This document shows, in pieces, positions 1 through 64,000 of a DNA stretch of 64,000 bases; positions within the stretch are counted from its first letter, which is position 1, and every line of letters starts with the position of its first letter. Origin of the DNA: Maribacter sp. 4G9. Its GTDB lineage: Bacteria; Bacteroidota; Bacteroidia; Flavobacteriales; Flavobacteriaceae. The translations under genes and the position numbers were made by a program. The stretch spans positions 1 to 64,000 of the forward strand of contig NZ_MDGL01000024.1 in the NCBI RefSeq assembly GCF_002742265.1, in the 5' to 3' direction. The notes beneath the pieces were generated by a model, which saw only the letters and a list, made by a program, of their open reading frames with translations, had not been told where the DNA came from and did not search any database.

Positions 1-1
1 A

Positions 2-256
2 TCGTACGTTGATATATCAGATTTTGTGGAACTCCATATCACCGAAAAATCCAATAAAGAAACCACAAAGGAAACCTTGAAATGGGTACACATAACCATA
101 AGCAATGCCAAAAGGAACCTCTTGGGCAATTACCATAAGATCAAAGGGAAATATCTTCAGCTCTATCTCAACGAGTTCGTTTACAAACTCAATAGGAGAT
201 ATTTCGAGGAAAGACTATTCGATAGGCTGGTGATTGCCAATATTACAGGATTATGA
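2..256 (+). mobile_element. ISXO2/IS1595-like transposase, C-terminal part only
   Basis: The reading frame is open to the left edge of the window, so only the last 84 or so residues are visible. The sequence resembles the C-terminal end of DDE transposases of the IS1595 (ISXO2-like) group: a Lys-rich helix followed by the motif LNEFVYKLNRRYFEERLFDR, matching the 'EF.yR.NRR' block that carries the last catalytic acidic residue, then a short tail ending in ITGL. The apparent GTG at 26 is not a real start. I cannot see the N-terminal zinc ribbon or the left end of the element, so whether the copy is intact is unknown. No terminal inverted repeat could be assigned with confidence between the stop codon and the next gene. 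Confidence 0.75.
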
Positions 257-322
257 TACTAAACGGACAATCAATTTGTAATTTACTATTTATTGATATT
301 TTAGACGAAATACTATAGCAAT

Positions 323-1312
323 ATGGACTTCTTGGATACCTTGTACAACGAAATCATTGGTTTTCTAGGAATTTCCCAGGCTTGGGAAATCATTAAATCA
401 GGTGATTATAGTTCTTTTAGAACATTTGAGGGCATACAAAGTCTGATTTTCCCAATTATCCCATTATTAGTATTGTTGGAATTTATTCTGGGCCTTGTTT
501 ATAAAAAGCCTCAGACCAAGGTATATAAGGTCAATTTCCTTATTTATGTTTTTAACCGATTCGTCGGTAGGTTTATCGCAATCGCGATGGTGACCCTTTG
601 TATTGGTTGGTTTGAGCCCTATGCCTTGATCAATACGGGCCCTACTTGGTATTGGTTTATCTATGCCTATATCGTATGGGAGTTCGGACATTTTATCTAT
701 CATTATTTAGGACATAAGGTCCGATTGTTTTGGTGTCTTCACGCCACCCACCATGTTCCCGAAGATATGAACCTCTCCGTCACCTATGCCCATTTTTTCC
801 TTCAAGCACCCTATGCCGATGTTATTCGAACGACCGTGTGTTTACTTTTAGGAGTGGAGCCCGCCATGTTATTTTTGATCATGTTCATTGATGGCACCTA
901 TGGCGCCTTTATCCATGTAGGTGAAAATATGATAAAGGATGCCCGATTCGGATTTTTGAACAAAATTATGCTAACACCCTCCCACCATAGGGTACACCAT
1001 GCCCGAAACCCGCTATATATGGATACCAATTTTTGTAACCTTTTGAATATCTGGGACCGGGTTTTTGGCACCTATCAAGAAGAACAATCTGATACCAAGC
1101 CTGAGTATGGCATTACCCGAAAAGTAAAAAGCGGTAATTTTATAGATGTATATTTTGGGGAAATCATTGCATTGGCCAGGGACGTTTTTCATGCACCTGG
1201 AATAAGGAACAAATTGGCCTACATTTTTATGCCCCCTGGATGGAGCCATACAGGGGAACATAATACCTCAAAAATTGTCCGTGCGAATTATTTGGCGAAT
1301 AAGTCGGCCTAA
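323..1312 (+). CDS. Sterol desaturase / fatty acid hydroxylase family membrane protein
   Basis: A 329-residue integral membrane protein of the fatty acid hydroxylase superfamily. These di-iron enzymes use O2 to hydroxylate or desaturate lipids in the membrane. Hydrophobic segments lie around residues 41-60, 84-100, 108-128 and 165-190. The histidine clusters that bind the two irons are present: His123/His127/His131 (HFIYHYLGH), HATHH at 140-144, and HHRVHH at 221-226, with a further His at 198. The substrate cannot be read from sequence; bacterial relatives act on sterols, carotenoids, sphingolipids or ether lipids. The gene follows the transposase remnant by 66 bp and is convergent with glmM, whose stop codon region it overlaps by 4 bp. 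Family assignment is firm, substrate unknown. Confidence 0.88.
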   Translation: MDFLDTLYNEIIGFLGISQAWEIIKSGDYSSFRTFEGIQSLIFPIIPLLVLLEFILGLVYKKPQTKVYKVNFLIYVFNRFVGRFIAIAMVTLCIGWFEPYALINTGPTWYWFIYAYIVWEFGHFIYHYLGHKVRLFWCLHATHHVPEDMNLSVTYAHFFLQAPYADVIRTTVCLLLGVEPAMLFLIMFIDGTYGAFIHVGENMIKDARFGFLNKIMLTPSHHRVHHARNPLYMDTNFCNLLNIWDRVFGTYQEEQSDTKPEYGITRKVKSGNFIDVYFGEIIALARDVFHAPGIRNKLAYIFMPPGWSHTGEHNTSKIVRANYLANKSA

Positions 1313-2697
1313 ATACCAGCGATTTCCTTGATTTCACCAATAATGCGTTCTGCCAGTAAATCCGCTTCAGTCTGACTTTTCGCTTCGGTATAAATTCTGA
1401 TGATGGGTTCGGTATTCGATTTTCTCAAGTGTACCCAATTTTCAGGAAAGTCGATTTTTACACCATCAATTGTGGAAATTTCTTCATTTTTATATTTGTC
1501 GGCCATCGCACGTAAGATTCCATCTACATCAAGTCCTGGCGTAAGTTCAATTTTCTTTTTGCTCATAAAATAACTGGGGTAGCTGGCCCTCAATTCTGCG
1601 ACTGTTCCACCTTTTTCGGCCATCAACATTAGAAATAAAGCCGTACCTACCAAGGCATCGCGTCCATAATGACTCTCGGGATAAATGATACCACCGTTTC
1701 CTTCACCACCTATAATGGCCTTGTTGCCCTTCATTTTGGTCACGACATTGACTTCACCCACGGCCGCCGCCTCGTAGGTGCCTCCATGCTTTTCCGTAAT
1801 ATCCCGTAAGGCTCTTGAGGAGGACAGGTTTGAAACCGTATTTCCTTTGGTTTTGCCCAAAACATAGTCGGCACAGGCAACCAAGGTATACTCTTCCCCA
1901 AACATCTCCCCGTCATTGCTGATAAAGGCCAATCGGTCTACATCCGGGTCTACAACGATACCAAAATCCGCTTTTTCCTCCACGACCTTTTTACAGATAT
2001 CGCCTAAATGCTCTTTTAAAGGCTCTGGATTATGGGGAAAATGGCCGGTTGGGTCACAATACAATTTAACCACTTCAACCCCCAATTCATGTAACAGTTT
2101 GGGAATGGCAATGCCTCCCGTGGAATTGACACCGTCTACCACCACCTTGAATTTAGCCTTTCTAATCACATCGGCATCCACCAAGGACAGATTTAGGACC
2201 TCGTCTATATGAATATCAATATAGCTATCGTTTTTAACGATTTCGCCCAAATGGTCCACTTCGGAGAAATCAAAATCTTCCCGTTCGGCAATTTCCAAAA
2301 TTTTGGCACCTTGTGCGGCATCCAAAAATTCGCCCCGTTCGTTCAATAATTTAAGGGCGTTCCATTGTTTTGGATTATGGCTTGCCGTTAGGATAATACC
2401 GCCATCCGCATGTTCCAAGGGCACGGCGATTTCAACCGTAGGGGTTGTGGAAAGATCTAGGTCAATGACATCGATGCCAAGTCCCACAAGGGTTGAAACG
2501 ACCAAATTCTGTATCATTTCCCCAGAAAGACGGGCATCGCGACCAATCACCACTTTCAATTGCTCCTTTTTGGAGTAGTCTTTTAACCAAATGCCGTAGG
2601 ATGCCGCAAATTTTACAGCATCAATGGGTGTTAGGTTATCTCCCGGTTTTCCTCCTATGGTGCCTCGTATTCCTGAAATAGATTTGATTAGTGTCAT
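1309..2697 (-). CDS. glmM: Phosphoglucosamine mutase (phosphohexomutase family)
   Basis: A 462-residue alpha-D-phosphohexomutase, most likely the GlmM type that converts glucosamine-6-phosphate to glucosamine-1-phosphate for UDP-GlcNAc, peptidoglycan and LPS synthesis in the cytoplasm. Visible landmarks are the active-site phosphoserine loop TASHNP (Ser at about 106), the metal-binding loop DPDVDR, the sugar-binding loop GEGNGG and the C-terminal phosphate-binding RKSNTEPIIRIY. I chose the ATG at 2697, which gives the usual N-terminus MTLIKSISGIRGT; an upstream ATG at 2718 would add seven non-conserved residues. A phosphomannomutase/phosphoglucomutase role cannot be excluded by sequence alone, but the Bacteroidota orthologue is normally annotated as GlmM. 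It is a single gene, divergent from acpH. Confidence 0.85.
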   Translation of the reverse strand: MTLIKSISGIRGTIGGKPGDNLTPIDAVKFAASYGIWLKDYSKKEQLKVVIGRDARLSGEMIQNLVVSTLVGLGIDVIDLDLSTTPTVEIAVPLEHADGGIILTASHNPKQWNALKLLNERGEFLDAAQGAKILEIAEREDFDFSEVDHLGEIVKNDSYIDIHIDEVLNLSLVDADVIRKAKFKVVVDGVNSTGGIAIPKLLHELGVEVVKLYCDPTGHFPHNPEPLKEHLGDICKKVVEEKADFGIVVDPDVDRLAFISNDGEMFGEEYTLVACADYVLGKTKGNTVSNLSSSRALRDITEKHGGTYEAAAVGEVNVVTKMKGNKAIIGGEGNGGIIYPESHYGRDALVGTALFLMLMAEKGGTVAELRASYPSYFMSKKKIELTPGLDVDGILRAMADKYKNEEISTIDGVKIDFPENWVHLRKSNTEPIIRIYTEAKSQTEADLLAERIIGEIKEIAGI

Positions 2698-2790
2698 ATT
2701 TGAAGTAAGTTTTTGCAAATATAAAGGGTTAGGGTTATTTGAAAGTTCTTCAATTCGTAAATTCGACTTTTATAGAAAAATATCGGCCCA

Positions 2791-3396
2791 TTGAACTTTT
2801 TAGCACATATTTACCTTTCATTTGACGATACCGATATTACCATTGGCAATTTTATTGCGGATGGCATACGGGGAAACAAATACAAACACCTACCCCATCG
2901 AATTCAACAAGGTATTTTGTTGCACAGGGCAATAGATACTTTTACGGATGCCCACAAAATCCCCAAAATGAGCAGCAAACGGCTCCACAAGAATTATAGC
3001 CATTACAGCCGTGTCATCGTGGATATATTTTACGACCATTTTTTGGCGAAGAATTGGTCCGTGTATTCTGATGTGCCCCTTGAATTGTTCGTAGACAATT
3101 TTTATGATTCCTTGGAAGAATACTATCATTTCCTCCCCGATAGCACAAAACATATGATGCCTTATATGATTGCCGACAATTGGTTGCTCAATTACTCCAA
3201 CATGGAAGGAATTGCCAAAGTACTTACAGGCATGAACCGAAGGACCCAAAATAAATCCAAGATGAATTTTGCCATTCTGGATCTGGAAGAACACTATGAT
3301 GATTTTGAAGAAGAGTTTACTCAATTTTTTGAGGAATTGGTTATCTTTTCCAAACAGAAATACAACTCCTTAAAACCTGATAAAAACCAGCTTTAA
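2791..3396 (+). CDS. acpH: Acyl carrier protein phosphodiesterase (AcpH family)
   Basis: A 201-residue HD-type phosphodiesterase of the DUF479/AcpH family. AcpH removes the 4'-phosphopantetheine arm from acyl carrier protein, opposing AcpS. Family motifs are the N-terminal MNFLAHIYLS, GNFIADGIRG, the His/Asp stretch LLHRAIDTFTDAH and the later DIFYDHFLA. The start is a TTG at 2791: an in-frame stop lies only 18 bp upstream with no ATG between, and the next residues are exactly the conserved N-terminus. It is followed after 10 bp by ggt and may be co-transcribed with it. Family call is strong; the reaction is inferred from the E. coli enzyme. Confidence 0.82.
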   Translation: MNFLAHIYLSFDDTDITIGNFIADGIRGNKYKHLPHRIQQGILLHRAIDTFTDAHKIPKMSSKRLHKNYSHYSRVIVDIFYDHFLAKNWSVYSDVPLELFVDNFYDSLEEYYHFLPDSTKHMMPYMIADNWLLNYSNMEGIAKVLTGMNRRTQNKSKMNFAILDLEEHYDDFEEEFTQFFEELVIFSKQKYNSLKPDKNQL

Positions 3397-3406
3397 ACCA
3401 GAACAC

Positions 3407-5092
3407 ATGAAAAAATATTTCTTACTTGTATTCGCTTCTATAGTCTTCGTTCACTGTAAAAAGGCCCCAGTAGTGCCAACGGGATTGGTCACCGAAAAAG
3501 CCATGGTGGTTTCCGCGCGGGAAGAGGCCTCTAAAATAGGGGTGGAAATTCTGAAGAAGGGCGGTAATGCTTTCGATGCCATGGTCGCCACAGAAATGGC
3601 CTTGGTGGTCGCGTACCCTTTTGCAGGAAATTTAGGTGGTGGCGGATTTATGGTATATCGTAAGGCTAATGGTGATGTTGGCGGATTGGATTACAGGGAA
3701 AAAGCGCCACTTGCAGGCCACAAGGATATGTATTTGGATTCCTTGGGAAATGTCATCCCCAATATGAGTACCGTGGGCGCTACTGCCGTCGGGGTGCCTG
3801 GTACCGTTGCCGGAATTATAGAGGTACACAAGAAGTTTGGTTCGTTGCCTCTGGAGGAGATATTCGAACCTGTTATCGCACTCGCGGAAAAGGGGGTTCC
3901 AGTGACTGCAAACCAAGAGAAGCGATTGGCGAGCCAACGGGACAAATTCATCGAGGTAAATGGTGATAGCACCAAATTTGCCCAAGTATTTAAGGAAGGC
4001 GATATTATACAATACCCGGCCTTGGCCAATACCATGCGCAGAATTGCAAAAAACGGGAGGGACGGCTTTTACAAAGGGGAAACCGCCCAAAAACTGGCGG
4101 CCTTTATCCAAAGAAAAGGAGGTTTTATTACCGAGGAAGACTTGGAAAAATATGAAGCGGTATGGAGACAACCCATTGTTTTCAAGTATAAGGACCTTCG
4201 GATAGTTTCCATGAGCCCACCTAGTAGCGGAGGGGTTACCATGAACCAAATTTTTAAAATGATCGAACCGTTCGAGGTGCGTGATTTTGGCCATAATTCG
4301 GTCAAGACTGTGCAACTGTTCACGGAAGCCTCCCGCAGGGCCTATGCGGATCGGAATTATTATTTGGGCGATCCGGACTTTGTGGATATTCCATTGGATG
4401 TTTTATTATCCGATTCCTACATACGGGAACGCATGCAGAATTTTTCTTTTGACCGGGCAACCAAATCTTCGGAAGTAGAACGGGGCAATGTGGAAATTGT
4501 GGAAAGTATGGAAACGACGCACTACTCTATCATAGATGCAGAAGGTAATGCCGTCTCCGTAACCACAACCTTAAATGGGGCCTATGGTTCCAAACTGTAT
4601 TCGGATGAGCTGGGCTTTTTCCTCAACAACGAAATGGATGATTTTAGTTCCAAACCCGGGGTTCCCAATATGTTTGGTCTTATAGGGGCCGAGGCCAATA
4701 GCATTGCACCGGAAAAACGAATGTTGAGTAGTATGACTCCAACGATTGTGGAAAAGGATGGTAAACTGTGGATGGTAGTAGGTACACCTGGTGGTTCCAC
4801 AATTATTACGGCCGTGGCCCAAACGATCCTAAACGCCTATGAGTTCGATATGAGCATGCAGGACGCTGTAAACGCCCCACGTTTTCACCATCAATGGTTG
4901 CCGGATATGGTCATCTTTGAACCGGAGGGATTTTCAGAGGCTTTAAAGGAAGAAATGAAATCGAAGGGTTATATTATAAACGAAGACCGAACGCCGATTA
5001 TAGGTAAGGTTGATGCCATAAAGGTATTGCCCGATGGCAAACTGGAAGGTGGCGCGGATAGACGCGGTGATGACGCTGCGGTAGGTTATTAG
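3407..5092 (+). CDS. ggt: Gamma-glutamyltransferase, lipoprotein
   Basis: A 561-residue N-terminal nucleophile hydrolase that cleaves gamma-glutamyl bonds (glutathione, glutamine) and can transfer the glutamyl group. The first 18 residues form a lipoprotein signal peptide with lipobox FVHC, so the enzyme is probably tethered in the cell envelope. The autoprocessing site is the ETTHYS motif: cleavage before Thr370 would make a large subunit of about 369 residues and a small subunit of about 192, with Thr370 as the nucleophile. The oxyanion/substrate loop SSMTPT and the GTPGGSTII block follow in the expected order. It lies directly after acpH. A bacillithiol-using organism may employ it in amino-acid or peptide scavenging; that is inference. 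Confidence 0.92.
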   Translation: MKKYFLLVFASIVFVHCKKAPVVPTGLVTEKAMVVSAREEASKIGVEILKKGGNAFDAMVATEMALVVAYPFAGNLGGGGFMVYRKANGDVGGLDYREKAPLAGHKDMYLDSLGNVIPNMSTVGATAVGVPGTVAGIIEVHKKFGSLPLEEIFEPVIALAEKGVPVTANQEKRLASQRDKFIEVNGDSTKFAQVFKEGDIIQYPALANTMRRIAKNGRDGFYKGETAQKLAAFIQRKGGFITEEDLEKYEAVWRQPIVFKYKDLRIVSMSPPSSGGVTMNQIFKMIEPFEVRDFGHNSVKTVQLFTEASRRAYADRNYYLGDPDFVDIPLDVLLSDSYIRERMQNFSFDRATKSSEVERGNVEIVESMETTHYSIIDAEGNAVSVTTTLNGAYGSKLYSDELGFFLNNEMDDFSSKPGVPNMFGLIGAEANSIAPEKRMLSSMTPTIVEKDGKLWMVVGTPGGSTIITAVAQTILNAYEFDMSMQDAVNAPRFHHQWLPDMVIFEPEGFSEALKEEMKSKGYIINEDRTPIIGKVDAIKVLPDGKLEGGADRRGDDAAVGY

Positions 5093-5106
5093 GTTCAAAT
5101 ACAAGA

Positions 5107-5158
5107 TCAAGTGTCAAGTTCAAGATGGATTTAGTTAAGAGTACAAAGTGAAAAGTAA
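5107..5158 (+). repeat. Dispersed intergenic repeat, copy A
   Basis: The 5093-5320 gap holds no gene. It contains a 22-bp unit beginning TCAAGTGTCAAGTTCAAG at 5107-5128 and a second block GAGTACAAAGTGAAAA at 5139-5154. Both recur in the same order after the next gene (6035-6056 and 6081-6096). Near the right end of the gap are AACCAACAAC (5271-5280) and two copies of a CGAAAAAC-containing word. The composition is unlike coding DNA. Confidence 0.75.
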
Positions 5159-5320
5159 TAATTTAGAGGTTAGATATTAGATTTTAGAATTGAGAAAAAC
5201 ATAAAACCTGCAACCTTAAACTTTAATTTCAGTGAAATAGTTGGATAGTGATATAGTAAGATTTACGAACAACCAACAACGAAAAACTAATAACTATCCA
5301 ACAGCGAAAAACAAAAAATC

Positions 5321-6028
5321 ATGATTAAAAAATTATTAAGAATTCTGGGGATTATCGTTTTGATACTTGTAATCGCCTTTGGAGTTCTTTATGCCATATA
5401 CAACGAGCCATTGCCAGAGGGTCGTTCTGGTCCGGAGGCGGATGCCTTGGCTCAAAAGATGCTCACCTCTTTGAATTACGAACAGTATCAAAACACGCGG
5501 TTTATTGAATGGTCCTTTAGAAACGGGTCCCACCTGTACAAATGGGACCGGCAATTACGAAAGGCAGAGGTACAATGGGATGCCTACAGGGTGGAATTGG
5601 ATTTGATCAACACCGATTCCAGTATTGGATACAGAAATGGAAATCGGCTGAACGCCAATGAAAATGGGGAGGTAGTGGAAGAAGCCATCGCCTTGTTCAA
5701 TAACGACTCATTTTGGTTGGTTGCACCATACAAGATTTTTGATGCGGGAACACAACGGGAAATCGTTACTTTGGAAGATGGTTCGGATGGTCTCTTGGTT
5801 ACTTTTGGTAGGGGTGGCACTACCCCCGGGGACTCCTATTTATGGGTGTTGCAACCTAGTGGCTTTCCAAAAAGTTTTAAAATGTGGGTGAAAATCATTC
5901 CCATTGGCGGTGTGGAGGCCACGTGGGACGAGTGGTTGGTCACCGAAAGCGGCGCCTTCCTTCCCAAATCCCATGAAATGGGACCTTTGGAACTTTCAAT
6001 GGGTGATGTTAGAGGGTATAATCGGTAA
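5321..6028 (+). CDS. Membrane-anchored protein of unknown function
   Basis: A 235-residue protein I do not recognise. Residues 5-27 are a single hydrophobic segment after an MIKKLLR start, so it is a signal anchor or uncleaved signal peptide with the rest outside the inner membrane. The soluble part is rich in Trp, Gly and charged residues (for example FIEWSFRNGSHLYKWDR) and reads as a beta-rich domain of about 200 residues, possibly a lipid- or ligand-binding shell. No catalytic motif is evident. It is a stand-alone gene with the same dispersed repeat on both sides, so it may have moved as a unit or simply sits between repeat copies. Function not assigned. Confidence 0.65.
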   Translation: MIKKLLRILGIIVLILVIAFGVLYAIYNEPLPEGRSGPEADALAQKMLTSLNYEQYQNTRFIEWSFRNGSHLYKWDRQLRKAEVQWDAYRVELDLINTDSSIGYRNGNRLNANENGEVVEEAIALFNNDSFWLVAPYKIFDAGTQREIVTLEDGSDGLLVTFGRGGTTPGDSYLWVLQPSGFPKSFKMWVKIIPIGGVEATWDEWLVTESGAFLPKSHEMGPLELSMGDVRGYNR

Positions 6029-6034
6029 GAAAGT

Positions 6035-6100
6035 TCAAGTATCAAGTTCAAGATGGGTTGAGTGCAGAGTTAAGAGTGCAGAGTGCAAAGTGAAAAATGA
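6035..6100 (+). repeat. Dispersed intergenic repeat, copy B
   Basis: The gap 6029-6254 repeats the word order seen at 5107-5158. The 22-bp unit at 6035-6056 differs from copy A at one base (21/22). GAGTGCAAAGTGAAAA at 6081-6096 matches the second block with one change, and there are additional GAGTGCAGAG words between. AACCAACAAC words occur again near 6169 and 6230. This is intergenic mosaic repeat DNA and does not encode a protein. Confidence 0.75.
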
Positions 6101-6183
6101 AAAGTGAAAATGTAGATTTTACCATAAGACAAAAGCCAAAAGCTAAAACCCAAATACCAACGACCATCAACCAACAACCCTTA

Positions 6184-6227
6184 CCCTGAGCGGCCTGTGC
6201 TGAGCGGAGTCGAAGCAAGTCGAAGGG
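6184..6227 (+). repeat. CTGAGCGGAGTCGAAG-type palindromic intergenic repeat
   Basis: A GC-rich 44-bp island inside an AT-rich gap. It contains CTGAGCGG twice (6186-6193 and 6200-6207) and GTCGAAG twice (near 6209 and 6219). It begins CCCTGAG and ends CGAAGGG. Words of the type CTGAGCGnAGTCGAAGG are a familiar dispersed intergenic element in Bacteroidota genomes; that part is general knowledge, the copy number here is not known. Confidence 0.7.
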
Positions 6228-6254
6228 AACAACCAACAACCAATAGCCAAAACA

Positions 6255-6683
6255 ATGGAAATAAAACTCTTAGCTAAAAAAGATTTAACCAAAGACATAC
6301 AAAATCAACTGTCCAAGTTATACCTACAGCTGAATGCCGAATTAAAACAGCTTTCCTTGGAGAGGATCCTTAAGGATGATGATTATATAGATGTTGCGGT
6401 CTGTTTTCAGGATGGGGAACTTATTGGAATTGCGATGATGGCGAATTACAAGGTGGTATCGGGGTATAAAGGTATGATTGAGGATGTTGTCGTTTCCGAA
6501 ACCCATCAGGGAAAAGGAATCGGACGAAAACTTATGGAGTTATTACTCACACAAGCTGAAAAAAGAGAGCTTGATGATGTGCTTCTATTTAGTGGTCATC
6601 ACAGGACGGCCGCCATCGGTCTGTACAAAAGCTTGGGGTTTACCTTAAAGAACAGTGGGCTCTATATTAAAAAATACAATTAG
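6255..6683 (+). CDS. GNAT family N-acetyltransferase
   Basis: A 142-residue cytoplasmic acetyltransferase of the Gcn5-related family. The central beta-strand and acetyl-CoA pyrophosphate loop are clear: MIEDVVVSETHQGKGIGRKL, with the Q-G-K-G-I-G loop at about residues 91-96. It is followed by a C-terminal segment with LYKSLGF typical of the family. The N-terminal substrate half (LSKLYLQLNAELKQLSLE) is not diagnostic, so the acceptor (small molecule, peptide or protein) cannot be named. It ends 3 bp before the convergent repressor gene. Confidence 0.85.
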   Translation: MEIKLLAKKDLTKDIQNQLSKLYLQLNAELKQLSLERILKDDDYIDVAVCFQDGELIGIAMMANYKVVSGYKGMIEDVVVSETHQGKGIGRKLMELLLTQAEKRELDDVLLFSGHHRTAAIGLYKSLGFTLKNSGLYIKKYN

Positions 6684-6686
6684 GAC

Positions 6687-7451
6687 TTACACCTTTTTAA
6701 CGTGCTGCAATTGACTTTTAAGTTCCTGCATGGATTCCTGTAACTGCCTTAAAAGACCGGTATCTGTGGTGGCATCCACGTTAAAGGTAATTTTACTGCT
6801 CACCTCCCAGATTTCTTGAATCAAAAAAGGCTTAATGTCATACGGTGGATAGGTTTCGTTCAAGGAAACCAAAGTAATATTGTTTGAATTTGGTCTTTTT
6901 TCAATTTTCTTGACCATAACGGAATCCTGCAAGACCACAACATATATTTTATTGGCGCTTACATGGTCAATATGTTCTACGGCCCTCGCCAACACCCACT
7001 CGCCCGGACTTAGATTGGGCAACATACTGTCACCTTCCACTTGAAAACCACGATAGGTTGCGTTCCTAAACTCTGGAATGGGCAAATCAAACGCTGGTAA
7101 TTGCTGGTACCAGCTGGTATCGGAAATATTCTGTGGATACCCCGCCGCCGCCTTGGCATTGACCAACACCATATTGTCCCGGTCGGCGCTGTCTACGGTA
7201 ACCACTTTAGGAATGACACTGATTTGGGAAGTTTCCAAATACTGGTTGTCACTTTCCCCAAATAACCACAAGGGGTTAATCTTAAACTGTTTCAGAAGCT
7301 CAGAGACCACTTTCCCGGATAGTTTGGTCCTACCCCTTTCAATATCGGCCGTGGTGTTTTTTATGCCTAGAAGCTCCGCAAACTCGGCTTGTGTATACCC
7401 TAGTTCCCTTCGTATATCTATAAATCTCTTGAGTGTCAATTCGTTTTCCAT
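6687..7451 (-). CDS. LexA/CI-like repressor: XRE HTH plus S24 autopeptidase
   Basis: A 254-residue regulator. Residues 8-60 are an XRE helix-turn-helix (RRELGYTQAEFAELLGIKNT). Residues 95-215 are an S24 LexA-type peptidase domain with a putative self-cleavage bond Ala103-Gly104 (AKAAAGY), nucleophile Ser142 in VEGDSMLPN and general base Lys181 or Lys182 in VMVKKIEK. The last 25 residues form a short coiled coil. Such proteins repress DNA-damage or phage genes and are cleaved when RecA is activated. It is divergent from a predicted DNA repair/modification pair, with operator-like repeats between them that also cover its own promoter, so autoregulation and control of the pair are likely. It could be the cell's LexA substitute or a local regulator. 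Confidence 0.88.
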   Translation of the reverse strand: MENELTLKRFIDIRRELGYTQAEFAELLGIKNTTADIERGRTKLSGKVVSELLKQFKINPLWLFGESDNQYLETSQISVIPKVVTVDSADRDNMVLVNAKAAAGYPQNISDTSWYQQLPAFDLPIPEFRNATYRGFQVEGDSMLPNLSPGEWVLARAVEHIDHVSANKIYVVVLQDSVMVKKIEKRPNSNNITLVSLNETYPPYDIKPFLIQEIWEVSSKITFNVDATTDTGLLRQLQESMQELKSQLQHVKKV

Positions 7452-7455
7452 ATAT

Positions 7456-7484
7456 CAAATATAGTCATTATGGATTATTTCCAA
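7456..7484 (-). promoter_or_regulatory. Promoter of the XRE-S24 repressor gene (near-leaderless)
   Basis: Read on the minus strand: TTG (7484-7482), 18 nt, TATATTTG (7463-7456), an exact match to the Bacteroidota TTG/TAnnTTTG consensus. The -7 box ends only 4 nt before the ATG at 7451, so the transcript should start at or within a few bases of the start codon. Operator-like site 1 (7471-7483) lies between and over the two boxes. Confidence 0.7.
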
Positions 7485-7543
7485 AATAAAATATGGATTA
7501 TTTCCATGATTAGGATTATTTCCATATTTTTGGAATAATTACA
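7471..7543. promoter_or_regulatory. Array of four operator-like 13-bp sites
   Basis: Sites: TGGATTATTTCCA at 7471-7483 and again at 7494-7506; AGGATTATTTCCA at 7512-7524; and a degenerate TGGAATAATTACA at 7531-7543. Each full site has inverted ends TGGA/TCCA around a 5-bp AT centre, as expected for a dimeric HTH repressor. Starts are 23, 18 and 19 bp apart. Site 1 covers the promoter of the repressor gene. Sites 3 and 4 flank the TATTTTTG box (7525-7532) of the divergent gene. Confidence 0.75.
7525..7532 (+). promoter_or_regulatory. -7 box of the radical SAM gene
   Basis: TATTTTTG fits TAnnTTTG and lies 19 bp before the ATG at 7552. No clear TTG sits at the right upstream distance, which would suit a weak, repressed promoter. 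It is wedged between operator-like sites 3 and 4. Confidence 0.5.
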
Positions 7544-7551
7544 AAAATGCT

Positions 7552-8811
7552 ATGGATTTTAATCGGATAAAAGAAAAGTTGAATATTCTTGCGGATGCCG
7601 CCAAGTATGATGTTTCCTGCTCCAGTAGCGGAAGTGACCGAAGAAACACGAACAAGGGACTGGGCAATGCCAGCAATGGAATCTGCCATAGCTATTCGGA
7701 GGATGGTAGGTGTATATCCCTATTAAAAATCCTATTGACTAACCATTGCATCTATGATTGTGCCTATTGCGTGACCCGTAAAAGCAACGATATCCAGAGG
7801 GCGGCCTTTAAGATCCAGGAAGTCGTAGACCTTACTATCAATTTTTATAGAAGAAATTATATAGAAGGCCTTTTTTTAAGCTCTGGAATTTTCAAGGACC
7901 CGGATTATACCATGGAACGCTTGATCGCCGTAGCCAAGAAACTACGTTTGGAGGAGAATTTTAATGGATATATCCACTTAAAGTCGATTCCCGGGGCGAG
8001 TGATGAACTCATGTATGAGGCCGGATTGTATGCGGACCGATTATCGGTTAACATTGAAATCCCCACAATATCCGGCCTTAAATTGTTGGCACCTGATAAA
8101 AAGCACGAGGATTTTGCCAAACCGATGCGCAAGGTCAAGAATGAAATTATTCGTTATAATTTGGAAAAAAAAGTACTTAAAAACACGCCAAAATATGCTC
8201 CTGCAGGCCAAAGCACCCAAATGATTGTGGGCGCTACGGGAGAATCTGATAAGGATGTGATGTACTCAGCCACCCATTTTTACAAGAATTTTCATATGAA
8301 AAGGGTCTATTATTCCGGGTATGTGCCCGTAAGCAATGATAGTCGTCTTCCTTCCATTGGTACACAAGTGCCCATGCTCAGGGAAAACAGGTTGTACCAG
8401 ACCGATTGGCTATTGCGGTTTTATGGCTTTTCCGTGCAGGAACTGCTCAATGCAGAGCATCCCAATCTGGATATGGATGTTGACCCAAAATTGAGCTGGG
8501 CCTTGCGCAACCTGCAACACTTTCCAGTAGATGTCAACAAGGCGGACATGTCCGTTTTGGCCCGTATTCCGGGAGTGGGAATGACTTCTGTCCATAAAAT
8601 CATGAAGGCCCGTAAATTCAGGAAGCTGGATTGGGACCATCTAAAAAAAATGGGCGTAGCGCTCAATAGGGCGAAGTATTTTATTCTTTGCGACTCAAGA
8701 TATTGGGAACGCAAGGATTTGGATGCGCAGCGTATTAAAGGATTGATCATAAGTACATCCTACGGAAAATTTAGACCTCAGTATTCCAATCAATTATCAC
8801 TTTTCAACTAA
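7552..8811 (+). CDS. Putative DNA modification/repair radical SAM protein (TIGR03916-like)
   Basis: A 419-residue radical SAM enzyme. The 4Fe-4S cluster motif CxxxCxxC is at Cys66, Cys70 and Cys73 (NHCIYDCAYC). It is preceded by a Cys-containing N-terminal region (Cys23, Cys45, Cys54), and a helix-hairpin-helix DNA-binding motif (LARIPGVGMTSVHKIMKAR) lies near residue 345-365. This arrangement fits the family described as 'putative DNA modification/repair radical SAM protein', normally found beside a TIGR03915-type partner, as here (12 bp downstream). Known genomic links are to the UdgX-type uracil-DNA glycosylase family. The reaction is not established; DNA base or adduct chemistry is inferred from the HhH motif and context. 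It is divergent from a LexA-like repressor. Confidence 0.88.
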   Translation: MDFNRIKEKLNILADAAKYDVSCSSSGSDRRNTNKGLGNASNGICHSYSEDGRCISLLKILLTNHCIYDCAYCVTRKSNDIQRAAFKIQEVVDLTINFYRRNYIEGLFLSSGIFKDPDYTMERLIAVAKKLRLEENFNGYIHLKSIPGASDELMYEAGLYADRLSVNIEIPTISGLKLLAPDKKHEDFAKPMRKVKNEIIRYNLEKKVLKNTPKYAPAGQSTQMIVGATGESDKDVMYSATHFYKNFHMKRVYYSGYVPVSNDSRLPSIGTQVPMLRENRLYQTDWLLRFYGFSVQELLNAEHPNLDMDVDPKLSWALRNLQHFPVDVNKADMSVLARIPGVGMTSVHKIMKARKFRKLDWDHLKKMGVALNRAKYFILCDSRYWERKDLDAQRIKGLIISTSYGKFRPQYSNQLSLFN

Positions 8812-8823
8812 AATGGTAACCTC

Positions 8824-9603
8824 ATGACAACATCCACAACAAAGACTTTTATCTATGACGGTAGCTTTAACGGTTTTCTGACCGCCGTATTTGCAGGTTT
8901 CGAACAAAAATTGCCTTTTGCCGATATTCAAAAGGAACGTTTGGTACAGAACGGGCTCTTCTCTGAAACGGAGACCATTTTTACCAATATCGATATTGCC
9001 AAAAGGGTTTGGAACGGGATTAAAAATCGAAGTAACAGTGCCATCAAGAACATTTACTTTTCCTTTTTAAGCGGGGAGAAAAACCTGGAGCCCCTACTCT
9101 ATCAATACATCCGAAAAATTATGGGTTCCAAACAAGTTGCGTCCGATTTCTCCGATGCCTGCATCCTTAAAATCAGTCAAACGGCCCAAAAGGTACAAAG
9201 GGAAAAGCACCGTATGGAGGCCTTTGTACGTTTTCAATTGACCAAGGACGGTATCTATTTTGCGAACATAGAACCTGATTATGATGTATTGCCCTTGATA
9301 TCGAGACATTTTAAAAACCGCTATGCCGACCAGTCTTGGATCATTTACGACCTAAAGCGCAACTATGGTCTTTATTACGACCTGCATGGAGTGGAAATCA
9401 TTACGATGGACCTTTCCAACGGTATTGGCAACAGTATCCAAAAAAGTGCGGCAATGACGAACGAGGAGTATGATTATCAGGATTTGTGGAACAACTATTT
9501 TAAAAGTACCAATATCAAATCCCGTATCAACAAAAAACTACATACCCAACACATACCCAAGCGATACTGGAAATACCTTAGCGAAAAGAAGGAGGCTGTT
9601 TGA
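8824..9603 (+). CDS. TIGR03915/DUF4130 partner of the radical SAM DNA repair protein
   Basis: A 259-residue protein that begins FIYDGSFNGFLTAVFAGFE, the signature N-terminus of the TIGR03915 'probable DNA metabolism protein' family (DUF4130). The rest contains the conserved helix block with QKVQREKHRMEAFVRF and a central YDLKRNYGLYYDLHGVE. In other bacteria this family is encoded next to the radical SAM gene, or fused to a uracil-DNA glycosylase domain. No glycosylase domain is present here and the protein ends at about the DUF4130 boundary. It forms a two-gene operon with the preceding gene, so both are expected to be under the divergent XRE-S24 repressor. Biochemical role unknown. Confidence 0.85.
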   Translation: MTTSTTKTFIYDGSFNGFLTAVFAGFEQKLPFADIQKERLVQNGLFSETETIFTNIDIAKRVWNGIKNRSNSAIKNIYFSFLSGEKNLEPLLYQYIRKIMGSKQVASDFSDACILKISQTAQKVQREKHRMEAFVRFQLTKDGIYFANIEPDYDVLPLISRHFKNRYADQSWIIYDLKRNYGLYYDLHGVEIITMDLSNGIGNSIQKSAAMTNEEYDYQDLWNNYFKSTNIKSRINKKLHTQHIPKRYWKYLSEKKEAV

Positions 9604-9614
9604 TTCTATAAGGA

Positions 9615-10526
9615 TTATTTGGAAGGCCGTTCATAGAATTTAATTTTTTGAAAGAAATCCGTTCGCATTTTGTCGGCATCAAAATCCTTGTAATAGAATA
9701 CTTTTCGGTTCCCATTGTCCTTTGAAGTGGTGATTTCAACTTCCTCCATCCACTCTGGGTGCAAAAAGGCATTCACAATGGTCAGGTCCCAGATAGTTCT
9801 TTGTGTTCTACCGCCGTCTATATGGTCGTCCCAAACCTTTAATAGAAAAACCCCAAGAAAATGGTTTTCCAATTTTGCTCGGGTCTCTTCATACTCAAAG
9901 GTCATTTTATTTGCTACACTTACGGGGATTATGTGCATCTCTACAGTCGAAAACAATAAATGTGTAAGGGCATAGGGGTCCATGGCACAGTTGAAATCGT
10001 CCCTCCTTAACACCCCCTTTTCAAAATCATAGGAACTTCCTAACCAATACAATCGGATTTTATCAGCTATTTCTGGTTCAATGAAAATAGCGGAGGCCAC
10101 ATTGGTCAAGGCCCCAAGCGCAATTACATTCAGTTTTTCACCGTCTTCTTGGGCTCGTGCCTGTTTGATTATTTCATAGGCTGCCGCAGAATGTTGGGCA
10201 CGGTCACCCCAATCGTACATACGGGAGGCACCTCCCCTATTGGTCTTGGTGTTCAATCCCATTACCCCCAATAGAGTTTGGTTCAAACGGTGACTGTCTT
10301 CCATACTATTTGTTGTGGACCATTGGGAAGCTTGCCACTGCGTGGCATTCAACGCCAGAATATCAATACTGTCGTCCATCAAAATGATACTCAGCGCATA
10401 TGCATCGTCTACTTCATTCGCAGTATCCCCTTCCAAAATCACCCTAGGTTTGCTTTGTGAAAAGCCTTTTAAGCAAAAAATCCCTATAAAGAATAGTGAA
10501 ACAAGAAAATGTCTTTTAAAATTCAT
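9615..10526 (-). CDS. Exported nucleoside hydrolase family protein
   Basis: A 303-residue protein with an N-terminal signal peptide (hydrophobic core about residues 8-22, likely cleaved after GFSQ). The mature N-terminus has the family's calcium-binding loop in the variant form GDTANEVDDAYAL (canonical DTDxxxDD), plus VIALGALTNVASAI and WDLTIVNAF later. These features match inosine-uridine-preferring nucleoside hydrolases and related secreted ribosidases, which release free base and ribose. Export suggests scavenging of extracellular nucleosides. The altered first motif means substrate preference should not be assumed. It is convergent with the preceding gene and stands alone. Confidence 0.8.
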   Translation of the reverse strand: MNFKRHFLVSLFFIGIFCLKGFSQSKPRVILEGDTANEVDDAYALSIILMDDSIDILALNATQWQASQWSTTNSMEDSHRLNQTLLGVMGLNTKTNRGGASRMYDWGDRAQHSAAAYEIIKQARAQEDGEKLNVIALGALTNVASAIFIEPEIADKIRLYWLGSSYDFEKGVLRRDDFNCAMDPYALTHLLFSTVEMHIIPVSVANKMTFEYEETRAKLENHFLGVFLLKVWDDHIDGGRTQRTIWDLTIVNAFLHPEWMEEVEITTSKDNGNRKVFYYKDFDADKMRTDFFQKIKFYERPSK

Positions 10527-10560
10527 AAGGATACCGATTTTATCATTTATTTCATGCTTA

Positions 10561-11088
10561 CTACGAGGAACGCTCCCCTACAAATTGGTCGCTCTTATTT
10601 TTGAACAGGACATTGAATGTGGTTAAACTACCGTATATTCTGGTAATATATTGTTGTAAATCTACTTTTTCCTGGTCGTCCAGATTCTTGCTCGAATTGA
10701 TTTTTTGTTCCATGACCCTTATTCGGTCCCGTACCATGACTATTTTATGAAAAAAGGTGTCTATGGGGATTTCCTTATTGGTCAAACTGGAATCCCCGGG
10801 TTCCATTACAAGGTTGCCACCTTTCCATTTATCGGCAATGGCCACCTGTTCCGTTACATCGCTCCATCTCCTTAAAATTGACATCAACGACGTTTCTACT
10901 TCCAAAAAACTTACCGTATCCACGTCGTTTTCCAAGGCTTCGATAACTTCAAACCCATCATTGATGTCGATAGTCTCCAAACCCGTGTCCAAAAAAGTTA
11001 CCCAGTAGTGCTTTGATGAAACATTGGTTACCACACCAAGTCCAAATTCACTATGTTTTATACGTGATCCAATTCCTAATAACTGCAT
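10561..11088 (-). CDS. Conserved protein of unknown function with N-terminal Tudor-like motif
   Basis: A 175-residue cytoplasmic protein without signal or membrane segment. The N-terminus GIGSRIKHSEFGLGVVTNV followed by YWVTFLDTGLETI reads like the small beta-barrel ('G.rV.H..FG.G.V') found at the C-terminus of UvrD/PcrA helicases and in CarD-like folds. The middle and C-terminal part (LEVETSLMSILRRWSDV onward) is helical and highly charged, with a coiled-coil-like stretch around residues 118-150. This suggests a protein- or nucleic-acid-binding adaptor, but no specific function can be assigned. It sits 34 bp upstream of, and on the same strand as, the nucleoside hydrolase gene. Confidence 0.65.
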   Translation of the reverse strand: MQLLGIGSRIKHSEFGLGVVTNVSSKHYWVTFLDTGLETIDINDGFEVIEALENDVDTVSFLEVETSLMSILRRWSDVTEQVAIADKWKGGNLVMEPGDSSLTNKEIPIDTFFHKIVMVRDRIRVMEQKINSSKNLDDQEKVDLQQYITRIYGSLTTFNVLFKNKSDQFVGERSS

Positions 11089-11241
11089 ACTAATTCTTTT
11101 GTTTTAGCAGCTAAGTTAGTACCTATGTCAATTTTCAACAAGTAAAATCAACCGAAGAATGGCATGGCTACTTGATTTATGCCCTTTGTTGTGAATATGG
11201 TGAACTTCCAGTACATTTATGTCGGACCTAGCACTTTTAAA

Positions 11242-12291
11242 ATGAAACGATTAATACAGTTTATGATTATCGGAATTTTGGCCATCTCTTGTAAGGAAGA
11301 AGCGAAAAAAAGTATGGATAGCCCAGAAAAGGCACCAACCAAGTTAAAGGCGTTGATTTTGGATGGGCAAAACAACCACTATGTGTGGCCTAAAACTACC
11401 ATGATGATGAAGGACTATCTGGAGGAAACCCAACTTTTTGAGGTGGATATCCACAGAATGGATTCCGTTTGGTTGGGTATAAAGTACAATGAAACGCGCC
11501 CTGAACCTTATACGTCGTATATTGAAAAATACCCCTTGGATTCCACCAAATACGTAGTTTCACATCAGCCTATTAAAACATCCGACTTTATCTTTGATTT
11601 TACCCAATATGACGTAGTTATCTCCAATTTGGGAGCGGAATCCCCCTTATGGCCAAAGGCTACAAGAACCAATTTTGAAAACTACATTGCCAATGGGGGT
11701 GGGTTTGTCATTGTCCATGCCGCCAATAATGCCTGGGGCTAATGGGACGAATTTAATAAAATGATTGCCCTAGGCGCTTGGGGCGGGCGCGATGAGCAAT
11801 TTGGGCCATATGTGTACTACAATGAAGCTGGTGAAATCGTGCATGATGAAACCGAAGGGGTCTGCGGTTCCCACGGTCCGGAATACGAATTTCCCCTTAC
11901 GACGCGTGCACCGGAACATCCTATTATGAAAGGCCTTCCAACCACGTGGATGCATACCCAGGATGAATTGTATGAACGCATGCGCGGCCCTTTTGAAAAC
12001 GCGACCATTCTTGCCACCGCTTTTGCGGATGTTGAAGGAAATGCACCACCTTGGAATCCTAACGTCAAAGGTTTAGGCCAAAATGTACCCATGTTAATGG
12101 CCATTGATTATGGCAAAGGAAGGATTTTCCATACCACCTTGGGACATTTTGACTATTCCATGGAATGTGTGGGTTTTATAACCACCTTCCAACGGGGATC
12201 GGAATGGGCCGCAACGGGTAAAGTGACTCAAGACATACCATCCGATTTTCCGACTGAAAAAGGTATATCCGCCAGAAAATGGATGGATTGA
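11242..12291 (+). pseudogene. ThuA-like lipoprotein gene interrupted by an in-frame TAA
   Basis: The gene encodes a ThuA-like (trehalose-utilisation type, class I glutamine amidotransferase-like fold) protein with a lipoprotein signal peptide (MKRLIQFMIIGILAISCKEE). The frame runs intact to NAWG, meets TAA at 11740-11742, and continues in the same frame as WDEFNKMIALGAWGGRDE to 12291, with no length change. Both halves carry conserved family blocks: ILDGQNNHYVWP and FVIVHAANNAW before the stop; GAWGGRDEQFGPY, GYGKGRIFHTTLGH-like IDYGKGRIFHTTLGH after it. One base change (GAA or CAA to TAA) would explain it. Internal ATG at 11761 could start a second fragment, but that lacks the N-terminal strands and the signal. 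Assembly error or readthrough are the alternatives. The ATG at 11242 is preferred over 11179 because it begins the signal peptide. Confidence 0.8.
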
Positions 12292-12312
12292 TTAAAAAGG
12301 ATGTAGGATGAA

Positions 12313-12780
12313 TTAGTTGGTCTGACCTTCACAGCCTTCCCTTCTTCGGGTATCTATCAAATAAATAATCTTCCAAGCACCATCAAGTTTCACCATCTGA
12401 AAGGAATTGACCCCGCAATGGCTGAAGTTGTCATTAACCCAGAATTCGTAAGGCGTCCACGCATTTGCCATGGCCCCGTCTACTTGAATGGAATAATCCA
12501 ATAGTTTTTCGTTGAACGCAACGGAATCCGGAATGCTTATTATGGACTTAATCAGGTCGCTGTAATTTTCCCTCCTAAGAATGGTTTCACCATTCTTTCC
12601 TGTGCCAATGGTCTGCAACACAATATCAGGAGTAACCAAGTTTTTCAATCCTACAGAATCCTGGGCATGGAAGGCGACAAAGAATTTATCTACAGTCGCT
12701 TTCACCGCATCGGATTCGGAGGATTGTGCCAAAGAAAATAGCGAAGTAAAAATCAAAAAAGTTGTTATAGTGCTTTTCAA
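12313..12780 (-). CDS. Exported NTF2-like (SnoaL/DUF4440-type) protein
   Basis: A 155-residue protein with a cleavable signal peptide (MKSTITTFLIFTSLFSLAQS). The mature part has the cone-shaped NTF2-like pattern: the N-terminal helix VKATVDKFFVAFHAQDSVGL, a central strand with DGAMANAWTPYEFWVN and a terminal FQMVKLDGAWKIIYLIDTRR. Members of this fold range from small-molecule isomerases to binding proteins; no catalytic set can be chosen here. Its C-terminal Cys (REGCEGQ) and internal Cys (SHCGV) could pair in the periplasm. It is convergent with the ThuA-like gene. Confidence 0.75.
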   Translation of the reverse strand: MKSTITTFLIFTSLFSLAQSSESDAVKATVDKFFVAFHAQDSVGLKNLVTPDIVLQTIGTGKNGETILRRENYSDLIKSIISIPDSVAFNEKLLDYSIQVDGAMANAWTPYEFWVNDNFSHCGVNSFQMVKLDGAWKIIYLIDTRRREGCEGQTN

Positions 12781-12878
12781 GATGGACAGGTTTATTGAAA
12801 TCTAAAAATAGGGATATATTTAAAAATCCTTCGGTTTTTTTGAAAATCTTCCAAAAGTTTAATCTCGGCAAAACTCAC

Positions 12879-12886
12879 TACTTTTG
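12879..12886 (+). promoter_or_regulatory. Possible -7 box of panB
   Basis: TACTTTTG fits TAnnTTTG and lies 20 bp before the panB ATG. No convincing TTG is seen 17-23 nt upstream. Confidence 0.4.
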
Positions 12887-12906
12887 CTGGGACTAAATAA
12901 AATTAT

Positions 12907-13725
12907 ATGTCTATTGCAAAAAAGGAATATAAAAGGATAACGGTAAAATCGCTGATCGAAATGAAAAGCTATGGGGAAAAAATATCCATGCTTACGGCCT
13001 ACGACTACTCCATGGCAAAAATAGTGGATGCGGCCAAGGTCGACGTCATTTTGGTGGGTGATTCCGCCAGCAATGTCATGGCGGGCCATGAAACTACCTT
13101 GCCCATTACCTTGGACCAAATGATATATCATGCCTCATCGGTAATCCGGGCTGTAGAAAGGGCCTTGGTGGTTGTAGACCTGCCTTTTGGCAGTTATCAA
13201 AGTGATCCAAAAGAAGCGTTGCGGTCTGCCATAAGAATCATGAAGGAAAGTGGTGCCCATGCCGTAAAAGTGGAAGGCGGCTTGGAAATAAAGGAATCGG
13301 TAAAACGTATTTTAGCAGCAGGAATCCCTGTCATGGGCCATTTAGGACTTACACCGCAGTCCATTTATAAATTTGGAACGTACACGGTAAGGGCCAAAGA
13401 AGAAGAAGAGGCCCAAAAGTTGATGGAGGATGCCGCCATGTTGGAAAAATTGGGCTGTTTTAGTATTGTATTGGAAAAAATTCCGGCCAACCTGACCAAA
13501 AAAGTTTCGGAACAATTGACCATCCCCACCATTGGTATTGGTGGCGGTAAATATGCCGATGGACAAGTGTTGGTCGTACATGACCTTTTAGGTATGACCC
13601 ACGAGTTTAATCCTAGGTTTTTAAGACGTTATATGAACCTTTACGAGGAAATGGGCAATGCCATTTCTAATTATGTGCAGGATGTAAAAAGCATGGATTT
13701 TCCAAACGACGACGAACAATACTGA
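12907..13725 (+). CDS. panB: 3-methyl-2-oxobutanoate hydroxymethyltransferase
   Basis: A 272-residue cytoplasmic enzyme that transfers a hydroxymethyl group from 5,10-methylene-THF to 2-oxoisovalerate, the first committed step of pantothenate and CoA synthesis. Full family pattern is visible: [16 protein letters not shown] at the N-terminus, the metal-binding [15 protein letters not shown], then AVKVEGG, the MGHLGLTPQ block and [18 protein letters not shown]. Length matches the family. It is 5 bp upstream of lspA and the three genes panB, lspA and the RluA-like gene (5 bp further) look like one operon. The metabolic link among them is not obvious. Confidence 0.95.
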
Positions 13726-13730
13726 TTTTA

Positions 13731-14234
13731 ATGAAACCAAGTAGAAAAGTACTTTTAAGTCGGTTTTTAATTATCGTTTTGGTCCTTCTCAATATTGGTT
13801 GCGACCAAGTCTCCAAAAAGGTGGTACGAGAAAATGTTTCCTATCAGGATTATATACCTTTGATCCAGGATCATTTTATCCTTACCAATGTGGAGAATAC
13901 CGGGGCCATGTTGGGATTTGGGGCGAACTTCCCTCCCACCCTAAAACGTATTTTGTTTCAAGCACTCCCGTTAATCGTGCTTCTGATCTTATTGTACAGG
14001 ATGCTGACTAAAATCCACACCAACAAATGGATGACCTTGGCTTTTGCCTTTGTAATTGGAGGAGGTATTGGAAACCTGATTGATAGGATTGCCCTGGGGT
14101 CGGTAACGGATTTCTTCCAAATTAGGTTGGGCTTTTTTAAAACAGGCATTTTCAACATGGCCGATGTGGCCGTAACTACAGGGGTTCTTCTTATCCTATT
14201 TTTGGGTCTTTTTGGAAAAAGAATTACCATTTAA
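13731..14234 (+). CDS. lspA: Lipoprotein signal peptidase (signal peptidase II)
   Basis: A 167-residue inner-membrane aspartyl protease that cleaves prolipoproteins before the lipid-modified Cys. Four hydrophobic segments fit the family (about 10-25, 71-91, 100-116, 142-162). The catalytic dyad is Asp118 in GNLIDRIALG and Asp145 in FNMADV; the conserved N-terminal CDQVSK (Asp25) and NVENTGAMLGFG are also present. It serves the many lipoproteins encoded in this window. Second gene of the panB-lspA-RluA cluster. Confidence 0.93.
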   Translation: MKPSRKVLLSRFLIIVLVLLNIGCDQVSKKVVRENVSYQDYIPLIQDHFILTNVENTGAMLGFGANFPPTLKRILFQALPLIVLLILLYRMLTKIHTNKWMTLAFAFVIGGGIGNLIDRIALGSVTDFFQIRLGFFKTGIFNMADVAVTTGVLLILFLGLFGKRITI

Positions 14235-14239
14235 GGCGT

Positions 14240-14944
14240 ATGGGCTCTTCAGAAAAGGTATTATCAACCCCCAAAAACCTACTAGTTTTATTTGAGGACA
14301 ATCACCTTATCATCATCAACAAAAGACCTGGAGATATTGTACAGGGCGATAAAACAGGAGATAAGGCCCTGAGCGAAGTGGTAAAGGAATACCTGAAGGA
14401 GAAATATAATAAACCCGGCAATGTTTATTTAGGGGTCGTACACCGGTTGGATAGGCCTACATCGGGATTGGTGGTATTTGCAAAAACATCAAAAGCACTC
14501 CCAAGGTTGAACAAACTCTTTTCTGATAAAATGGCAAAAAAGACCTATTGGGCTATAGTAAAGGAAGTACCCCCGAAAAAGGCGGATACTTTAATACACT
14601 GGCTCAAAAGGAATCCGAAGCAAAACAAGTCTTACGCGTATGAAAAGGAGATACCCGATAGCAAAAAGGCAATCCTAGATTACAGGGTACTCAAGGCTCT
14701 GAATAATTATATTCTATTAGAAATTGATTTAAAGACCGGTAGACACCATCAAATTCGATCACAGTTAGCATACATTGGCTGTCCCATAAAAGGGGATTTG
14801 AAATATGGCTTTCCCCGAAGTAATAAAGACGCAAGCATTCATTTACATGCACGTAGGCTTGAAATTGTGCATCCCGTAAAAAACGAACCTTTAACTATTT
14901 TAGCTCCTTTGCCTACAGATCCAATTTGGGATGCCTGTTCATAA
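14240..14944 (+). CDS. RluA family RNA pseudouridine synthase
   Basis: A 234-residue pseudouridine synthase of the RluA family that isomerises uridine in rRNA or tRNA. The catalytic Asp71 lies in VVHRLDRPTSGLVVFAKTS, and the later motif LLEIDLKTGRHHQIRSQLAY is the family's RNA/uracil-binding block. There is no N-terminal S4 domain, as in short RluA/RluC-type or TruC-like enzymes. The target position cannot be assigned. It is 5 bp after lspA and ends 34 bp before the next start. Confidence 0.88.
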   Translation: MGSSEKVLSTPKNLLVLFEDNHLIIINKRPGDIVQGDKTGDKALSEVVKEYLKEKYNKPGNVYLGVVHRLDRPTSGLVVFAKTSKALPRLNKLFSDKMAKKTYWAIVKEVPPKKADTLIHWLKRNPKQNKSYAYEKEIPDSKKAILDYRVLKALNNYILLEIDLKTGRHHQIRSQLAYIGCPIKGDLKYGFPRSNKDASIHLHARRLEIVHPVKNEPLTILAPLPTDPIWDACS

Positions 14945-14978
14945 TTTTTGTACATTCGATTTTCTAAACACCATAACC

Positions 14979-15500
14979 ATGTACAAGAAAATCAGTATTC
15001 TATTCTGCTTTGCACTATTCTATAATTGTGGTACCTACAATTCCATAGACACGTTTTATAATGCCCATAAAAACGATGCCCAAGTAACGGCGGTAAGGGT
15101 ACCCCAATTTATGTTGAAATTGATAAGTGGTATTTCCCCAGAAATGCAGTTCCTTATTGGAAACACGAGGGATTTGAGATATATGAAGTTTCCCAGCGCA
15201 ACCCCCGCTAGAACCCAATTTTTAAATCAGCAAATGAACGGGATTACCGGTAATTCCTTTATTGAGGTTTATAGAAAAAACGACGATTTAAAACGTAATG
15301 TGGTATCCATTCGAGAAAAAAGAAACAGTGTCAAGGAAATCCTCATTTATAATAACAATGCGGAAACGGGCTCCTTTCTTTATTTCAATGGGGATTTCGA
15401 CCCGGTAAAGGTTAGGGAAATGGCGCAGAACAATGAATTTGAAACACTGGGAAATAATGTGATCAAAGAATTTGCCCCTGGTATCAATCCAGAGAATTGA
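14979..15500 (+). CDS. DUF4252-like small lipoprotein
   Basis: A 173-residue lipoprotein (signal peptide MYKKISILFCFALFYNC, lipid Cys at 17). The mature part resembles the DUF4252 group of Bacteroidota envelope proteins, with TAVRVPQFMLKLISG and a C-terminal NGDFDPVKVREMAQ. Function unknown. I moved the start from 14931 to the ATG at 14979 because the upstream residues overlap the previous gene and precede the signal peptide. It overlaps the convergent exporter gene by 17 bp. Confidence 0.7.
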   Translation: MYKKISILFCFALFYNCGTYNSIDTFYNAHKNDAQVTAVRVPQFMLKLISGISPEMQFLIGNTRDLRYMKFPSATPARTQFLNQQMNGITGNSFIEVYRKNDDLKRNVVSIREKRNSVKEILIYNNNAETGSFLYFNGDFDPVKVREMAQNNEFETLGNNVIKEFAPGINPEN

Positions 15501-16362
15501 CCTCTTGCTTTTTGGAGGCCCGAAAACTTTCGATAACAACGGAACTCAAAATCAAGGCGCCCCCCAACAACGTTGTGCTTTTGGGAATTTCGTCCAAAAA
15601 CAGCGCTCCCAGGATAATCCCATATACGGGCTGGACACTACTAAGTATGCTTACAGTGGTGATGCTAAAATGTTTGAAGGTCATTAGAAATAGACTATGG
15701 CCAATGGCCGTAGTAAGCACTCCCAAGGCCAAAAGTCCTTCCCAATGCCCTATTATCAAAGAAGGGGAAGTGAAGAACAAGGCAGGTGCCATCAATATGG
15801 CAATCGTCCCCGTTTGATACACCATAAGGGTAGTTCCCAGGTATTTTTCAACCTTTAATTTTAAGATGATATTTCTAAGCGCATAGGAAAAAGCTGAAAT
15901 CAACCCCATAAGTATGGCTAGGGTATGCGAATCCCCCAAATAAAAATTGGGGCTAAGAAAGTAAATGCCCAACAGTACCAGCCCACCAAGAAGTAGGTGC
16001 ATTTTTTGTAGTCTGGATTTCAACAAAATCGGCTCCAAAAAGGCAGTAATGACAGGATAGGTAAATAATGACAACATGCCTATGGCAACATTTGACCATT
16101 GAAGCGCATAAAAATAAAAAAGCCAATGGGAGGCCATTAGTACTCCAGTCACGAGTATTAAGGGTATGTCCCCAGTTTTAAGTCTTAACGGTATGTTTCG
16201 CCATCTACAAAATAGGTACAGGAAGACAAAGGCAATAATTCCCCGTATCCCAGTAATGAGCGGAACGGGTAAATCCACAAACCTTCCCAAAGGTCCCGAA
16301 GTGGCAATAAAAAGCATTGCCAGATTGATTTCCAATAAATGGGAAACATGTGAACGGTTCAT
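15484..16362 (-). CDS. EamA/DMT family transporter
   Basis: A 292-residue inner-membrane protein with ten predicted transmembrane segments in two EamA repeats, the layout of drug/metabolite transporter superfamily exporters (amino acids, nucleotides, metabolites). Typical features are the start SHLLEINLAMLFIATSGPLG, GLISAFSYALRNIILK opening the second repeat, and YGIILGALFLDEIP near the end. Substrate unknown. It is 6 bp downstream of the 514-residue helical gene on the same strand and probably shares its transcript. Confidence 0.85.
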   Translation of the reverse strand: MNRSHVSHLLEINLAMLFIATSGPLGRFVDLPVPLITGIRGIIAFVFLYLFCRWRNIPLRLKTGDIPLILVTGVLMASHWLFYFYALQWSNVAIGMLSLFTYPVITAFLEPILLKSRLQKMHLLLGGLVLLGIYFLSPNFYLGDSHTLAILMGLISAFSYALRNIILKLKVEKYLGTTLMVYQTGTIAILMAPALFFTSPSLIIGHWEGLLALGVLTTAIGHSLFLMTFKHFSITTVSILSSVQPVYGIILGALFLDEIPKSTTLLGGALILSSVVIESFRASKKQEVNSLD

Positions 16363-16368
16363 CTGGGC

Positions 16369-17913
16369 TTACCTTGTCTGTTTTAGGGCTTTTTCCCGAA
16401 TGATTTCGGAAACAGGTTTGTTTTCCAGATGACTTTCCAACCAAGAAATAATATCCAAATAAAGGAATGCCCGCTTTTCGTAGGGATGGTCCTCATACTT
16501 TTTAAGTTCCGTATGTAATTTTTCGAACTCGCCCCTTAGTTCATTGGGGTAAATATTACCTAGGTTCCTTAAAAACTTGATCATCTCCTTTTGAACGGCA
16601 TGCATATCGTTCATCTTAAGTAAAAACTTGTAGGTACTTTTTAATTGGACTTCCAGATGATAATCCATGCCGGCCTCATAATGTGCCACTAAACTCAACA
16701 CCCTGGCAAAGCACATAAGGTCTTCGCGCATCTTTAGGTTTTTGTTGTTGATGATTTTTTTAAGGTATACAATACATGTTTTATTGTCCCCAATTCCAAA
16801 ATACAGGCATGCAATCTTGTAGTACAAAACCATCACATGGTGGGCATCTATTCTATCCCTGTGCTTGGTAATGCCATATTCTATAATTTTTACCAGGTAC
16901 ATTCCCTTTTCAAAAGTACCTTCGAGAAAATGAAGATTCAGCTTATTGGCATTTAGGTAAAGAAAGGCCAAGGAGTTGATGTTGTCGTTCTGAGGAAAAT
17001 CCTTCTCTTGTAAAACTACTTCCATTTTTTGTAGCGTTTCCTTAAATTGGGAACTATACTTTACATAGAACAAGGATTCTAGCAAGTAATGGTTTCCTTT
17101 TAGAAAGAAAACTGGGTTTAAATAGATCATTTCCTTGTAATCATAGAAAAGATCCACCCACTTGCTTGCGTATTTGTAGGATGAAAGGAAATCCTGGGTC
17201 AAAAAACTATACCATAAATGTGCCTTGTATAACCACAATTTCTCCCTAAAACCAAAGGTTTCAACATCGACTTTGGGTAAATGTTTTGAAAAATATTGCT
17301 TTACTTTTTGGAGGTCCTCATCACTACGCACATAGCCAACCTTTAGCATCATGCTGTATAACTGTAAGGATAAGTTGGAAAGCTTACTGGTAATAACGTT
17401 TTGGCCCGATAAATCCTTTGCTTGAATGGCAAGTTCATCCGCTCGATCCGGAATACTACGGGTAATGTACTGCGTCTCGATGATTTTTTCAAATTCTACA
17501 ATTTCATATGCGATGTTCTTCTCCTCATTTTCTATGGCAGTGGATTTTGCTTTGTCCAGAATTTTAAGACTTTGTTTGTACAATCCCTTCTGATATAGAA
17601 TGGTAGCAAAATCCAATTGTTCCCGTATTTGAACCCTAATGTTTTGGTTGACGGGATTAAGCCGAAGGCTTACAAGAATTTGCTTATACAAATGGGCTTT
17701 CAGATTGGAAAGCTGTGCCTTTTTAACTATTCCACTGGAAAGTATTACTTTTTCATCATAACGCTTAATTTTGTCAAGTAGATTGAAAAGTGCCAAAAAT
17801 TTTGCGTCGGTATTTACACCCAAACGGCCTACATAAAGTTTAAATTGTCGCTTTTCCGATTTTGAAAGCGATTTTACCAAAACGAACAACGCATCTTTAT
17901 GAGCATTTGTCAT
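16369..17913 (-). CDS. Large helical (TPR-like) protein of unknown function
   Basis: A 514-residue soluble protein with no signal peptide or membrane segment. It opens with LVKSLSKSEKRQFKLYVGRL and is almost entirely amphipathic helices with aromatic residues at TPR-like spacing (for example YQKGLYKQSLKILDKAKSTA and YKIACLYFGIGDNKTCIVYL). That reads as a TPR/SEL1-type scaffold of a dozen or more helices. I know similar unannotated proteins only as conserved hypotheticals in flavobacteria. It is divergent from leuA with a 146-bp intergenic region, and upstream of the EamA transporter. Confidence 0.65.
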   Translation of the reverse strand: MTNAHKDALFVLVKSLSKSEKRQFKLYVGRLGVNTDAKFLALFNLLDKIKRYDEKVILSSGIVKKAQLSNLKAHLYKQILVSLRLNPVNQNIRVQIREQLDFATILYQKGLYKQSLKILDKAKSTAIENEEKNIAYEIVEFEKIIETQYITRSIPDRADELAIQAKDLSGQNVITSKLSNLSLQLYSMMLKVGYVRSDEDLQKVKQYFSKHLPKVDVETFGFREKLWLYKAHLWYSFLTQDFLSSYKYASKWVDLFYDYKEMIYLNPVFFLKGNHYLLESLFYVKYSSQFKETLQKMEVVLQEKDFPQNDNINSLAFLYLNANKLNLHFLEGTFEKGMYLVKIIEYGITKHRDRIDAHHVMVLYYKIACLYFGIGDNKTCIVYLKKIINNKNLKMREDLMCFARVLSLVAHYEAGMDYHLEVQLKSTYKFLLKMNDMHAVQKEMIKFLRNLGNIYPNELRGEFEKLHTELKKYEDHPYEKRAFLYLDIISWLESHLENKPVSEIIREKALKQTR

Positions 17914-18059
17914 CGTAATAATATATGTTTAAATTATTGTAAATCAATATCTTGATATTATCGAAAAGTATATTAACGTTGTAAATGTCATAACAAAATT
18001 TGCTTTTTTCGTTATCGGCGTTATATATTCGTTTAACTTGCTAAAACTACATAAATATA

Positions 18060-19232
18060 ATGAGCAAAGATATAGTACAAATTTTTGATACTACACTTAG
18101 GGATGGAGAGCAGGTTCCAGGTTGCAAATTGGACATGGAGCAAAAGTTAGTGATAGCTGAAAGGTTGGATGAACTTGGTGTAAATATAATAGAGGCAGGG
18201 TTTCCAATTTCTAGTCCGGGTGATTTCAAATCTGTAGAAAGTATTGCAAAATTAGTCAAGAACGCTACGGTCTGTGGTCTTACCAGGGCGGTCAAAAAAG
18301 ATATTGAAGTTGCCGCGGAAGCCCTTAAATATGCTAAAAAACCAAGGATACATACGGGAATAGGCACTTCGGATTCCCACATAAAACATAAATTTAATTC
18401 CAATAGGGATGCCATAATTGAAAGAGCGGTCGAGGCCGTTAGCTATGCAAAGAAATTTGTGGAGGATGTGGAGTTTTATGCCGAGGATGCCGGGAGAACG
18501 GACAATGAATTCTTGGCAAGGGTCTGCGAAGCGGTTATTAAGGCCGGGGCTACAGTGCTAAATATTCCAGATACCACGGGATATTGCCTTCCGGAGGAAT
18601 ATGGTGCCAAAATGAAATATTTAAAGGAAAACGTAAAAGGTATAGATAAAGCCATTCTTTCCTGCCATTGCCACAACGATCTTGGTTTGGCCACCGCCAA
18701 TTCCATAGCTGGGGTAATCAATGGCGCCCGACAAATTGAGTGTACTATCAATGGAATTGGGGAACGTGCAGGAAACACTTCTTTGGAGGAGGTCGTTATG
18801 ATCATGAGGCAGCACCCAAGCCTAAACTTGGACACCACCATCAATAGCCAATTGCTTTATGATACCAGTAAAATGGTTTCAAACAAAATGGGAATGGTGG
18901 TCCAACCCAATAAGGCCATTGTTGGAGCCAACGCCTTTGCCCATAGCTCAGGAATTCACCAAGACGGCGTTATAAAAAACAGGGAAACCTATGAAATTAT
19001 TGACCCTGCGGAGGTTGGTGTTACGGAATCTTCCATTGTTCTGACCGCTAGAAGTGGCAGGGCCGCCCTAGCCTATCGTGCTAAGCTTGTAGGTTACGAA
19101 CTGACCAAAACCCAATTGGATAAGGTATATGACCAATTCCTAAATTTTGCGGATAGGAAAAAGGAAATTCTTGATGCCGATATCCATGAAATTATCGAGG
19201 CAAGCAACGTAAACCTTCAAAGTATACCGTAA
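18060..19232 (+). CDS. leuA: 2-isopropylmalate synthase, short form
   Basis: A 390-residue enzyme of the HMGL-like family that condenses acetyl-CoA with 2-oxoisovalerate, the first step of leucine synthesis. Catalytic features are [13 protein letters not shown] (metal-binding Asp and catalytic Arg at residues 10-15) and the [13 protein letters not shown] metal-binding histidines. The usual C-terminal leucine-binding regulatory domain is absent: the protein ends after [10 protein letters not shown], about 120 residues short of the E. coli enzyme. Short forms are common in Bacteroidota, so this is not a truncation. Citramalate or homocitrate synthase activity is an alternative, but leuB starts only 2 bp downstream. 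Confidence 0.85.
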
Positions 19233-19234
19233 GC

Positions 19235-20353
19235 ATGCATTTGGAAATAGCTGTACTGGGAGGCGATGGTATTGGCCCGGAAGTCGTAGCCCAATCCCTT
19301 AAGTGTCTACGCTCCGTTGAAGAAACTTTTGGCCATAGCTTCAAATTTAAAAAAGCGCTTATAGGTGCTGAAGCCATTGATAAAAAGGGCACACCTCTCC
19401 CGAAGGACACCTTAAAGCTCTGCAAGCATTCAGATGCCATCTTGTTTGGAGCCATAGGTATGCCAAAATATGATGGCAATCCAGAATCTAAAATTTGGCC
19501 AGAACAAGGGCTATTGAAGATTCGAAAGGAATTAGATCTTTTTGCGAATATTAGACCGGTGAAAGTATTTCCCGCGTTAATAAAGCAATCCCCTTTGAAC
19601 AAAAAGCTGATTAAAGATACGGACCTTGTCATCTACAGGGAATTGTCCGGAGGGATTTACTATGGAAACAAATCAATGGATTCAGGTACCAATATCGCTA
19701 CTGATACCTGTTCTTATTCCGAGGATGAAATCAGTAGAATAACCCATTTAGCGTTTAAAGCGGCCAAAAATAGACGAAAGAAGGTTACTTTGGTAGATAA
19801 GGCCAACGTACTTGAAACTTCCCGTTTGTGGAGAAGGGTGGTCACTTCCATTGCAAAGAGTTATCCTGAAATTGAACTGGAAACACTTTTTATCGACAAC
19901 GCGGCAGTCCAAATGATTCTCAATCCCTCACAGTTTGACGTAATACTTACGGACAATATGTTTGGGGATATTTTATCCGATCAAGGAAGTGTCCTTGCAG
20001 GTTCCATTGGCTTACTTCCCTCTGCTTCCGTGGGGGCCGAACATGCCATGTTCGAACCTATTCATGGCTCCTATCCAGATGCCAAGGATAAGAACATAGC
20101 GAATCCTGTAGCAGCCATTCTAAGTGCAGGTATGTTGTTACAGCACTTTAAGCTCAATGAAGAGGCCGATGCATTGGTAGCCGCGGTATTAAAATCCTTC
20201 TCTAAAAAAATCGTTACCCCAGATATTATGGGAAGCAGTAAATACGGCACCAATTATGTGGGGGACTTTATTGCGGACAATATTATGGAAATGGAAGATA
20301 ACTTCAACATGAACGATGAGAATATTGACTTGGGCAAGTCTACCATCATTTAA
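19235..20353 (+). CDS. leuB: 3-isopropylmalate dehydrogenase
   Basis: A 372-residue NAD-dependent decarboxylating dehydrogenase that makes 2-oxoisocaproate in leucine synthesis. Family blocks are AVLGGDGIGPEV at the N-terminus, the substrate Arg motif RKELDLFANIRPV, YRELSGGIYYG, KANVLETSRLWRRVV and the metal-binding DNMFGDILSD, followed by NAD-binding HGSYPDAKDKNIANP. A C-terminal tail of about 18 residues (after FIADNIMEMED) is longer than usual. It forms a two-gene operon with leuA; leuC and leuD are not in this window. Confidence 0.93.
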   Translation: MHLEIAVLGGDGIGPEVVAQSLKCLRSVEETFGHSFKFKKALIGAEAIDKKGTPLPKDTLKLCKHSDAILFGAIGMPKYDGNPESKIWPEQGLLKIRKELDLFANIRPVKVFPALIKQSPLNKKLIKDTDLVIYRELSGGIYYGNKSMDSGTNIATDTCSYSEDEISRITHLAFKAAKNRRKKVTLVDKANVLETSRLWRRVVTSIAKSYPEIELETLFIDNAAVQMILNPSQFDVILTDNMFGDILSDQGSVLAGSIGLLPSASVGAEHAMFEPIHGSYPDAKDKNIANPVAAILSAGMLLQHFKLNEEADALVAAVLKSFSKKIVTPDIMGSSKYGTNYVGDFIADNIMEMEDNFNMNDENIDLGKSTII

Positions 20354-20366
20354 TTCAAAACCTGAT

Positions 20367-21590
20367 TTATTCGGTCAATAATTCTTGTAGAAAGCTGTTG
20401 AATTCCTTTTTGAATTCCTCGTATTTGTTCCCCGTTGCGGGACCATTGAATCCCGTGTGTATTTTTCGCACCCCCCCTTTTTTATCCACGAAAATGGTTG
20501 TTGGATATGATAGTACGTGGTTCAACATAGGCAATTTCTGCTGGGCCTTTTCTTTATCATAGCTTCCGTATTGTGCCAATAAGATTGGGTAGGATATGCC
20601 AATTCTATCCTTAAGCCGCTGAATACTTTGCAAAGCGCGTTCTTTCGTTTTCGCCTGTTCAAAGGCGAGTGCGATAATTGCCAAATCTTCATTTTTATGA
20701 TTTTCCAAATAGTCCACAAGGAATTTGGACTCATCCAAACAGTTTGGGCACCAAGAACCCATGAGTTGGACAATGACGACCTTATTTTGGAAGGAAGGAT
20801 CGGATAGGGATACCATTTCTCCCACTAAGTTTGGAAAAGAGAAGTCGAATTTATCATATCCCTCTTTTATAAACGTCAGGGAATCAGGACTCGGTAGTTC
20901 ATAAAGTTCGTTTCGCATGGCAACAAAGGGTTCCTTGAAATGATTTCCGGAATAAAAGGTTCCGTTCATGGAACTGTCAGTAACCTTTGCCTGGAACAGG
21001 AAGGCGTGCGCTCCATCAAAGGCGGATATCTTTAAGGAATCCTTATCCATGACCCCTTCCAAATATCGATAGTCCCCTGTGGTCGTTCTAAAGGTTCCTG
21101 AAACGATTCCATCCTTTTGGGTGAAAATCCCCTTACCCATATAACTATCCTCGGTTCCTGGACTGAATTCGGTTTCCCAAATACCGCTAACATTTGTAAG
21201 GCTAGTCTCTACATTGGAAAATCGTTGTTCAAGGCCAAAATCGGCTTCAAAGGGAACCATTCTTTCCAAACTCTCTATCACAAATACGCCTTGCATCGAT
21301 TCATTGGTCAGCTTGGCGGTAATGTACCCCTCAAATACTGGTGCCTTGATCAGTATGGAGTCTCCTTGAATGGTAATTTCATCTACCAATATAGTTTCCT
21401 CCCCGTTTAATATTTTTATGTGGTGCGTGTCACCTCCGATCCTTTTCAATTCAAAATTAAACGGCAATATTTGATTATCCTTCACCGTCAGTCTGGCTTG
21501 CCAGATACCTTCTTTGGGCTGGGTCGTTTTGTCTTTTGGTGCACAAGCAAAAAACAGCAACATTAAAATGGGAATAAAGGCTTTTCTCAT
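20367..21590 (-). CDS. TlpA-like thiol-disulfide oxidoreductase lipoprotein
   Basis: A 407-residue envelope lipoprotein (signal peptide MRKAFIPILMLLFFAC). Residues 20-235 form a beta-rich N-terminal domain in two repeats (GIWQARLTVKD... and GIWETEFSPGTED...). The C-terminal 170 residues are a thioredoxin-like redoxin domain with active site MGSWCPNCLDE and the cis-Pro loop YPTTIFVDKKGGV. It probably reduces or shuffles disulfides in the periplasm; the partner is not identifiable. It is convergent with leuB (13 bp between) and divergent from pheT. Confidence 0.85.
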   Translation of the reverse strand: MRKAFIPILMLLFFACAPKDKTTQPKEGIWQARLTVKDNQILPFNFELKRIGGDTHHIKILNGEETILVDEITIQGDSILIKAPVFEGYITAKLTNESMQGVFVIESLERMVPFEADFGLEQRFSNVETSLTNVSGIWETEFSPGTEDSYMGKGIFTQKDGIVSGTFRTTTGDYRYLEGVMDKDSLKISAFDGAHAFLFQAKVTDSSMNGTFYSGNHFKEPFVAMRNELYELPSPDSLTFIKEGYDKFDFSFPNLVGEMVSLSDPSFQNKVVIVQLMGSWCPNCLDESKFLVDYLENHKNEDLAIIALAFEQAKTKERALQSIQRLKDRIGISYPILLAQYGSYDKEKAQQKLPMLNHVLSYPTTIFVDKKGGVRKIHTGFNGPATGNKYEEFKKEFNSFLQELLTE

Positions 21591-21666
21591 AATTTCTGGA
21601 TTCTTATACGAATTAACAACTTAAAATTTTCATTTTAAAATAAAGGAGAAAACAAACAGACCGCTG

Positions 21667-21697
21667 TTGAATGTCTTGGGGCATTGTTTTATCTTTG
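21667..21697 (+). promoter_or_regulatory. Promoter of pheT
   Basis: TTG at 21667-21669, 20 nt, then TATCTTTG at 21690-21697: a full match to the Bacteroidota consensus. The -7 box ends 18 bp before the pheT ATG, implying a leader of roughly 10-14 nt. Confidence 0.7.
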
Positions 21698-21715
21698 GCT
21701 GCTTAAAATAGACTG

Positions 21716-24148
21716 ATGAAAATTTCTTACAACTGGCTTAAACAGTTTATCAATATAGATTGGAGCTCCCAAAAAACGGGAGAGCTTTTAACCGATTTAG
21801 GACTGGAAGTTGAGGGTATTGAACCTTTTGAATCCGTGAAGGGAGGACTGAAAGGTGTTGTTGTTGGACATGTACTTAGCTGTGAACAACATCCCAATGC
21901 AGACCGGCTAAAGGTTACCACGGTCGATTTGGGTAACGGATCTCCAGTACAAATCGTGTGTGGAGCCCCCAATGTAGCAAAGGGACAAAAAGTGCCCGTA
22001 GCTACTATTGGTACTACGCTCTATACCAAGGAAGGAGAAGCTTGGAAGATAAAGAAAGGGAAGATTCGGGACGAAGAAAGCCATGGAATGATTTGTGCCG
22101 AGGACGAATTGGGACTTGGTGAGAGTCATGATGGTATAATGGTTTTGGACGACAGCTTAAAACCGGGCACTCTTGTATCTGAGTTGTTCAACGTAGAGCG
22201 GGATGAGGTTTTTGAGATAGGGCTTACGCCAAACAGGGCAGATGCCATGAGTCATTTTGGGGTGGCAAGAGATCTTAAGGCAGGGTTGAAGCAAAAAGAA
22301 ATCAACAAGGAATTGATTACACCTCCCGTAAGCCATTTTAATGTTTCCAACAGATCTCTAAGAATTGATGTTGATGTAAAGAACAATAGCTTGGCACCTA
22401 GATATTGTGGTGTCACCATCAGCAATATTATTGTGCAACCCTCACCAGATTGGCTTAAAAATAGGATAAGGGCCATTGGTCTAACGCCCAAGAACAATGT
22501 AGTGGACGCTACCAACTATGTATTACACGAATTGGGTCAACCCTTACATGCTTTTGATGCCAATAAAATCAAAGGAGGGAAAATAGAGGTGAAAACCTTG
22601 CCAAAGGGAACAAAATTCACAACTCTAGATGGTGTTGAGAGGGAATTGCACGAGGAGGACCTTATGATTTGCGATGCCGAAAAGCCCATGTGTATTGCAG
22701 GGGTTTTTGGTGGAATACATTCCGGTGTCACGGAACACACCACCGCAATATTTTTGGAAAGTGCCTATTTTAATCCGGTATCCATTAGAAAAACTGCTAA
22801 AAGGCACGGACTTAATACTGATGCTTCCTTTAGGTTCGAAAGAGGTATTGACATCGAAAATGTGGAGTATAGTCTTAAGCGTGCCGCGTTGTTGATCAAG
22901 GAAATATCGGGTGGCGATATCACCTCTGACATTGTGGATCTTTATCCCAAGAAGCATAAGGATTTTGAAGTTTTTCTGGTTTTCGAAAAAATTAATAAGT
23001 TAATTGGCCAAAATATACCACAGGATACCATAAAGTCGATTTTGACCTCTTTGGATATTAAGGTAAGGAATGTCACGGAGGCCGGTATGGGACTTACGGT
23101 TCCTTCCTATCGGGTAGATGTACAACGACAAGTAGATGTTATTGAAGAAATTCTACGAGTCTATGGCTATAACAATATTAACTACAGTGAAAAGTTAAAT
23201 GCATCGGTAGCATCCACAAGTCCCTTTGAAGATTATAAAATCCAACAGATCATTGGTGACTTGTTGGCATCCAAGGGGTATTTTGAAACACTTACCAATA
23301 GTTTGACCTCCCCAACCTTCGACAAGCTTTTGGAAGGGGAAATAAAGACCAAAAAACATGTTACCATTCTGAACCCATTAAGTGGGGAACTTTCGGTTTT
23401 AAGAAAATCATCCCTATTTACTGCTTTGGAATCGGCTTGTTTCAATATAAATAGGAAACGCCAGAACTTGAAGTTGTTCGAGTTTGGTAAAACCTATTAT
23501 GAAGAAAATGACAACCGTATTGAAGAAAAATACCTTGGCGTCTTGTTGAGCGGGGAAGCCAACGAGAATACTTGGACAGAACCCTCCAAAGGCACGGATT
23601 TCTTTCAATTAAAATCCATGGTGGATACCATATTGGAACGTTTGGGAATTTTTGGCATTACTAGTGTACCGGATGAATCCCTATTATTTTCGGAAGGTAT
23701 ATCCTATAAAAAAAATGGAGGGGATGTATTGGTCTCCTTTGGAATTGTAAAAAAGGATATCGCCAAACACTTTGACATTAAACAACAGGTTTTCTATGCC
23801 GATTTTAAATGGGACGTTATTTTAAACAGTTTGAACAAAAACGGGATTATTTTCAAGGAAATTTCCAAATACCCTGAAGTTAAAAGGGATTTCGCCCTAT
23901 TGTTGGACAATGCCATCACCTTCAAGGAAGTCTATGATCTAGGTTTTAGGACGGAGCGAAAATTATTGACGCACATAAATTTATTCGATGTGTACCAGGG
24001 CAAGAACCTACCGGAGGGTAAAAAATCATACGCCGTAAGCTTTACACTAAAAGATAGTAATGGTACCTTGACGGACACGCAAATCGACAAAATTATGTCG
24101 AAACTCCAAAGTAGCTACGAAAAGGAATTGCAGGCAGAACTTAGATAG
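21716..24148 (+). CDS. pheT: Phenylalanine-tRNA ligase beta subunit
   Basis: An 810-residue subunit of the (alpha-beta)2 phenylalanyl-tRNA synthetase, of bacterial length. Domain order fits: N-terminal MKISYNWLKQFINI, a tRNA-binding EMAP-like OB domain at about 45-150 (VLSCEQHPNADRLKV), the B3/B4 editing domain (LTPNRADAMSHFGVARDLK and ALVAPRYCGV-like APRYCGV), B5, the core domain, and a C-terminal FDX-ACB anticodon-binding domain (SKYPEVKRDFALLLD). pheS is not adjacent, the usual situation in Bacteroidota. Confidence 0.95.
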   Translation: MKISYNWLKQFINIDWSSQKTGELLTDLGLEVEGIEPFESVKGGLKGVVVGHVLSCEQHPNADRLKVTTVDLGNGSPVQIVCGAPNVAKGQKVPVATIGTTLYTKEGEAWKIKKGKIRDEESHGMICAEDELGLGESHDGIMVLDDSLKPGTLVSELFNVERDEVFEIGLTPNRADAMSHFGVARDLKAGLKQKEINKELITPPVSHFNVSNRSLRIDVDVKNNSLAPRYCGVTISNIIVQPSPDWLKNRIRAIGLTPKNNVVDATNYVLHELGQPLHAFDANKIKGGKIEVKTLPKGTKFTTLDGVERELHEEDLMICDAEKPMCIAGVFGGIHSGVTEHTTAIFLESAYFNPVSIRKTAKRHGLNTDASFRFERGIDIENVEYSLKRAALLIKEISGGDITSDIVDLYPKKHKDFEVFLVFEKINKLIGQNIPQDTIKSILTSLDIKVRNVTEAGMGLTVPSYRVDVQRQVDVIEEILRVYGYNNINYSEKLNASVASTSPFEDYKIQQIIGDLLASKGYFETLTNSLTSPTFDKLLEGEIKTKKHVTILNPLSGELSVLRKSSLFTALESACFNINRKRQNLKLFEFGKTYYEENDNRIEEKYLGVLLSGEANENTWTEPSKGTDFFQLKSMVDTILERLGIFGITSVPDESLLFSEGISYKKNGGDVLVSFGIVKKDIAKHFDIKQQVFYADFKWDVILNSLNKNGIIFKEISKYPEVKRDFALLLDNAITFKEVYDLGFRTERKLLTHINLFDVYQGKNLPEGKKSYAVSFTLKDSNGTLTDTQIDKIMSKLQSSYEKELQAELR

Positions 24149-24151
24149 CGG

Positions 24152-24724
24152 TTAAAACAAGCTGAGAGGGAAAAATACACTGTCTATTTCATGTATTACC
24201 CCATTGAGCTGCTCTGAATCGGCATTTACAATTTTTGCCTGATTCCCTTTAGGGTCTGTAAGTACGATATCGATGCCGTTCATGGTAGCGGTAATTTTTT
24301 CGCCCAAAATGGTAGTAAAGGAAGCTTCCCCATTACCACGGCACATAGCCCTTAACATTTTGCTGGCAGAGATATTTCCCGCAATAATATGATAGGACAT
24401 AATGGCCTTTAACTTCTCTTTATTATCGGGATTTATCAGCCATTCATTCGTAACTTCAGATAGTTTCTCAAAGGCCGCATTGGAGGGTGCCAAGACCGTA
24501 AATTGGCCATCATAGTCCAAAAGGCAATCCAAATCAGAAGCTTTTAATATAGATAGCAGCATGCTGTGGCTTTCCGTCTTTTCCGTACTATGTAATATGG
24601 AATTTAGTTTTGGACTTACACTGGATATCAAGTTGTCATGCGATTCTGATTGGGACTTTTGAGCGGTGCAGAAAAGTGTAAAGAGCAGTACGGCGAAAGA
24701 CACGGGGGATGTCCAATTTTTCAT
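24152..24724 (-). CDS. Exported fasciclin-domain protein
   Basis: A 190-residue protein with a cleavable signal peptide (MKNWTSPVSFAVLLFTLFCTA) and one fasciclin (FAS1) domain of about 140 residues. The two FAS1 signatures are FTVLAPSNAAFEKL and the C-terminal block with AKIVNADSEQLNGVIHEID. FAS1 domains mediate adhesion in the envelope or extracellular matrix. I take the ATG at 24724; the longer frame to 24778 adds 18 residues that would bury the signal peptide. It is convergent with pheT, 3 bp apart. Confidence 0.85.
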   Translation of the reverse strand: MKNWTSPVSFAVLLFTLFCTAQKSQSESHDNLISSVSPKLNSILHSTEKTESHSMLLSILKASDLDCLLDYDGQFTVLAPSNAAFEKLSEVTNEWLINPDNKEKLKAIMSYHIIAGNISASKMLRAMCRGNGEASFTTILGEKITATMNGIDIVLTDPKGNQAKIVNADSEQLNGVIHEIDSVFFPLSLF

Positions 24725-24896
24725 ATTCAAGGTTCTTTGGTTTGGGGCAAATGTCGTTAATCGATGAATGGTCATCATTCCCTGACAAGATACAATCTTG
24801 ACGTTAATTGAATCCTATATAAAATATGACAAATATTATATTTAACAAATATTTAACAAATAACTAAATTTACAAGTTTTCCATAAAATTTATTTA

Positions 24897-25658
24897 TTGT
24901 CTAACTTTGAAAGAGTTGCTAAAAAAGAAAATATGCTATTTAAAAAAACAAATCTCCTGGAAAAGTTACACTTGGAAAAGGAAAGACACCTAACAAATGG
25001 TGAGAATGTGCTTGAAGAAGTACGAAATATTTTTGCCGAGCTCGATAAAAATTATTCTAGAATCGATAAAAATCTTGCGGAGTCATCCAGAAACTCCAGG
25101 GTAAATATATTTGATTTTGACAAACTGGATTCTGAACGAATTTTTCATGTAGATCAAATTAAAAAGGTCTGTATCGATTACCGGCTTAGATTTTTGGATA
25201 CCAAATACTTTAAGAGCGAAATTCCTGCAGAGGCCTTCTCCAAAATTGTAGATCTGGAGAAGAAGCATGATATCGAATTAAAAGGGTTTAAAATTATTGC
25301 ACCCTCCAAGCTTTTTAAGTTGGAAGATAAGGACGACCCAATTTTGTTCGCCCCTATGGGCAACGGATATTATTATTTGATTCACAAATGGGGCAAGGAT
25401 TTACATCCGTTAAGGAAACTAATGATGTGGCCTTTTAAGAATGTAGGTAACCTTATTTTTGTAATCGTTTTGCTAAGCTATTTGACAACATTGCTAATTC
25501 CCAACGGACTATTTTCAAAATCGAGTTCCATAGCACAATTTGGTATTCTATTTTTCTTTATTTTCAAAAGTATAGTAGCAGTTACCATATTCTATGGCTT
25601 TGCCTTGGGCAAAAATTTTAATCCTGCTATTTGGAACAGCAAATATTACAACGCTTAG
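24897..25658 (+). CDS. Protein of unknown function with two C-terminal membrane helices
   Basis: A protein of 253 residues from TTG 24897 or 241 residues from ATG 24933. I cannot decide between these starts; the longer version begins MSNFERVAKKEN. Residues 15-160 are charged and helical (KLHLEKERHLTNGENVLEEV), with a short conserved-looking domain ending GNGYYYLIHKWGKDLHPLRK. Two hydrophobic segments follow near 188-208 and 220-240. The topology suggests a cytoplasmic domain with a C-terminal hairpin in the inner membrane. No family recognised. An AT-rich upstream region contains ATTTAACAAAT twice in tandem (24840-24861). Confidence 0.6.
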   Translation: MSNFERVAKKENMLFKKTNLLEKLHLEKERHLTNGENVLEEVRNIFAELDKNYSRIDKNLAESSRNSRVNIFDFDKLDSERIFHVDQIKKVCIDYRLRFLDTKYFKSEIPAEAFSKIVDLEKKHDIELKGFKIIAPSKLFKLEDKDDPILFAPMGNGYYYLIHKWGKDLHPLRKLMMWPFKNVGNLIFVIVLLSYLTTLLIPNGLFSKSSSIAQFGILFFFIFKSIVAVTIFYGFALGKNFNPAIWNSKYYNA

Positions 25659-26788
25659 TTCGGTTTTGGAACTATAATCGCTATTGGGATACCATCCATT
25701 TCTACAGCATCTATATATGCAAAATCTGGTGATGGGGTCAATCGTAATATCCCTCCAGAATCGCTGTCACGTTTCTTGTACCCTACTAGAATGAATCGGT
25801 TCTCTTCGTCATACCCTATGGCCGTTGCGGATTGTATATTTAGTTCCGATTTCAATTCCGTCTCGGATAAAAAGTTTTCGAAATAGTACAACGTAGCCAA
25901 ATTGGATTGAAAATCGTACACAGCGGGAATTTCAACATTTGATTCGTCCTCTGTACCCAATATATAGTACATTTTTCCTCTGGAGTCAAAAATGGTATAG
26001 GTGGCTGAATAGAGACTTGGACGGAGCGTTTCTCCATATTGGGTGTAAACTTCCTCAAAAGACATACTGTTTAACGTGGTGTGAAGTTCCGGGTAGCTTA
26101 TGACGATATTACCCTCTGGATTCTTAAAAATTTTCTTTGCATTAAATCCTATAAGTTTCTCATAAATTATTGATTGCCCATCAATATCAATAACACTTAT
26201 CCCATTTTCATCCGTTATTTCTTCATCATGTGTAAGCACAAATAGTCTACCGTTACTTGGAACAACAGAAATAGGTTTTAGGTTTAATTCTACATCCATA
26301 GGACTTTCAACATCGGTTATATTGATGATCCTAATATAATGGGAATCGGCTTTGCCCACTTCACTTTTAATAAAGCTTAGGAAAACATGGGTATTATCGT
26401 TTGCGATGGCCGTAATATTTAAGTCACATGCATTTGGATTCAAAAAGGTTTCTATCAATTCATACGTACCGCTATCAAAGTCGAACCTTAAAATCCGTCC
26501 CTTACAGTCCGATGTGACTTCAAAAAAACTAAATGAATTTCCATCGGCATACGAAATATTCGTAGTAGGAAATGGAGGGAAATCTAAATCATTGGATTTT
26601 GCAACCATTCCATTCTCTGAGGTCTGGAGACTTTGGGTGGTCAAAACCCCGTTTTGATCCATCAAAAGTGTATAATCTGCTTCAATAGATACAGGGGTCT
26701 CATTCTCTTGGGTATCCGTGTCGGATTTACTGCATGCGGCCAAGAAAGCCATCAGCAATATGCCGACCTTGTAGGTGTAGGTCTTCAT
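25655..26788 (-). CDS. Lipoprotein of unknown function, possible beta-propeller
   Basis: A 377-residue lipoprotein (signal peptide with lipobox LAAC, lipid Cys at 19, followed by an acidic SKSDTDTQENE linker). The mature part shows about seven irregular repeats of strand-turn-strand with phrases such as GNIVISYPEL, GKMYYILGTEDE and NRFILVGYKKR, consistent with a beta-propeller exposed on the cell surface or in the periplasm. No catalytic residues are evident. Its stop overlaps the convergent preceding gene by 4 bp. It lies downstream of the ABC-F gene on the same strand (26 bp). Confidence 0.65.
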   Translation of the reverse strand: MKTYTYKVGILLMAFLAACSKSDTDTQENETPVSIEADYTLLMDQNGVLTTQSLQTSENGMVAKSNDLDFPPFPTTNISYADGNSFSFFEVTSDCKGRILRFDFDSGTYELIETFLNPNACDLNITAIANDNTHVFLSFIKSEVGKADSHYIRIINITDVESPMDVELNLKPISVVPSNGRLFVLTHDEEITDENGISVIDIDGQSIIYEKLIGFNAKKIFKNPEGNIVISYPELHTTLNSMSFEEVYTQYGETLRPSLYSATYTIFDSRGKMYYILGTEDESNVEIPAVYDFQSNLATLYYFENFLSETELKSELNIQSATAIGYDEENRFILVGYKKRDSDSGGILRLTPSPDFAYIDAVEMDGIPIAIIVPKPN

Positions 26789-26814
26789 GATGTATGGATT
26801 TGGGTTATACTTCC

Positions 26815-28452
26815 TTACGCAGGAACAGCATACATCTTGCCCCTCTGTTCCTTTAATGCTTTATCGGACATATATTCATCAAACGTGGAATATCTGTCAA
26901 TGTTGCCTTTGGGTGTCAATTCTATGATCCTATTGGCCACGGTCTGCGCAAACTCGTGATCATGGGTAGTAAAGAGTACCGTCCCCTTAAAATTCTTTAG
27001 GGAATTATTGAATGCCGTGATACTTTCCAGATCTAAATGGTTCGTAGGTTCGTCCAACATAAGTACATTGGCACGTAACATCATCATCCTACTTAACATA
27101 CACCTAACTTTTTCACCCCCGGAAAGTACGGTACACTTTTTTAGGGCCTCTTCGCCGCTGAACAGCATTTTGCCCAAAAAGCCCCTAATGTAGACCTCTT
27201 CACGCTCTTCCTCGGTCTTTGCCCATTGTCTTAACCAATCCACGAGGTTTATATCTTGGGTAAAAAAACTGGAATTGTCCGCGGGTAAATAAGATTGCGT
27301 GGTAGTGACTCCCCAATTGTAATTACCGTCATCCGCTTTTTTATTTCCGTTGATGATTTCGTAAAAGGCAGTGGTTGCCCTGGAATCCCTTGAAATAACG
27401 GCTATTTTGTCTCCTTTTGCCAGATTGATGTTTATATTGTCAAACAACAGTTCACCTTCCTCTGTGGTGGATTTTAGCCGTTCGACATTCAGTATCTGGT
27501 CACCGGCCTCACGTTCCCTCTCAAAAATAATTGCAGGGTATCTTCTACTTGATGGTTTAATATCATCAACTTTAAGTTTGGATAGCATTTTCTTTCTTGA
27601 AGTTGCCTGTTTGCTCTTTGCAACGTTCGCACTGAAACGCATAATAAATTCTTGCAATTCCTTTGCCTTCTCCTCTGCCTTCTTATTTTGTTGCGCCCTT
27701 TGTCTTGCAGCAAGTTGGCTACTTTCATACCAGAAGGTGTAGTTACCTGAATACAGGTTCAATTTACCAAAATCAATATCCCCAATGTGCGTACATACCG
27801 TATCCAGGAAGTGGCGGTCATGCGAAACTACGATGACCGTATTTTCATAATCGGCCAAAAAGTTCTCCAGCCAATTGATGGTTTCGTAATCCAAATCGTT
27901 GGTAGGCTCATCCATTATCAATACATCCGGGGAACCAAAAAGTGCTTGGGCCAAAAGGACCCTTACCTTTAGTTTGGAATCCAAATCTGACATCAAAGTA
28001 TAGTGCAGCTCCTCACCAATGCCCAAGTTGGACAACAGGGCGGCCGCGTCACTATCTGCATTCCACCCATTCATTTCTTCGAATTGCACTTGCAACTCCC
28101 CTATCCTATCGGCATTTTCATCATTGTAATCGGCATACAACGCATCAATTTCTTTTTTTATATCGTAGAGTGGCTTATTGCCTTTGACCACGGTTTCCAG
28201 AACGGTGTATTCGTCTGAAGCATTATGGTCCTGCTCCAAAATGGACATTCTTTTACCAGGCTCCAGATGTACATGGCCGGATGTAGGGTCCATCTGTCCC
28301 GATAATATTTTTAAAAAGGTAGATTTCCCTGCCCCGTTGGCCCCAATTATCCCATAGCAGTTGCCTTCCGTAAAGGTCACATTTACTTCATCAAACAAAA
28401 CCCTTTTGCCAAATTGTACTGATAGATTGGATACTGATAACATAGCGCTCAT
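26815..28452 (-). CDS. ABC-F family ATPase (YbiT/Uup-like)
   Basis: A 545-residue soluble protein with two ABC ATPase domains and no membrane domain, the ABC-F layout of ribosome-acting translation factors and antibiotic-protection proteins. Walker A of domain 1 is GANGAGKST, with LMSDLDSKLKVRVLLAQALF as its signature region and VLIMDEPTNDLD as Walker B. The interdomain linker (about residues 245-320) is Lys/Glu-rich. The second domain has a degenerate Walker A (KGDKIAVISRDSRATTAFYE lacks GKS/T), then LSGGEKVRCMLSRMM and VLMLDEPTNHLD. YbiT-type members show this. I start at ATG 28452 (MSAMLSVSNLS); ATG 28443 is an equal choice. The longer frame to 28515 precedes the promoter. Confidence 0.87.
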   Translation of the reverse strand: MSAMLSVSNLSVQFGKRVLFDEVNVTFTEGNCYGIIGANGAGKSTFLKILSGQMDPTSGHVHLEPGKRMSILEQDHNASDEYTVLETVVKGNKPLYDIKKEIDALYADYNDENADRIGELQVQFEEMNGWNADSDAAALLSNLGIGEELHYTLMSDLDSKLKVRVLLAQALFGSPDVLIMDEPTNDLDYETINWLENFLADYENTVIVVSHDRHFLDTVCTHIGDIDFGKLNLYSGNYTFWYESSQLAARQRAQQNKKAEEKAKELQEFIMRFSANVAKSKQATSRKKMLSKLKVDDIKPSSRRYPAIIFEREREAGDQILNVERLKSTTEEGELLFDNININLAKGDKIAVISRDSRATTAFYEIINGNKKADDGNYNWGVTTTQSYLPADNSSFFTQDINLVDWLRQWAKTEEEREEVYIRGFLGKMLFSGEEALKKCTVLSGGEKVRCMLSRMMMLRANVLMLDEPTNHLDLESITAFNNSLKNFKGTVLFTTHDHEFAQTVANRIIELTPKGNIDRYSTFDEYMSDKALKEQRGKMYAVPA

Positions 28453-28466
28453 TTTAAAAATCCGTG

Positions 28467-28498
28467 CAAAAATACTGAATTTAATAGGCGAAAACCAA
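28467..28498 (-). promoter_or_regulatory. Promoter of the ABC-F gene
   Basis: Minus strand TTG (28498-28496), 21 nt, TATTTTTG (28474-28467), 14 bp before the ATG at 28452. It matches TTG/TAnnTTTG and supports rejecting the longer reading frame. Confidence 0.6.
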
Positions 28499-28623
28499 CA
28501 AACATTGAACATCATCCAAGATTATGTTCCATATAACCTAAACCATTAATTTTTAACTAGCTATTAACAAATAACGAAGTGCCGTATCCTTATTTTTGAA
28601 CTTAAATGTTGCCCATTTTGTGT

Positions 28624-30009
28624 ATGGATAAACTTTTACCTATTGCACTGTCTTTAGCTCTAGTAGCTTGTAATTCCCCCGTAAATAAAGATAAAGGTGT
28701 GTTTTTTGCCGGGGAAATTGTAAATCCTTCCAGTGAATACGTAGTATTGTATAAAGGCAGTAACGCATTGGATTCCGCCAAATTGGATGAAAACAATCGA
28801 TTTTCCTTCAAATTGGATAATGTTGATGATGGTCTTTATCATTTCAACCATAACCGAGAACAACAATATGTGTATTTGGAAAAAGGCGACAGTGTCTGGA
28901 TCCGACTGAATACCCTTTATTTTGATGAATCCTTGGTTTTCTCGGGAACCAATGAAGAGTTGAACAATTTTTTATTGGAAATCTTCCTTGAGGATGAAGA
29001 GGTGGAACAATTGATGTATTCCGATCTTTTTCAATTGGAAATTGATGATTTCTCGGAAAAAGTTGAAAATCTTAGAAAGGAAAAACTTGAGGAACTCGAA
29101 GAATTAAATAAGGAAGCCAAACTAACGGATACTGCCTTTGAAATTGCCAAGGCCAGTATTAATTATACGTTTTATAGATTTAAAGAAGTCTATCCTTTTA
29201 AGCACAGGGGAACCTTAAAGGAACAAGAACTACATGAATTTCCGAAATCTTTTTATGCATACAGAGATGGAATTGACTACAATAATAAAAACCTGATTTA
29301 TCTGAGACCCTATTATAATTTTATGAAATCCCACCTTGGCAATCTTTCTTACATGACCTGTTCCAATTCTTGTGGCAAGCAGAACGGTATTGCCCACAAC
29401 CAGTTGCATTTTAACCAACACAAGTTGGCTTTGATTGATAGCTTGGTTGGTGAAAAGGAACTTAGGGATAACCTTTTTAGAAATGTTGCCTTTAATTATC
29501 TTTTACGTGAACACGATGTGGATAGTAATAGGGTATTTATAAATGAATTTCAAAGAATATCGGGAAACAATAGGCATATAGAGGAAATTCAGCGTTTATA
29601 TGAGGGTATCAGCAAAATTCAGCCCAATAGTCCAGTACCAAATATTGAAGTGATATCCATGTCTGATTCCTTGATTTCGCTCCCCTCCCTTAGTAAAAAC
29701 AAAAAGGTAGTCTTTTATTTTTGGTCCGGTACGGGTAAAAATCACTATGAAAGCATTTTTAGTCGGGTAAGGGAATTAAAAAGTGAAAAACCGGAATACG
29801 AATACATTGGCATAAATTTTAAAACCGAACCCGATAATTGGAAGACGATAGTCAATAAATTTGAATTTGACGCCCATAGTCAATTTAGAACGGATGATTA
29901 TCACAAACTCACAGAAACGTTCATTCTCTACCCTATGAACAAATGTGTCATTACAAATGATGCATTAATAGTAGATGCCTTCTCCAATATATATTGGAAC
30001 AATCATTAA
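28624..30009 (+). CDS. Lipoprotein with thioredoxin-like C-terminus lacking CxxC
   Basis: A 461-residue lipoprotein (MDKLLPIALSLALVAC). The N-terminal part (about 20-110) resembles the DUF4369-type beta domain that often precedes TlpA-like thioredoxins (FAGEIVNPSSEYVVLYKG). A helical middle region follows, and the last 130 residues look thioredoxin-like: KVVFYFWSGTGKNHYESIFS at the active-site position and YPMNKCVITND at the cis-Pro position. The usual WCxxC is replaced by WSGTGK, so classical redox activity is not expected. I chose ATG 28624 rather than 28606, since it begins the signal peptide. A TATTTTTG box lies at 28591-28598. Confidence 0.72.
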   Translation: MDKLLPIALSLALVACNSPVNKDKGVFFAGEIVNPSSEYVVLYKGSNALDSAKLDENNRFSFKLDNVDDGLYHFNHNREQQYVYLEKGDSVWIRLNTLYFDESLVFSGTNEELNNFLLEIFLEDEEVEQLMYSDLFQLEIDDFSEKVENLRKEKLEELEELNKEAKLTDTAFEIAKASINYTFYRFKEVYPFKHRGTLKEQELHEFPKSFYAYRDGIDYNNKNLIYLRPYYNFMKSHLGNLSYMTCSNSCGKQNGIAHNQLHFNQHKLALIDSLVGEKELRDNLFRNVAFNYLLREHDVDSNRVFINEFQRISGNNRHIEEIQRLYEGISKIQPNSPVPNIEVISMSDSLISLPSLSKNKKVVFYFWSGTGKNHYESIFSRVRELKSEKPEYEYIGINFKTEPDNWKTIVNKFEFDAHSQFRTDDYHKLTETFILYPMNKCVITNDALIVDAFSNIYWNNH

Positions 30010-30035
30010 AATAAATTCATCCTTATTTTACCTGC

Positions 30036-30845
30036 TTACTTTTTGCTGTGATTCATGAGTAGCTTCTCGAACCAGGTATCCGGAAGGATACTTTTCAAAG
30101 TTGTGGATACTTTTTGCATAAATGCCCCCACCTTATAGTGTACTTTTGGCTTTTTGGTATTTATTATTTGCAAAACCTTTTTTGCTACTTCTTCAGGATC
30201 TCCTCCTTTGTCCACATCTTCATCAATGGTGTTTAATGTCTTTTCATAAGATTCCCTATACGGAGAATCGTTCGCTACAGGTGCATGATACCGGCCTGCG
30301 GCGATATTGGTGGCAAAATCTCCAGGAGCCAAGCAGGTGCATTCGATTCCAAAATCTTTGGTTTCCATCCTAAGGCTTTCTGTTATTAATTCAAGTGCCC
30401 CTTTGGTAGCGGAGTAAATACCCCGATAGGGCAATCCCATATAACCAGCTATGGAGGTAATATTGATGATCAAACCTGATTTTTGTTTGCGCATCTGAGG
30501 CAACGAAGCCTTGATCAAATTGAGTGGCCCCATGAAATTGGTTTCATGGGCATTCATTATTTCATTATTGGGGGTTTCCTCCAAAGGTCCGGTAATTCCA
30601 ACTCCGGCATTATTGATCAGAACATCCAATCTGCCCACTTTATTTAATAATTCATCTATGGCATTGTTCACGGATTCTGGGTTTCTAACATCCATTTCCA
30701 ATAATTCGAACCCCTCAAAATTCGGATATTTTTTCAAATCCCTAGTTGTGCCGTAGACCTTAAACCCATGTTTAGTTAAAAAGTTTCCTATGGACTTTCC
30801 AATTCCGGATGAGCCTCCTGTGATAAGTACGATCTTTGAATTCAT
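30036..30845 (-). CDS. Short-chain dehydrogenase/reductase
   Basis: A 269-residue classical SDR. The NAD(P)-binding motif is TGGSSGIGKSIG at residues 8-19. NNAGVG is near 78 and the catalytic set is Ser in NITSIAGYMG, with Tyr and Lys in YSATK. The basic residue after the first strand (TTRDLKK) suggests NADPH preference. The C-terminal part (KVGAFMQKVSTTLKSILPD) resembles membrane-associated retinol/sterol-type SDRs. Substrate unknown. A TAnnTTTG box (TACTTTTG, 30857-30850) ends 4 nt before the ATG, so the mRNA may be leaderless, and a pair of 18-bp direct repeats lies 60-106 bp upstream. Confidence 0.88.
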   Translation of the reverse strand: MNSKIVLITGGSSGIGKSIGNFLTKHGFKVYGTTRDLKKYPNFEGFELLEMDVRNPESVNNAIDELLNKVGRLDVLINNAGVGITGPLEETPNNEIMNAHETNFMGPLNLIKASLPQMRKQKSGLIINITSIAGYMGLPYRGIYSATKGALELITESLRMETKDFGIECTCLAPGDFATNIAAGRYHAPVANDSPYRESYEKTLNTIDEDVDKGGDPEEVAKKVLQIINTKKPKVHYKVGAFMQKVSTTLKSILPDTWFEKLLMNHSKK

Positions 30846-30904
30846 GTTCCAAAAGTAAGCGATGGGAATCGTATTTTAAAAATCTAAGGACGTATATATT
30901 TGGA

Positions 30905-30951
30905 ATGGCATTCGAATTCTCCCGATGCGATAAATGGTATTTGAATTCTCC
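30905..30951. promoter_or_regulatory. Pair of 18-bp direct repeats upstream of the SDR gene
   Basis: ATGGCATTCGAATTCTCC at 30905-30922 and ATGGTATTTGAATTCTCC at 30934-30951 match at 16 of 18 positions and are 29 bp apart. Each contains the palindrome GAATTC. They lie between the SDR start (30845) and the 3' end of the SRP RNA gene (31037), in a 190-bp stretch that otherwise holds no gene. The layout fits a two-site operator for the SDR gene. Confidence 0.55.
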
Positions 30952-31036
30952 GAAACTTGCTTTGAAATTAAAACCGACTTCTTTCGAATGCATCAAGATA
31001 ATGGCCTAAGTGCAGTAACTATTGGGTACAAAAAAA

Positions 31037-31132
31037 GGCAAGCTACCTACATCGCACCGCTACGACCGTATACCCTTGCTGCGTTCCCACCCTGGGGGAT
31101 TCTACAGGAGCTGGTCGTGTAGGACTTGCCGG
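31037..31132 (-). ncRNA. ffs: Signal recognition particle RNA (small bacterial type, 4.5S-like)
   Basis: A roughly 96-nt RNA that folds into one long hairpin. The ends pair (GGCAAGTCCTACA with TGTAGGTAGCTTGCC), the next helix pairs GACC with GGTC, and the apical part carries GGGTGGGAACGCAGCAAGGG, matching the conserved SRP RNA domain IV tetraloop/asymmetric-loop region that binds Ffh. A run of seven T follows at once on the minus strand (plus-strand A at 31030-31036), acting as terminator with the stem. The RNA joins Ffh to deliver inner-membrane proteins. The exact 5' end is set from the promoter spacing and is uncertain by a few bases. It lies between the SDR gene and the glutaminyl cyclase gene. 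Confidence 0.9.
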
Positions 31133-31134
31133 GG

Positions 31135-31164
31135 CAAATATACAACCTTTTAAATGTTTGGCAA
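31135..31164 (-). promoter_or_regulatory. Promoter of the SRP RNA
   Basis: Minus strand TTG (31164-31162), 19 nt, TATATTTG (31142-31135): a perfect Bacteroidota housekeeping promoter immediately before the RNA. It anchors the consensus used elsewhere in this annotation. Confidence 0.85.
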
Positions 31165-31244
31165 TCCTTTTTAGATTCTAAATTTTATGGATTAACTTGC
31201 CGACTACCTAAATTAGCTATCAAATTTTTAGCATGTTATCTCAA

Positions 31245-32300
31245 ATGAAGATTTTTAGAATTCCCTTGGCCCTTGTGGTTCTTATGTTATTTTTTTCTTG
31301 CGGAAGCGGCAACCAAAAGCCCTCTTCCCTTTTTAGCATTGAACTAGCCGATAATGCCAAACAAGTAAACCAAAATGATAAATTGGGTGTTTCCTTGAAA
31401 AACATCAAAAACAAGGAAATTGAAAGTGTGACATATAGTATTGATGGCCACGAGCTAGTACTAATGGACGATCAATTGGATTTTTCAATTCCCAAGTTGG
31501 GCAACAAAGTATTGAAGGCAAGCATTACCTATGAGGGAAATACCGTTGAGGTAACAAAAAATATAAAGGTATTGGCTTCCCAAGCCCCGGATATTTATAC
31601 CTATACCATTCTAAACGAATATCCCCATGACCCAAATGCATATACACAAGGATTGGAGTTTCATAAGGACACCTTATATGAAGGTACTGGAAAAAACGGT
31701 CGTTCTTTTTTGAGGAAATTCGATTACAGAACTGGCAAGGTGTATCAACAAATCGATTTGGACGAAACCTATTTTGGGGAGGGCATCACAATTTTAGGGG
31801 ATAAAATATACCAACTTACGTGGCGAAGCGGAATGGGCTTTATTTACGACCTAAAAAACATGAAAAAACTGGATAACTTTCAATATGGTAAAAGTAAGGA
31901 AGGTTGGGGACTTGCGAACGATGGTGAAAAACTCTATAAAAGTGACGGAACGGACAAAATTTGGATTTTAAACCCGGATACCTTGGTAGAAGAAGACCAT
32001 ATAGAAATTGCCACCAACAAATCGCTCTTTGCGGATACTAATGAATTGGAATATGTAGATGGTAAAATTTATGCCAATGTATACCAAAAACCAGGTGTTA
32101 TGATTATCAACGCTAAAAGTGGGGCCATTGAGGGCGTTATCAATTTTGGTGGTCTAAGTGAAAAAGTGACCAAAACCGAAAACTGGGTAGATACCGAAAA
32201 TGTACTCAACGGCATTGCCTATCATCCTGTACGTAAGACCTTTTTTGTAACTGGAAAGGATTGGGACAAAATTTTCGAGGTCCAAATTCAAAAAAAATAA
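31245..32300 (+). CDS. Glutaminyl-peptide cyclotransferase, lipoprotein
   Basis: A 351-residue lipoprotein (MKIFRIPLALVVLMLFFSC). An N-terminal Ig-like region of about 90 residues (KNIKNKEIESVTYSIDGHEL) precedes a five-bladed beta-propeller of the plant-type glutamine cyclotransferase family: PHDPNAYTQGLEFHKDTLYE, GEGITILGDKIYQLTW, EGWGLANDGEKLYKSDG and ELEYVDGKIYANVY are family blocks with the catalytic Glu/Asp/Trp residues. The enzyme converts N-terminal Gln of exported peptides to pyroglutamate. Type IX-secreted proteins often have such N-termini, which gives a plausible role. The thioesterase gene starts 1 bp after its stop, so they are co-transcribed. ATG 31233 is an alternative start. 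Confidence 0.88.
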   Translation: MKIFRIPLALVVLMLFFSCGSGNQKPSSLFSIELADNAKQVNQNDKLGVSLKNIKNKEIESVTYSIDGHELVLMDDQLDFSIPKLGNKVLKASITYEGNTVEVTKNIKVLASQAPDIYTYTILNEYPHDPNAYTQGLEFHKDTLYEGTGKNGRSFLRKFDYRTGKVYQQIDLDETYFGEGITILGDKIYQLTWRSGMGFIYDLKNMKKLDNFQYGKSKEGWGLANDGEKLYKSDGTDKIWILNPDTLVEEDHIEIATNKSLFADTNELEYVDGKIYANVYQKPGVMIINAKSGAIEGVINFGGLSEKVTKTENWVDTENVLNGIAYHPVRKTFFVTGKDWDKIFEVQIQKK

Positions 32301-32301
32301 A

Positions 32302-32688
32302 ATGCCCTATACCAAACAAATCGAGGTTACCTTAGAGGATTTGGATGACCTTAATCATGTAAACAATGTACGATACATGCAATGGATACAGGATATTTCC
32401 AAGGAGCATTGGAGAAAAAAGGCTCCTATCGAGATTCAAGAACAAGTAATTTGGGTAGTTTTAAAACACACCATTGAATATAAGTCACCTGCCTTTCTTA
32501 AAGATCCTATTCATATTTCTACCTATATTGAAAAAAGTAAGGGCGCTATTTCTACGCGAATTGTGGAAATGTTCCATGAAATAACAAATACGCTTCTTGT
32601 ACGTTCAAGTACTGAATGGTGTCTTTTAAATAAGGATACAAAAAGGCCTATGCGGATTTCAGAGGATATTCAGCAGTTGTTTTCTTAA
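32302..32688 (+). CDS. Acyl-CoA thioesterase, 4HBT hot-dog family
   Basis: A 128-residue hot-dog fold thioesterase of the 4-hydroxybenzoyl-CoA type. The active-site region is VTLEDLDDLNHVNNVRYMQW, where the catalytic Asp and the HVNN block are conserved. The rest matches the fold (VVLKHTIEYKSPAFLKD, STEWCLLNKDT). It hydrolyses acyl-CoA or acyl-ACP; chain length is unknown. It follows the glutaminyl cyclase gene with a single base between, a link seen as operon only and not explained by chemistry. Confidence 0.85.
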   Translation: MPYTKQIEVTLEDLDDLNHVNNVRYMQWIQDISKEHWRKKAPIEIQEQVIWVVLKHTIEYKSPAFLKDPIHISTYIEKSKGAISTRIVEMFHEITNTLLVRSSTEWCLLNKDTKRPMRISEDIQQLFS

Positions 32689-32801
32689 ATCTTTGTTAAA
32701 GTATTGGATATCAAATCATTAAAGTAGTCTTTAAATGTAAGTGAATAGACCCATTTATAGCAGAAAGGTTACACATCAACCAGTTGACATAATTTGATTG
32801 C

Positions 32802-34343
32802 ATGAAATTAAAATTTTCCCTTTTATCCATTTTAATCATCTTGGTGCTTTGGGGAAGCTCGTGTAGAAAGGATTTTGAATTTGCCAACAGTGCAGGCCAC
32901 CTTTCCTTTTCAAAGGACACCGTTTACTTGGATACGGTTTTCAGCAGTATTGGAAGCAGTACCTATTCCCTTAAGGTTTACAATACTACCAAGGACGATG
33001 TGCTAATACCATCTATTCGGCTTAGAAATGGTGAAAGTAGTTACTATCGGTTGAATGTCGATGGTAAGGCAGGCAATACTTTTGAGGATATTCCCTTATA
33101 TGCAGAAGACAGTTTATTCATTTTTGTTGAAACCAATATAACGCTATTACCGGATGAACCATCCCAATTACTCTATACGGACGCCATTCAATTCGATGAT
33201 AACATTTATTTACAGGAGGTGGAACTTGTTACCTTGGTCAAGGATGCCGTTTTTCTGTACCCATCCAAGGATGCCAACGGAAAAATGGAAAATGTCTTAT
33301 TGTATACCAGAGAGGATGGTTCCGAGGTATTTGTGGAAGGTTTCGATTTAAAGGGCGACCAACTCCATTTTAACAACCAGAGACCCTACGTGATATATGG
33401 TTATGCCTCTGTACCACAGAATGCACAACTAACTATAGATGCCGGTGCCAGGGTTCATTTTCATCGTAATTCCGGACTCTTGGTGAAACCCAATGCCTCC
33501 CTGCAGGTAAACGGAAACTATAGCAACGACCAAGAAGCATTGGAAGGTGAGGTCATATTCGAAGGCGATAGACTTGAACCAAGTTTTTCCAATATCCCGG
33601 GACAGTGGGGAGCCATTTTCATTGCTAGGGGAAGTACCGGTAATATTATAAACTACCTCACCATCAAAAATGCGGAAATAGGCCTTTATGTTGAAGGGGA
33701 CATGGAAGCGGAAACTACCACTTTGGAGATTGCCAACAGTCAGATACATAATAGTGCCATGCATAATTTATGGGCCAGGTCGGCCACTATACATGGACAA
33801 AATCTTCTTTTGGGAAGCTCAGGAAACTCATCCTTCTATGGCGAACTAGGTGGCAGGTATGCGTTTACACATGCAACCATAGCCAATTATTGGACCAATG
33901 GCTTTAGAATGGGGAGGGCACTACATTTGAGCAATTTTGGGAAATTTGGAGTTGGCGAGGGCGCCGACTTGGTAAAGGCAGATTTTAAAAATTGTATTAT
34001 CGACGGAAACTCCATGTCCGAACTCATGCTTTCATCGAACCAAAACAACATTTTTAACTATAGTTTTCAGAATTGCCTTATCAAATACAGTACGTCTGGG
34101 TCGGAATCCTCAAGTAATGATTTATATGATTTCGATGGGCCGGCTTTCGAAAACATTTTATTAAACGGTGACCCTGATTTTTTTGATCCGAAGCAAAATG
34201 ATTTTAGGATTGGGCTTGATTCCGATGCAATCAATAAAGGTAGTATTCCATTTGCCCAACAAGTACCTTTTGATTTACTGGATAGGGAAAGGATTTCCGC
34301 TCCGGATTTGGGCGTTTACCAAGCCACGTTTAGGTTGGAGTAG
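32802..34343 (+). CDS. Lipoprotein with Ig-like domain and right-handed beta-helix
   Basis: A 513-residue lipoprotein (lipobox WGSSC, lipid Cys at 21). Residues 30-140 form an Ig-like domain of the kind found in envelope 'choice-of-anchor' proteins (VYNTTKDDVLIPSIRLRNG). From about 185 on the sequence shows a beta-helix pattern with stacked short strands and Asn/Gly turns (VNGNYSNDQEALEGEVIFEG, NIINYLTIKNAEIGLYVEGD, TTTLEIANSQIHNSAMHNLW). It ends with a DLGVYQ motif typical of this envelope family. Surface polysaccharide or matrix binding is a guess. It is transcribed alone. Confidence 0.75.
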   Translation: MKLKFSLLSILIILVLWGSSCRKDFEFANSAGHLSFSKDTVYLDTVFSSIGSSTYSLKVYNTTKDDVLIPSIRLRNGESSYYRLNVDGKAGNTFEDIPLYAEDSLFIFVETNITLLPDEPSQLLYTDAIQFDDNIYLQEVELVTLVKDAVFLYPSKDANGKMENVLLYTREDGSEVFVEGFDLKGDQLHFNNQRPYVIYGYASVPQNAQLTIDAGARVHFHRNSGLLVKPNASLQVNGNYSNDQEALEGEVIFEGDRLEPSFSNIPGQWGAIFIARGSTGNIINYLTIKNAEIGLYVEGDMEAETTTLEIANSQIHNSAMHNLWARSATIHGQNLLLGSSGNSSFYGELGGRYAFTHATIANYWTNGFRMGRALHLSNFGKFGVGEGADLVKADFKNCIIDGNSMSELMLSSNQNNIFNYSFQNCLIKYSTSGSESSSNDLYDFDGPAFENILLNGDPDFFDPKQNDFRIGLDSDAINKGSIPFAQQVPFDLLDRERISAPDLGVYQATFRLE

Positions 34344-34407
34344 TATATATCTTATATTATTTTCAGAAATATCTTTCAAAATCAATCAATTAGAAAAAAA
34401 TAACACA

Positions 34408-34440
34408 ATAACCTCCATTTTTATAAGGTTTTCCTAGTTC
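34408..34440 (+). promoter_or_regulatory. 33-bp conserved element, copy 1 (upstream of LytTR gene)
   Basis: The element begins ATAACCTCCA and ends TAAGGTTTTCCTAGTTC. It aligns without gaps to 38555-38587 at 27 of 33 positions, and its end lies 46 bp before the TTG start of the LytTR gene. Internal symmetry is CCT-N11-AGG-N4-CCT. It is likely a shared regulator-binding site or activated promoter. Confidence 0.7.
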
Positions 34441-34486
34441 AAAGACTTTTAGCGTATTAGTAAATTGCGGCAGAACTCTATGGATT

Positions 34487-35218
34487 TTGGAATATTCGTA
34501 CGTAATTATCGATTCTGATGCTGTTTCCAACTTACAGTTAAATACGTTTTTGGAAGCATATGGTGACTTTTCGTGTTCGGGATTGGCTAAAAATCCTGAT
34601 GACGGACTGAACTATATTCTTAAATACACTCCAGATTTGGTTTTTATTAATTTGGACCAAAAGGCACAACCACTATTCCAAATGGTGGTAGAAATGCATC
34701 AGTATCTTTTGGAAGTCCCTATGGTCATAGGTATTTCTAAATCCAAGAAATATGCCTACGATGCAATTAAAAATGGATTTTTTGATTACTGGTTATTGCC
34801 ATTTAATGAGTTCGATATTAGAAAGTCCCTGTTAAAACTAAGGAAAAGAAATCCAAAGGTCAAGGAACCTACTACTATCTGCCTAAAGTCCTACAATGAT
34901 TTTCAATATTTGAACACAGCGGATATTCTTTACCTACAGGCCGACAATAATACCACGGAATTTTTTATGAGGGACGGAACGGTCGTGAACGCATTCAAGA
35001 CCTTAAAAACCTTTGAAAACAATCTGCCCCAAAACTTTATCCGCATCCACCAAAGCTACATCGTCAACACGGACTATGTATCAAGAATCAATTTTGGCAA
35101 AAATATCTGTGCCTTAAAAGAAGGTGAGAAAAACCTGCCCTTCTCCAGATCCTACAAGGATAGAATGGATCAACTGAAGAAAATCCTTTCCAAAAACAGT
35201 GTATCCTCCCTAAATTGA
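34487..35218 (+). CDS. LytTR regulator with a receiver lacking the phospho-acceptor Asp
   Basis: A 243-residue response-regulator-like protein. Residues 1-115 have the receiver fold pattern (YVIIDSDAVSNLQL..., TPDLVFINLD, PLPFNEFDI-like LLPFNEFDIRKSL). The position of the phosphorylated Asp is Asn55 (VFIN instead of VFLD), and the conserved Lys region is also altered. Residues 130-235 are a LytTR DNA-binding domain (FQYLNTADILYLQADNNTTE, FIRIHQSYIVN). It probably acts without phosphorylation. The start is TTG 34487; no in-frame ATG exists upstream before non-conserved sequence. It sits upstream of a kinase/regulator pair and carries the 33-bp element in its promoter region. Confidence 0.83.
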   Translation: MEYSYVIIDSDAVSNLQLNTFLEAYGDFSCSGLAKNPDDGLNYILKYTPDLVFINLDQKAQPLFQMVVEMHQYLLEVPMVIGISKSKKYAYDAIKNGFFDYWLLPFNEFDIRKSLLKLRKRNPKVKEPTTICLKSYNDFQYLNTADILYLQADNNTTEFFMRDGTVVNAFKTLKTFENNLPQNFIRIHQSYIVNTDYVSRINFGKNICALKEGEKNLPFSRSYKDRMDQLKKILSKNSVSSLN

Positions 35219-35364
35219 CCAAATTCTCCCAAAACCTGTTCAATTACTCACAGAATAGGGCAATCCACTAACTACTGGAAAATCAGGGTTTTAATTTCTT
35301 TTAAGTCTATTACTTTGGTAACGTAATAAAAAAGGAAACACCATAAATTTAAAACCTTACGAAA

Positions 35365-35535
35365 ATGAAAAAAATAGTTAGTATTGCCGCAGTAGCCATC
35401 ATGGCATTAGGATTATCAAACAGTTTAATAGATAACGCCAATAATGTGATTGGGAATTTAGATGATGCTACCACCCTTTCTGCCTGTGATAATTGTCATT
35501 CTCAAGATGATAGAAGAGATCCTCCTAAAAACTAG
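35365..35535 (+). CDS. 56-residue exported peptide with a CxxCH motif
   Basis: A short open frame with a strong small-exported-protein shape: MKKIVSIAAVAIMALGLSNS is a typical signal peptide. It is followed by an acidic, Asn-rich stretch (residues 21-38), then ACDNCHSQDD and a basic-proline tail RRDPPKN. Cys41, Cys44 and His45 form a CxxCH motif. The ATG is 4 bp after an A-rich stretch, and a perfect 9-bp stem terminator follows the stop by 22 bp, so the gene is a discrete unit. The mature peptide would be about 30-36 residues, too short for a normal cytochrome c. A peptide signal, a heme- or metal-binding peptide or a modified-peptide precursor are possible. Identity unknown. Confidence 0.68.
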   Translation: MKKIVSIAAVAIMALGLSNSLIDNANNVIGNLDDATTLSACDNCHSQDDRRDPPKN

Positions 35536-35557
35536 TATATTTCTTATAAAAATTAGG

Positions 35558-35590
35558 AGCCTCGAAATAGTTAGTTCGAGGCTTTTTTTT
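35558..35590 (+). terminator. Rho-independent terminator after the CxxCH peptide gene
   Basis: AGCCTCGAA (35558-35566), an 8-nt loop, TTCGAGGCT (35575-35583) and a T tract to 35590. It is a perfect 9-bp stem. It separates the small gene from the kinase gene. Confidence 0.85.
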
Positions 35591-35629
35591 ATCTTGTAGG
35601 TAAATAGTTACAAGATTAAATAAGCTGTA

Positions 35630-37708
35630 TTGAAAAATTTCTTAAGCCTAATTCTGATTGTCTGCTTTTCAATAAAACTAGAAGCGCAGAAACAAGAGCA
35701 AGTTGTAGATGTAGACTACCTTAAACGAAAAATCGATAGTATAGTTTCTCTTAGTAATTCTGAAAATATACCACAAGAAATTAGGGGAAACCTTTTGGAT
35801 AAGGCCTTTTTACTTACTAAGAAGTTAAAGAATGACTCCATAAAAATCAAATATTTCACTAACTTATCTTACTACAGTTCAAGTTCACAAAATAGTGAAC
35901 TTTTTAAAAAAATAAATTCGGAAACGACTCGTTTTGCACAAATTTTAAATGATTCGGTTGCTTTGGCTAATGCTTATTGGGATCGTGGATTTTATTACAG
36001 CCGTAATTCTATTAAGGATAGTTCGTATTACAGTTATTCTGAAGCTCAAAAAATATTTGAGTCATTAGGAAATCAATATTTATCTGCCAGAATGCTGTAC
36101 AATATGGGTAAACAGCAGCAAGAAATAAAAGATTATATTGGAAGTGAAGCCAACGTGGTAGCAGCTATTGCTAGGTTAAAGCCTCTTGAAAAATATAGGG
36201 AGTTGTATAATTGCTACAATACGTTGGCGATTATTTCTCAAGCCTTAAAGGATTATGAACAGTCTCTGAATTACTATGATGAGGCCTTGTTCTATCTTGA
36301 AAAAGTAGGTAAAAATAATTTGGAAATTTGGACGAACACAAATAATAATGGAGTTATTTATCACGATATGGGTAATTATCAAAAAGCGTATGAAATCTTT
36401 TATAATCTCATTGATTCTGATAGTTTAGAGGTAAAAGACCCAAATCTCTATGCAAAAACTTTGAACAACCTGGCCCTGACGAAAATAAAGTTGGGAGATA
36501 CGCTAGGTTCGGCAAAACTGATTAAAACATCCATCAAAAAGCTTGATAGCCTCAGGGATTCTCGTAGCTTGGCCTCGGCATATACGACGTTATCTCAATA
36601 TCATTTATATGCCAAGGATACAATCAAAGCAATTGTCCATGCAAAAACAGCCTTGAAAGCAGCATTGGAAAGCTCCAGTAACGAAAGGGTTTTGGATACC
36701 TATGCACTGCTCACCCGTATAGATTATGCCAATGCCCCAGATTACGCACAAAAATATTTTACCTTAAGCGATAGTTTACAACAGGAAGAACGCCAGGCAC
36801 GCAATAAGTTTGCCCGTATTCGTTTTGAGACGGATGAATTTATCGCCCAAAATGAACAATTGGAGGGGGAGACCGCTATTCTGGCCAAGCAGAAACAAAT
36901 TTGGTCAGGCGTGGCATTGGGATTTTTCCTTTTGGGAATATCGGTCTATACCATTATAAACCAAAGGGCCAAAAACCAAAAACTTATATTTGCCCAACAG
37001 CAACAAGCCAACAACCAAGAGATATTCAACCTTATGCTTACCCAAAAACAAAAAGTGGACGAGGTGAAAAGGATGGAGCAAAAAAGGATTTCAGAAGAGC
37101 TCCATGACGGTGTTCTGGGAAAAATGTTGGGGGCTAGAATGGTATTGACAGGTCTCAACAAAAAAACGGGGCAGGAGGCCATAGAGGCTAGAATGGAGGC
37201 CATAAGGGCACTAAAAAATGTGGAAGAGGAAGTAAGGTCCATATCCCATGAACTTAGCCATAGTGCCTATCAGAAAATTAACAACTTTATCAATTCCGTG
37301 GAAGATTTGTTGGGTTCTGCCAAAGAAAATTCCAAAATTATCACTACATTCAATTATGACGAGGATGAGGATTATGATGCACTTAAAGGTGAAATCAAGA
37401 TCAATCTGTATCGTATGATACAGGAATGTCTTCAAAATGCGATAAAACATTCGCACGGGAAGAATTTCTTTGTTGATTTTCAGAGATTTGATAATACCTT
37501 TAGGGTGGCAATGGGAGATGATGGAAAGGGATTTGATATGGAAAAAGAACGAAAGGGAATTGGCATGCGAAATATAAGTTCACGGGTAGAAAAACTGAAC
37601 GGGACTTGGCAAATGGAATCAGAACCTCAAGGAGGAACTACCATAACCTTGGAAATTCCGTTGCATTTTATGGATTCCAACACCAATACTGCCTTGGAGC
37701 GTGTGTAA
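35630..37708 (+). CDS. TPR-containing sensor histidine kinase (HisKA_3/NarX type)
   Basis: A 692-residue membrane kinase. A signal peptide (MKNFLSLILIVCFSIKLEAQ) leads a periplasmic region of about 400 residues made of tetratricopeptide repeats (YNCYNTLAIISQALKDYEQS, NNNGVIYHDMGNYQKAYEIF). A short coiled coil, one transmembrane helix (VALGFFLLGISVYTIINQ) and a second coiled coil follow. The HisKA_3 dimerisation domain has phospho-acceptor His492 (EELHDGVLGKM), and the ATPase domain shows NAIKHSHGKN, GDDGKGFDMEKERKGIGMRN. It starts with TTG at 35630. The TPR sensor suggests detection of a peptide or protein outside the inner membrane. The response regulator gene is 108 bp downstream. Confidence 0.88.
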   Translation: MKNFLSLILIVCFSIKLEAQKQEQVVDVDYLKRKIDSIVSLSNSENIPQEIRGNLLDKAFLLTKKLKNDSIKIKYFTNLSYYSSSSQNSELFKKINSETTRFAQILNDSVALANAYWDRGFYYSRNSIKDSSYYSYSEAQKIFESLGNQYLSARMLYNMGKQQQEIKDYIGSEANVVAAIARLKPLEKYRELYNCYNTLAIISQALKDYEQSLNYYDEALFYLEKVGKNNLEIWTNTNNNGVIYHDMGNYQKAYEIFYNLIDSDSLEVKDPNLYAKTLNNLALTKIKLGDTLGSAKLIKTSIKKLDSLRDSRSLASAYTTLSQYHLYAKDTIKAIVHAKTALKAALESSSNERVLDTYALLTRIDYANAPDYAQKYFTLSDSLQQEERQARNKFARIRFETDEFIAQNEQLEGETAILAKQKQIWSGVALGFFLLGISVYTIINQRAKNQKLIFAQQQQANNQEIFNLMLTQKQKVDEVKRMEQKRISEELHDGVLGKMLGARMVLTGLNKKTGQEAIEARMEAIRALKNVEEEVRSISHELSHSAYQKINNFINSVEDLLGSAKENSKIITTFNYDEDEDYDALKGEIKINLYRMIQECLQNAIKHSHGKNFFVDFQRFDNTFRVAMGDDGKGFDMEKERKGIGMRNISSRVEKLNGTWQMESEPQGGTTITLEIPLHFMDSNTNTALERV

Positions 37709-37752
37709 GCCAAACTCCCGGATAAGAAGGTTAGGATTTGGTACATAATGTA

Positions 37753-37760
37753 TATTTTTG
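37753..37760 (+). promoter_or_regulatory. Possible -7 box upstream of the NarL/LuxR regulator gene
   Basis: TATTTTTG fits TAnnTTTG and lies 56 bp before the ATG at 37817. The nearest TTG is only 12 nt upstream, so the match is partial. Confidence 0.35.
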
Positions 37761-37816
37761 CCTTACAGTAAAATCAAAGGCCATCCTATCTAAGTAATAA
37801 TATAAACAACAAGCAA

Positions 37817-38485
37817 ATGAAGACGGTTAGGATATTAGCGGTGGATGATCATGAAATGACAACCTTGGGATATAAATATATCCTTGAAGATGCTGATTTT
37901 GAGGATTTTTCAGTAAAAGTGGAAATAGCGAAAAGCTATGATAAGGGAAAGGAAAAAATTGAATATTCGGCGCGAAGTTTAGCTTTTGATATTATCCTAT
38001 TGGATATCCAACTATTTCCCGCCGAATCCAAAGATCCAAGATCTGGCGTGGATTTAGGGAAATTGGCCAGGGAAATTGTTCCCGACTCAAAGATTGTTTT
38101 TATGTCCTCTTTCAGTGACAGTTACCGTATCAACAATATTTTTAAGGCCGTAAACCCGGACGGTTATATGGTAAAGTCGGAAATTGACGAAATGTCCCTT
38201 AGAACGATGGTGGATACCGTAGTAAAAAAGCCTCCCTATTATACCGCCAGTGCCTTGGGTGCCGTTCGCAGGAGAATGGCCAGCAATATAGAAATCGATG
38301 AACAGGACCAAAAGATTTTGTATTATTTGTCCTTGGGAACCAATACGCGAGACATTGCACCCCTTATAGCTTCGGCCAATACCACCGTAGAGGCAAGAAA
38401 ACGTCAGTTAAAGGCTATTTTTGGTGTAAAAAATGGCAATGACCTAGCACTTATTCAAGAAGCAAAGAAGAGAGGTTTCCTTTAA
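37817..38485 (+). CDS. NarL/LuxR-family response regulator
   Basis: A 222-residue response regulator. The receiver begins with the acidic pair in ILAVDDHEM (residues 7-14), the phospho-acceptor is Asp63 (FDIILLDIQLF) and the conserved switch/Lys region is VFMSSFSDSYRI...GYMVKSE. The C-terminal HTH is LuxR-like (YYLSLGTNTRDIAPLIASAN, about 168-187). It is the obvious partner of the upstream TPR kinase. Flavobacterial regulators of this type often have targets among nearby lipoprotein or LytTR genes. The 33-bp element lies 70 bp after its stop. Confidence 0.88.
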   Translation: MKTVRILAVDDHEMTTLGYKYILEDADFEDFSVKVEIAKSYDKGKEKIEYSARSLAFDIILLDIQLFPAESKDPRSGVDLGKLAREIVPDSKIVFMSSFSDSYRINNIFKAVNPDGYMVKSEIDEMSLRTMVDTVVKKPPYYTASALGAVRRRMASNIEIDEQDQKILYYLSLGTNTRDIAPLIASANTTVEARKRQLKAIFGVKNGNDLALIQEAKKRGFL

Positions 38486-38554
38486 GCCAGAAATTTTATC
38501 ATTACAACTATTTAAAAATCAGTATTTTGTAAATTCTGTTTTTAAAATATAATA

Positions 38555-38587
38555 ATATCCTCCAAAATTCTAAGGTTTTCCTAGGTC
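38555..38587 (+). promoter_or_regulatory. 33-bp conserved element, copy 2 (upstream of 38636 gene)
   Basis: The element begins ATATCCTCCA and ends TAAGGTTTTCCTAGGTC. It is 27/33 identical to 34408-34440 and ends 48 bp before the ATG at 38636, almost the same spacing as copy 1 (46 bp). Confidence 0.7.
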
Positions 38588-38635
38588 TTGCGAATTCCCA
38601 TTAAGGCTATCTTTATAATAAAACAATTGTAAGGA

Positions 38636-39298
38636 ATGCTTTTCAAATTTCACAATTACCAAACCATCGAACTAATAAACACAAAGTCAGAAGAGAAGAT
38701 TTTTGGCTTAGATGATTTTAAGAAATCCCTTGAGTTGGGTTACTTTTCCGAAGTTACTATCAAAAATGCCAAGCATGGTAACAAAAAAATGGATTTGGTT
38801 TTGGAGCTCGACTGTCCTTTAAACCTTATAGATGTTCTAGGGCATTTTAATAAGGGACTTTGGGGTTCAGAGGACATCAATGGTTCCACGCTTACAAAAA
38901 GTTTTGGTCTATTGACAACTCAAAACAGGGCATTGGAAATAGATATTCATGAAATCACCCTGTATTTAAACGATACCAATATCATTATCAAAAACATTTA
39001 CAGGAATAGTATACCAGAGCAATTCAATAATATCATGACTGAAATTGCAAGGCAATATGTTTCAATTACCAAGGGATTGACCGAACAGCCCGAAGAAATC
39101 TTCGTTCCTGTTTTCGAAGATAATCTTTGCAATGCACATACTTTTCTTGAAAGGCAAAAATCCCCAAATGCCTCTGCTTATAAGGAATATTGGGGAATTT
39201 ATATGGAATCCGAAGTAGACGGATTGATTTTTGATGTCCAGAAGAATAAATTTATCCCTGCAAATCTCGATTACAATTTGTTTGACGAAAACAACTAG
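38636..39298 (+). CDS. Cytoplasmic protein of unknown function in the signalling locus
   Basis: A 220-residue protein with no signal peptide, membrane segment or recognisable domain. It starts [16 protein letters not shown], has alternating strands and charged helices, and a central motif [24 protein letters not shown]. The promoter region carries a copy of the 33-bp element found upstream of the LytTR gene, so it is a candidate member of the same regulon and may be a direct target of the adjacent response regulator. It is convergent with glyA, overlapping by 4 bp. Confidence 0.6.
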
Positions 39299-40584
39299 GC
39301 TCTAACGGTCATCTCATTAAATATGGCCCTGTCTCCCATCATGGCGTTAACACTATTCTTTACATTGGCAATTACTTGAGAATCTTCAGGATTCGTCAAT
39401 ACTTTATCAATAAACTCCACCACCGTCTTCATATCCTCTTCCAATAACCCCCTTGTCGTAATCGCAGCGGTACCAAATCGAATGCCAGAAGTAACAAAAG
39501 GTGATTTGTCATCAAATGGAACCATGTTCTTGTTCGCCGTAATATCGGCCAGAACTAGTGCTTTTTCGGCATCTTTCCCTGTTATACCCTTATTTCGTAG
39601 ATCGATCAACATCATGTGGTTGTCCGTTCCTCCAGAAATGATATTATAGCCCTTGGCCACAAAGGCCTTGGCCATGGCATCAGCATTCTTCTTGACCTGT
39701 TGCATGTAAATTCCAAATTCTTCCGTAAGTGCTTCCCCAAAAGCTACCGCCTTCGCAGCAATAATATGCTCCAAGGGACCTCCCTGATTTCCGGGGAAAA
39801 CGGCTAAATCCAACAAGGCGGACATTTTTCTTAAACTACCGTTTTTAAGTTTGATTCCGAAGGGATTGTCAAAATCCTTCCCCATCAAGATCAAACCGCC
39901 CCTTGGTCCTCTTAGGGTTTTATGGGTGGTGGTGGTCACAATATGGCAATGAGGAATAGGATCATTTAGCAATCCTTTGGCAATCAAACCGGCGGGATGC
40001 GAAATGTCGGCCAACAACAAGGCGTTTACACTATCCGCAATTTCCCGAAACCTTTTGAAATCCATATCCCGAGAATAGGCAGAAGCCCCCGCTATTATAA
40101 GTTTTGGTCGCTCCTTTGTAGCTATTTCCTGAATTTTATCATAGTCAAGCATTCCCGTTTTTTCATCTACCCCATAAAAAACAGGATTGTATAATTTACC
40201 TGAAAAATTTACAGGTGACCCATGGGTAAGATGGCCACCGTGGGACAGGTCAAATCCCAAAATGGTGTCGCCAGCCTCTAGGCAAGCGTGGTACACGGAT
40301 GCATTCGCCTGGGAACCTGAATGTGGTTGTACATTGGCATACTCCGCTCCAAAAAGCGCTTTGGCACGGTCAATGGCCAATTGTTCTACTTCGTCGACTA
40401 CCTCGCACCCTCCATAATAACGCTTCCCTGGATAACCTTCGGCATATTTGTTCGTTAGAACGGAACCGGCAGCTTCCATCACCTGCGGACTTACAAAATT
40501 CTCGGAAGCTATCAATTCTATTCCGTTCGTCTGACGCTTTCTCTCCGCTTCTATGAGGTCAAAAATTCGAGTATCCCTTTCCAT
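39295..40584 (-). CDS. glyA: Serine hydroxymethyltransferase
   Basis: A 429-residue PLP enzyme that interconverts serine + THF and glycine + 5,10-methylene-THF, the main one-carbon source of the cell. Family blocks are the N-terminal [35 protein letters not shown], the PLP Lys in [14 protein letters not shown], and [15 protein letters not shown] near the C-terminus. The start at ATG 40584 gives [17 protein letters not shown]; 12 extra residues from 40620 are not family-like. A TACTTTTG box (40617-40610) lies 25 bp upstream. Confidence 0.95.
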
Positions 40585-40840
40585 GTATGTGATAAATTTA
40601 ATTCTTTTGCAAAAGTACAATTTGCCCCAATTCCTAGTACTATAAAATTACGGGTCTCAAGATAATTTTATTAAACAAGCGTTAATAACTGTCGCGCTTT
40701 TGTCATTTTTAAAACACAAATATGGGACAAAAGTGTATTTTATCCTATTTACACTATTCTTCATCCTTTTCCGTTATGTAAAGGAATATTTCTGGCATAG
40801 CTATTGGAATAGCTCAAATGGAAACCTTAAAATTCTAGTT

Positions 40841-42025
40841 ATGAAAAAATTTCTACTTCTTGGTATCCTTGTGTTCATATACTCCTGTAGTGGCGTTAAA
40901 AGAACCCAAGAGGCATTGAATTCAGGGAATTATAATGCGGCCATAAACAAGGCGATCGTAAACATTGCGGAAAACAAAACCAAAAAAAGCAATCAGGCCT
41001 TTATCGTTCTCTTGGAGGAAGCCTACCAAAAAAATACGGAGAGAGAACTTCAAAATATTAAGTTTCTAAAAAAGGACGGTAATTCCGCAAATTATGAAAC
41101 TATTTATGAATCGTATGTAACATTGAAGGAAATCCAGCAAAGAATCAGACCCTTATTACCCTTATACATAATGGAAGAGGGAAGGGATGCAAGGTTCAAT
41201 TTCAATAATTATGATTCTGATATTATTGCCGCAAAGGAAAATTTATCGGAATTCCTATATAATAATGCAGTGGGCCTTTTACAAAATGCTCGATATAAAA
41301 ATGAATATAGGAATGCCTATGATGATTTGAAATATTTGGAGGAAATCAATCCAAATTATCGGGATACCAAAATCAAAATGGACGAGGCCTATCAAAAAGG
41401 ATTGGACTATGTGGTGGTAGAGATGGTAAACAATACGGATAAAGTAATACCAAAACGATTGGAAGACGAGTTGTTGAACCTTAATACCTATGGATTGAAC
41501 AATCTATGGACAGAATACCATACCAACAGGTTGGCGAACATCGACTATGATTATTTAATGGAGGTTTCCTTTCAAGATATCAACATTTCTCCAGAACAGG
41601 TAAATGAAAAACAGATTATAAAAGAAAAACAGATCAAGGATGGCTATGAGTACGTAGAAGACCAGAACGGAAATATTGTTAAGGATAGCCTGGGTAACAA
41701 AATAAAAGTGGACAAGTTTAAAACCGTGCGATGTGATTTTTATCAATTCACCCAGTTCAAGAGCGCTCAGGTAGTGGGAGTGGTTAATTTTACGGATTTG
41801 AGAAAGCAACAGCAAATTAATCAATATCCCTTGGCCAGTGAATTCGTTTTTGAGCACATATTCGCCAATTATAACGGGGACAAACGTGCGTTGGATAATG
41901 ACTTATTACCTTTCTTGCAAGCTGCAAGGGTACCCTTTCCAACGAATGAGCAAATGGTCTACGACGCGGGAGAGGATTTAAAGAACAATTTAAAATCAAT
42001 TCTTACCAGACAACGATTTAACTAA
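40841..42025 (+). CDS. Lipoprotein of unknown function with TPR-like helices
   Basis: A 394-residue lipoprotein (MKKFLLLGILVFIYSCSG). Residues 25-75 read like a TPR pair (TQEALNSGNYNAAINKAIVN), followed by helical repeats up to about 200 (YRNAYDDLKYLEEINPNYRD). A beta-rich C-terminal domain contains an insertion rich in Lys/Gln. No catalytic motif. The open frame extends upstream to 40700, but the ATG at 40841 starts a perfect lipoprotein signal, while the extension encodes an unrelated hydrophobic stretch. It ends in a strong terminator. Confidence 0.7.
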   Translation: MKKFLLLGILVFIYSCSGVKRTQEALNSGNYNAAINKAIVNIAENKTKKSNQAFIVLLEEAYQKNTERELQNIKFLKKDGNSANYETIYESYVTLKEIQQRIRPLLPLYIMEEGRDARFNFNNYDSDIIAAKENLSEFLYNNAVGLLQNARYKNEYRNAYDDLKYLEEINPNYRDTKIKMDEAYQKGLDYVVVEMVNNTDKVIPKRLEDELLNLNTYGLNNLWTEYHTNRLANIDYDYLMEVSFQDINISPEQVNEKQIIKEKQIKDGYEYVEDQNGNIVKDSLGNKIKVDKFKTVRCDFYQFTQFKSAQVVGVVNFTDLRKQQQINQYPLASEFVFEHIFANYNGDKRALDNDLLPFLQAARVPFPTNEQMVYDAGEDLKNNLKSILTRQRFN

Positions 42026-42031
42026 AAGATA

Positions 42032-42058
42032 AACTCCGCAAATATGCGGAGTTTTTTT
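42032..42058. terminator. Rho-independent terminator (probably bidirectional)
   Basis: AACTCCGCA (42032-42040), a 4-nt loop and TGCGGAGTT (42045-42053), followed by a T tract on the plus strand. It sits between two convergent genes; the ytxJ-like stop codon at 42057 touches its end. Confidence 0.85.
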
Positions 42059-42446
42059 ATATATACTGCTCCAATTTTATTTCCGATATGCCTCCATGGG
42101 AATCATGGGCTACCACTACCCCATTTTTAACAATCAAAAGCTGGGGCGACTGGTGCATCACTTGAAATGTTTCTGCAACTTTGTTGGATACCTCGCGGTT
42201 CGCATGTAAATCCAAAAAGTAAAAATCCATTTGGGAAGGTTCTAGACCATAGGAAGAATTGAACATATTTAAAACCATTCTACTCACGCCACATGTGGTG
42301 GAATGCTTGAATATGGCCTGTGGCCTTGTTTTTGAATTTTCGGTCAATACCTCTAGCTGATCTTTATGCTCAAGGGAAATCCAGGGTATATCCTTACCAT
42401 TATCAGAATTTTCATTTTTACCAAAAAAATTGCCAAATAATCCCAT
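42057..42446 (-). CDS. ytxJ: Bacillithiol-system redox-active protein YtxJ
   Basis: A 129-residue monothiol thioredoxin-fold protein of the YtxJ family (bacilliredoxin-like). The active-site region is IFKHSTTCGVSRMVL, with a single Cys. The other landmarks are FYFLDLHANREVSNKVAE and MHQSPQLLIVKNGVVV. In bacillithiol-using bacteria such proteins are thought to remove bacillithiol from S-bacillithiolated proteins. Its presence points to bacillithiol as the low-molecular-weight thiol of this organism; the biosynthetic genes are not in this window. It is transcribed alone, divergent from clpB. Confidence 0.88.
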   Translation of the reverse strand: MGLFGNFFGKNENSDNGKDIPWISLEHKDQLEVLTENSKTRPQAIFKHSTTCGVSRMVLNMFNSSYGLEPSQMDFYFLDLHANREVSNKVAETFQVMHQSPQLLIVKNGVVVAHDSHGGISEIKLEQYI

Positions 42447-42604
42447 ACTCCACTAACTTTAAATGACGCTATACATATTAATCCACTACTGACTTTATGT
42501 CTTAAAAATATTGAAATTACAGGACATTTTGTCTTGTTGATTCAATTGGTAGGATTGTTGCCCTTTTCCTTACAAAAGTAATATTCAAAATAAAAGTAAT
42601 CCAT

Positions 42605-45205
42605 ATGAACTTTAATAATTTCACCATAAAATCACAGGAGGCTGTACAACAGGCTCAGGTAATTGCCCAATCATTGGGGCATCAACAAATAGAGAACGAA
42701 CATTTATTTAAAGCCATTACAGAGGTAGAAGAAAATGTGGTTCCATTTATATTCAAAAAATTGGGGCTCAACACCAACCTTATTAAGCAGATTTTAGAAA
42801 AGGAACTCAATTCCTTTCCCAAGGTCGAAGGTGGAGACATTATGCTTTCCAGGGAGGCCGGTAAATCGGTAAACGAGGCCTCTATAATCGCTAAAAACAT
42901 GGGGGATGAATATGTTTCCATAGAGCACTTAATTTTGGCCATTTTCAAATCAAAAAGTAAAATCGCCCAAATCCTAAAAGATCAAGGGGTAACCGAGAAA
43001 AATTTGGTTTCCGCTATCAATGAATTGAGAAAAGGCTCCAATGTGACTTCCCAAAGTGCGGAGGAAACTTATAATTCCTTGAACAAATATGCCAAAAACC
43101 TTAATGAATTGGCCGATAGTGGTAAACTGGACCCGGTTATAGGAAGGGATGAAGAGATTAGAAGGGTGCTACAGATTCTATCCAGACGAACCAAGAACAA
43201 CCCCATGCTTGTGGGTGAACCTGGAGTGGGAAAAACGGCTATTGCCGAAGGTCTGGCCCACAGAATCGTTCAAGGCGATATCCCTGAAAACCTAAAGGAC
43301 AAGGTTATTTATTCCTTGGATATGGGTGCCCTAATCGCTGGTGCCAAATACAAAGGGGAGTTTGAGGAACGATTAAAGGCAGTTATTAAGGAAGTGACCA
43401 GTGCGGATGGTAATATCATATTGTTTATTGACGAGATTCATACGTTGGTAGGTGCCGGTGGTGGTCAAGGAGCAATGGATGCCGCCAATATTCTAAAACC
43501 CGCTTTGGCGAGGGGCGAACTTAGGGCCATTGGTGCCACTACTTTGGATGAGTATCAAAAATACTTTGAAAAGGACAAAGCCTTGGAACGTCGTTTCCAA
43601 AAGGTTGTAGTAGATCAGCCCGATACAGAAAGTGCTATTTCCATACTTAGGGGAATCAAGGAGCGTTACGAGACCCATCACAAGGTGCGCATTAAGGATG
43701 AAGCGGTCATCGCTGCCGTGGAATTGTCCCAACGCTATATTACCAATAGGTTTTTGCCTGATAAGGCCATAGACTTAATGGATGAAGCTGCCGCCAAATT
43801 ACGAATGGAGATTAATTCAAAACCAGAGGAACTAGATGTTCTAGATCGTAAAATCATGCAGTTGGAAATTGAAATTGAGGCGATAAAAAGGGAGAACGAC
43901 CATTCAAAACTTAAGTCCCTAAATTTGGAATTGGCCAATGTGAAGGAAGAACGTAACGAGATTTTTGCCAAATGGGAAACTGAAAAATCCGTAGTGGACA
44001 ATATCCAAAAAACTAAAATGGATATCGAAAACTACAAGGCGGAAGCGGAACGAGCCGAGCGAAACGGGGATTATGGTAAAGTGGCGGAAATAAGATACGG
44101 TAAAATCAAGGATGCCCAAGAGAACCTTGCAAAACTACAGGACGAACTGGCTCAGCAACAAGATGCCGGAACACTCATTAAAGAAGAGGTAACCAGCGAG
44201 GATATTGCCGAGGTCGTTGCGAAATGGACGGGCATACCCGTTACCAAAATGCTACAAAGCGAAAGGGAAAAATTACTGAATCTGGAAAATGTGTTGCATA
44301 AGCGGGTCGTTGGTCAGGATGAAGCCATCCAAGCGGTTTCTGATGCTATTAGAAGAAGTAGGGCCGGTTTGCAGGATATGAAAAAACCAATAGGCTCCTT
44401 TCTGTTCCTGGGTACCACGGGTGTTGGTAAAACGGAGTTGGCAAAAACCTTGGCTTCCTACTTGTTCGACGATGAAAATGCCATGACCCGTATAGATATG
44501 AGCGAGTACCAGGAAAGGCATTCCGTAAGTAGATTGGTAGGCGCCCCTCCAGGATATGTAGGTTATGACGAAGGAGGGCAACTGACCGAAGCCGTGAGAA
44601 GACGCCCCTACTCCGTTGTTTTGCTGGATGAAATTGAAAAGGCGCATCCGGATACGTTTAATATTTTGCTACAGGTTTTGGATGAGGGAAGGTTGACGGA
44701 TAATAAGGGACGTGTTGCCGATTTCAAGAACACCATTATAATCATGACCAGTAATATGGGTAGTCAGATAATTCAAGAGAAGTTTGAAAATTCAACCGAT
44801 ATACACAGTGCATCGGAGGCGGCAAGGGTTGAAGTTATGGGATTATTACATAAAATGATTCGGCCTGAATTCTTGAACAGAATCGATGACATCATTATGT
44901 TCACCCCACTTACCAAAGATGATATCAGGGAAATTGTAAAACTTCAATTAGCTGGTTTAAAGAAAATGCTGGATAAACAGAACATTACGTTGGATGCGAC
45001 CGATGAGGCAATAGACTTTTTGGCGGAACGAGGCTATGAACCACAGTTTGGGGCAAGGCCTGTAAAACGTACCATACAAAAGGAGGTATTGAACAATATG
45101 TCTAAGGAACTATTAAGCGGTAAAATTAAATCAGATAGCGTCATTCTTTTGGACGCTTTTGACGACGAACTGGTATTCAGAAATCAAAATGATTTGGTAG
45201 TATAA
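42605..45205 (+). CDS. clpB: ATP-dependent disaggregase ClpB
   Basis: An 866-residue AAA+ chaperone that, with DnaK, rescues aggregated proteins after stress. Layout is complete: N domain (about 1-145, two Clp-N repeats), NBD1 with Walker [14 protein letters not shown] and Walker [17 protein letters not shown], the long coiled-coil middle domain (about 400-525) that distinguishes ClpB from ClpA/ClpC, and NBD2 with [14 protein letters not shown] and [13 protein letters not shown]. No ClpP-binding tripeptide loop stands out. Stress induction is expected from the family; no known heat-shock element was recognised upstream. Confidence 0.96.
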
Positions 45206-45225
45206 ACGAACGATTGCTTTATGAG

Positions 45226-45257
45226 ACGCCCTAAAGAAATTTTAGGGCGTTTTTTTT
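45226..45257 (+). terminator. Terminator of clpB
   Basis: ACGCCCTAAA (45226-45235), a short loop and TTTAGGGCGT (45241-45250) followed by eight T. It is a perfect 10-bp stem. Confidence 0.9.
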
Positions 45258-45267
45258 ATCGACAAGA

Positions 45268-45283
45268 TATACCATACAGTATA
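45268..45283. promoter_or_regulatory. Possible TetR operator
   Basis: Inverted repeat TATAC-CATACA-GTATA just upstream of the TetR gene, 8 bp before a near-consensus -7 box TATCTTCG (45291-45298). Such a position would allow autorepression. The arms are only 5 bp, so this is tentative. Confidence 0.4.
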
Positions 45284-45314
45284 GTTTTTTTATCTTCGTA
45301 TAAAATAACCTCAA

Positions 45315-45905
45315 ATGTCCACCAAAGCTGAAAAAACCACTGCCTACATCATTGAAACGGTAGCTCCTGTATTCAACAAACATGGTTATATTGGTACCAG
45401 TATGAGCGACCTTACGGACGCTACAGGGTTAACAAAGGGGGCGATTTACGGTAATTTTGAAAATAAGGAAGCCTTGGCACTATCTGCTTTTGAACACAAT
45501 AGCAAGCTATTGTTGCAGGCTTTGGACGATGCCCTAAACGTTTCTGGGTCTACCATGGACAAACTAAAAAGTCTCATGGATTTCTATAAGAAATATGATG
45601 TCTTTACACTTCCATTAGGGGGATGTCCGGTACTTAATGTAGGGGTAGATTCACAACATAATAATAAGTTGCTGGCTGCGGCGGCAAAGGAAACCATTAA
45701 GGAAATTGAGGGGAAAATCGCCTTGGTCTTGGAAAATGGCGTCAATAAAAGTGAAATAAAAATTCCTGTATCTCCACTACAGTTTGCCAAACAGTTGTTT
45801 ACGATGATTCAGGGTGCCGTTGCCATGTCTACCATCACAATGGACCGGAAGTATTTATTGAATACAATGACCTATCTGGAAGTATTGGTGAAGCGGGAGT
45901 TATAG
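45315..45905 (+). CDS. TetR/AcrR family transcriptional regulator
   Basis: A 196-residue repressor. The N-terminal HTH is clear at about residues 18-62 (NKHGYIGTSMSDLTDATGLTKGAIYGNFENKEALA). The ligand-binding C-terminal domain resembles the TetR group with a short Cys-containing helix region (LPLGGCPVLNVGVDS), as in regulators of small-molecule or electrophile responses (NemR/AcuR-like). The ligand is unknown. No target gene is adjacent: clpB ends upstream and the next gene is convergent. A short inverted repeat lies in front of the gene. Confidence 0.85.
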   Translation: MSTKAEKTTAYIIETVAPVFNKHGYIGTSMSDLTDATGLTKGAIYGNFENKEALALSAFEHNSKLLLQALDDALNVSGSTMDKLKSLMDFYKKYDVFTLPLGGCPVLNVGVDSQHNNKLLAAAAKETIKEIEGKIALVLENGVNKSEIKIPVSPLQFAKQLFTMIQGAVAMSTITMDRKYLLNTMTYLEVLVKREL

Positions 45906-45961
45906 TATTCCATTGATAGTATACTTCCTTCCTGATTAAAATACTTCCATCCTTTTTTATA

Positions 45962-47563
45962 TTATTCCCCTACTACCCTAAAAATCCAAGTTTTATCGGC
46001 ATACTTTCCTCCAAAATTGGAATCTCGTGCCGCCCTTGCCTCGGAAATGGAATCATATCTTTCCAAAAAGACATAGTTATATTTGTTCGTCTCCCTATAG
46101 AATGATCCAGGATTAAGTCCCTTCTTCTGTAAATCTGCCATAAAGGCATCAAAGTAGCGTTTTGTGCCGAAAACGTTGGCAATCAAATAATAACCTGGTT
46201 CCAAAGAACCTTGTTTGGACACTTCCTCATATCGCTCCCCTTTTTCAGGGGTAACCACTTCTTTTCTGGCTGCTTCGACCTCGGCCAATTTTACCTGGGC
46301 CAAGGAATCTTGTTTCCTTTCTTGTTCCAATGCCAAGGCTTCCTCTAAGGCCCTATTAGCGGCATTGGTAGAATCGATTTTCCTTTGGCGTTCCCTAGCC
46401 TGTACCTCTGCCAAGGCTTCCCCTTGCCTCGCCTGTGCCAAAGAATCCCGTTTTCTTTGGGCTGCGTTTTTAGTGGCTTCCAAGGCCAATTGCTCTAATC
46501 TGGATGCTTCCAGTAAGGAATCCTTTTGTCTTTGACGTTCCACTTTGGCCAAGCGCTCATGCTCCTTTTCCGCTTCACGTTGCGCCAATTTTTCAGCACG
46601 GCTCAATTCTTGTTCCATGGGCTCTTCAACAATAAGCTCCTCCTGTGGATAGCGCTCTTCAGAAGACAACGGCCCCAATTTATAAGAGGTTACCAATTCA
46701 AATGTTGGATCTGTACCCTTAAGATCATTTGATACACCAAATTCCACCAAGGCACCAAGGGAAAATCGTTTAAAAAATCGTCCTCCTGCACCTCCCGAAA
46801 TTCCGTAGAAACTATTGTATCCAAGTTGGGTCCAAAACTTATTTGTACTTAACAATGTTGAAATTCCCAATTGGGAATCGAAACCGGGTATGGATTTATA
46901 GTACAACGTGGGCCTTAATACGGAGTTCTCATCTGAAGAAAGGATACCAATTGGAAAATCATAACTGGCCAAGGCCAAGAAAATGCGTCCGTCAGAACTG
47001 GTATTTCGTTCGTTTGTACTGATATTGTAATCCATTAGGTTCTCAGAGGAAAGTCCCAAACTAAATTTGTCCAATCTAAAATTGATACCCGGTGCCATCT
47101 GTACGATGAAATCATCGGTTATTTCTGTTTGTATGGGATTGGGTATGAAAAAACGCTGATCTGCCAGTTTTTGCTGAAACCCTAAAATATTGATCCCCAC
47201 GCCAAGACTTGCGCGATCGCTCAATTGTATATTATAGGCATAGTTTAGAACAATCCCCGTATTGATAAAGATTTCTGTATTCTGCTGAAAAAATCCCAGT
47301 CCAACACTGGAAAGGTCGTTCAGTCTATGGGAATAATTAAAGAAAAGGCTCGTAGGATCCGCGTCAAAGGTCTGCCATTGCCACCTGGACCAAAAGGCAA
47401 CGGAGGAAGGGTTGTTCCTGTCCAGTGAAAATGCAGGATTGAGAAGACTGGAATTGTATTCAGTCAAGTTGTGCTGTCTATAATCGCTGGGAAGTTCAAC
47501 ATTCTGAGCGTTTACACCAACAACTACAAGTACCATAAGAAGTGCCCCACAAAATTTATTCAT
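45962..47563 (-). CDS. PorP/SprF-type outer-membrane protein with coiled coil and SPOR-like C-terminus
   Basis: A 533-residue envelope protein. The signal peptide (MNKFCGALLMVLVVVGVNAQ) and residues 25-300 form the PorP/SprF beta-barrel-like domain (YRQHNLTEYNSSLLNPAFSL, WSRWQWQTFDADP, GLGFFQQNT), which in the type IX secretion/gliding system helps anchor or assemble secreted surface proteins. Residues 315-450 are a charged coiled coil made of repeated KERQRQKDSL-like units. The last 80 residues (YYLIANVFGTKRYFDAFMAD..., TWIFRVVGE) match an SPOR-like peptidoglycan-binding domain. Start at ATG 47563; the preceding ATG adds two residues. It lacks neighbouring CHU_C/T9SS partners here. Confidence 0.82.
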   Translation of the reverse strand: MNKFCGALLMVLVVVGVNAQNVELPSDYRQHNLTEYNSSLLNPAFSLDRNNPSSVAFWSRWQWQTFDADPTSLFFNYSHRLNDLSSVGLGFFQQNTEIFINTGIVLNYAYNIQLSDRASLGVGINILGFQQKLADQRFFIPNPIQTEITDDFIVQMAPGINFRLDKFSLGLSSENLMDYNISTNERNTSSDGRIFLALASYDFPIGILSSDENSVLRPTLYYKSIPGFDSQLGISTLLSTNKFWTQLGYNSFYGISGGAGGRFFKRFSLGALVEFGVSNDLKGTDPTFELVTSYKLGPLSSEERYPQEELIVEEPMEQELSRAEKLAQREAEKEHERLAKVERQRQKDSLLEASRLEQLALEATKNAAQRKRDSLAQARQGEALAEVQARERQRKIDSTNAANRALEEALALEQERKQDSLAQVKLAEVEAARKEVVTPEKGERYEEVSKQGSLEPGYYLIANVFGTKRYFDAFMADLQKKGLNPGSFYRETNKYNYVFLERYDSISEARAARDSNFGGKYADKTWIFRVVGE

Positions 47564-47648
47564 ATGCAAAAAAACAAAAAATAGCGGTGTAACGTACTAT
47601 TTTAAAGTAAATTTAGTTCTGTATTAAAGCAAAAAGTATCGCTAAACC

Positions 47649-48191
47649 ATGAAACTACTAAAGATTTTCCCATTTTGTATTATACTATTCCTTTTTTCCT
47701 GTAATGAGGAAAAACCGACCGAGATTTCTGGTACCAATCCAGATATTTCAACTTTTTATTTTATAAGGCATGCGGAAAAGGATAGGACAGATCCAGATGA
47801 TCCAGACCCAGAACTCAACCAAAAAGGGCTTGGCAGGGCCATGCACTGGGCCGAAATTTTAAACGAGGTTGATTTGGATGCCATTTATTCCACAAATTTC
47901 AACAGAACCTCCATGACGGCCGCACCAACTTCGGTTAAAAAAAATATCGATGTTCAATATTACGATCCTAGAATCTTGGACCTAGACCAATTTAAAAAGG
48001 ACAACCTAAATAAAAATGTCCTTGTTGTGGGGCATAGCAATACTACCCCAGAATTTGTCAACCTCATGTTAGGCAAAGATACTTATACTCAAATATCCGA
48101 TGATGAAAACGGAACGCTGTTCATTGTGACCATCGTTAACGGGGTGGCAACCAGTACAAGATTGGTGTTTAATTGTAATTGTCCCGATTAA
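47649..48191 (+). CDS. Histidine phosphatase superfamily lipoprotein
   Basis: A 180-residue lipoprotein (lipobox FLFSC, lipid Cys at 18) of the histidine phosphatase (phosphoglycerate mutase-like) superfamily. The phosphorylated His41 lies in YFIRHAEKDR and the second catalytic His in VVGHSNTTPE. The core is compact and SixA-like, without the large insertions of metabolic mutases. Its location in the envelope suggests an exported phosphatase; the substrate is unknown. It overlaps the convergent 48169-48918 gene by 23 bp. Confidence 0.85.
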   Translation: MKLLKIFPFCIILFLFSCNEEKPTEISGTNPDISTFYFIRHAEKDRTDPDDPDPELNQKGLGRAMHWAEILNEVDLDAIYSTNFNRTSMTAAPTSVKKNIDVQYYDPRILDLDQFKKDNLNKNVLVVGHSNTTPEFVNLMLGKDTYTQISDDENGTLFIVTIVNGVATSTRLVFNCNCPD

Positions 48192-48918
48192 CCTGTACGT
48201 TTTTAAGTTCTATATTGGAAAGAAGTTCCAGACCGTCGTTTACATATAGACTATCTATTTTATAAATCGGACTATTTTCAATTTTTGGTTTGTAATTTTT
48301 ATAATCCACGAAACGGATATCGCCCACATAGCGTTCATTATATGCTTCCCGAAAGCGTTGGCCGCCCCCGTTTACATGGAATTCATACGCCAAATAATCA
48401 GGTTTAAAGGTCTCAGAGTTGAACCAATACACATAGACGTCGTCAAAATCATCTCCTCCACCTTCTTCCCTAAAGGTAACCTTTACCTTATAATAGGTCT
48501 TTTCTTTGATTTCTACTTTTCCCAAGAATTCCTTTTGAACCGCCCTGTCATTTAAGCCAAAAGGCAAGTAGGCAAAATAATGAACGGAATTTACGGAATT
48601 GGCATATTTATTCGCCGTGGTATCGGCCAGTTCTATAAGACTATCGTTTACGAATCGCCGAAATCCGGATGGTTCCTTTCTATCCACAATAACCGAGGTA
48701 TCGTTACTAATGATTCGTTCCAGAACCTTGATGGAACCTTTGGATTTTGAGGTATAATGGATATCCCTAAAATCGAAATCAACATTTGAATCCGTATAAT
48801 TCTTACCACCGCTCACTTCAATGCTTCTGTCCACAATTTCTTGGACATTTGGTGCTTTGTCCTTTGGCTCGCAAGCGACTAGGATACTGAAAACAAGTAT
48901 TATATAAACTCTTTGCAT
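48169..48918 (-). CDS. Lipoprotein of unknown function (LolA/DUF6503-like)
   Basis: A 249-residue lipoprotein (MQRVYIILVFSILVAC, then EPKDKAPNVQEIVDRSIEVSGG). The pattern IVDRSIEVSGGKNYTDSNVDFDFRDI and the half-barrel of strands with KVTFREEGGGDDFDDVYVYW resemble Bacteroidota outer-membrane lipoprotein-sorting-like proteins annotated as DUF6503. Function unknown; LolA-like lipid binding is possible. The frame can be extended to 49017, but the ATG at 48918 begins the signal peptide and the extension overlaps the smpB promoter. Confidence 0.72.
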   Translation of the reverse strand: MQRVYIILVFSILVACEPKDKAPNVQEIVDRSIEVSGGKNYTDSNVDFDFRDIHYTSKSKGSIKVLERIISNDTSVIVDRKEPSGFRRFVNDSLIELADTTANKYANSVNSVHYFAYLPFGLNDRAVQKEFLGKVEIKEKTYYKVKVTFREEGGGDDFDDVYVYWFNSETFKPDYLAYEFHVNGGGQRFREAYNERYVGDIRFVDYKNYKPKIENSPIYKIDSLYVNDGLELLSNIELKNVQVNRDNYN

Positions 48919-49002
48919 GGAATACTTTCTTTGCTTAATCGTTCGTATATGGGAATCATTACAAAATAAATGCTTTAAATCATTATATCCCTTAAATGTG
49001 TT

Positions 49003-49010
49003 TATTTTTG
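49003..49010 (+). promoter_or_regulatory. -7 box of smpB
   Basis: TATTTTTG fits TAnnTTTG and ends 6 bp before the smpB ATG (49017), so transcription would begin at or next to the start codon. No clear upstream TTG was found. Confidence 0.45.
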
Positions 49011-49016
49011 TAACCA

Positions 49017-49478
49017 ATGCAGAAGAACATCAACATCAAGAACAAAAGGGCTCGTTTTGAATACGAGCTATTGGAAACCTTTACGGCCGGACTCGTGCTT
49101 GCCGGTACTGAAATTAAATCCATTAGATATGGAAAGGCTTCTATTTCAGAAAGTTTTTGCGAGTTTAACGATCGTGATGAACTTTTTGTAATCAACATGC
49201 AAATTGACGAATATTCGCATGCCTCCCATTTTAACCATAAACCAAAAGCGGAACGTAAGCTCTTATTGAACAAAAGGGAATTAAGAAAACTACACAAAGA
49301 GGTAAAGACTACGGGACTCACCATCGTTCCGCTGACCCTGTTCATCAACGACCGCGGACTGGCCAAAATGCAAATAGCACTTGCCAAGGGTAAAAAACTT
49401 TATGATAAGAGAGAAACCATAAAGGATAGGGATAATAAACGGAATCTAGACCGAATCAAAAAAAGCTTTAATGCCTAA
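49017..49478 (+). CDS. smpB: SsrA-binding protein SmpB
   Basis: A 153-residue partner of tmRNA in rescue of stalled ribosomes. Family blocks are [39 protein letters not shown], the [13 protein letters not shown] helix and [20 protein letters not shown], ending in the basic [14 protein letters not shown] tail that enters the mRNA channel. Length is standard. It is convergent with pcm (4 bp apart). The tmRNA gene itself was not found in this window. Confidence 0.95.
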
Positions 49479-49482
49479 GGTT

Positions 49483-50124
49483 TTAGTTCTTATCCTCCAA
49501 TAAGGGCACAAACCTAAAGGATCCATATTCCGTTTTCTTGAATTCCTTCTCAGAAGTCCTTTCAAAAAGCGTCATTATTTGCTCTTCAAAACCAATGGGT
49601 ATTACCAACCTGCCTCCCACTTTTAATTGGGACATTAGGGCCTTTGGAACTTCAGGCGCTCCCGCGGTTACGATAATTCGGTCAAAGGGCGCTTCTTCGG
49701 GCAGACCTTTGTAACCATCTCCAAAAATGAACTTCTTTGGTCTGTATCCCATTTTTTTAAAAAATAAATTCGTTTTTTTGAAAAGTTCCAACTGTCTTTC
49801 AATGGTGAAGACCTTTGCCTTGCACTTTAACAAAACCGCAGTCTGGTAACCACTACCGGTCCCTATTTCCAAAACACTAAGATTGGGTTCCAGTTGCAAC
49901 AGTTCCGTTTGAAAAGCAACAGTGTAGGGCTGGGAAATGGTTTGGTCCGCAGCAATGGGAAATGCCTTATCCTGATACGCGTGACCTTCAAAACTACTGT
50001 CCATAAAAAAATGTCTTGGTACCTCCCTAATGGCATCCAAGACGGTTTTATCGGAAATGCCCTTTTCAATCAGCAACTCTGCCAATTGATTGCGCATGCC
50101 TCTGTGTTTAAATGTGTCCTTCAA
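49483..50124 (-). CDS. pcm: Protein-L-isoaspartate O-methyltransferase
   Basis: A 213-residue SAM-dependent methyltransferase that repairs isoaspartyl residues in aged proteins. The substrate motif is AFPIAADQTISQPYTVAFQT and the SAM-binding motif VLEIGTGSGYQTAVL, followed by GDGYKGLPEEAPFDRIIVTAG. I start at the TTG 50124, which yields MKDTFKHRGMRNQL, the usual flavobacterial N-terminus. The longer frame (to 50214) adds 30 hydrophobic, unrelated residues that overlap the divergent promoter. Start choice is by similarity and is not certain. Confidence 0.85.
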   Translation of the reverse strand: MKDTFKHRGMRNQLAELLIEKGISDKTVLDAIREVPRHFFMDSSFEGHAYQDKAFPIAADQTISQPYTVAFQTELLQLEPNLSVLEIGTGSGYQTAVLLKCKAKVFTIERQLELFKKTNLFFKKMGYRPKKFIFGDGYKGLPEEAPFDRIIVTAGAPEVPKALMSQLKVGGRLVIPIGFEEQIMTLFERTSEKEFKKTEYGSFRFVPLLEDKN

Positions 50125-50264
50125 TTTTAGCTTGGTTTGGTTCCCAAATTTATAAAACAATGTTATAGAAAAGAAACCGGTAAAAAAAGTAAATGTGAAA
50201 ATTGGAATTTGCATTCCCGCCTAAACTTATAAACTATGTGTATTTTTGATAAAAAAGGAATAGC

Positions 50265-51245
50265 ATGCTCAAAGTTGGGGTCTTAGGGGCCGGTCATTTA
50301 GGAAAAATTCATTTACGCTTGCTCAATCAGTCCGAAAAATATGAACTGATAGGTTTTTATGATGCCGATATCATAATCGGTAAAAAGGTGGCCGCCGAAT
50401 TTGGATATACTTATTTTGACAATATCAATGATTTGATTGACGCCGTTGACGTAGTCGATATCGTAACGCCTACCCTATCCCACTATGAATGTGCCAAAAA
50501 GGCCATGGAACGGGGCAGGCATGTCTTTATTGAAAAACCCATTACCAATACCTTGGAAGAAGCCGAAAACCTATTGGCGCTAGAGCAAAAGTATAAGATA
50601 AAGGGACAGGTTGGCCACGTAGAGCGTTTTAATCCGGCATTTACCGCTGTCAAGGAATCCATTAACTTGCCGATGTTCATTGAGACGCACCGATTGGCCG
50701 AATTCAATCCACGTGGTACCGATGTACCCGTTGTTTTGGATTTGATGATACATGACATTGATGCCATCTTGAGCGTTGTAAAATCAAAAGTAATCGGTAT
50801 AAAGGCAAGCGGGGTATCCGTTTTAAGCCAATCACCGGATATTGCCAATGCAAGGTTGGAATTTGAGAATGGCTGTGTGGCCAACCTTACCGCCAGTAGG
50901 ATAAGTCTTAAAAATATGCGCAAATCACGATTCTTCCAGAAGGACGCCTACATTTCCGTTGATTTTTTGGAGAAAAAAGTGGAAGTCGTAAGGATGAAGG
51001 ACGCCCCTGAAATACCCGGTGATTTTGATATGATCCTTCAAAATGCGGAAGGTGTAAAAAAACAGATTTATTTTGAAAACCCTGCCATTACGGAAAACAA
51101 TGCCATTTTGGACGAATTGGAATCCTTCGCGGATGCCATCCTTGAAGATAGCATACCTATGGTTACGCTACAACAAGGAACCGAGGCATTGAAAGTGGCT
51201 TTACAGATTATAGCGGCTTTTGAAAATAAATCGGTTTTAAATTAA
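50265..51245 (+). CDS. Gfo/Idh/MocA family oxidoreductase
   Basis: A 326-residue NAD(P)-dependent oxidoreductase. The Rossmann motif is GVLGAGHLGKIHLRLL at the N-terminus, and the family's catalytic EKP lies in HVFIEKPITNTLEEA. The C-terminal alpha/beta substrate domain includes GHVERFNPAF and LDLMIHDIDAIL, where the His acts in catalysis. The substrate is unknown; UDP-sugar or inositol-type substrates are usual. A TATTTTTG box lies at 50241-50248. It begins a same-strand run with the next two genes (46 bp and 6 bp gaps). Confidence 0.88.
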   Translation: MLKVGVLGAGHLGKIHLRLLNQSEKYELIGFYDADIIIGKKVAAEFGYTYFDNINDLIDAVDVVDIVTPTLSHYECAKKAMERGRHVFIEKPITNTLEEAENLLALEQKYKIKGQVGHVERFNPAFTAVKESINLPMFIETHRLAEFNPRGTDVPVVLDLMIHDIDAILSVVKSKVIGIKASGVSVLSQSPDIANARLEFENGCVANLTASRISLKNMRKSRFFQKDAYISVDFLEKKVEVVRMKDAPEIPGDFDMILQNAEGVKKQIYFENPAITENNAILDELESFADAILEDSIPMVTLQQGTEALKVALQIIAAFENKSVLN

Positions 51246-51290
51246 ACAAGTGCCATCAATATAATTTTTAATTTTTCAATACTCTTAGAT

Positions 51291-52178
51291 ATGAAGAATA
51301 TTGCGGTCATAGGAGCGGGAACCATGGGAAACGGTATTGCCCATGTATTTGCCCAAAGCGGTTACTGGGTAAACCTTATAGACCTAAATGAAGATGCTCT
51401 AAAAAACGGGGTTTCCAATATTTCCAAGAACCTGGACAGGATGATTTACAAAGGTACCATTCAGGAGGAGGACAAGAAGGCCACCCTGAATAACATAACG
51501 ACATTTACCGATTTAAAAAATGGGGTTGGCGAGGTTGACTTAGTGGTGGAAGCTGCATCCGAAAACCTGAATATAAAGATGAATATCTTTAAGGATTTGG
51601 ATGCGTTCTGTAAACCTTCAGTGATCTTGGCCACCAATACCTCTTCCATTTCCATTACACAGATCGCTTCGGTGACTTCTAGACCTTCCAAGGTTATCGG
51701 GATGCATTTTATGAACCCCGTTCCCATCATGAAACTCATGGAGATCATTCGCGGATATAGTACGTCTGACGAGACTACGAAAAAAATTATAGAACTCGCA
51801 GGAAAATTGGGTAAGACGGCAACGGAGGTCAATGACTACCCAGGATTTGTAGCCAATAGAATTTTGATGCCCATGATCAACGAAGCAATCGAGACCTTAC
51901 ATCATAGTGTAGCCGGTGTCCAGGAAATAGATACGGTCATGAAATTGGGAATGGCCCACCCTATGGGCCCCCTTCAGTTAGCAGATTTTATAGGCTTGGA
52001 CGTTTGTCTATCCATACTGCAAGTGATGTACGATGGTTTCAAAAATCCGAAATACGCCCCCTCCCCGCTTCTTGTCAACATGGTTACGGCGGGAAAATTG
52101 GGCGTAAAGTCCGGGGAGGGATTTTATGATTATGCTGATAGCAAAAAAGCCGAAACCGTTTCTAATCAGTTTAAATAA
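51291..52178 (+). CDS. 3-hydroxybutyryl-CoA dehydrogenase (3-hydroxyacyl-CoA dehydrogenase)
   Basis: A 295-residue NAD-dependent dehydrogenase of fatty acid/butyrate metabolism. The dinucleotide motif is GAGTMGNGIAHVFAQSG, and the catalytic region is IGMHFMNPVPIMKLMEII (His). NDYPGFVANRILMPMINEA links the two domains and GEGFYDY ends the protein. The length is that of the single-function bacterial enzyme (Hbd/PaaH). It oxidises 3-hydroxyacyl-CoA to 3-oxoacyl-CoA or the reverse. The YggS gene follows after 5 bp. Confidence 0.92.
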   Translation: MKNIAVIGAGTMGNGIAHVFAQSGYWVNLIDLNEDALKNGVSNISKNLDRMIYKGTIQEEDKKATLNNITTFTDLKNGVGEVDLVVEAASENLNIKMNIFKDLDAFCKPSVILATNTSSISITQIASVTSRPSKVIGMHFMNPVPIMKLMEIIRGYSTSDETTKKIIELAGKLGKTATEVNDYPGFVANRILMPMINEAIETLHHSVAGVQEIDTVMKLGMAHPMGPLQLADFIGLDVCLSILQVMYDGFKNPKYAPSPLLVNMVTAGKLGVKSGEGFYDYADSKKAETVSNQFK

Positions 52179-52183
52179 ATCTT

Positions 52184-52843
52184 ATGTCCATAGCGGAAAA
52201 TCTCAAAACCATAAAAAAGGAAATTCCTGAAAACGTAACCTTGGTGGCCGTTTCAAAAACCAAGCCCATGTCCGATATTATGGAAGCTTATCACAATGGT
52301 CAAAGGGTATTCGGGGAAAATAAGGTGCAGGAAATGACCGAAAAATGGGAAGAAATGCCCAAGGATATCGAATGGCATATGATCGGACACCTGCAACGCA
52401 ACAAGGTAAAGTACATGGCTGCATTTGTGGCCCTGATCCACGGTGTGGACAGTCTTAAATTGTTAAAGGAAATTGATAAGCAGGGAAAGAAACACAATCG
52501 GGCAATTCCATGCCTTTTACAGGTGCACATAGCTGAGGAGGATACTAAATTTGGTTTTGATGCCCATGAACTAAAGGAACTGATCAACGATCCGGAGTTC
52601 AAGAAACTTGATAATGTATCCGTAGAAGGACTAATGGGAATGGCCACTTTTACGGATAATCAGGAACAGATAAGACGGGAATTCAAGAACTTGAATGGGT
52701 TATTCCAAGACCTTAAGAATAGCTTGCCACAACTTTCCGTTCTTTCCATGGGTATGAGCGGTGACTATACAATTGCCATTGAGGAAGGCAGTACCATGGT
52801 GCGTATAGGAAGTAGTATCTTTGGAAAGCGGAATTATAACTAA
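52184..52843 (+). CDS. YggS-family PLP homeostasis protein
   Basis: A 219-residue PLP-binding protein with a TIM-barrel alanine-racemase-like fold but no racemase domain. The PLP Lys is in TLVAVSKTKP, and FGENKVQEM, WHMIGHLQRNKVK, SMGMSGDYTIAIEEGSTMVRIGSSIFG are family blocks. It controls free pyridoxal phosphate levels and amino-acid pools. Last gene of the three-gene run starting at 50265. Confidence 0.92.
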   Translation: MSIAENLKTIKKEIPENVTLVAVSKTKPMSDIMEAYHNGQRVFGENKVQEMTEKWEEMPKDIEWHMIGHLQRNKVKYMAAFVALIHGVDSLKLLKEIDKQGKKHNRAIPCLLQVHIAEEDTKFGFDAHELKELINDPEFKKLDNVSVEGLMGMATFTDNQEQIRREFKNLNGLFQDLKNSLPQLSVLSMGMSGDYTIAIEEGSTMVRIGSSIFGKRNYN

Positions 52844-52888
52844 AAACGAGATTTTGCCGCATTTTAAAATTAGATCTAGAAAAAATTT

Positions 52889-54250
52889 ATGTACGCTATA
52901 CTTGATATAGAAACGACGGGAGGAAAATTCAATGAAGAGGGCATTACGGAAATTGCGATACATAAGTTCGATGGCCACCAAGTAGTTGATTCGTTTATCA
53001 GTCTTGTAAATCCCGAAAAGGAAATACAACCTTTTGTCGTAAATCTTACGGGCATAAACAACAAAATGCTCCGTACCGCGCCTAAATTTCATGAGGTAGC
53101 CAAAAGAATCGTCGAAATTACCCAAGATACCGTACTTGTTGCCCATAACGCGCAGTTCGACTATAGGATCCTGCGCACGGAATTCAGAAGATTGGGCTAT
53201 AATTTTGAAAGAAAAAGCCTTTGTACGGTAGATTTATCCAAAGCGCTTTTGCCCGATGCGGAATCCTACAGTTTAGGAAAATTGGTACGGTCGTTGGGGA
53301 TACCGGTGAGTGACCGCCATAGGGCCAATGGAGATGCTTTGGCTACGGTAAAACTGTTCAAACTTTTATTGGCAAAGGATACTGAAAAAACCATAATCCA
53401 GGATGTTATAAGGAAGGAAGGACATGGTGAACTTTCGGAGAAACAACTGGACATCGTGCAAAGTATGCCCAACGAAACCGGGGTTTTTTATATGCATAAC
53501 AAGGATGGGGAAGTCATTTACCTAAGTAAAAGTTCGGATATTAAAAAAAAGGTAAACCAATTGTTTACCAAATCCGGGGACCGCGCCAGAAAACTGACCA
53601 AAGAGACAAGGAAGGTCACCTATGAGAAAACGGGAAGCGAGCTGGTGGCGCTTTTAAAGGAGCATCAGGAACTTTTAAAAAACAGGCCCAAATACAGTCC
53701 CGTCCCTAGAAAAAGAATGTTTTCCCATTCATTATGTCTTTCAAAAAATGAATATGGATACTTAGAATTAAAACCGACTATCCTAAGCAAGTGTTCCGAT
53801 CCGTGGGGATATTTTAACGGGGAATTCAGTACAAAAAACCATTTGTACAAAATTACCCGTGAATTTCAACTATGTGATAAGGTCAACGGCATAAGCGAGG
53901 CAAGGGGAAATTGTTCCAACTATAAGGAGGGCAATTGCAATGGGGCTTGCATAAAAAAGGAAGCAATAGGGAATTATAATGAACGGGTCATGGAGGCCTT
54001 GCAAAAATATAGCCTAAAAAATAAGAATGTCCTATTGGTGGATAAAGGCCGTGCTTTGGGAGAAAATTCCGTAATACTTATCAGGAATGGATCTCTGGTA
54101 GGGGTAGGTTATTATGACCTAAACCATCAAATAAATAATATTCATATATTAGAAAGCTTGATTACCCCTATGAACGGCACCCATAATGCCAACTTTATTA
54201 TAGAATCCTATCTTAGAAAGAAAAAAATAATTAAAACTATTGCGTTGTAA
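52889..54250 (+). CDS. DnaQ-like exonuclease fused to a degenerate GIY-YIG domain
   Basis: A 453-residue protein. Residues 1-170 are a DEDDh 3'-5' exonuclease domain: AILDIETTGGKFNEEGITEIAI (Asp/Glu), VAHNAQFDYRIL and HRANGDALATVKLF (His...Asp). Residues 195-280 correspond to a UvrC/Cho-type GIY-YIG endonuclease. However, the motif reads GVFYMHNKDGEVIYLSKSSD, where the usual YVGKS Gly is Ser, and the catalytic Arg position is Lys (IKKKVNQ). The C-terminal 170 residues contain a Cys cluster (SKCSD, CNGACIK). Repair of DNA by nucleotide excision-like cleavage is the family role; this copy may have kept only the exonuclease. Confidence 0.85.
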   Translation: MYAILDIETTGGKFNEEGITEIAIHKFDGHQVVDSFISLVNPEKEIQPFVVNLTGINNKMLRTAPKFHEVAKRIVEITQDTVLVAHNAQFDYRILRTEFRRLGYNFERKSLCTVDLSKALLPDAESYSLGKLVRSLGIPVSDRHRANGDALATVKLFKLLLAKDTEKTIIQDVIRKEGHGELSEKQLDIVQSMPNETGVFYMHNKDGEVIYLSKSSDIKKKVNQLFTKSGDRARKLTKETRKVTYEKTGSELVALLKEHQELLKNRPKYSPVPRKRMFSHSLCLSKNEYGYLELKPTILSKCSDPWGYFNGEFSTKNHLYKITREFQLCDKVNGISEARGNCSNYKEGNCNGACIKKEAIGNYNERVMEALQKYSLKNKNVLLVDKGRALGENSVILIRNGSLVGVGYYDLNHQINNIHILESLITPMNGTHNANFIIESYLRKKKIIKTIAL

Positions 54251-54256
54251 ATAGCA

Positions 54257-55117
54257 TTGAGCAAGGAGCAAAAAAATACAGATTGGAAACATAAGCTACA
54301 TGAGATAATTTATGAAGCAGATACCCCAATGGGTAAGTGGTTCGATATTGTTCTTATTATTCTTATACTCTTCAGTGTGCTACTGATTATGTTGGAAAGT
54401 GTGAAAAGTATTGATGCAGAATATCATTTGACACTTTTGTCCCTTGAGTGGATCATAACCATTCTTTTTACCATTGAATATATTGCGAGGATAATTTGTA
54501 TTCAGAAACCTAGTAAGTATATTTTTAGTTTTTATGGGATAATAGATTTTTTATCCACCATTCCATTGTATCTCTCCTATATTTTGGCAGGCTCTCAAGT
54601 TTTGCTTGCGGTGCGCGCTTTTAGGTTGTTACGGGTTTTTAGGATCTTAAAACTGGTTCAGTTCTTAGGGGAAGCCTCGCAATTAAAAAGTGCTTTGAAG
54701 GCAAGTAGTGCCAAGATAACCGTATTTTTATTTGCAGTGCTGATACTGTCCGTCATGTTGGGTACTTTGATGTATCTTGTAGAGGGAGATGAGGCAGGTT
54801 TCACCAGTATTCCCATGAGTATTTACTGGACCATCGTAACCCTGACTACCGTTGGATATGGTGACATTGCCCCAATAACGCCTCAGGGTCAATTCATTGC
54901 TACCATAATAATGCTTTTGGGTTATGGTGTTATAGCTGTACCCACAGGAATGGTCACCGTGGAATATGGGAAACGTTCCAGGGCCTTAAAAACAGGCGAA
55001 GAGCATTTGGAAAAATTCGTCCATGTGAATACCCAAGCCTGTCCGGTGTGTGCAAAGGAAGGTCACAGGGACGATGCCAGTCATTGCTATAACTGTGGAA
55101 GTTTGCTAAATGAGTAG
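54257..55117 (+). CDS. Voltage-gated potassium channel with C-terminal zinc ribbon
   Basis: A 286-residue six-transmembrane ion channel. Segments S1-S4 cover about residues 27-135, with S4 carrying spaced arginines (AVRAFRLLRVFRILKLVQ). The pore helix and selectivity filter are TLTTVGYGDIAP, where TVGYG is the potassium signature, followed by S6 (FIATIIMLLGYGVIAVPTG). The last 30 residues are a zinc ribbon CPVC...HC..CG. The TTG at 54257 is used as start, six bases after the stop of the previous gene. Its stop overlaps miaA by 8 bp. Confidence 0.9.
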   Translation: MSKEQKNTDWKHKLHEIIYEADTPMGKWFDIVLIILILFSVLLIMLESVKSIDAEYHLTLLSLEWIITILFTIEYIARIICIQKPSKYIFSFYGIIDFLSTIPLYLSYILAGSQVLLAVRAFRLLRVFRILKLVQFLGEASQLKSALKASSAKITVFLFAVLILSVMLGTLMYLVEGDEAGFTSIPMSIYWTIVTLTTVGYGDIAPITPQGQFIATIIMLLGYGVIAVPTGMVTVEYGKRSRALKTGEEHLEKFVHVNTQACPVCAKEGHRDDASHCYNCGSLLNE

Positions 55118-56033
55118 TAAAGTCCTTATTTCCATAATCGGACCCACGGCCATAGGAAAAACAAAATTGGCCATCCTTTTGGCAAATCATTTCAAGACGG
55201 AAATTATTTCTGCGGACTCAAGGCAGTTTTTCAAAGAAATGGCGATTGGTACGGCAGTACCATCCACATGGGAACTTTCACGTGCTGTACATCATTTCAT
55301 ACAACACAAAAGTATCCACGAACCCTATTCTGTGGGCGATTTTGAAAAAGAGGCGCTCAACACATTGGAAGCATTGTTTCAAAACCATGACACAGTCGTT
55401 ATAGTCGGAGGAAGTGGCCTCTATGTGGACGCCGTTACAAAAGGACTGGATTCCTTTCCAAAAGTGGATAGTGGTATCCGTGAAACACTCAACAAGGAAT
55501 TGATGGATAAAGGTATTGGATTCCTTCAGTCGAACCTCAAGGAATTAGATCCAGATTATTATGAAAAAGTAGATCTTCAAAATCCACATCGCTTGATCCG
55601 GGCCTTGGAAATCTGTATTGGTGCCGGTAAATCGTATTCCAGCTTTCTAAACAAACCAAAAAGCCAAAGAAATTTTAAGGTATTATCCATAGGTTTGAAA
55701 GCCGATAGAAAAGTAATTTATGATAGAATAAACGAACGGGTCGATATTATGATGAAGGACGGATTACTGACCGAAGTACGATCGCTCCTTGACCAGCGGA
55801 ATTTGAATGCCTTACAAACTGTTGGCTATAAAGAGCTTTTTGAATATTGCGATGGAAATTGGACCTTGGATTTTGCCGTTTCGGAGATTAAAAAAAATAC
55901 CCGAAGGTTCGCAAAAAGACAAACCACTTGGTTTAAGAAAAGCCCTAATACCCTTTGGATAGCATACAACTATCATGAAAAGGAAATAATTGCTCAAATT
56001 GAAGAAGTAGTAGCAGAATTACAAAATGAATAA
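55110..56033 (+). CDS. miaA: tRNA dimethylallyltransferase
   Basis: A 307-residue enzyme that adds a dimethylallyl group to A37 of tRNAs reading codons that begin with U. The P-loop is IIGPTAIGKTKLAILLA, then SADSRQFFKEMAIGTA, the conserved HHFIQHKSIHEPYSVGDFE block, VGGSGLYVDAVTKGLD, and QTVGYKELFEYCDG, ending in the basic RRFAKRQTTWFKK. Start overlaps the K+ channel gene by 8 bp, and its own end overlaps the gluconokinase by 8 bp, so the three are translationally coupled. Confidence 0.95.
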   Translation: MSSKVLISIIGPTAIGKTKLAILLANHFKTEIISADSRQFFKEMAIGTAVPSTWELSRAVHHFIQHKSIHEPYSVGDFEKEALNTLEALFQNHDTVVIVGGSGLYVDAVTKGLDSFPKVDSGIRETLNKELMDKGIGFLQSNLKELDPDYYEKVDLQNPHRLIRALEICIGAGKSYSSFLNKPKSQRNFKVLSIGLKADRKVIYDRINERVDIMMKDGLLTEVRSLLDQRNLNALQTVGYKELFEYCDGNWTLDFAVSEIKKNTRRFAKRQTTWFKKSPNTLWIAYNYHEKEIIAQIEEVVAELQNE

Positions 56034-56520
56034 AGCAAAGATTATATATGTGATGGGCGTTTCCGGTTGTGGAAAATCTACCATCGGGAAATTATTGGCG
56101 GTAAAATTGGGGTATTCCTTTTACGATGGCGACCATTACCATCCAAAAGCCAACATAGACAAAATGAGCAAAGGCATTCCTTTGGATGACAACGATCGTA
56201 CAGGTTGGCTGGAAACTTTGAATGCGTTAGGAAAGAAGAACCAGGAAAAGGGTGCTGTCATTGTATGTTCTGCCTTAAAATCCAAGTATAGGGAAATCTT
56301 GAGGGCAGGTATGGAGGAAACGACCGTTTTTCTGTTCTTGAAAGGTACCTTGGAACTTATTGGGCATCGGCTTAGTTTAAGAAAAGGGCATTTTATGCCA
56401 AAGGAATTGCTCGAATCCCAATTTAAAACTTTGGAAGAACCTGAAAATGCCCTCGTGGTATCCATTGAACTTAGTCCCGAAGAAATCGTTGATCGGGCGA
56501 TAGCCCTTTTAAAAAACTAA
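56026..56520 (+). CDS. gntK: Gluconokinase (thermoresistant type)
   Basis: A 164-residue P-loop kinase that phosphorylates gluconate to 6-phosphogluconate. Motifs are VMGVSGCGKSTIGKLLA (Walker A), FYDGDHYHPKANIDKMSKG and PLDDNDRTGWLETL, VIVCSALKSKYREILR, and GTLELIGHRLSLRKGHFMP. It overlaps miaA by 8 bp and is the last gene before a bidirectional terminator. Neighbouring gluconate genes are absent, so the pathway link is not shown locally. Confidence 0.9.
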   Translation: MNKAKIIYVMGVSGCGKSTIGKLLAVKLGYSFYDGDHYHPKANIDKMSKGIPLDDNDRTGWLETLNALGKKNQEKGAVIVCSALKSKYREILRAGMEETTVFLFLKGTLELIGHRLSLRKGHFMPKELLESQFKTLEEPENALVVSIELSPEEIVDRAIALLKN

Positions 56521-56522
56521 AA

Positions 56523-56544
56523 AAGCACCTCGAACAAGGTGCTT
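56523..56544. terminator. Bidirectional terminator between gntK and the response regulator
   Basis: AAGCACCT (56523-56530) pairs with AGGTGCTT (56537-56544) across a 6-nt loop, with an A tract on the left and T's on the right. It serves two convergent genes. Confidence 0.8.
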
Positions 56545-56567
56545 TATATGTTAAATGTGAATTAGTT

Positions 56568-57281
56568 TTACTCGCCCTCTGTTTTGATCACCAAACGAAA
56601 GCCTTCGCCATGGATGTTCAAAATCTCTACACTATCGTCCCGTTTTAGGTATTTTCTAAGTTTGGCAATGTAAACATCCATACTTCGGGAAGTGAAATAG
56701 TTGTCATCCCTCCAAATTTTTGTGAGGGCCAACTCCCTGGGCATCAAATCGTTTTCATGCAGGGCCAAGAGTCGTAGAAGCTCATTTTCCTTGGGTGATA
56801 ATTTAATGGATTCTTCATCCTTATATTTTAAGAACCTCAGTTTTGAATTTAGGTGAAATCCTCCAATTTCAAATTCAAACTTCTTACTATCGGCCAAACT
56901 ACTGGAAGCCTTTCTTTGAAGTATCGCCTTTAGTTTCATCAATAGCACCTCAGAATCAAAAGGTTTGTTTAGATAATCATCCGCACCGGCCTTATATCCT
57001 TTTAGTACATCCTCCTTCATGGTCTTAGCGGTCAAGAAAACGATGGGAACATTTTCATTTTTCTCCCGTATTTCTTTCGCCAAGGTAAATCCGTCCTTAT
57101 AGGGCATCATGACATCCAGAATACAGATATCAAAATTGTCCTTTTTAAATTTCTCGAAACCTTCCATACCATTCTTCGCCAATGTTACATCGAAATCGTT
57201 CATGGATAGATAGTCCTTAAGGACAATTCCAAAATTTGGGTCATCTTCTACTAAAAGTATCTTTTTATTTATTGTTTCCAT
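56568..57281 (-). CDS. rprY: OmpR-family response regulator (RprY-like)
   Basis: A 237-residue response regulator. Receiver landmarks are LLVEDDPNFG (acidic pair), phospho-acceptor Asp56 (ICILDVMMPYKDG), VFLTAKTMKEDVLKGYKAGADDYLNKPFD. The C-terminal half is a winged helix with LSPKENELLRLLALHENDLM and a recognition helix around YFTSRSMDVYIAKLRKYLK. It is translated just after the kinase gene (5 bp between). The pair resembles RprXY of Bacteroides by order and domains; the exact orthology is inferred. Confidence 0.88.
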   Translation of the reverse strand: METINKKILLVEDDPNFGIVLKDYLSMNDFDVTLAKNGMEGFEKFKKDNFDICILDVMMPYKDGFTLAKEIREKNENVPIVFLTAKTMKEDVLKGYKAGADDYLNKPFDSEVLLMKLKAILQRKASSSLADSKKFEFEIGGFHLNSKLRFLKYKDEESIKLSPKENELLRLLALHENDLMPRELALTKIWRDDNYFTSRSMDVYIAKLRKYLKRDDSVEILNIHGEGFRLVIKTEGE

Positions 57282-57286
57282 AATTT

Positions 57287-58867
57287 TTAAATTAAAGGGA
57301 GTTTAATGAAGAAAGTGCTTCCCTTATCTTTTTCACTTTCCGCGTATACTTCCCCTTGATGATCATCTACTATTTTTTTTACGTAGGCCAATCCTAACCC
57401 GTGGCCCTTTACGTTGTGAATATCTCCTGTATGTTCTCTATAGAACTTCTCAAAAACTCTCTTCAATACAACTTTGCTCATCCCAGGACCTTGGTCCTGA
57501 ACTTTTATAACAATGTTGTTTTTAACTACTTCCGTGTAGACATCTATCTTTGGGGCATCTATCGAGTATTTTATTGCGTTGTCCAAAATATTGACTATCA
57601 CATTGGTAAAATGCATTTCATTGGCCAAAACTTCCGATCGATGTGCATCTAAATGTGTTTCAATATATCCTCCCCTATCCTGCACAATGAGCTCCACATG
57701 AGTAATCGCATCATTTATTATATCGTGGGCATCTACCCTATCCTTACTGATATCCAATTGGTTTTTCTCCAATTTGGATATGCGCAATACATTTTCTACT
57801 TGGGCGTGCATACGTTTATTCTCGTCCCTGATCATCTGCAAATAGCGCGAAACCTTTTCCTGATCCCCAATTATTTTAGGGTTTCTTATAGCTTCCACCG
57901 CTAAGTTGATCGTTGCAATAGGGGTCTTGAACTCGTGCGTCATATTATTGATAAAGTCCGATTTTATCTCCGATATCTGTTTTTGCCTGATCAGTTGGTA
58001 TATCGCACCGGAATATGCAATGACAATTATCAGAGTAAACAAAAGTGACAATAAGGCCAAACCTAGTATAGACTGTAACAAAAAGCGCTTTTTCTTTGGG
58101 AAGGAAACCAATAGGTCAAAATTGGATATCCCGTCAAGATCGGTAAACAATGGCGATTTATAGATGTTCGCTTCGGAATATTTGAATTTTCGGGATTTCA
58201 ACTTCGTCGGTAGACCATTGCTGTACACCCCATATTCAAAAGCTATATCAACACCCCTATCCTCCAATTCACGTTGCACCAACAATTCTATCTCCTGTTT
58301 GGAAACCCTTTTGTGTATAGGCACTCTTTTGGCATAGGTCGTGAACAAATCTTCCATGGCGATTTTATCAACATCCCTAAGTCCCCCAATCTTTTCTATT
58401 CTTTGAATGGGCGTTAACCTAAGAGCCTTACCGTCTATATCGTAATCCTCCCTGAAGATCGATGTGGTTCGCTTGCTTGTATAGTTTTTGATGAAAGTGG
58501 TATCGCCCACCTCACCGTTATCAAAGAACGTTGATGAAATTCCGTAATCTTCTTCTAGGATACCATGTTCATATAACAATATTTCATTAGAATTGACATC
58601 CCTGTCTATGAAAAAGAAATTTCTAAATTGGGTCTCCTTCAATTCCCCGATGCTATCCTTTGCATACAGATACCTGTCGAAGTAATTTTTCTTCTCCCGC
58701 TCCTCTATCTGATTGGTAACACTGTTAAGCGCCTCAGAAACAACATTCGAAAATTGTTCCTCTTTGTTCTCAACGGACTTTTTTATCCAAATGCTTTGAA
58801 TAAAAATCAACCCTACGAGAGAAAGGCTCATTAGAACTACCAAGAGAACAAATAACCTCTTATTCAT
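57287..58867 (-). CDS. rprX: Membrane sensor histidine kinase (RprX-like)
   Basis: A 526-residue kinase. Two transmembrane helices (about 7-27 and 264-288) bracket a periplasmic domain of about 235 residues with no recognised fold. The dimerisation domain has phospho-acceptor His311 (FINNMTHEFKTPIATINLA), and the ATPase domain shows NAIKYSIDAP, VQDQGPGMSKVVLKRVFEKFY and GLGLAYVKKIVDDHQGEV. Five base pairs separate it from its regulator gene. The upstream gap to coaE contains direct TTAAC/GTTAA words that may bind the regulator. Confidence 0.9.
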   Translation of the reverse strand: MNKRLFVLLVVLMSLSLVGLIFIQSIWIKKSVENKEEQFSNVVSEALNSVTNQIEEREKKNYFDRYLYAKDSIGELKETQFRNFFFIDRDVNSNEILLYEHGILEEDYGISSTFFDNGEVGDTTFIKNYTSKRTTSIFREDYDIDGKALRLTPIQRIEKIGGLRDVDKIAMEDLFTTYAKRVPIHKRVSKQEIELLVQRELEDRGVDIAFEYGVYSNGLPTKLKSRKFKYSEANIYKSPLFTDLDGISNFDLLVSFPKKKRFLLQSILGLALLSLLFTLIIVIAYSGAIYQLIRQKQISEIKSDFINNMTHEFKTPIATINLAVEAIRNPKIIGDQEKVSRYLQMIRDENKRMHAQVENVLRISKLEKNQLDISKDRVDAHDIINDAITHVELIVQDRGGYIETHLDAHRSEVLANEMHFTNVIVNILDNAIKYSIDAPKIDVYTEVVKNNIVIKVQDQGPGMSKVVLKRVFEKFYREHTGDIHNVKGHGLGLAYVKKIVDDHQGEVYAESEKDKGSTFFIKLPLI

Positions 58868-58911
58868 TATAATGTTAAAATTAATTATTTACAGGGAAGG
58901 CCTGAGTACGT

Positions 58912-58943
58912 TTAACCAAACCTTAACACAAATGTTAAAATTA
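58912..58943. promoter_or_regulatory. Candidate tandem regulator sites before the RprX-like kinase gene
   Basis: TTAAC occurs at 58912-58916 and 58923-58927, 11 bp apart, followed by GTTAA at 58934-58938. AATGTTAAAATTA is present twice (58871-58883 and 58931-58943). Half-sites one helical turn apart are typical for OmpR-family dimers, so autoregulation by the RprY-like protein is plausible. The right end runs into the last codons of coaE. Confidence 0.45.
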
Positions 58944-59534
58944 GCTGTCCTTAGTAAAATCAAGGAGAACGCGATGCACCTCTACCACCTTTTCATTTGT
59001 TTTTTTCAGGTCGATATTTTCAATGACAAAGTCTGCCAAGGGTAACTTCTCCGCATCGTCCAATTGATTCCTCATTCTTGCCACGATATCCTCACGGGTA
59101 CTTTGGTCTCGGTTTAGAATGCGGTCTATCCGATATTCCATGGGAGCGGTCACCAATACCACCTTATCATAAAATTCTTGGGCATTATTCTCAAACAACA
59201 AGGCGGTTTCCTGAATCACATAAGGATAATCCTGTGCCTTGCACCATTTCTTAAAATGTTTTCGAACTGCAGGATGTACAATTCCGTTAAGTTTTTTTAG
59301 CAAATTCGTATTCTTAAAAACAGATTTAGCAATGTAGGATCGATTTAATTTTCCGTCCAGATAGGCCAATTCCCCAAACAGGTCGATCAGTTTTCTCTTC
59401 ATCGTTTTGGAGGAATGCATAAGTTTCTTGGCTTCCACATCTGAATTGTATACGGGAACCCCCAATTTTTCGAACATCCTTGCAACAGTGGTCTTTCCAC
59501 TTCCAATGCCTCCCGTAAGACCAATTATTTTCAT
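58941..59534 (-). CDS. coaE: Dephospho-CoA kinase
   Basis: A 197-residue kinase that adds the 3'-phosphate to dephospho-CoA, the last step of CoA synthesis (panB at 12.9 kb is at the start of the pathway). P-loop IGLTGGIGSGKTTVARMF at the N-terminus, then VPVYNSDVEAKKLM, the substrate lid region LNGIVHPAVRKHFKKW and IQETALLFENNAQEFYDKVVLV. Length matches the family. It lies 84 bp downstream of the YbbR-like gene on the same strand. Confidence 0.93.
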   Translation of the reverse strand: MKIIGLTGGIGSGKTTVARMFEKLGVPVYNSDVEAKKLMHSSKTMKRKLIDLFGELAYLDGKLNRSYIAKSVFKNTNLLKKLNGIVHPAVRKHFKKWCKAQDYPYVIQETALLFENNAQEFYDKVVLVTAPMEYRIDRILNRDQSTREDIVARMRNQLDDAEKLPLADFVIENIDLKKTNEKVVEVHRVLLDFTKDS

Positions 59535-59618
59535 TGTTATGCGTCATTTATGCCCAAGAAACTGGTACGCCCATGCATTATTTTTAATTCCGCGTGCCAA
59601 GTGCTGGCCATGGTTTTT

Positions 59619-60578
59619 TCATTCCCTTTTCAATATGAATTCAACCTCTTTGGTCTTCAGGATGGCATTATTGATTTTTTCCGGCTTCTCCTTCAATATC
59701 AAGGATAATACATTTTGGTTGCGTTCCCCTACTTGACCATAATCTGCAACTACCATAAAATCATCTGGTGAAATCCCCTTGAGAATTTCCAATTTAGCCT
59801 GGCAGACTACTTGAACAACGTCTGGGAACATTCTCACCTTTACACTGTCCGGAAGGTTAAAAATAGTTACGGGCACTTCAAATACCTGTTCAGAAAAGCG
59901 ATATACCTTACCCGTAATCGTTACCTGGGATGGTTCGAAATTGGTTTCGACCAGCTCCCTCGATTTCACCAAGGTAAGCTTTTGCGAAAAATCGGAGTCT
60001 ACGTTCAACAGCTCTACATAGGACGTGTGGACACTTTTCACGGTATCGATCTGAATTTTTGGTCCTTTTATAAGGATTGTTTTTGGCTCAACGACCAAAG
60101 AATCCATCAAAGCGTGATTTTTTTCAAACGTAATATTAAGCCTAGGTATAACAGGTACTTCTTTCGATTCTAGTGGGGTGAATCCAACAAAAATTGTATC
60201 GTTGTCCATTTCCAGCAGCTCCATATCGCTCGACAATTGTGCTTGAACCTGTTTTTTATAAATCGACGGCGGTATAAAATAACGGCCGTTTCTTTTTCGT
60301 ACTTCAGCAAGGTTTATCTGTATATTTTTCTTTCTTATGCCAAAACCTATAAATTGAAACCCCACGGCCCTAATCCTTACCTGTAATTGATTTTTTTGGG
60401 TTTCTTCCAAGAGAAAATCCCGTGGCACGTTCACGTAATTTAATTGGAAATAGGTTGTCCCCACAAATGTTTGGGCAAGATTGTTTACGAACCATGCAAG
60501 AAAGGAGAAAAACAAAAAGACCAGAAATACCTTGACCTTTCTCTTTTTTAAAGCTGTTTTAATCCTTTCTAAAATCAC
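59619..60578 (-). CDS. YbbR-domain protein (CdaR-like)
   Basis: A 319-residue protein with one N-terminal transmembrane helix (about 17-38, KVFLVFLFFSFLAWFVNNL) and extracytoplasmic YbbR-type repeats. Typical phrases are VPRDFLLEETQKNQLQVRIR, VEPKTILIKGPKIQIDTV and VTIFNLPDSVKVRMFPDVVQ. In Firmicutes YbbR/CdaR proteins regulate the c-di-AMP cyclase CdaA; here no cyclase gene is adjacent, so the role is open. Its start overlaps the glycosyltransferase stop by 4 bp. Confidence 0.83.
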   Translation of the reverse strand: MILERIKTALKKRKVKVFLVFLFFSFLAWFVNNLAQTFVGTTYFQLNYVNVPRDFLLEETQKNQLQVRIRAVGFQFIGFGIRKKNIQINLAEVRKRNGRYFIPPSIYKKQVQAQLSSDMELLEMDNDTIFVGFTPLESKEVPVIPRLNITFEKNHALMDSLVVEPKTILIKGPKIQIDTVKSVHTSYVELLNVDSDFSQKLTLVKSRELVETNFEPSQVTITGKVYRFSEQVFEVPVTIFNLPDSVKVRMFPDVVQVVCQAKLEILKGISPDDFMVVADYGQVGERNQNVLSLILKEKPEKINNAILKTKEVEFILKRE

Positions 60579-61591
60579 GATCTGTCCTTGGTTTGAAAAA
60601 ACAATTTTGGAAAAAGCGCTTCCGGTGTCCTTTTACTAAATGTAGTATAAATAGTGGACTTCAAAAAACCAAAACCGTAGCCCAAAAATTGGACCAGCGT
60701 GGCAAAAAGTGCCATAGTGGAAATTTTGATACTTTTTGTTTTGATTACGGCATCCAATAACAAGGCTGAAAAATAGAGAACAAAACAGATAAAGGGTGCT
60801 TTAATACCAAAAAAGATGAACCCAATGGAAATCAACAAGGAAAGGATAAATAAAGCAGGAAACCAATAAGTAAATTTGGCCGTGGACGGATGCCATCTAT
60901 TCAATATGGGCCTTACCATTCCAAATTTTTTCACTTGCACGTAAAATTTGTTCCAGTCGATTCTTCGCTTATGGTACACAAAGGCCTCGGGTATCAATTT
61001 GGTTTCATATCCCTTTTCCCAAATACGAAAAGTCAGGTCTGGATCCTCACCCGGATGGATGTTTCCGTACCCGCCCGTTTTTTCAAAGGCTTCCTTGGAT
61101 ATGCCCATGTTAAAACTTCTGGGCTGAAATTTGTTTATAGCGTCTTTTCGCCCTCGTATTCCTCCTGTAGTCAAAAAGGAGGTCATGGCATAGTTGATAG
61201 CCTTTTGAACATCGCTAAAGGAAGGGTGGGCCGCATCCGGTCCTCCAAAACAATGTACAAATTCCTTGGTTAGGCTCTTTTCTACTTCGTCTAAGTACTG
61301 GGAAGGCAGAATGCAATCCGAATCCAAGACAATAAAATAATTCCCTTGTGCCTTTTTCATTCCAAAATTGCGGGAATCTCCAGGTCCTGAATTGGGTTTT
61401 TGGTAGTAAGAAATATGTAACCTATTGCGGTACAAATCTACCACTTCCTTGGCTGGTATTGTGGAACCGTCTTCTACAATGACCACCTCAAAATCCTTGG
61501 AATAAGTCTGTAATAAAAGACTTTCCAAGAGTTCTTCAATTTCATTGGGTCTGTTAAATACTGGAATTATAAACGAGAATGATACATTCAT
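60575..61591 (-). CDS. Glycosyltransferase family 2 with membrane segment
   Basis: A 338-residue GT-A fold glycosyltransferase. N-terminal motifs are FSFIIPVFNRPNEIEELLES, VVIVEDGST and the metal-binding DSD in YFIVLDSDCILP, with a later GEDPDLTFRIWEKGY acceptor/catalytic block. The C-terminal 100 residues contain about three transmembrane helices (from WFPALFILSLLISIGFIFFG), so it acts at the inner membrane in envelope polysaccharide or lipid glycosylation. Donor and acceptor unknown. Overlaps the YbbR gene by 4 bp, an operon. Confidence 0.87.
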   Translation of the reverse strand: MNVSFSFIIPVFNRPNEIEELLESLLLQTYSKDFEVVIVEDGSTIPAKEVVDLYRNRLHISYYQKPNSGPGDSRNFGMKKAQGNYFIVLDSDCILPSQYLDEVEKSLTKEFVHCFGGPDAAHPSFSDVQKAINYAMTSFLTTGGIRGRKDAINKFQPRSFNMGISKEAFEKTGGYGNIHPGEDPDLTFRIWEKGYETKLIPEAFVYHKRRIDWNKFYVQVKKFGMVRPILNRWHPSTAKFTYWFPALFILSLLISIGFIFFGIKAPFICFVLYFSALLLDAVIKTKSIKISTMALFATLVQFLGYGFGFLKSTIYTTFSKRTPEALFPKLFFQTKDRS

Positions 61592-61638
61592 TTCAAACTT
61601 TCAAGTAATTAAGCCCCCAGAAATCCCTGAATTCCCTT

Positions 61639-62445
61639 TTAGAATTTGTCTATGACTTCCTGACTGACCCCGGTGTTGGAAAAACCGCCGTCATGGAATA
61701 GGTTCTGCATGGTCACTTTTCTGGTGAGGTCCGAAAACAAGGTAATAGTATAGTCGGCACAATCTTGGGCGGTCGCATTGCCCAAGGGCGACATTTTCTC
61801 CGCATAGTTGATAAACCCGTCAAATCCTTTGATTCCTTGTCCCGCAGTAGTAGCTGTCGGCGATTGGGAAATCGTGTTTACCCGTACCTTTTTCTCCTTT
61901 CCAAAGAAGTATCCAAAGCTCCGTGCCACGGATTCCAGATACGCCTTATTATCTGCCATGTCGTTATAATCAGGAAAGGTACGTTGTGCGGCCATATATG
62001 TCAAGGCCACAATACTGCCCCATTCGTTCATGGCATCATTTTTATATAAGGATTGCATTACTTTATGAAAGGAAAGGGCGGAAACATCCCATCCCTTCGC
62101 CGTAAAATCATAATTCTCATCCGTATAGGACCTTCCTTTACGCACATTTACGGACATCCCAATAGAATGTAGTACAAAATCCAACTTGCCTCCCAAAATC
62201 TCCATGGACTTAGTCACTAAATTTGCCAAATCCCCTTCATTGGTAGCGTCTGCAGGAACGATTTCAGAACCAGTCTTTTCGGCTAACTCCTTAATCTGGC
62301 CCATTCTCATGGCTATAGGTGCATTGGTAAGCACAAAGGTGCCGCCTTCCTCATGGACCCGTACCGCGGTTTTCCAGGCGATTGAATTTTCATCCAAAGC
62401 ACCAAATATGATTCCTCTTTTTCCTTTTAATAGATTATACCCCAT
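61639..62445 (-). CDS. fabI: Enoyl-[acyl-carrier-protein] reductase (NADH), FabI type
   Basis: A 268-residue SDR-like enzyme that reduces trans-2-enoyl-ACP, the last step of each fatty acid elongation cycle. It opens GKRGIIFGALDENSIAWKTA, the cofactor loop typical of FabI, then LDFVLHSIGMS, and the catalytic Tyr-(x)6-Lys pair in FPDYNDMADNKAYLESVAR. Also visible are NTISQSPTATTAGQGIKGF and NLFHDGGFSNTGV. This is the triclosan-target class. A TATCTTTG box (62483-62476) lies 30 bp upstream. Confidence 0.94.
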   Translation of the reverse strand: MGYNLLKGKRGIIFGALDENSIAWKTAVRVHEEGGTFVLTNAPIAMRMGQIKELAEKTGSEIVPADATNEGDLANLVTKSMEILGGKLDFVLHSIGMSVNVRKGRSYTDENYDFTAKGWDVSALSFHKVMQSLYKNDAMNEWGSIVALTYMAAQRTFPDYNDMADNKAYLESVARSFGYFFGKEKKVRVNTISQSPTATTAGQGIKGFDGFINYAEKMSPLGNATAQDCADYTITLFSDLTRKVTMQNLFHDGGFSNTGVSQEVIDKF

Positions 62446-62475
62446 GATTATTGGTTCTTAGTGTTTTTAATGTTT

Positions 62476-62483
62476 CAAAGATA
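62476..62483 (-). promoter_or_regulatory. -7 box of fabI
   Basis: Minus-strand TATCTTTG fits TAnnTTTG and lies 30 bp before the fabI ATG. The two TTG words upstream are 12 and 27 nt away, so the -33 element is unclear. Confidence 0.4.
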
Positions 62484-62519
62484 TTTAAAATATGCCAATT
62501 GGATTTTAGGCAAAGACAA

Positions 62520-64000
62520 TTAATTTAACAATTGTCTGGCATGGGCCAAGGCGGAATCAGACACTTCGTTGCCCCCTAACATCTGGGCCAGTTCCACTAC
62601 GCGATCATCATTGGACAGTTTTCGCATATTGGTTTGGGTACCTTCTGAAGTATCGGTCTTAAAAACTTTAAAATGGTGGTTTCCTTTGGAAGCTACCTGT
62701 GGTAGGTGTGTAATGGAGAATACCTGCATGTCCTTGCTCATTTCTTTCATGATATCCGCCATTCTATTTGAAATTTCCCCGGATACGCCCGTATCGATTT
62801 CATCGAACATTATAGTGGGCAGTTTTTCATATTTCGCCAATATGGCCTTGATTATTAGCATGATTCTTGAAAGCTCCCCGCCCGATGCTACTTTTTTTAG
62901 TTCACCATAATCGCTGCCTTTGTTGGCGGTAAACAAAAAGGAAAGATCGTCCATGCCATTGCCCTTAAAGGTATCCACACTTTCTAGTTGAATATGAAAT
63001 GAGGCACTGGGCATTCCCAAGTGTGCCAAATCCTGTTCCAATTGTTGTTTCAAACTGGGAATAACGGCATTTCTTTTTTCCCTTAGCACAAGTGCCTGTT
63101 CCTCAAGAGCAGATTCCAGATCCTGAAGTTCCCTGGTTTTAATTGAAATTTTCTCGTCTACATGGGCGGTTTCAAAGGCTTTTTGGGAAAGTTCCTCTCG
63201 GATTTTGATCAATTCCGTTATCTCTGAAACCCCATGTTTTTTCTGTAGGTTGTACAATGATTGCAACTTGGCACTGGTTTCTTCCAAAAGTTCCGAATTG
63301 GATTCAATGTTATCCTGATACGCCTGCAGTTCGGTATTGATGTCGTCCATCTCAATGTATACGGATTGAATGCGCTGGTGCAGGCCTTCGTATTGTTTAC
63401 CAAATCCAGAAAGCCTGGATAGTGTAATTTTCAATTCCGATAATAGGGATGTAAGTCCAATCTGATCGTCGTTCATCAATTGATCTCCCTTGGAAAGTTC
63501 CTCCATGATCAACTCCACATTGTTCAGTTGCTCGTATTGCTCTTCCAATTCCTCCAAAATGCCTGCCTTTAAGGGAGCTGCTTCCAACTCCGATAAGAGA
63601 AAATCGTTATAATCCTGTTCCTTTAAGGCATTGTTCTGAAAATCAATTAAATCCTCGAGTTGCTTTTTTGTGGAATTATAGGTGGTGAGGGTCTTTCTAA
63701 ATTCCTGAAGACGAACCTTATTATCAGCCAAAGCATCTATCAATTTTAACTGAAAATCATTTTCGGTCAATCTCAGTGTTTGATGCTGGGAATGGATATC
63801 GATCAAGCGGTCGCCCAATTGTGTCAATACATCCAAAGTTACCGGTGTATCGTTGATGAAGGCCCGGGATTTTCCGCTGGGCAAAATTTCCCGCCTGATG
63901 ACCGTGGTATCCTCATAATCCAAATCGTTCTCTTTAAAAAAAGACTGCAAACCGTAGTCCTTGATCTGAAAATAGGCTTCTATGACGCATTTACGTTCCT
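62520..64000 (-). CDS. recN: DNA repair protein RecN, C-terminal part (5' end outside the window)
   Basis: The frame is open through the right edge, so about 493 C-terminal residues are visible. RecN is an SMC-like ATPase that joins broken DNA ends. Seen here: the end of the N-terminal head (KCVIEAYFQI near the edge, RREILPSGKSRAFINDTPVT, the RecN-typical DIHSQHQTL), a long coiled coil from about 130 to 330 residues of the visible part, then the C-terminal head with signature VASGGELSRIMLIIKAILA, Walker B TIMFDEIDTGVSGE and SITHLPQVAS. The Walker A is beyond the window. The ATG at 63950 is internal and not a start. recN is normally a DNA-damage-inducible gene, relevant to the LexA-like repressor at 6.7-7.5 kb. 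Confidence 0.93.
   Translation of the reverse strand, partial: ERKCVIEAYFQIKDYGLQSFFKENDLDYEDTTVIRREILPSGKSRAFINDTPVTLDVLTQLGDRLIDIHSQHQTLRLTENDFQLKLIDALADNKVRLQEFRKTLTTYNSTKKQLEDLIDFQNNALKEQDYNDFLLSELEAAPLKAGILEELEEQYEQLNNVELIMEELSKGDQLMNDDQIGLTSLLSELKITLSRLSGFGKQYEGLHQRIQSVYIEMDDINTELQAYQDNIESNSELLEETSAKLQSLYNLQKKHGVSEITELIKIREELSQKAFETAHVDEKISIKTRELQDLESALEEQALVLREKRNAVIPSLKQQLEQDLAHLGMPSASFHIQLESVDTFKGNGMDDLSFLFTANKGSDYGELKKVASGGELSRIMLIIKAILAKYEKLPTIMFDEIDTGVSGEISNRMADIMKEMSKDMQVFSITHLPQVASKGNHHFKVFKTDTSEGTQTNMRKLSNDDRVVELAQMLGGNEVSDSALAHARQLLN

Follow-up and report, generated by a model that had tools for sequence, protein, structure and literature searches.

A probable non-canonical LexA and its conserved operator array between divergent promoters, facing a radical SAM-DUF4130 gene pair in Maribacter sp. 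4G9

We read the locus analyzed here as the lexA locus of a Maribacter, taking lexA in its non-canonical Bacteroidetes meaning. We predict, with a probability of roughly 0.9, that this SOS repressor shuts its own promoter, the divergent radical SAM-DUF4130 pair, dinB, a PA0069-type radical SAM gene and SRAP, and that all are derepressed on DNA damage. The repressor type is already known, and the observation is largely explained by the published group of LexA proteins that read GGA-N5-TCC. In a large marine group, the locus would put a poorly understood repair pair directly under the SOS master repressor, from a divergent promoter, and it corrects the idea of an isolated module and, for this group, that of a UDG-based pair. 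Coordinates are those of the window, the 64-kb stretch of contig NZ_MDGL01000024.1 of Maribacter sp. 4G9 that was analyzed. Its features are as follows.

6687..7451, minus strand: non-canonical LexA, an S24 repressor (HTH_3 plus Peptidase_S24), recognized by its ORF, Pfam domains and cleavage residues
7456..7463, minus strand: repressor -7 box TATATTTG, with O1 between the box and an upstream TTTG
7471..7483, no strand: predicted operator O1 TGGATTATTTCCA, perfect TGGA-N5-TCCA
7494..7506, no strand: predicted operator O2 TGGATTATTTCCA, perfect TGGA-N5-TCCA
7512..7524, no strand: predicted operator O3 AGGATTATTTCCA, AGGA-N5-TCCA with the GGA-N5-TCC core intact
7525..7532, plus strand: repair-pair -7 box TATTTTTG, between O3 and O4
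7531..7543, no strand: predicted imperfect operator O4 TGGAATAATTACA, TGGA-N5-TACA
7552..8811, plus strand: TIGR03916 radical SAM protein (rSAM_link_UDG), E 1.2e-201, 670.2 bits against a cut-off of 343.5
8824..9603, plus strand: TIGR03915/DUF4130 protein, 259 aa, E 4.5e-80, 268.9 bits against a cut-off of 112.25
9199..9234, plus strand: DUF4130 central motif REKHRMEAFVRF, residues 126-137, which has eroded in genomes lacking the radical SAM gene
9496..9591, plus strand: DUF4130 C-terminal tail, residues 225-256 (...QHIPKRYWKYLSEK), the most conserved part and mostly predicted to be disordered

The repressor of 254 aa matches HTH_3 (Pfam, E 7.1e-9, 36 bits against a cut-off of 23) and Peptidase_S24 (Pfam, E 2.5e-13). 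It carries Ala103-Gly104, Ser142 and Lys181, which are invariant in all 45 readable relatives of the 47 sampled; the preliminary description, which had claimed a LexA-like repressor having an HTH, an Ala-Gly cleavage site and a Ser/Lys dyad, was right in this. The LexA winged helix (PF01726) is absent from its Pfam matches at E<=0.001, with HTH_3 found instead. The protein is like canonical LexA in that it has the S24 cleavage residues and is predicted to be an SOS repressor acting on its own gene, and unlike it in its DNA-binding domain and its operator. No second S24 protein was found in the Maribacter genome, the repressor being the only S24 match.

A similar regulator is that of S. agarivorans, where S. 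presumably stands for Salegentibacter. According to passages of PMC8565304, it likewise combines HTH_3 and S24 with the Ala-Gly, Ser and Lys residues and has GGA-N5-TCC at its own gene, and regulators of its type share the targets dinB, an SplB-like radical SAM gene, SRAP and a two-gene COG1573-COG4277 operon. The same passages report an experimental demonstration that non-canonical LexA proteins bind GGA-N5-TCC in Flavobacteriaceae, with EMSA on dyad and spacer mutants for a relative's regulator and mitomycin C induction by RT-qPCR in a relative. Set against this group, the Maribacter operators stand out by forming an array of fixed spacing that separates lexA from the pair, and recA has no site.

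The operators start at 7471, 7494, 7512 and 7531, which gives exactly the 23/18/19 bp spacing described before; the accompanying motif needs a small amendment, as the full TGGA-N5-TCCA is present at sites 1 and 2 only, while the count of three strong sites and one weak one holds for the GGA-N5-TCC core. When the 100-bp intergenic stretch, a region chosen post hoc, was shuffled by dinucleotides, three GGA-N5-TCC sites arose in 0 of 20,000 shuffles and two in 5 of 20,000. The promoter consensus is TTTG/TAnnTTTG. Site 1 lies between the repressor's -7 box (7463-7456) and the upstream TTTG, where an overlap with the repressor promoter had been proposed; the -7 box of the divergent gene, said to be wedged between sites 3 and 4, was indeed found there at 7525-7532 (+). 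By occupying three to four sites of this array, the repressor would keep both its own promoter and the divergent pair promoter off. On DNA damage, RecA filaments would provoke self-cleavage at Ala103-Gly104, and all targets, in Maribacter as well, would then be derepressed. An extra site at 32564 in the window falls inside an ORF.

Conservation of the operators at orthologous loci had been set beforehand as a refuting test, and they are conserved. At least one GGA-N5-TCC lies within 400 bp upstream of 46 of the 47 repressor genes in the family sample, and among the named loci (the best 80 of more than 569, near-copies included) the array with its 22/23 and 18/19 bp spacing is kept in 48 of the 49 that have a divergent repressor. 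In these 48 array loci, again from the best 80 of more than 569, TAnnTTTG occurs between the repressor start and O1 in 47 and directly after O3 in all 48; an imperfect GGA-N5-TAC/ACC site is present at +19 in 31, and 16 have an intact site at +23 instead. The weak O4 is supported by this retention of a site at +19 or +23.

Single TGGA-N5-TCCA sites mean little (166 genome-wide against 86 for the backward control), so that only clustered sites were used as evidence. A search of the whole genome for paired sites gave nine distinct pairs at eight places, with one per strand in the control. Five pairs at four places belong to the repressor locus, dinB, the PA0069-type radical SAM gene and SRAP, and the other four places are C3, C8, C163 and C192. 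Of the sites expected elsewhere, the one before dinB was found by this search as a pair, and the one before recA was not borne out, there being no GGA-N5-TCC anywhere in the 3,963-bp recA locus; the search showed no pair near the second Y-family polymerase gene (C7) either. The same paired motif precedes three other repair loci, and this repressor is the only S24 match found in the genome, so the earlier view of a self-contained module is unsupported and the repressor is taken to be the chromosomal SOS repressor, which would also control dinB, the PA0069-type gene and SRAP.

A prophage or mobile-element CI repressor governing only its own neighborhood is very improbable. The N-terminal HTH_3 is of the CI/Cro-like type and not a LexA winged helix, and passages of PMC8565304 ascribe a presumed phage origin to the published family, but the repressor locus keeps its place across genera, and inspection of the neighboring ORFs by eye, with Pfam for the GNAT gene only, turned up no phage genes. 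We rejected this reading on the conserved locus and the sites at three other repair loci. Hardly better placed is a purely local repressor, confined to its own gene and the radical SAM-DUF4130 pair, that responds not to RecA but, for example, to another stress. It would fit the lack of a site at recA and the fact that pair and repressor are divergent neighbors in 16 of 28 sampled genomes having the radical SAM gene; we rejected it because the cleavage residues are invariant in all 45 readable rows, sites occur at dinB and SRAP, and mitomycin induction is published for a relative (PMC8565304, in the passages cited above).

Site spacing is quantised, at 18-19 and 22-23 bp. Outside the array, 68 site pairs were counted across 14 genomes (13 of the 20 searched plus the Maribacter genome, with G056, G031, G100, G063, G094 and G018 left out), and 26 of them are exactly 19 bp apart; a uniform null of 1/31 per spacing, which ignores kinship between the genomes, gives P of about 2e-21. 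Among these 26, two or more resemble chance matches in coding sequence, their gaps being GC-rich. Lambda CI has a CI-type HTH, an S24 C-terminal domain and a tripartite right operator between divergent promoters. The Maribacter system is like it in joining a CI-type HTH with S24 and in setting multiple operators a fixed distance apart between divergent promoters, and differs from it as a chromosomal repair regulon with sites of 11-13 bp that are spaced by 22-23 and 18-19 bp. The spaced sites may be filled cooperatively, and it is a testable question whether fixed operator spacing means cooperative binding in a CI-type LexA. It is unlikely that a -7 box fitted between two sites, and not repressor-repressor contacts, sets the 19-bp spacing: TAnnTTTG lies exactly between O3 and O4 at the divergent promoter, but among the 27 pairs with this spacing that lie elsewhere than at the repressor locus it is found, on either strand, in 8 (strict) or 12 (relaxed), which is insufficient as a general explanation, although the box fit may account for those pairs. 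The fixed spacing in the array looks new, as site-to-site spacing is undiscussed in the main-text passages of PMC8565304 that were searched, and a literature search combining LexA with the spacing of operators brought up nothing of relevance among the matches listed.

The repair pair itself had been described as TIGR03916 and TIGR03915 genes divergent from the repressor, and both proteins score above the curated cut-offs; the DUF4130 protein also matches PF13566 with 181.9 bits (cut-off 27). Passages of PMC8565304 predict SOS regulation of a COG1573-COG4277 operon in Flavobacteriaceae, and this operon is almost certainly the TIGR03916-TIGR03915 pair. The two families are the same as in that "UDG base-excision" operon, but the Maribacter partner protein has no UDG domain, Pfam giving DUF4130 only. 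Partner proteins are 247-267 aa long in all 28 sampled genomes, and these too lack the UDG domain that the published label names, with DUF4130 alone matching consistently. COG4277 led to PMC8565304 only, among the matches listed, a search by TIGR names returned nothing on the TIGR03916 or TIGR03915 families, and DUF4130 is mentioned in passages of PMC3765255.

Across the family the pair is not generally under SOS control, since 28 of 29 named loci with the pair away from the repressor (among the best 80 of more than 569) have no GGA-N5-TCC in the 250 bp upstream. A 30th row, L255, comes from a truncated locus in which pair and repressor are adjacent, and it has the array. Where the radical SAM gene lies away from the repressor, the presence of sites tracks the repressor type: they occur in two of the five genomes carrying it and in none of the seven without it.

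We propose that the DUF4130 tail is a docking element for the radical SAM enzyme, and the pair may act as one repair complex with the tail so docked. In 10 of 38 genomes DUF4130 is present and the radical SAM gene is not, and each time the DUF4130 gene lies next to the repressor (Fisher 0.016, confounded by ancestry because 9 of the 10 are from one clade). In these ten lone proteins the N-terminal half keeps 10-15 of 15 conserved columns, the central motif 2-8 of 12 and the tail 1-15 of 23. The columns were picked on radical-SAM-linked proteins, whose high scores are thus by construction, and the informative contrast is that between N-terminal half and tail within the lone proteins. Tail erosion after loss of the radical SAM gene looks new, and is not in the passages of PMC8565304 that were searched.

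It is doubtful that the lone genes are decaying, non-functional remnants. The eroded tail and central motif speak for decay, as do three named loci (L252, L268 and L278, among the best 80 of more than 569, with about 7-11 kb seen, so that a radical SAM gene may lie elsewhere in these genomes) that resemble recent radical SAM losses and have tails ranging from intact to damaged. On the other side, all ten are open frames of 219-257 aa with 33-54% identity to the Maribacter protein, their N-terminal columns are kept, and their loci retain operators. It can be tested which portion of DUF4130 acts together with the radical SAM enzyme and which acts without it.

The best structural matches of the DUF4130 model are DHH/DHHA1 phosphoesterases (Foldseek best E 2.7e-3, VIA best Z 9.3), a group with RecJ, Cdc45 and NrnA/PAP phosphatase, whose sequence profiles barely match: Prob is 1-4% against NrnA, with a weak local match to NrnA 227-271 (E 0.009-0.018, Prob 3-4%), RecJ stays under 1% Prob, and no DHH family is among the Pfam matches listed for 40 DUF4130 members. 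The predicted structure of the radical SAM protein is poor (mean pLDDT 57.7). Tentatively, and at somewhat less than even odds, the system may combine a CI-like cooperative repressor reading quantised arrays with a two-part DUF4130 protein, in which a degenerate DHH/RecJ-like body has an SOS role of its own and a disordered C-terminal tail serves solely for docking on the radical SAM enzyme and erodes repeatedly after loss of that enzyme. No downstream gene is common to all ten lone DUF4130 loci; uvrA (named by eye) lies downstream in three of the ten and a convergent 175-aa ORF in four.

The repressor gene and the radical SAM-DUF4130 pair are transcribed divergently from an A+T-rich 100-bp intergenic region:

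6687-7451, minus strand: repressor, 254 aa
7552-8811, plus strand: radical SAM gene of the pair
8824-9603, plus strand: DUF4130 gene of the pair
7471, 7494, 7512 and 7531, intergenic region: GGA-N5-TCC sites O1 to O4, three intact and one imperfect

These coordinates and the 23/18/19 bp spacing, as given in the preliminary description, are reproduced in the window sequence, and its -7 boxes, HTH, Ala-Gly bond and Ser/Lys pair were all found on re-checking. The three sites described as strong TGGA-N5-TCCA are present, but site 3 starts with A. Among the best 80 of more than 569 DUF4130 loci, the M. flavus counterpart is 94% identical to the window DUF4130 protein, which places the window in Maribacter. 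A short G+C-rich stretch (ctgagcggagtcgaag...) at 6180-6230, in an otherwise A+T-rich gap, resembles a flavobacterial interspersed repeat and overlaps a weak tandem array at 6061-6110.

Main-text passages of PMC8565304 report non-canonical Bacteroidetes LexA proteins with exactly the architecture of the window repressor, a GGA-N5-TCC motif confirmed by EMSA (including mutants), mitomycin induction, and S. agarivorans recA without induction. The regulon predicted there comprises dinB, an SplB-like radical SAM gene, SRAP and a COG1573-COG4277 operon. In its essentials the finding is therefore already published, and the window system belongs to this kind; two side findings are worth bench tests. 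We infer that the COG1573-COG4277 operon is the window's radical SAM-DUF4130 pair, with which the NCBIfam name of TIGR03916, rSAM_link_UDG, agrees; COG4277 is presumably a radical SAM/HhH protein. The site had been read correctly, and the guessed mechanism, derepression of repressor and pair by RecA-triggered self-cleavage, was a good one.

None of 20,000 shuffles of the intergenic stretch reached three sites, and conservation is more telling evidence that the array exceeds chance. In 120 evenly drawn Flavobacteriaceae genomes, 65 have a repressor match (E 1e-20), 47 of them with at least 44% identity and the other 18 with only about 30%. Within 400 bp upstream of the repressor gene, 46 of the 47 close-repressor genomes have at least one GGA-N5-TCC, 43 at least two and 26 at least three; the sole exception, G089, has zero there. 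Among the 80 named loci fetched by a DUF4130 query, the best of more than 569, a divergent repressor is in view in 49. The 22/23-18/19 array is present in 48 of these, a TAnnTTTG box follows O3 immediately in 48, and another box separates O1 from the repressor in 47. As fourth site, 31 loci have an imperfect one at +19 and 16 an intact one at +23. The sites are thus kept at orthologous loci.

Searching the window genome for two GGA-N5-TCC sites no more than 30 bp apart yielded 15 rows, or nine distinct pairs at eight places, against one per strand for the backward motif. Pairs spaced exactly 19 bp precede dinB (405 aa, Pol IV), a PA0069-family radical SAM gene and the SRAP gene, so the module is not self-contained as claimed. 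At recA, an expected target, zero GGA-N5-TCC sites were found. The genome has a single Peptidase_S24 match, the repressor itself, and of its two Y-family polymerase genes only the one on contig C57 has a site pair. Divergent from SRAP are two small ORFs of 121 and 88 aa (locus L187, 2263-2864, contig C43) with zero Pfam or NCBIfam matches, and a GGA-N5-TCC pair spaced 19 bp lies between; they are possible SOS genes of undescribed type.

At 47 repressor promoters, 30 of the 77 site-to-site spacings are 18-19 bp and 33 are 22-23 bp. Outside the repressor locus, 26 of 68 listed pairs, from 14 genomes (13 of 20 searched and the window genome), are exactly 19 bp apart, and these sit at mutually non-homologous promoters. 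A -7 box fitted between the sites accounts for at most 8-12 of 27 pairs at 19 bp. The simplest reading is that neighboring repressor dimers may bind cooperatively. Adjacent dimers of lambda CI do so. The main text of PMC8565304 does not contain "cooperativ", and its passages searched give nothing on between-site spacing.

Sites are mostly missing where the pair does not adjoin the repressor. They occur within 250 bp upstream in one (L307) of 29 such loci among the best 80 of more than 569, a count that leaves out L255, an incomplete locus whose pair adjoins the repressor; of 93 control segments taken from within the gene, 4 had one site. Twelve radical SAM genes of the family sample lie away from the repressor, and two of them have a site pair, each in a close-repressor genome (2/5 such genomes vs 0/7 without the close repressor). 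The distant radical SAM genes of L307 (Salinimicrobium), G087 and G100 have their own GGA-N5-TCC pairs, spaced 19 or 23 bp.

TIGR03915 matches in 38 of the 120 genomes and TIGR03916 in 28, each of which has both families. All ten lone DUF4130 genes are divergent from the repressor, 134-390 bp apart, whereas 16 of 28 linked pairs lie beside it. Residues 225-256 are the best-conserved part of the 28 linked proteins, with mean identity to the window protein of 0.92 in clade members, 0.75 in linked proteins elsewhere and 0.28 in the ten lone proteins; for residues 1-100 it is 0.46 in lone vs 0.37 in distant linked proteins. Among the conserved columns, lone proteins retain 10-15 of the 15 in the N-terminal part, 2-8 of the 12 in the central part and 1-15 of the 23 at the C-terminus, where G026 retains most (15). 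AlphaFold models the window protein with a confident body and with scores below 50 over 231-240 and 242-259. Because the tail is conserved, disordered and gone when the radical SAM partner is gone, it may be a docking peptide, for which this profile would be expected.

The lone state requires nine changes on the repressor tree, at least four of them forced by well-supported branches (a quick method; many forks are weak). Among the best 80 of more than 569 loci, L252, L268 and L278 look like recent radical SAM losses, with DUF4130 tails from intact to damaged. The tail PKRYWKYL appears as APKRRREYL in L278 and SKRYWKYL in L252, apparent intermediates in erosion following the loss.

Foldseek gave zero matches to the DUF4130 model at E 0.001, the best rows being PAP phosphatase 8a8k (E 2.7e-3) and further DHH proteins. 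VIA-align scored 9.3 against 8a8k and about 8 against RecJ, where a Z near 8 may be just a common arrangement; judged by title, its top 31 rows are all DHH-type proteins, assuming Cdc45 within CMG entries. The DHH family is absent among the family matches listed for DUF4130 sequences, and the DUF4130 profile matches NrnA weakly. In three loci (L164, L168 and L169) a uvrA-like gene, named by eye, lies 90-168 bp downstream of a lone DUF4130 gene in the same direction, with GGA-N5-TCC in one of the three gaps.
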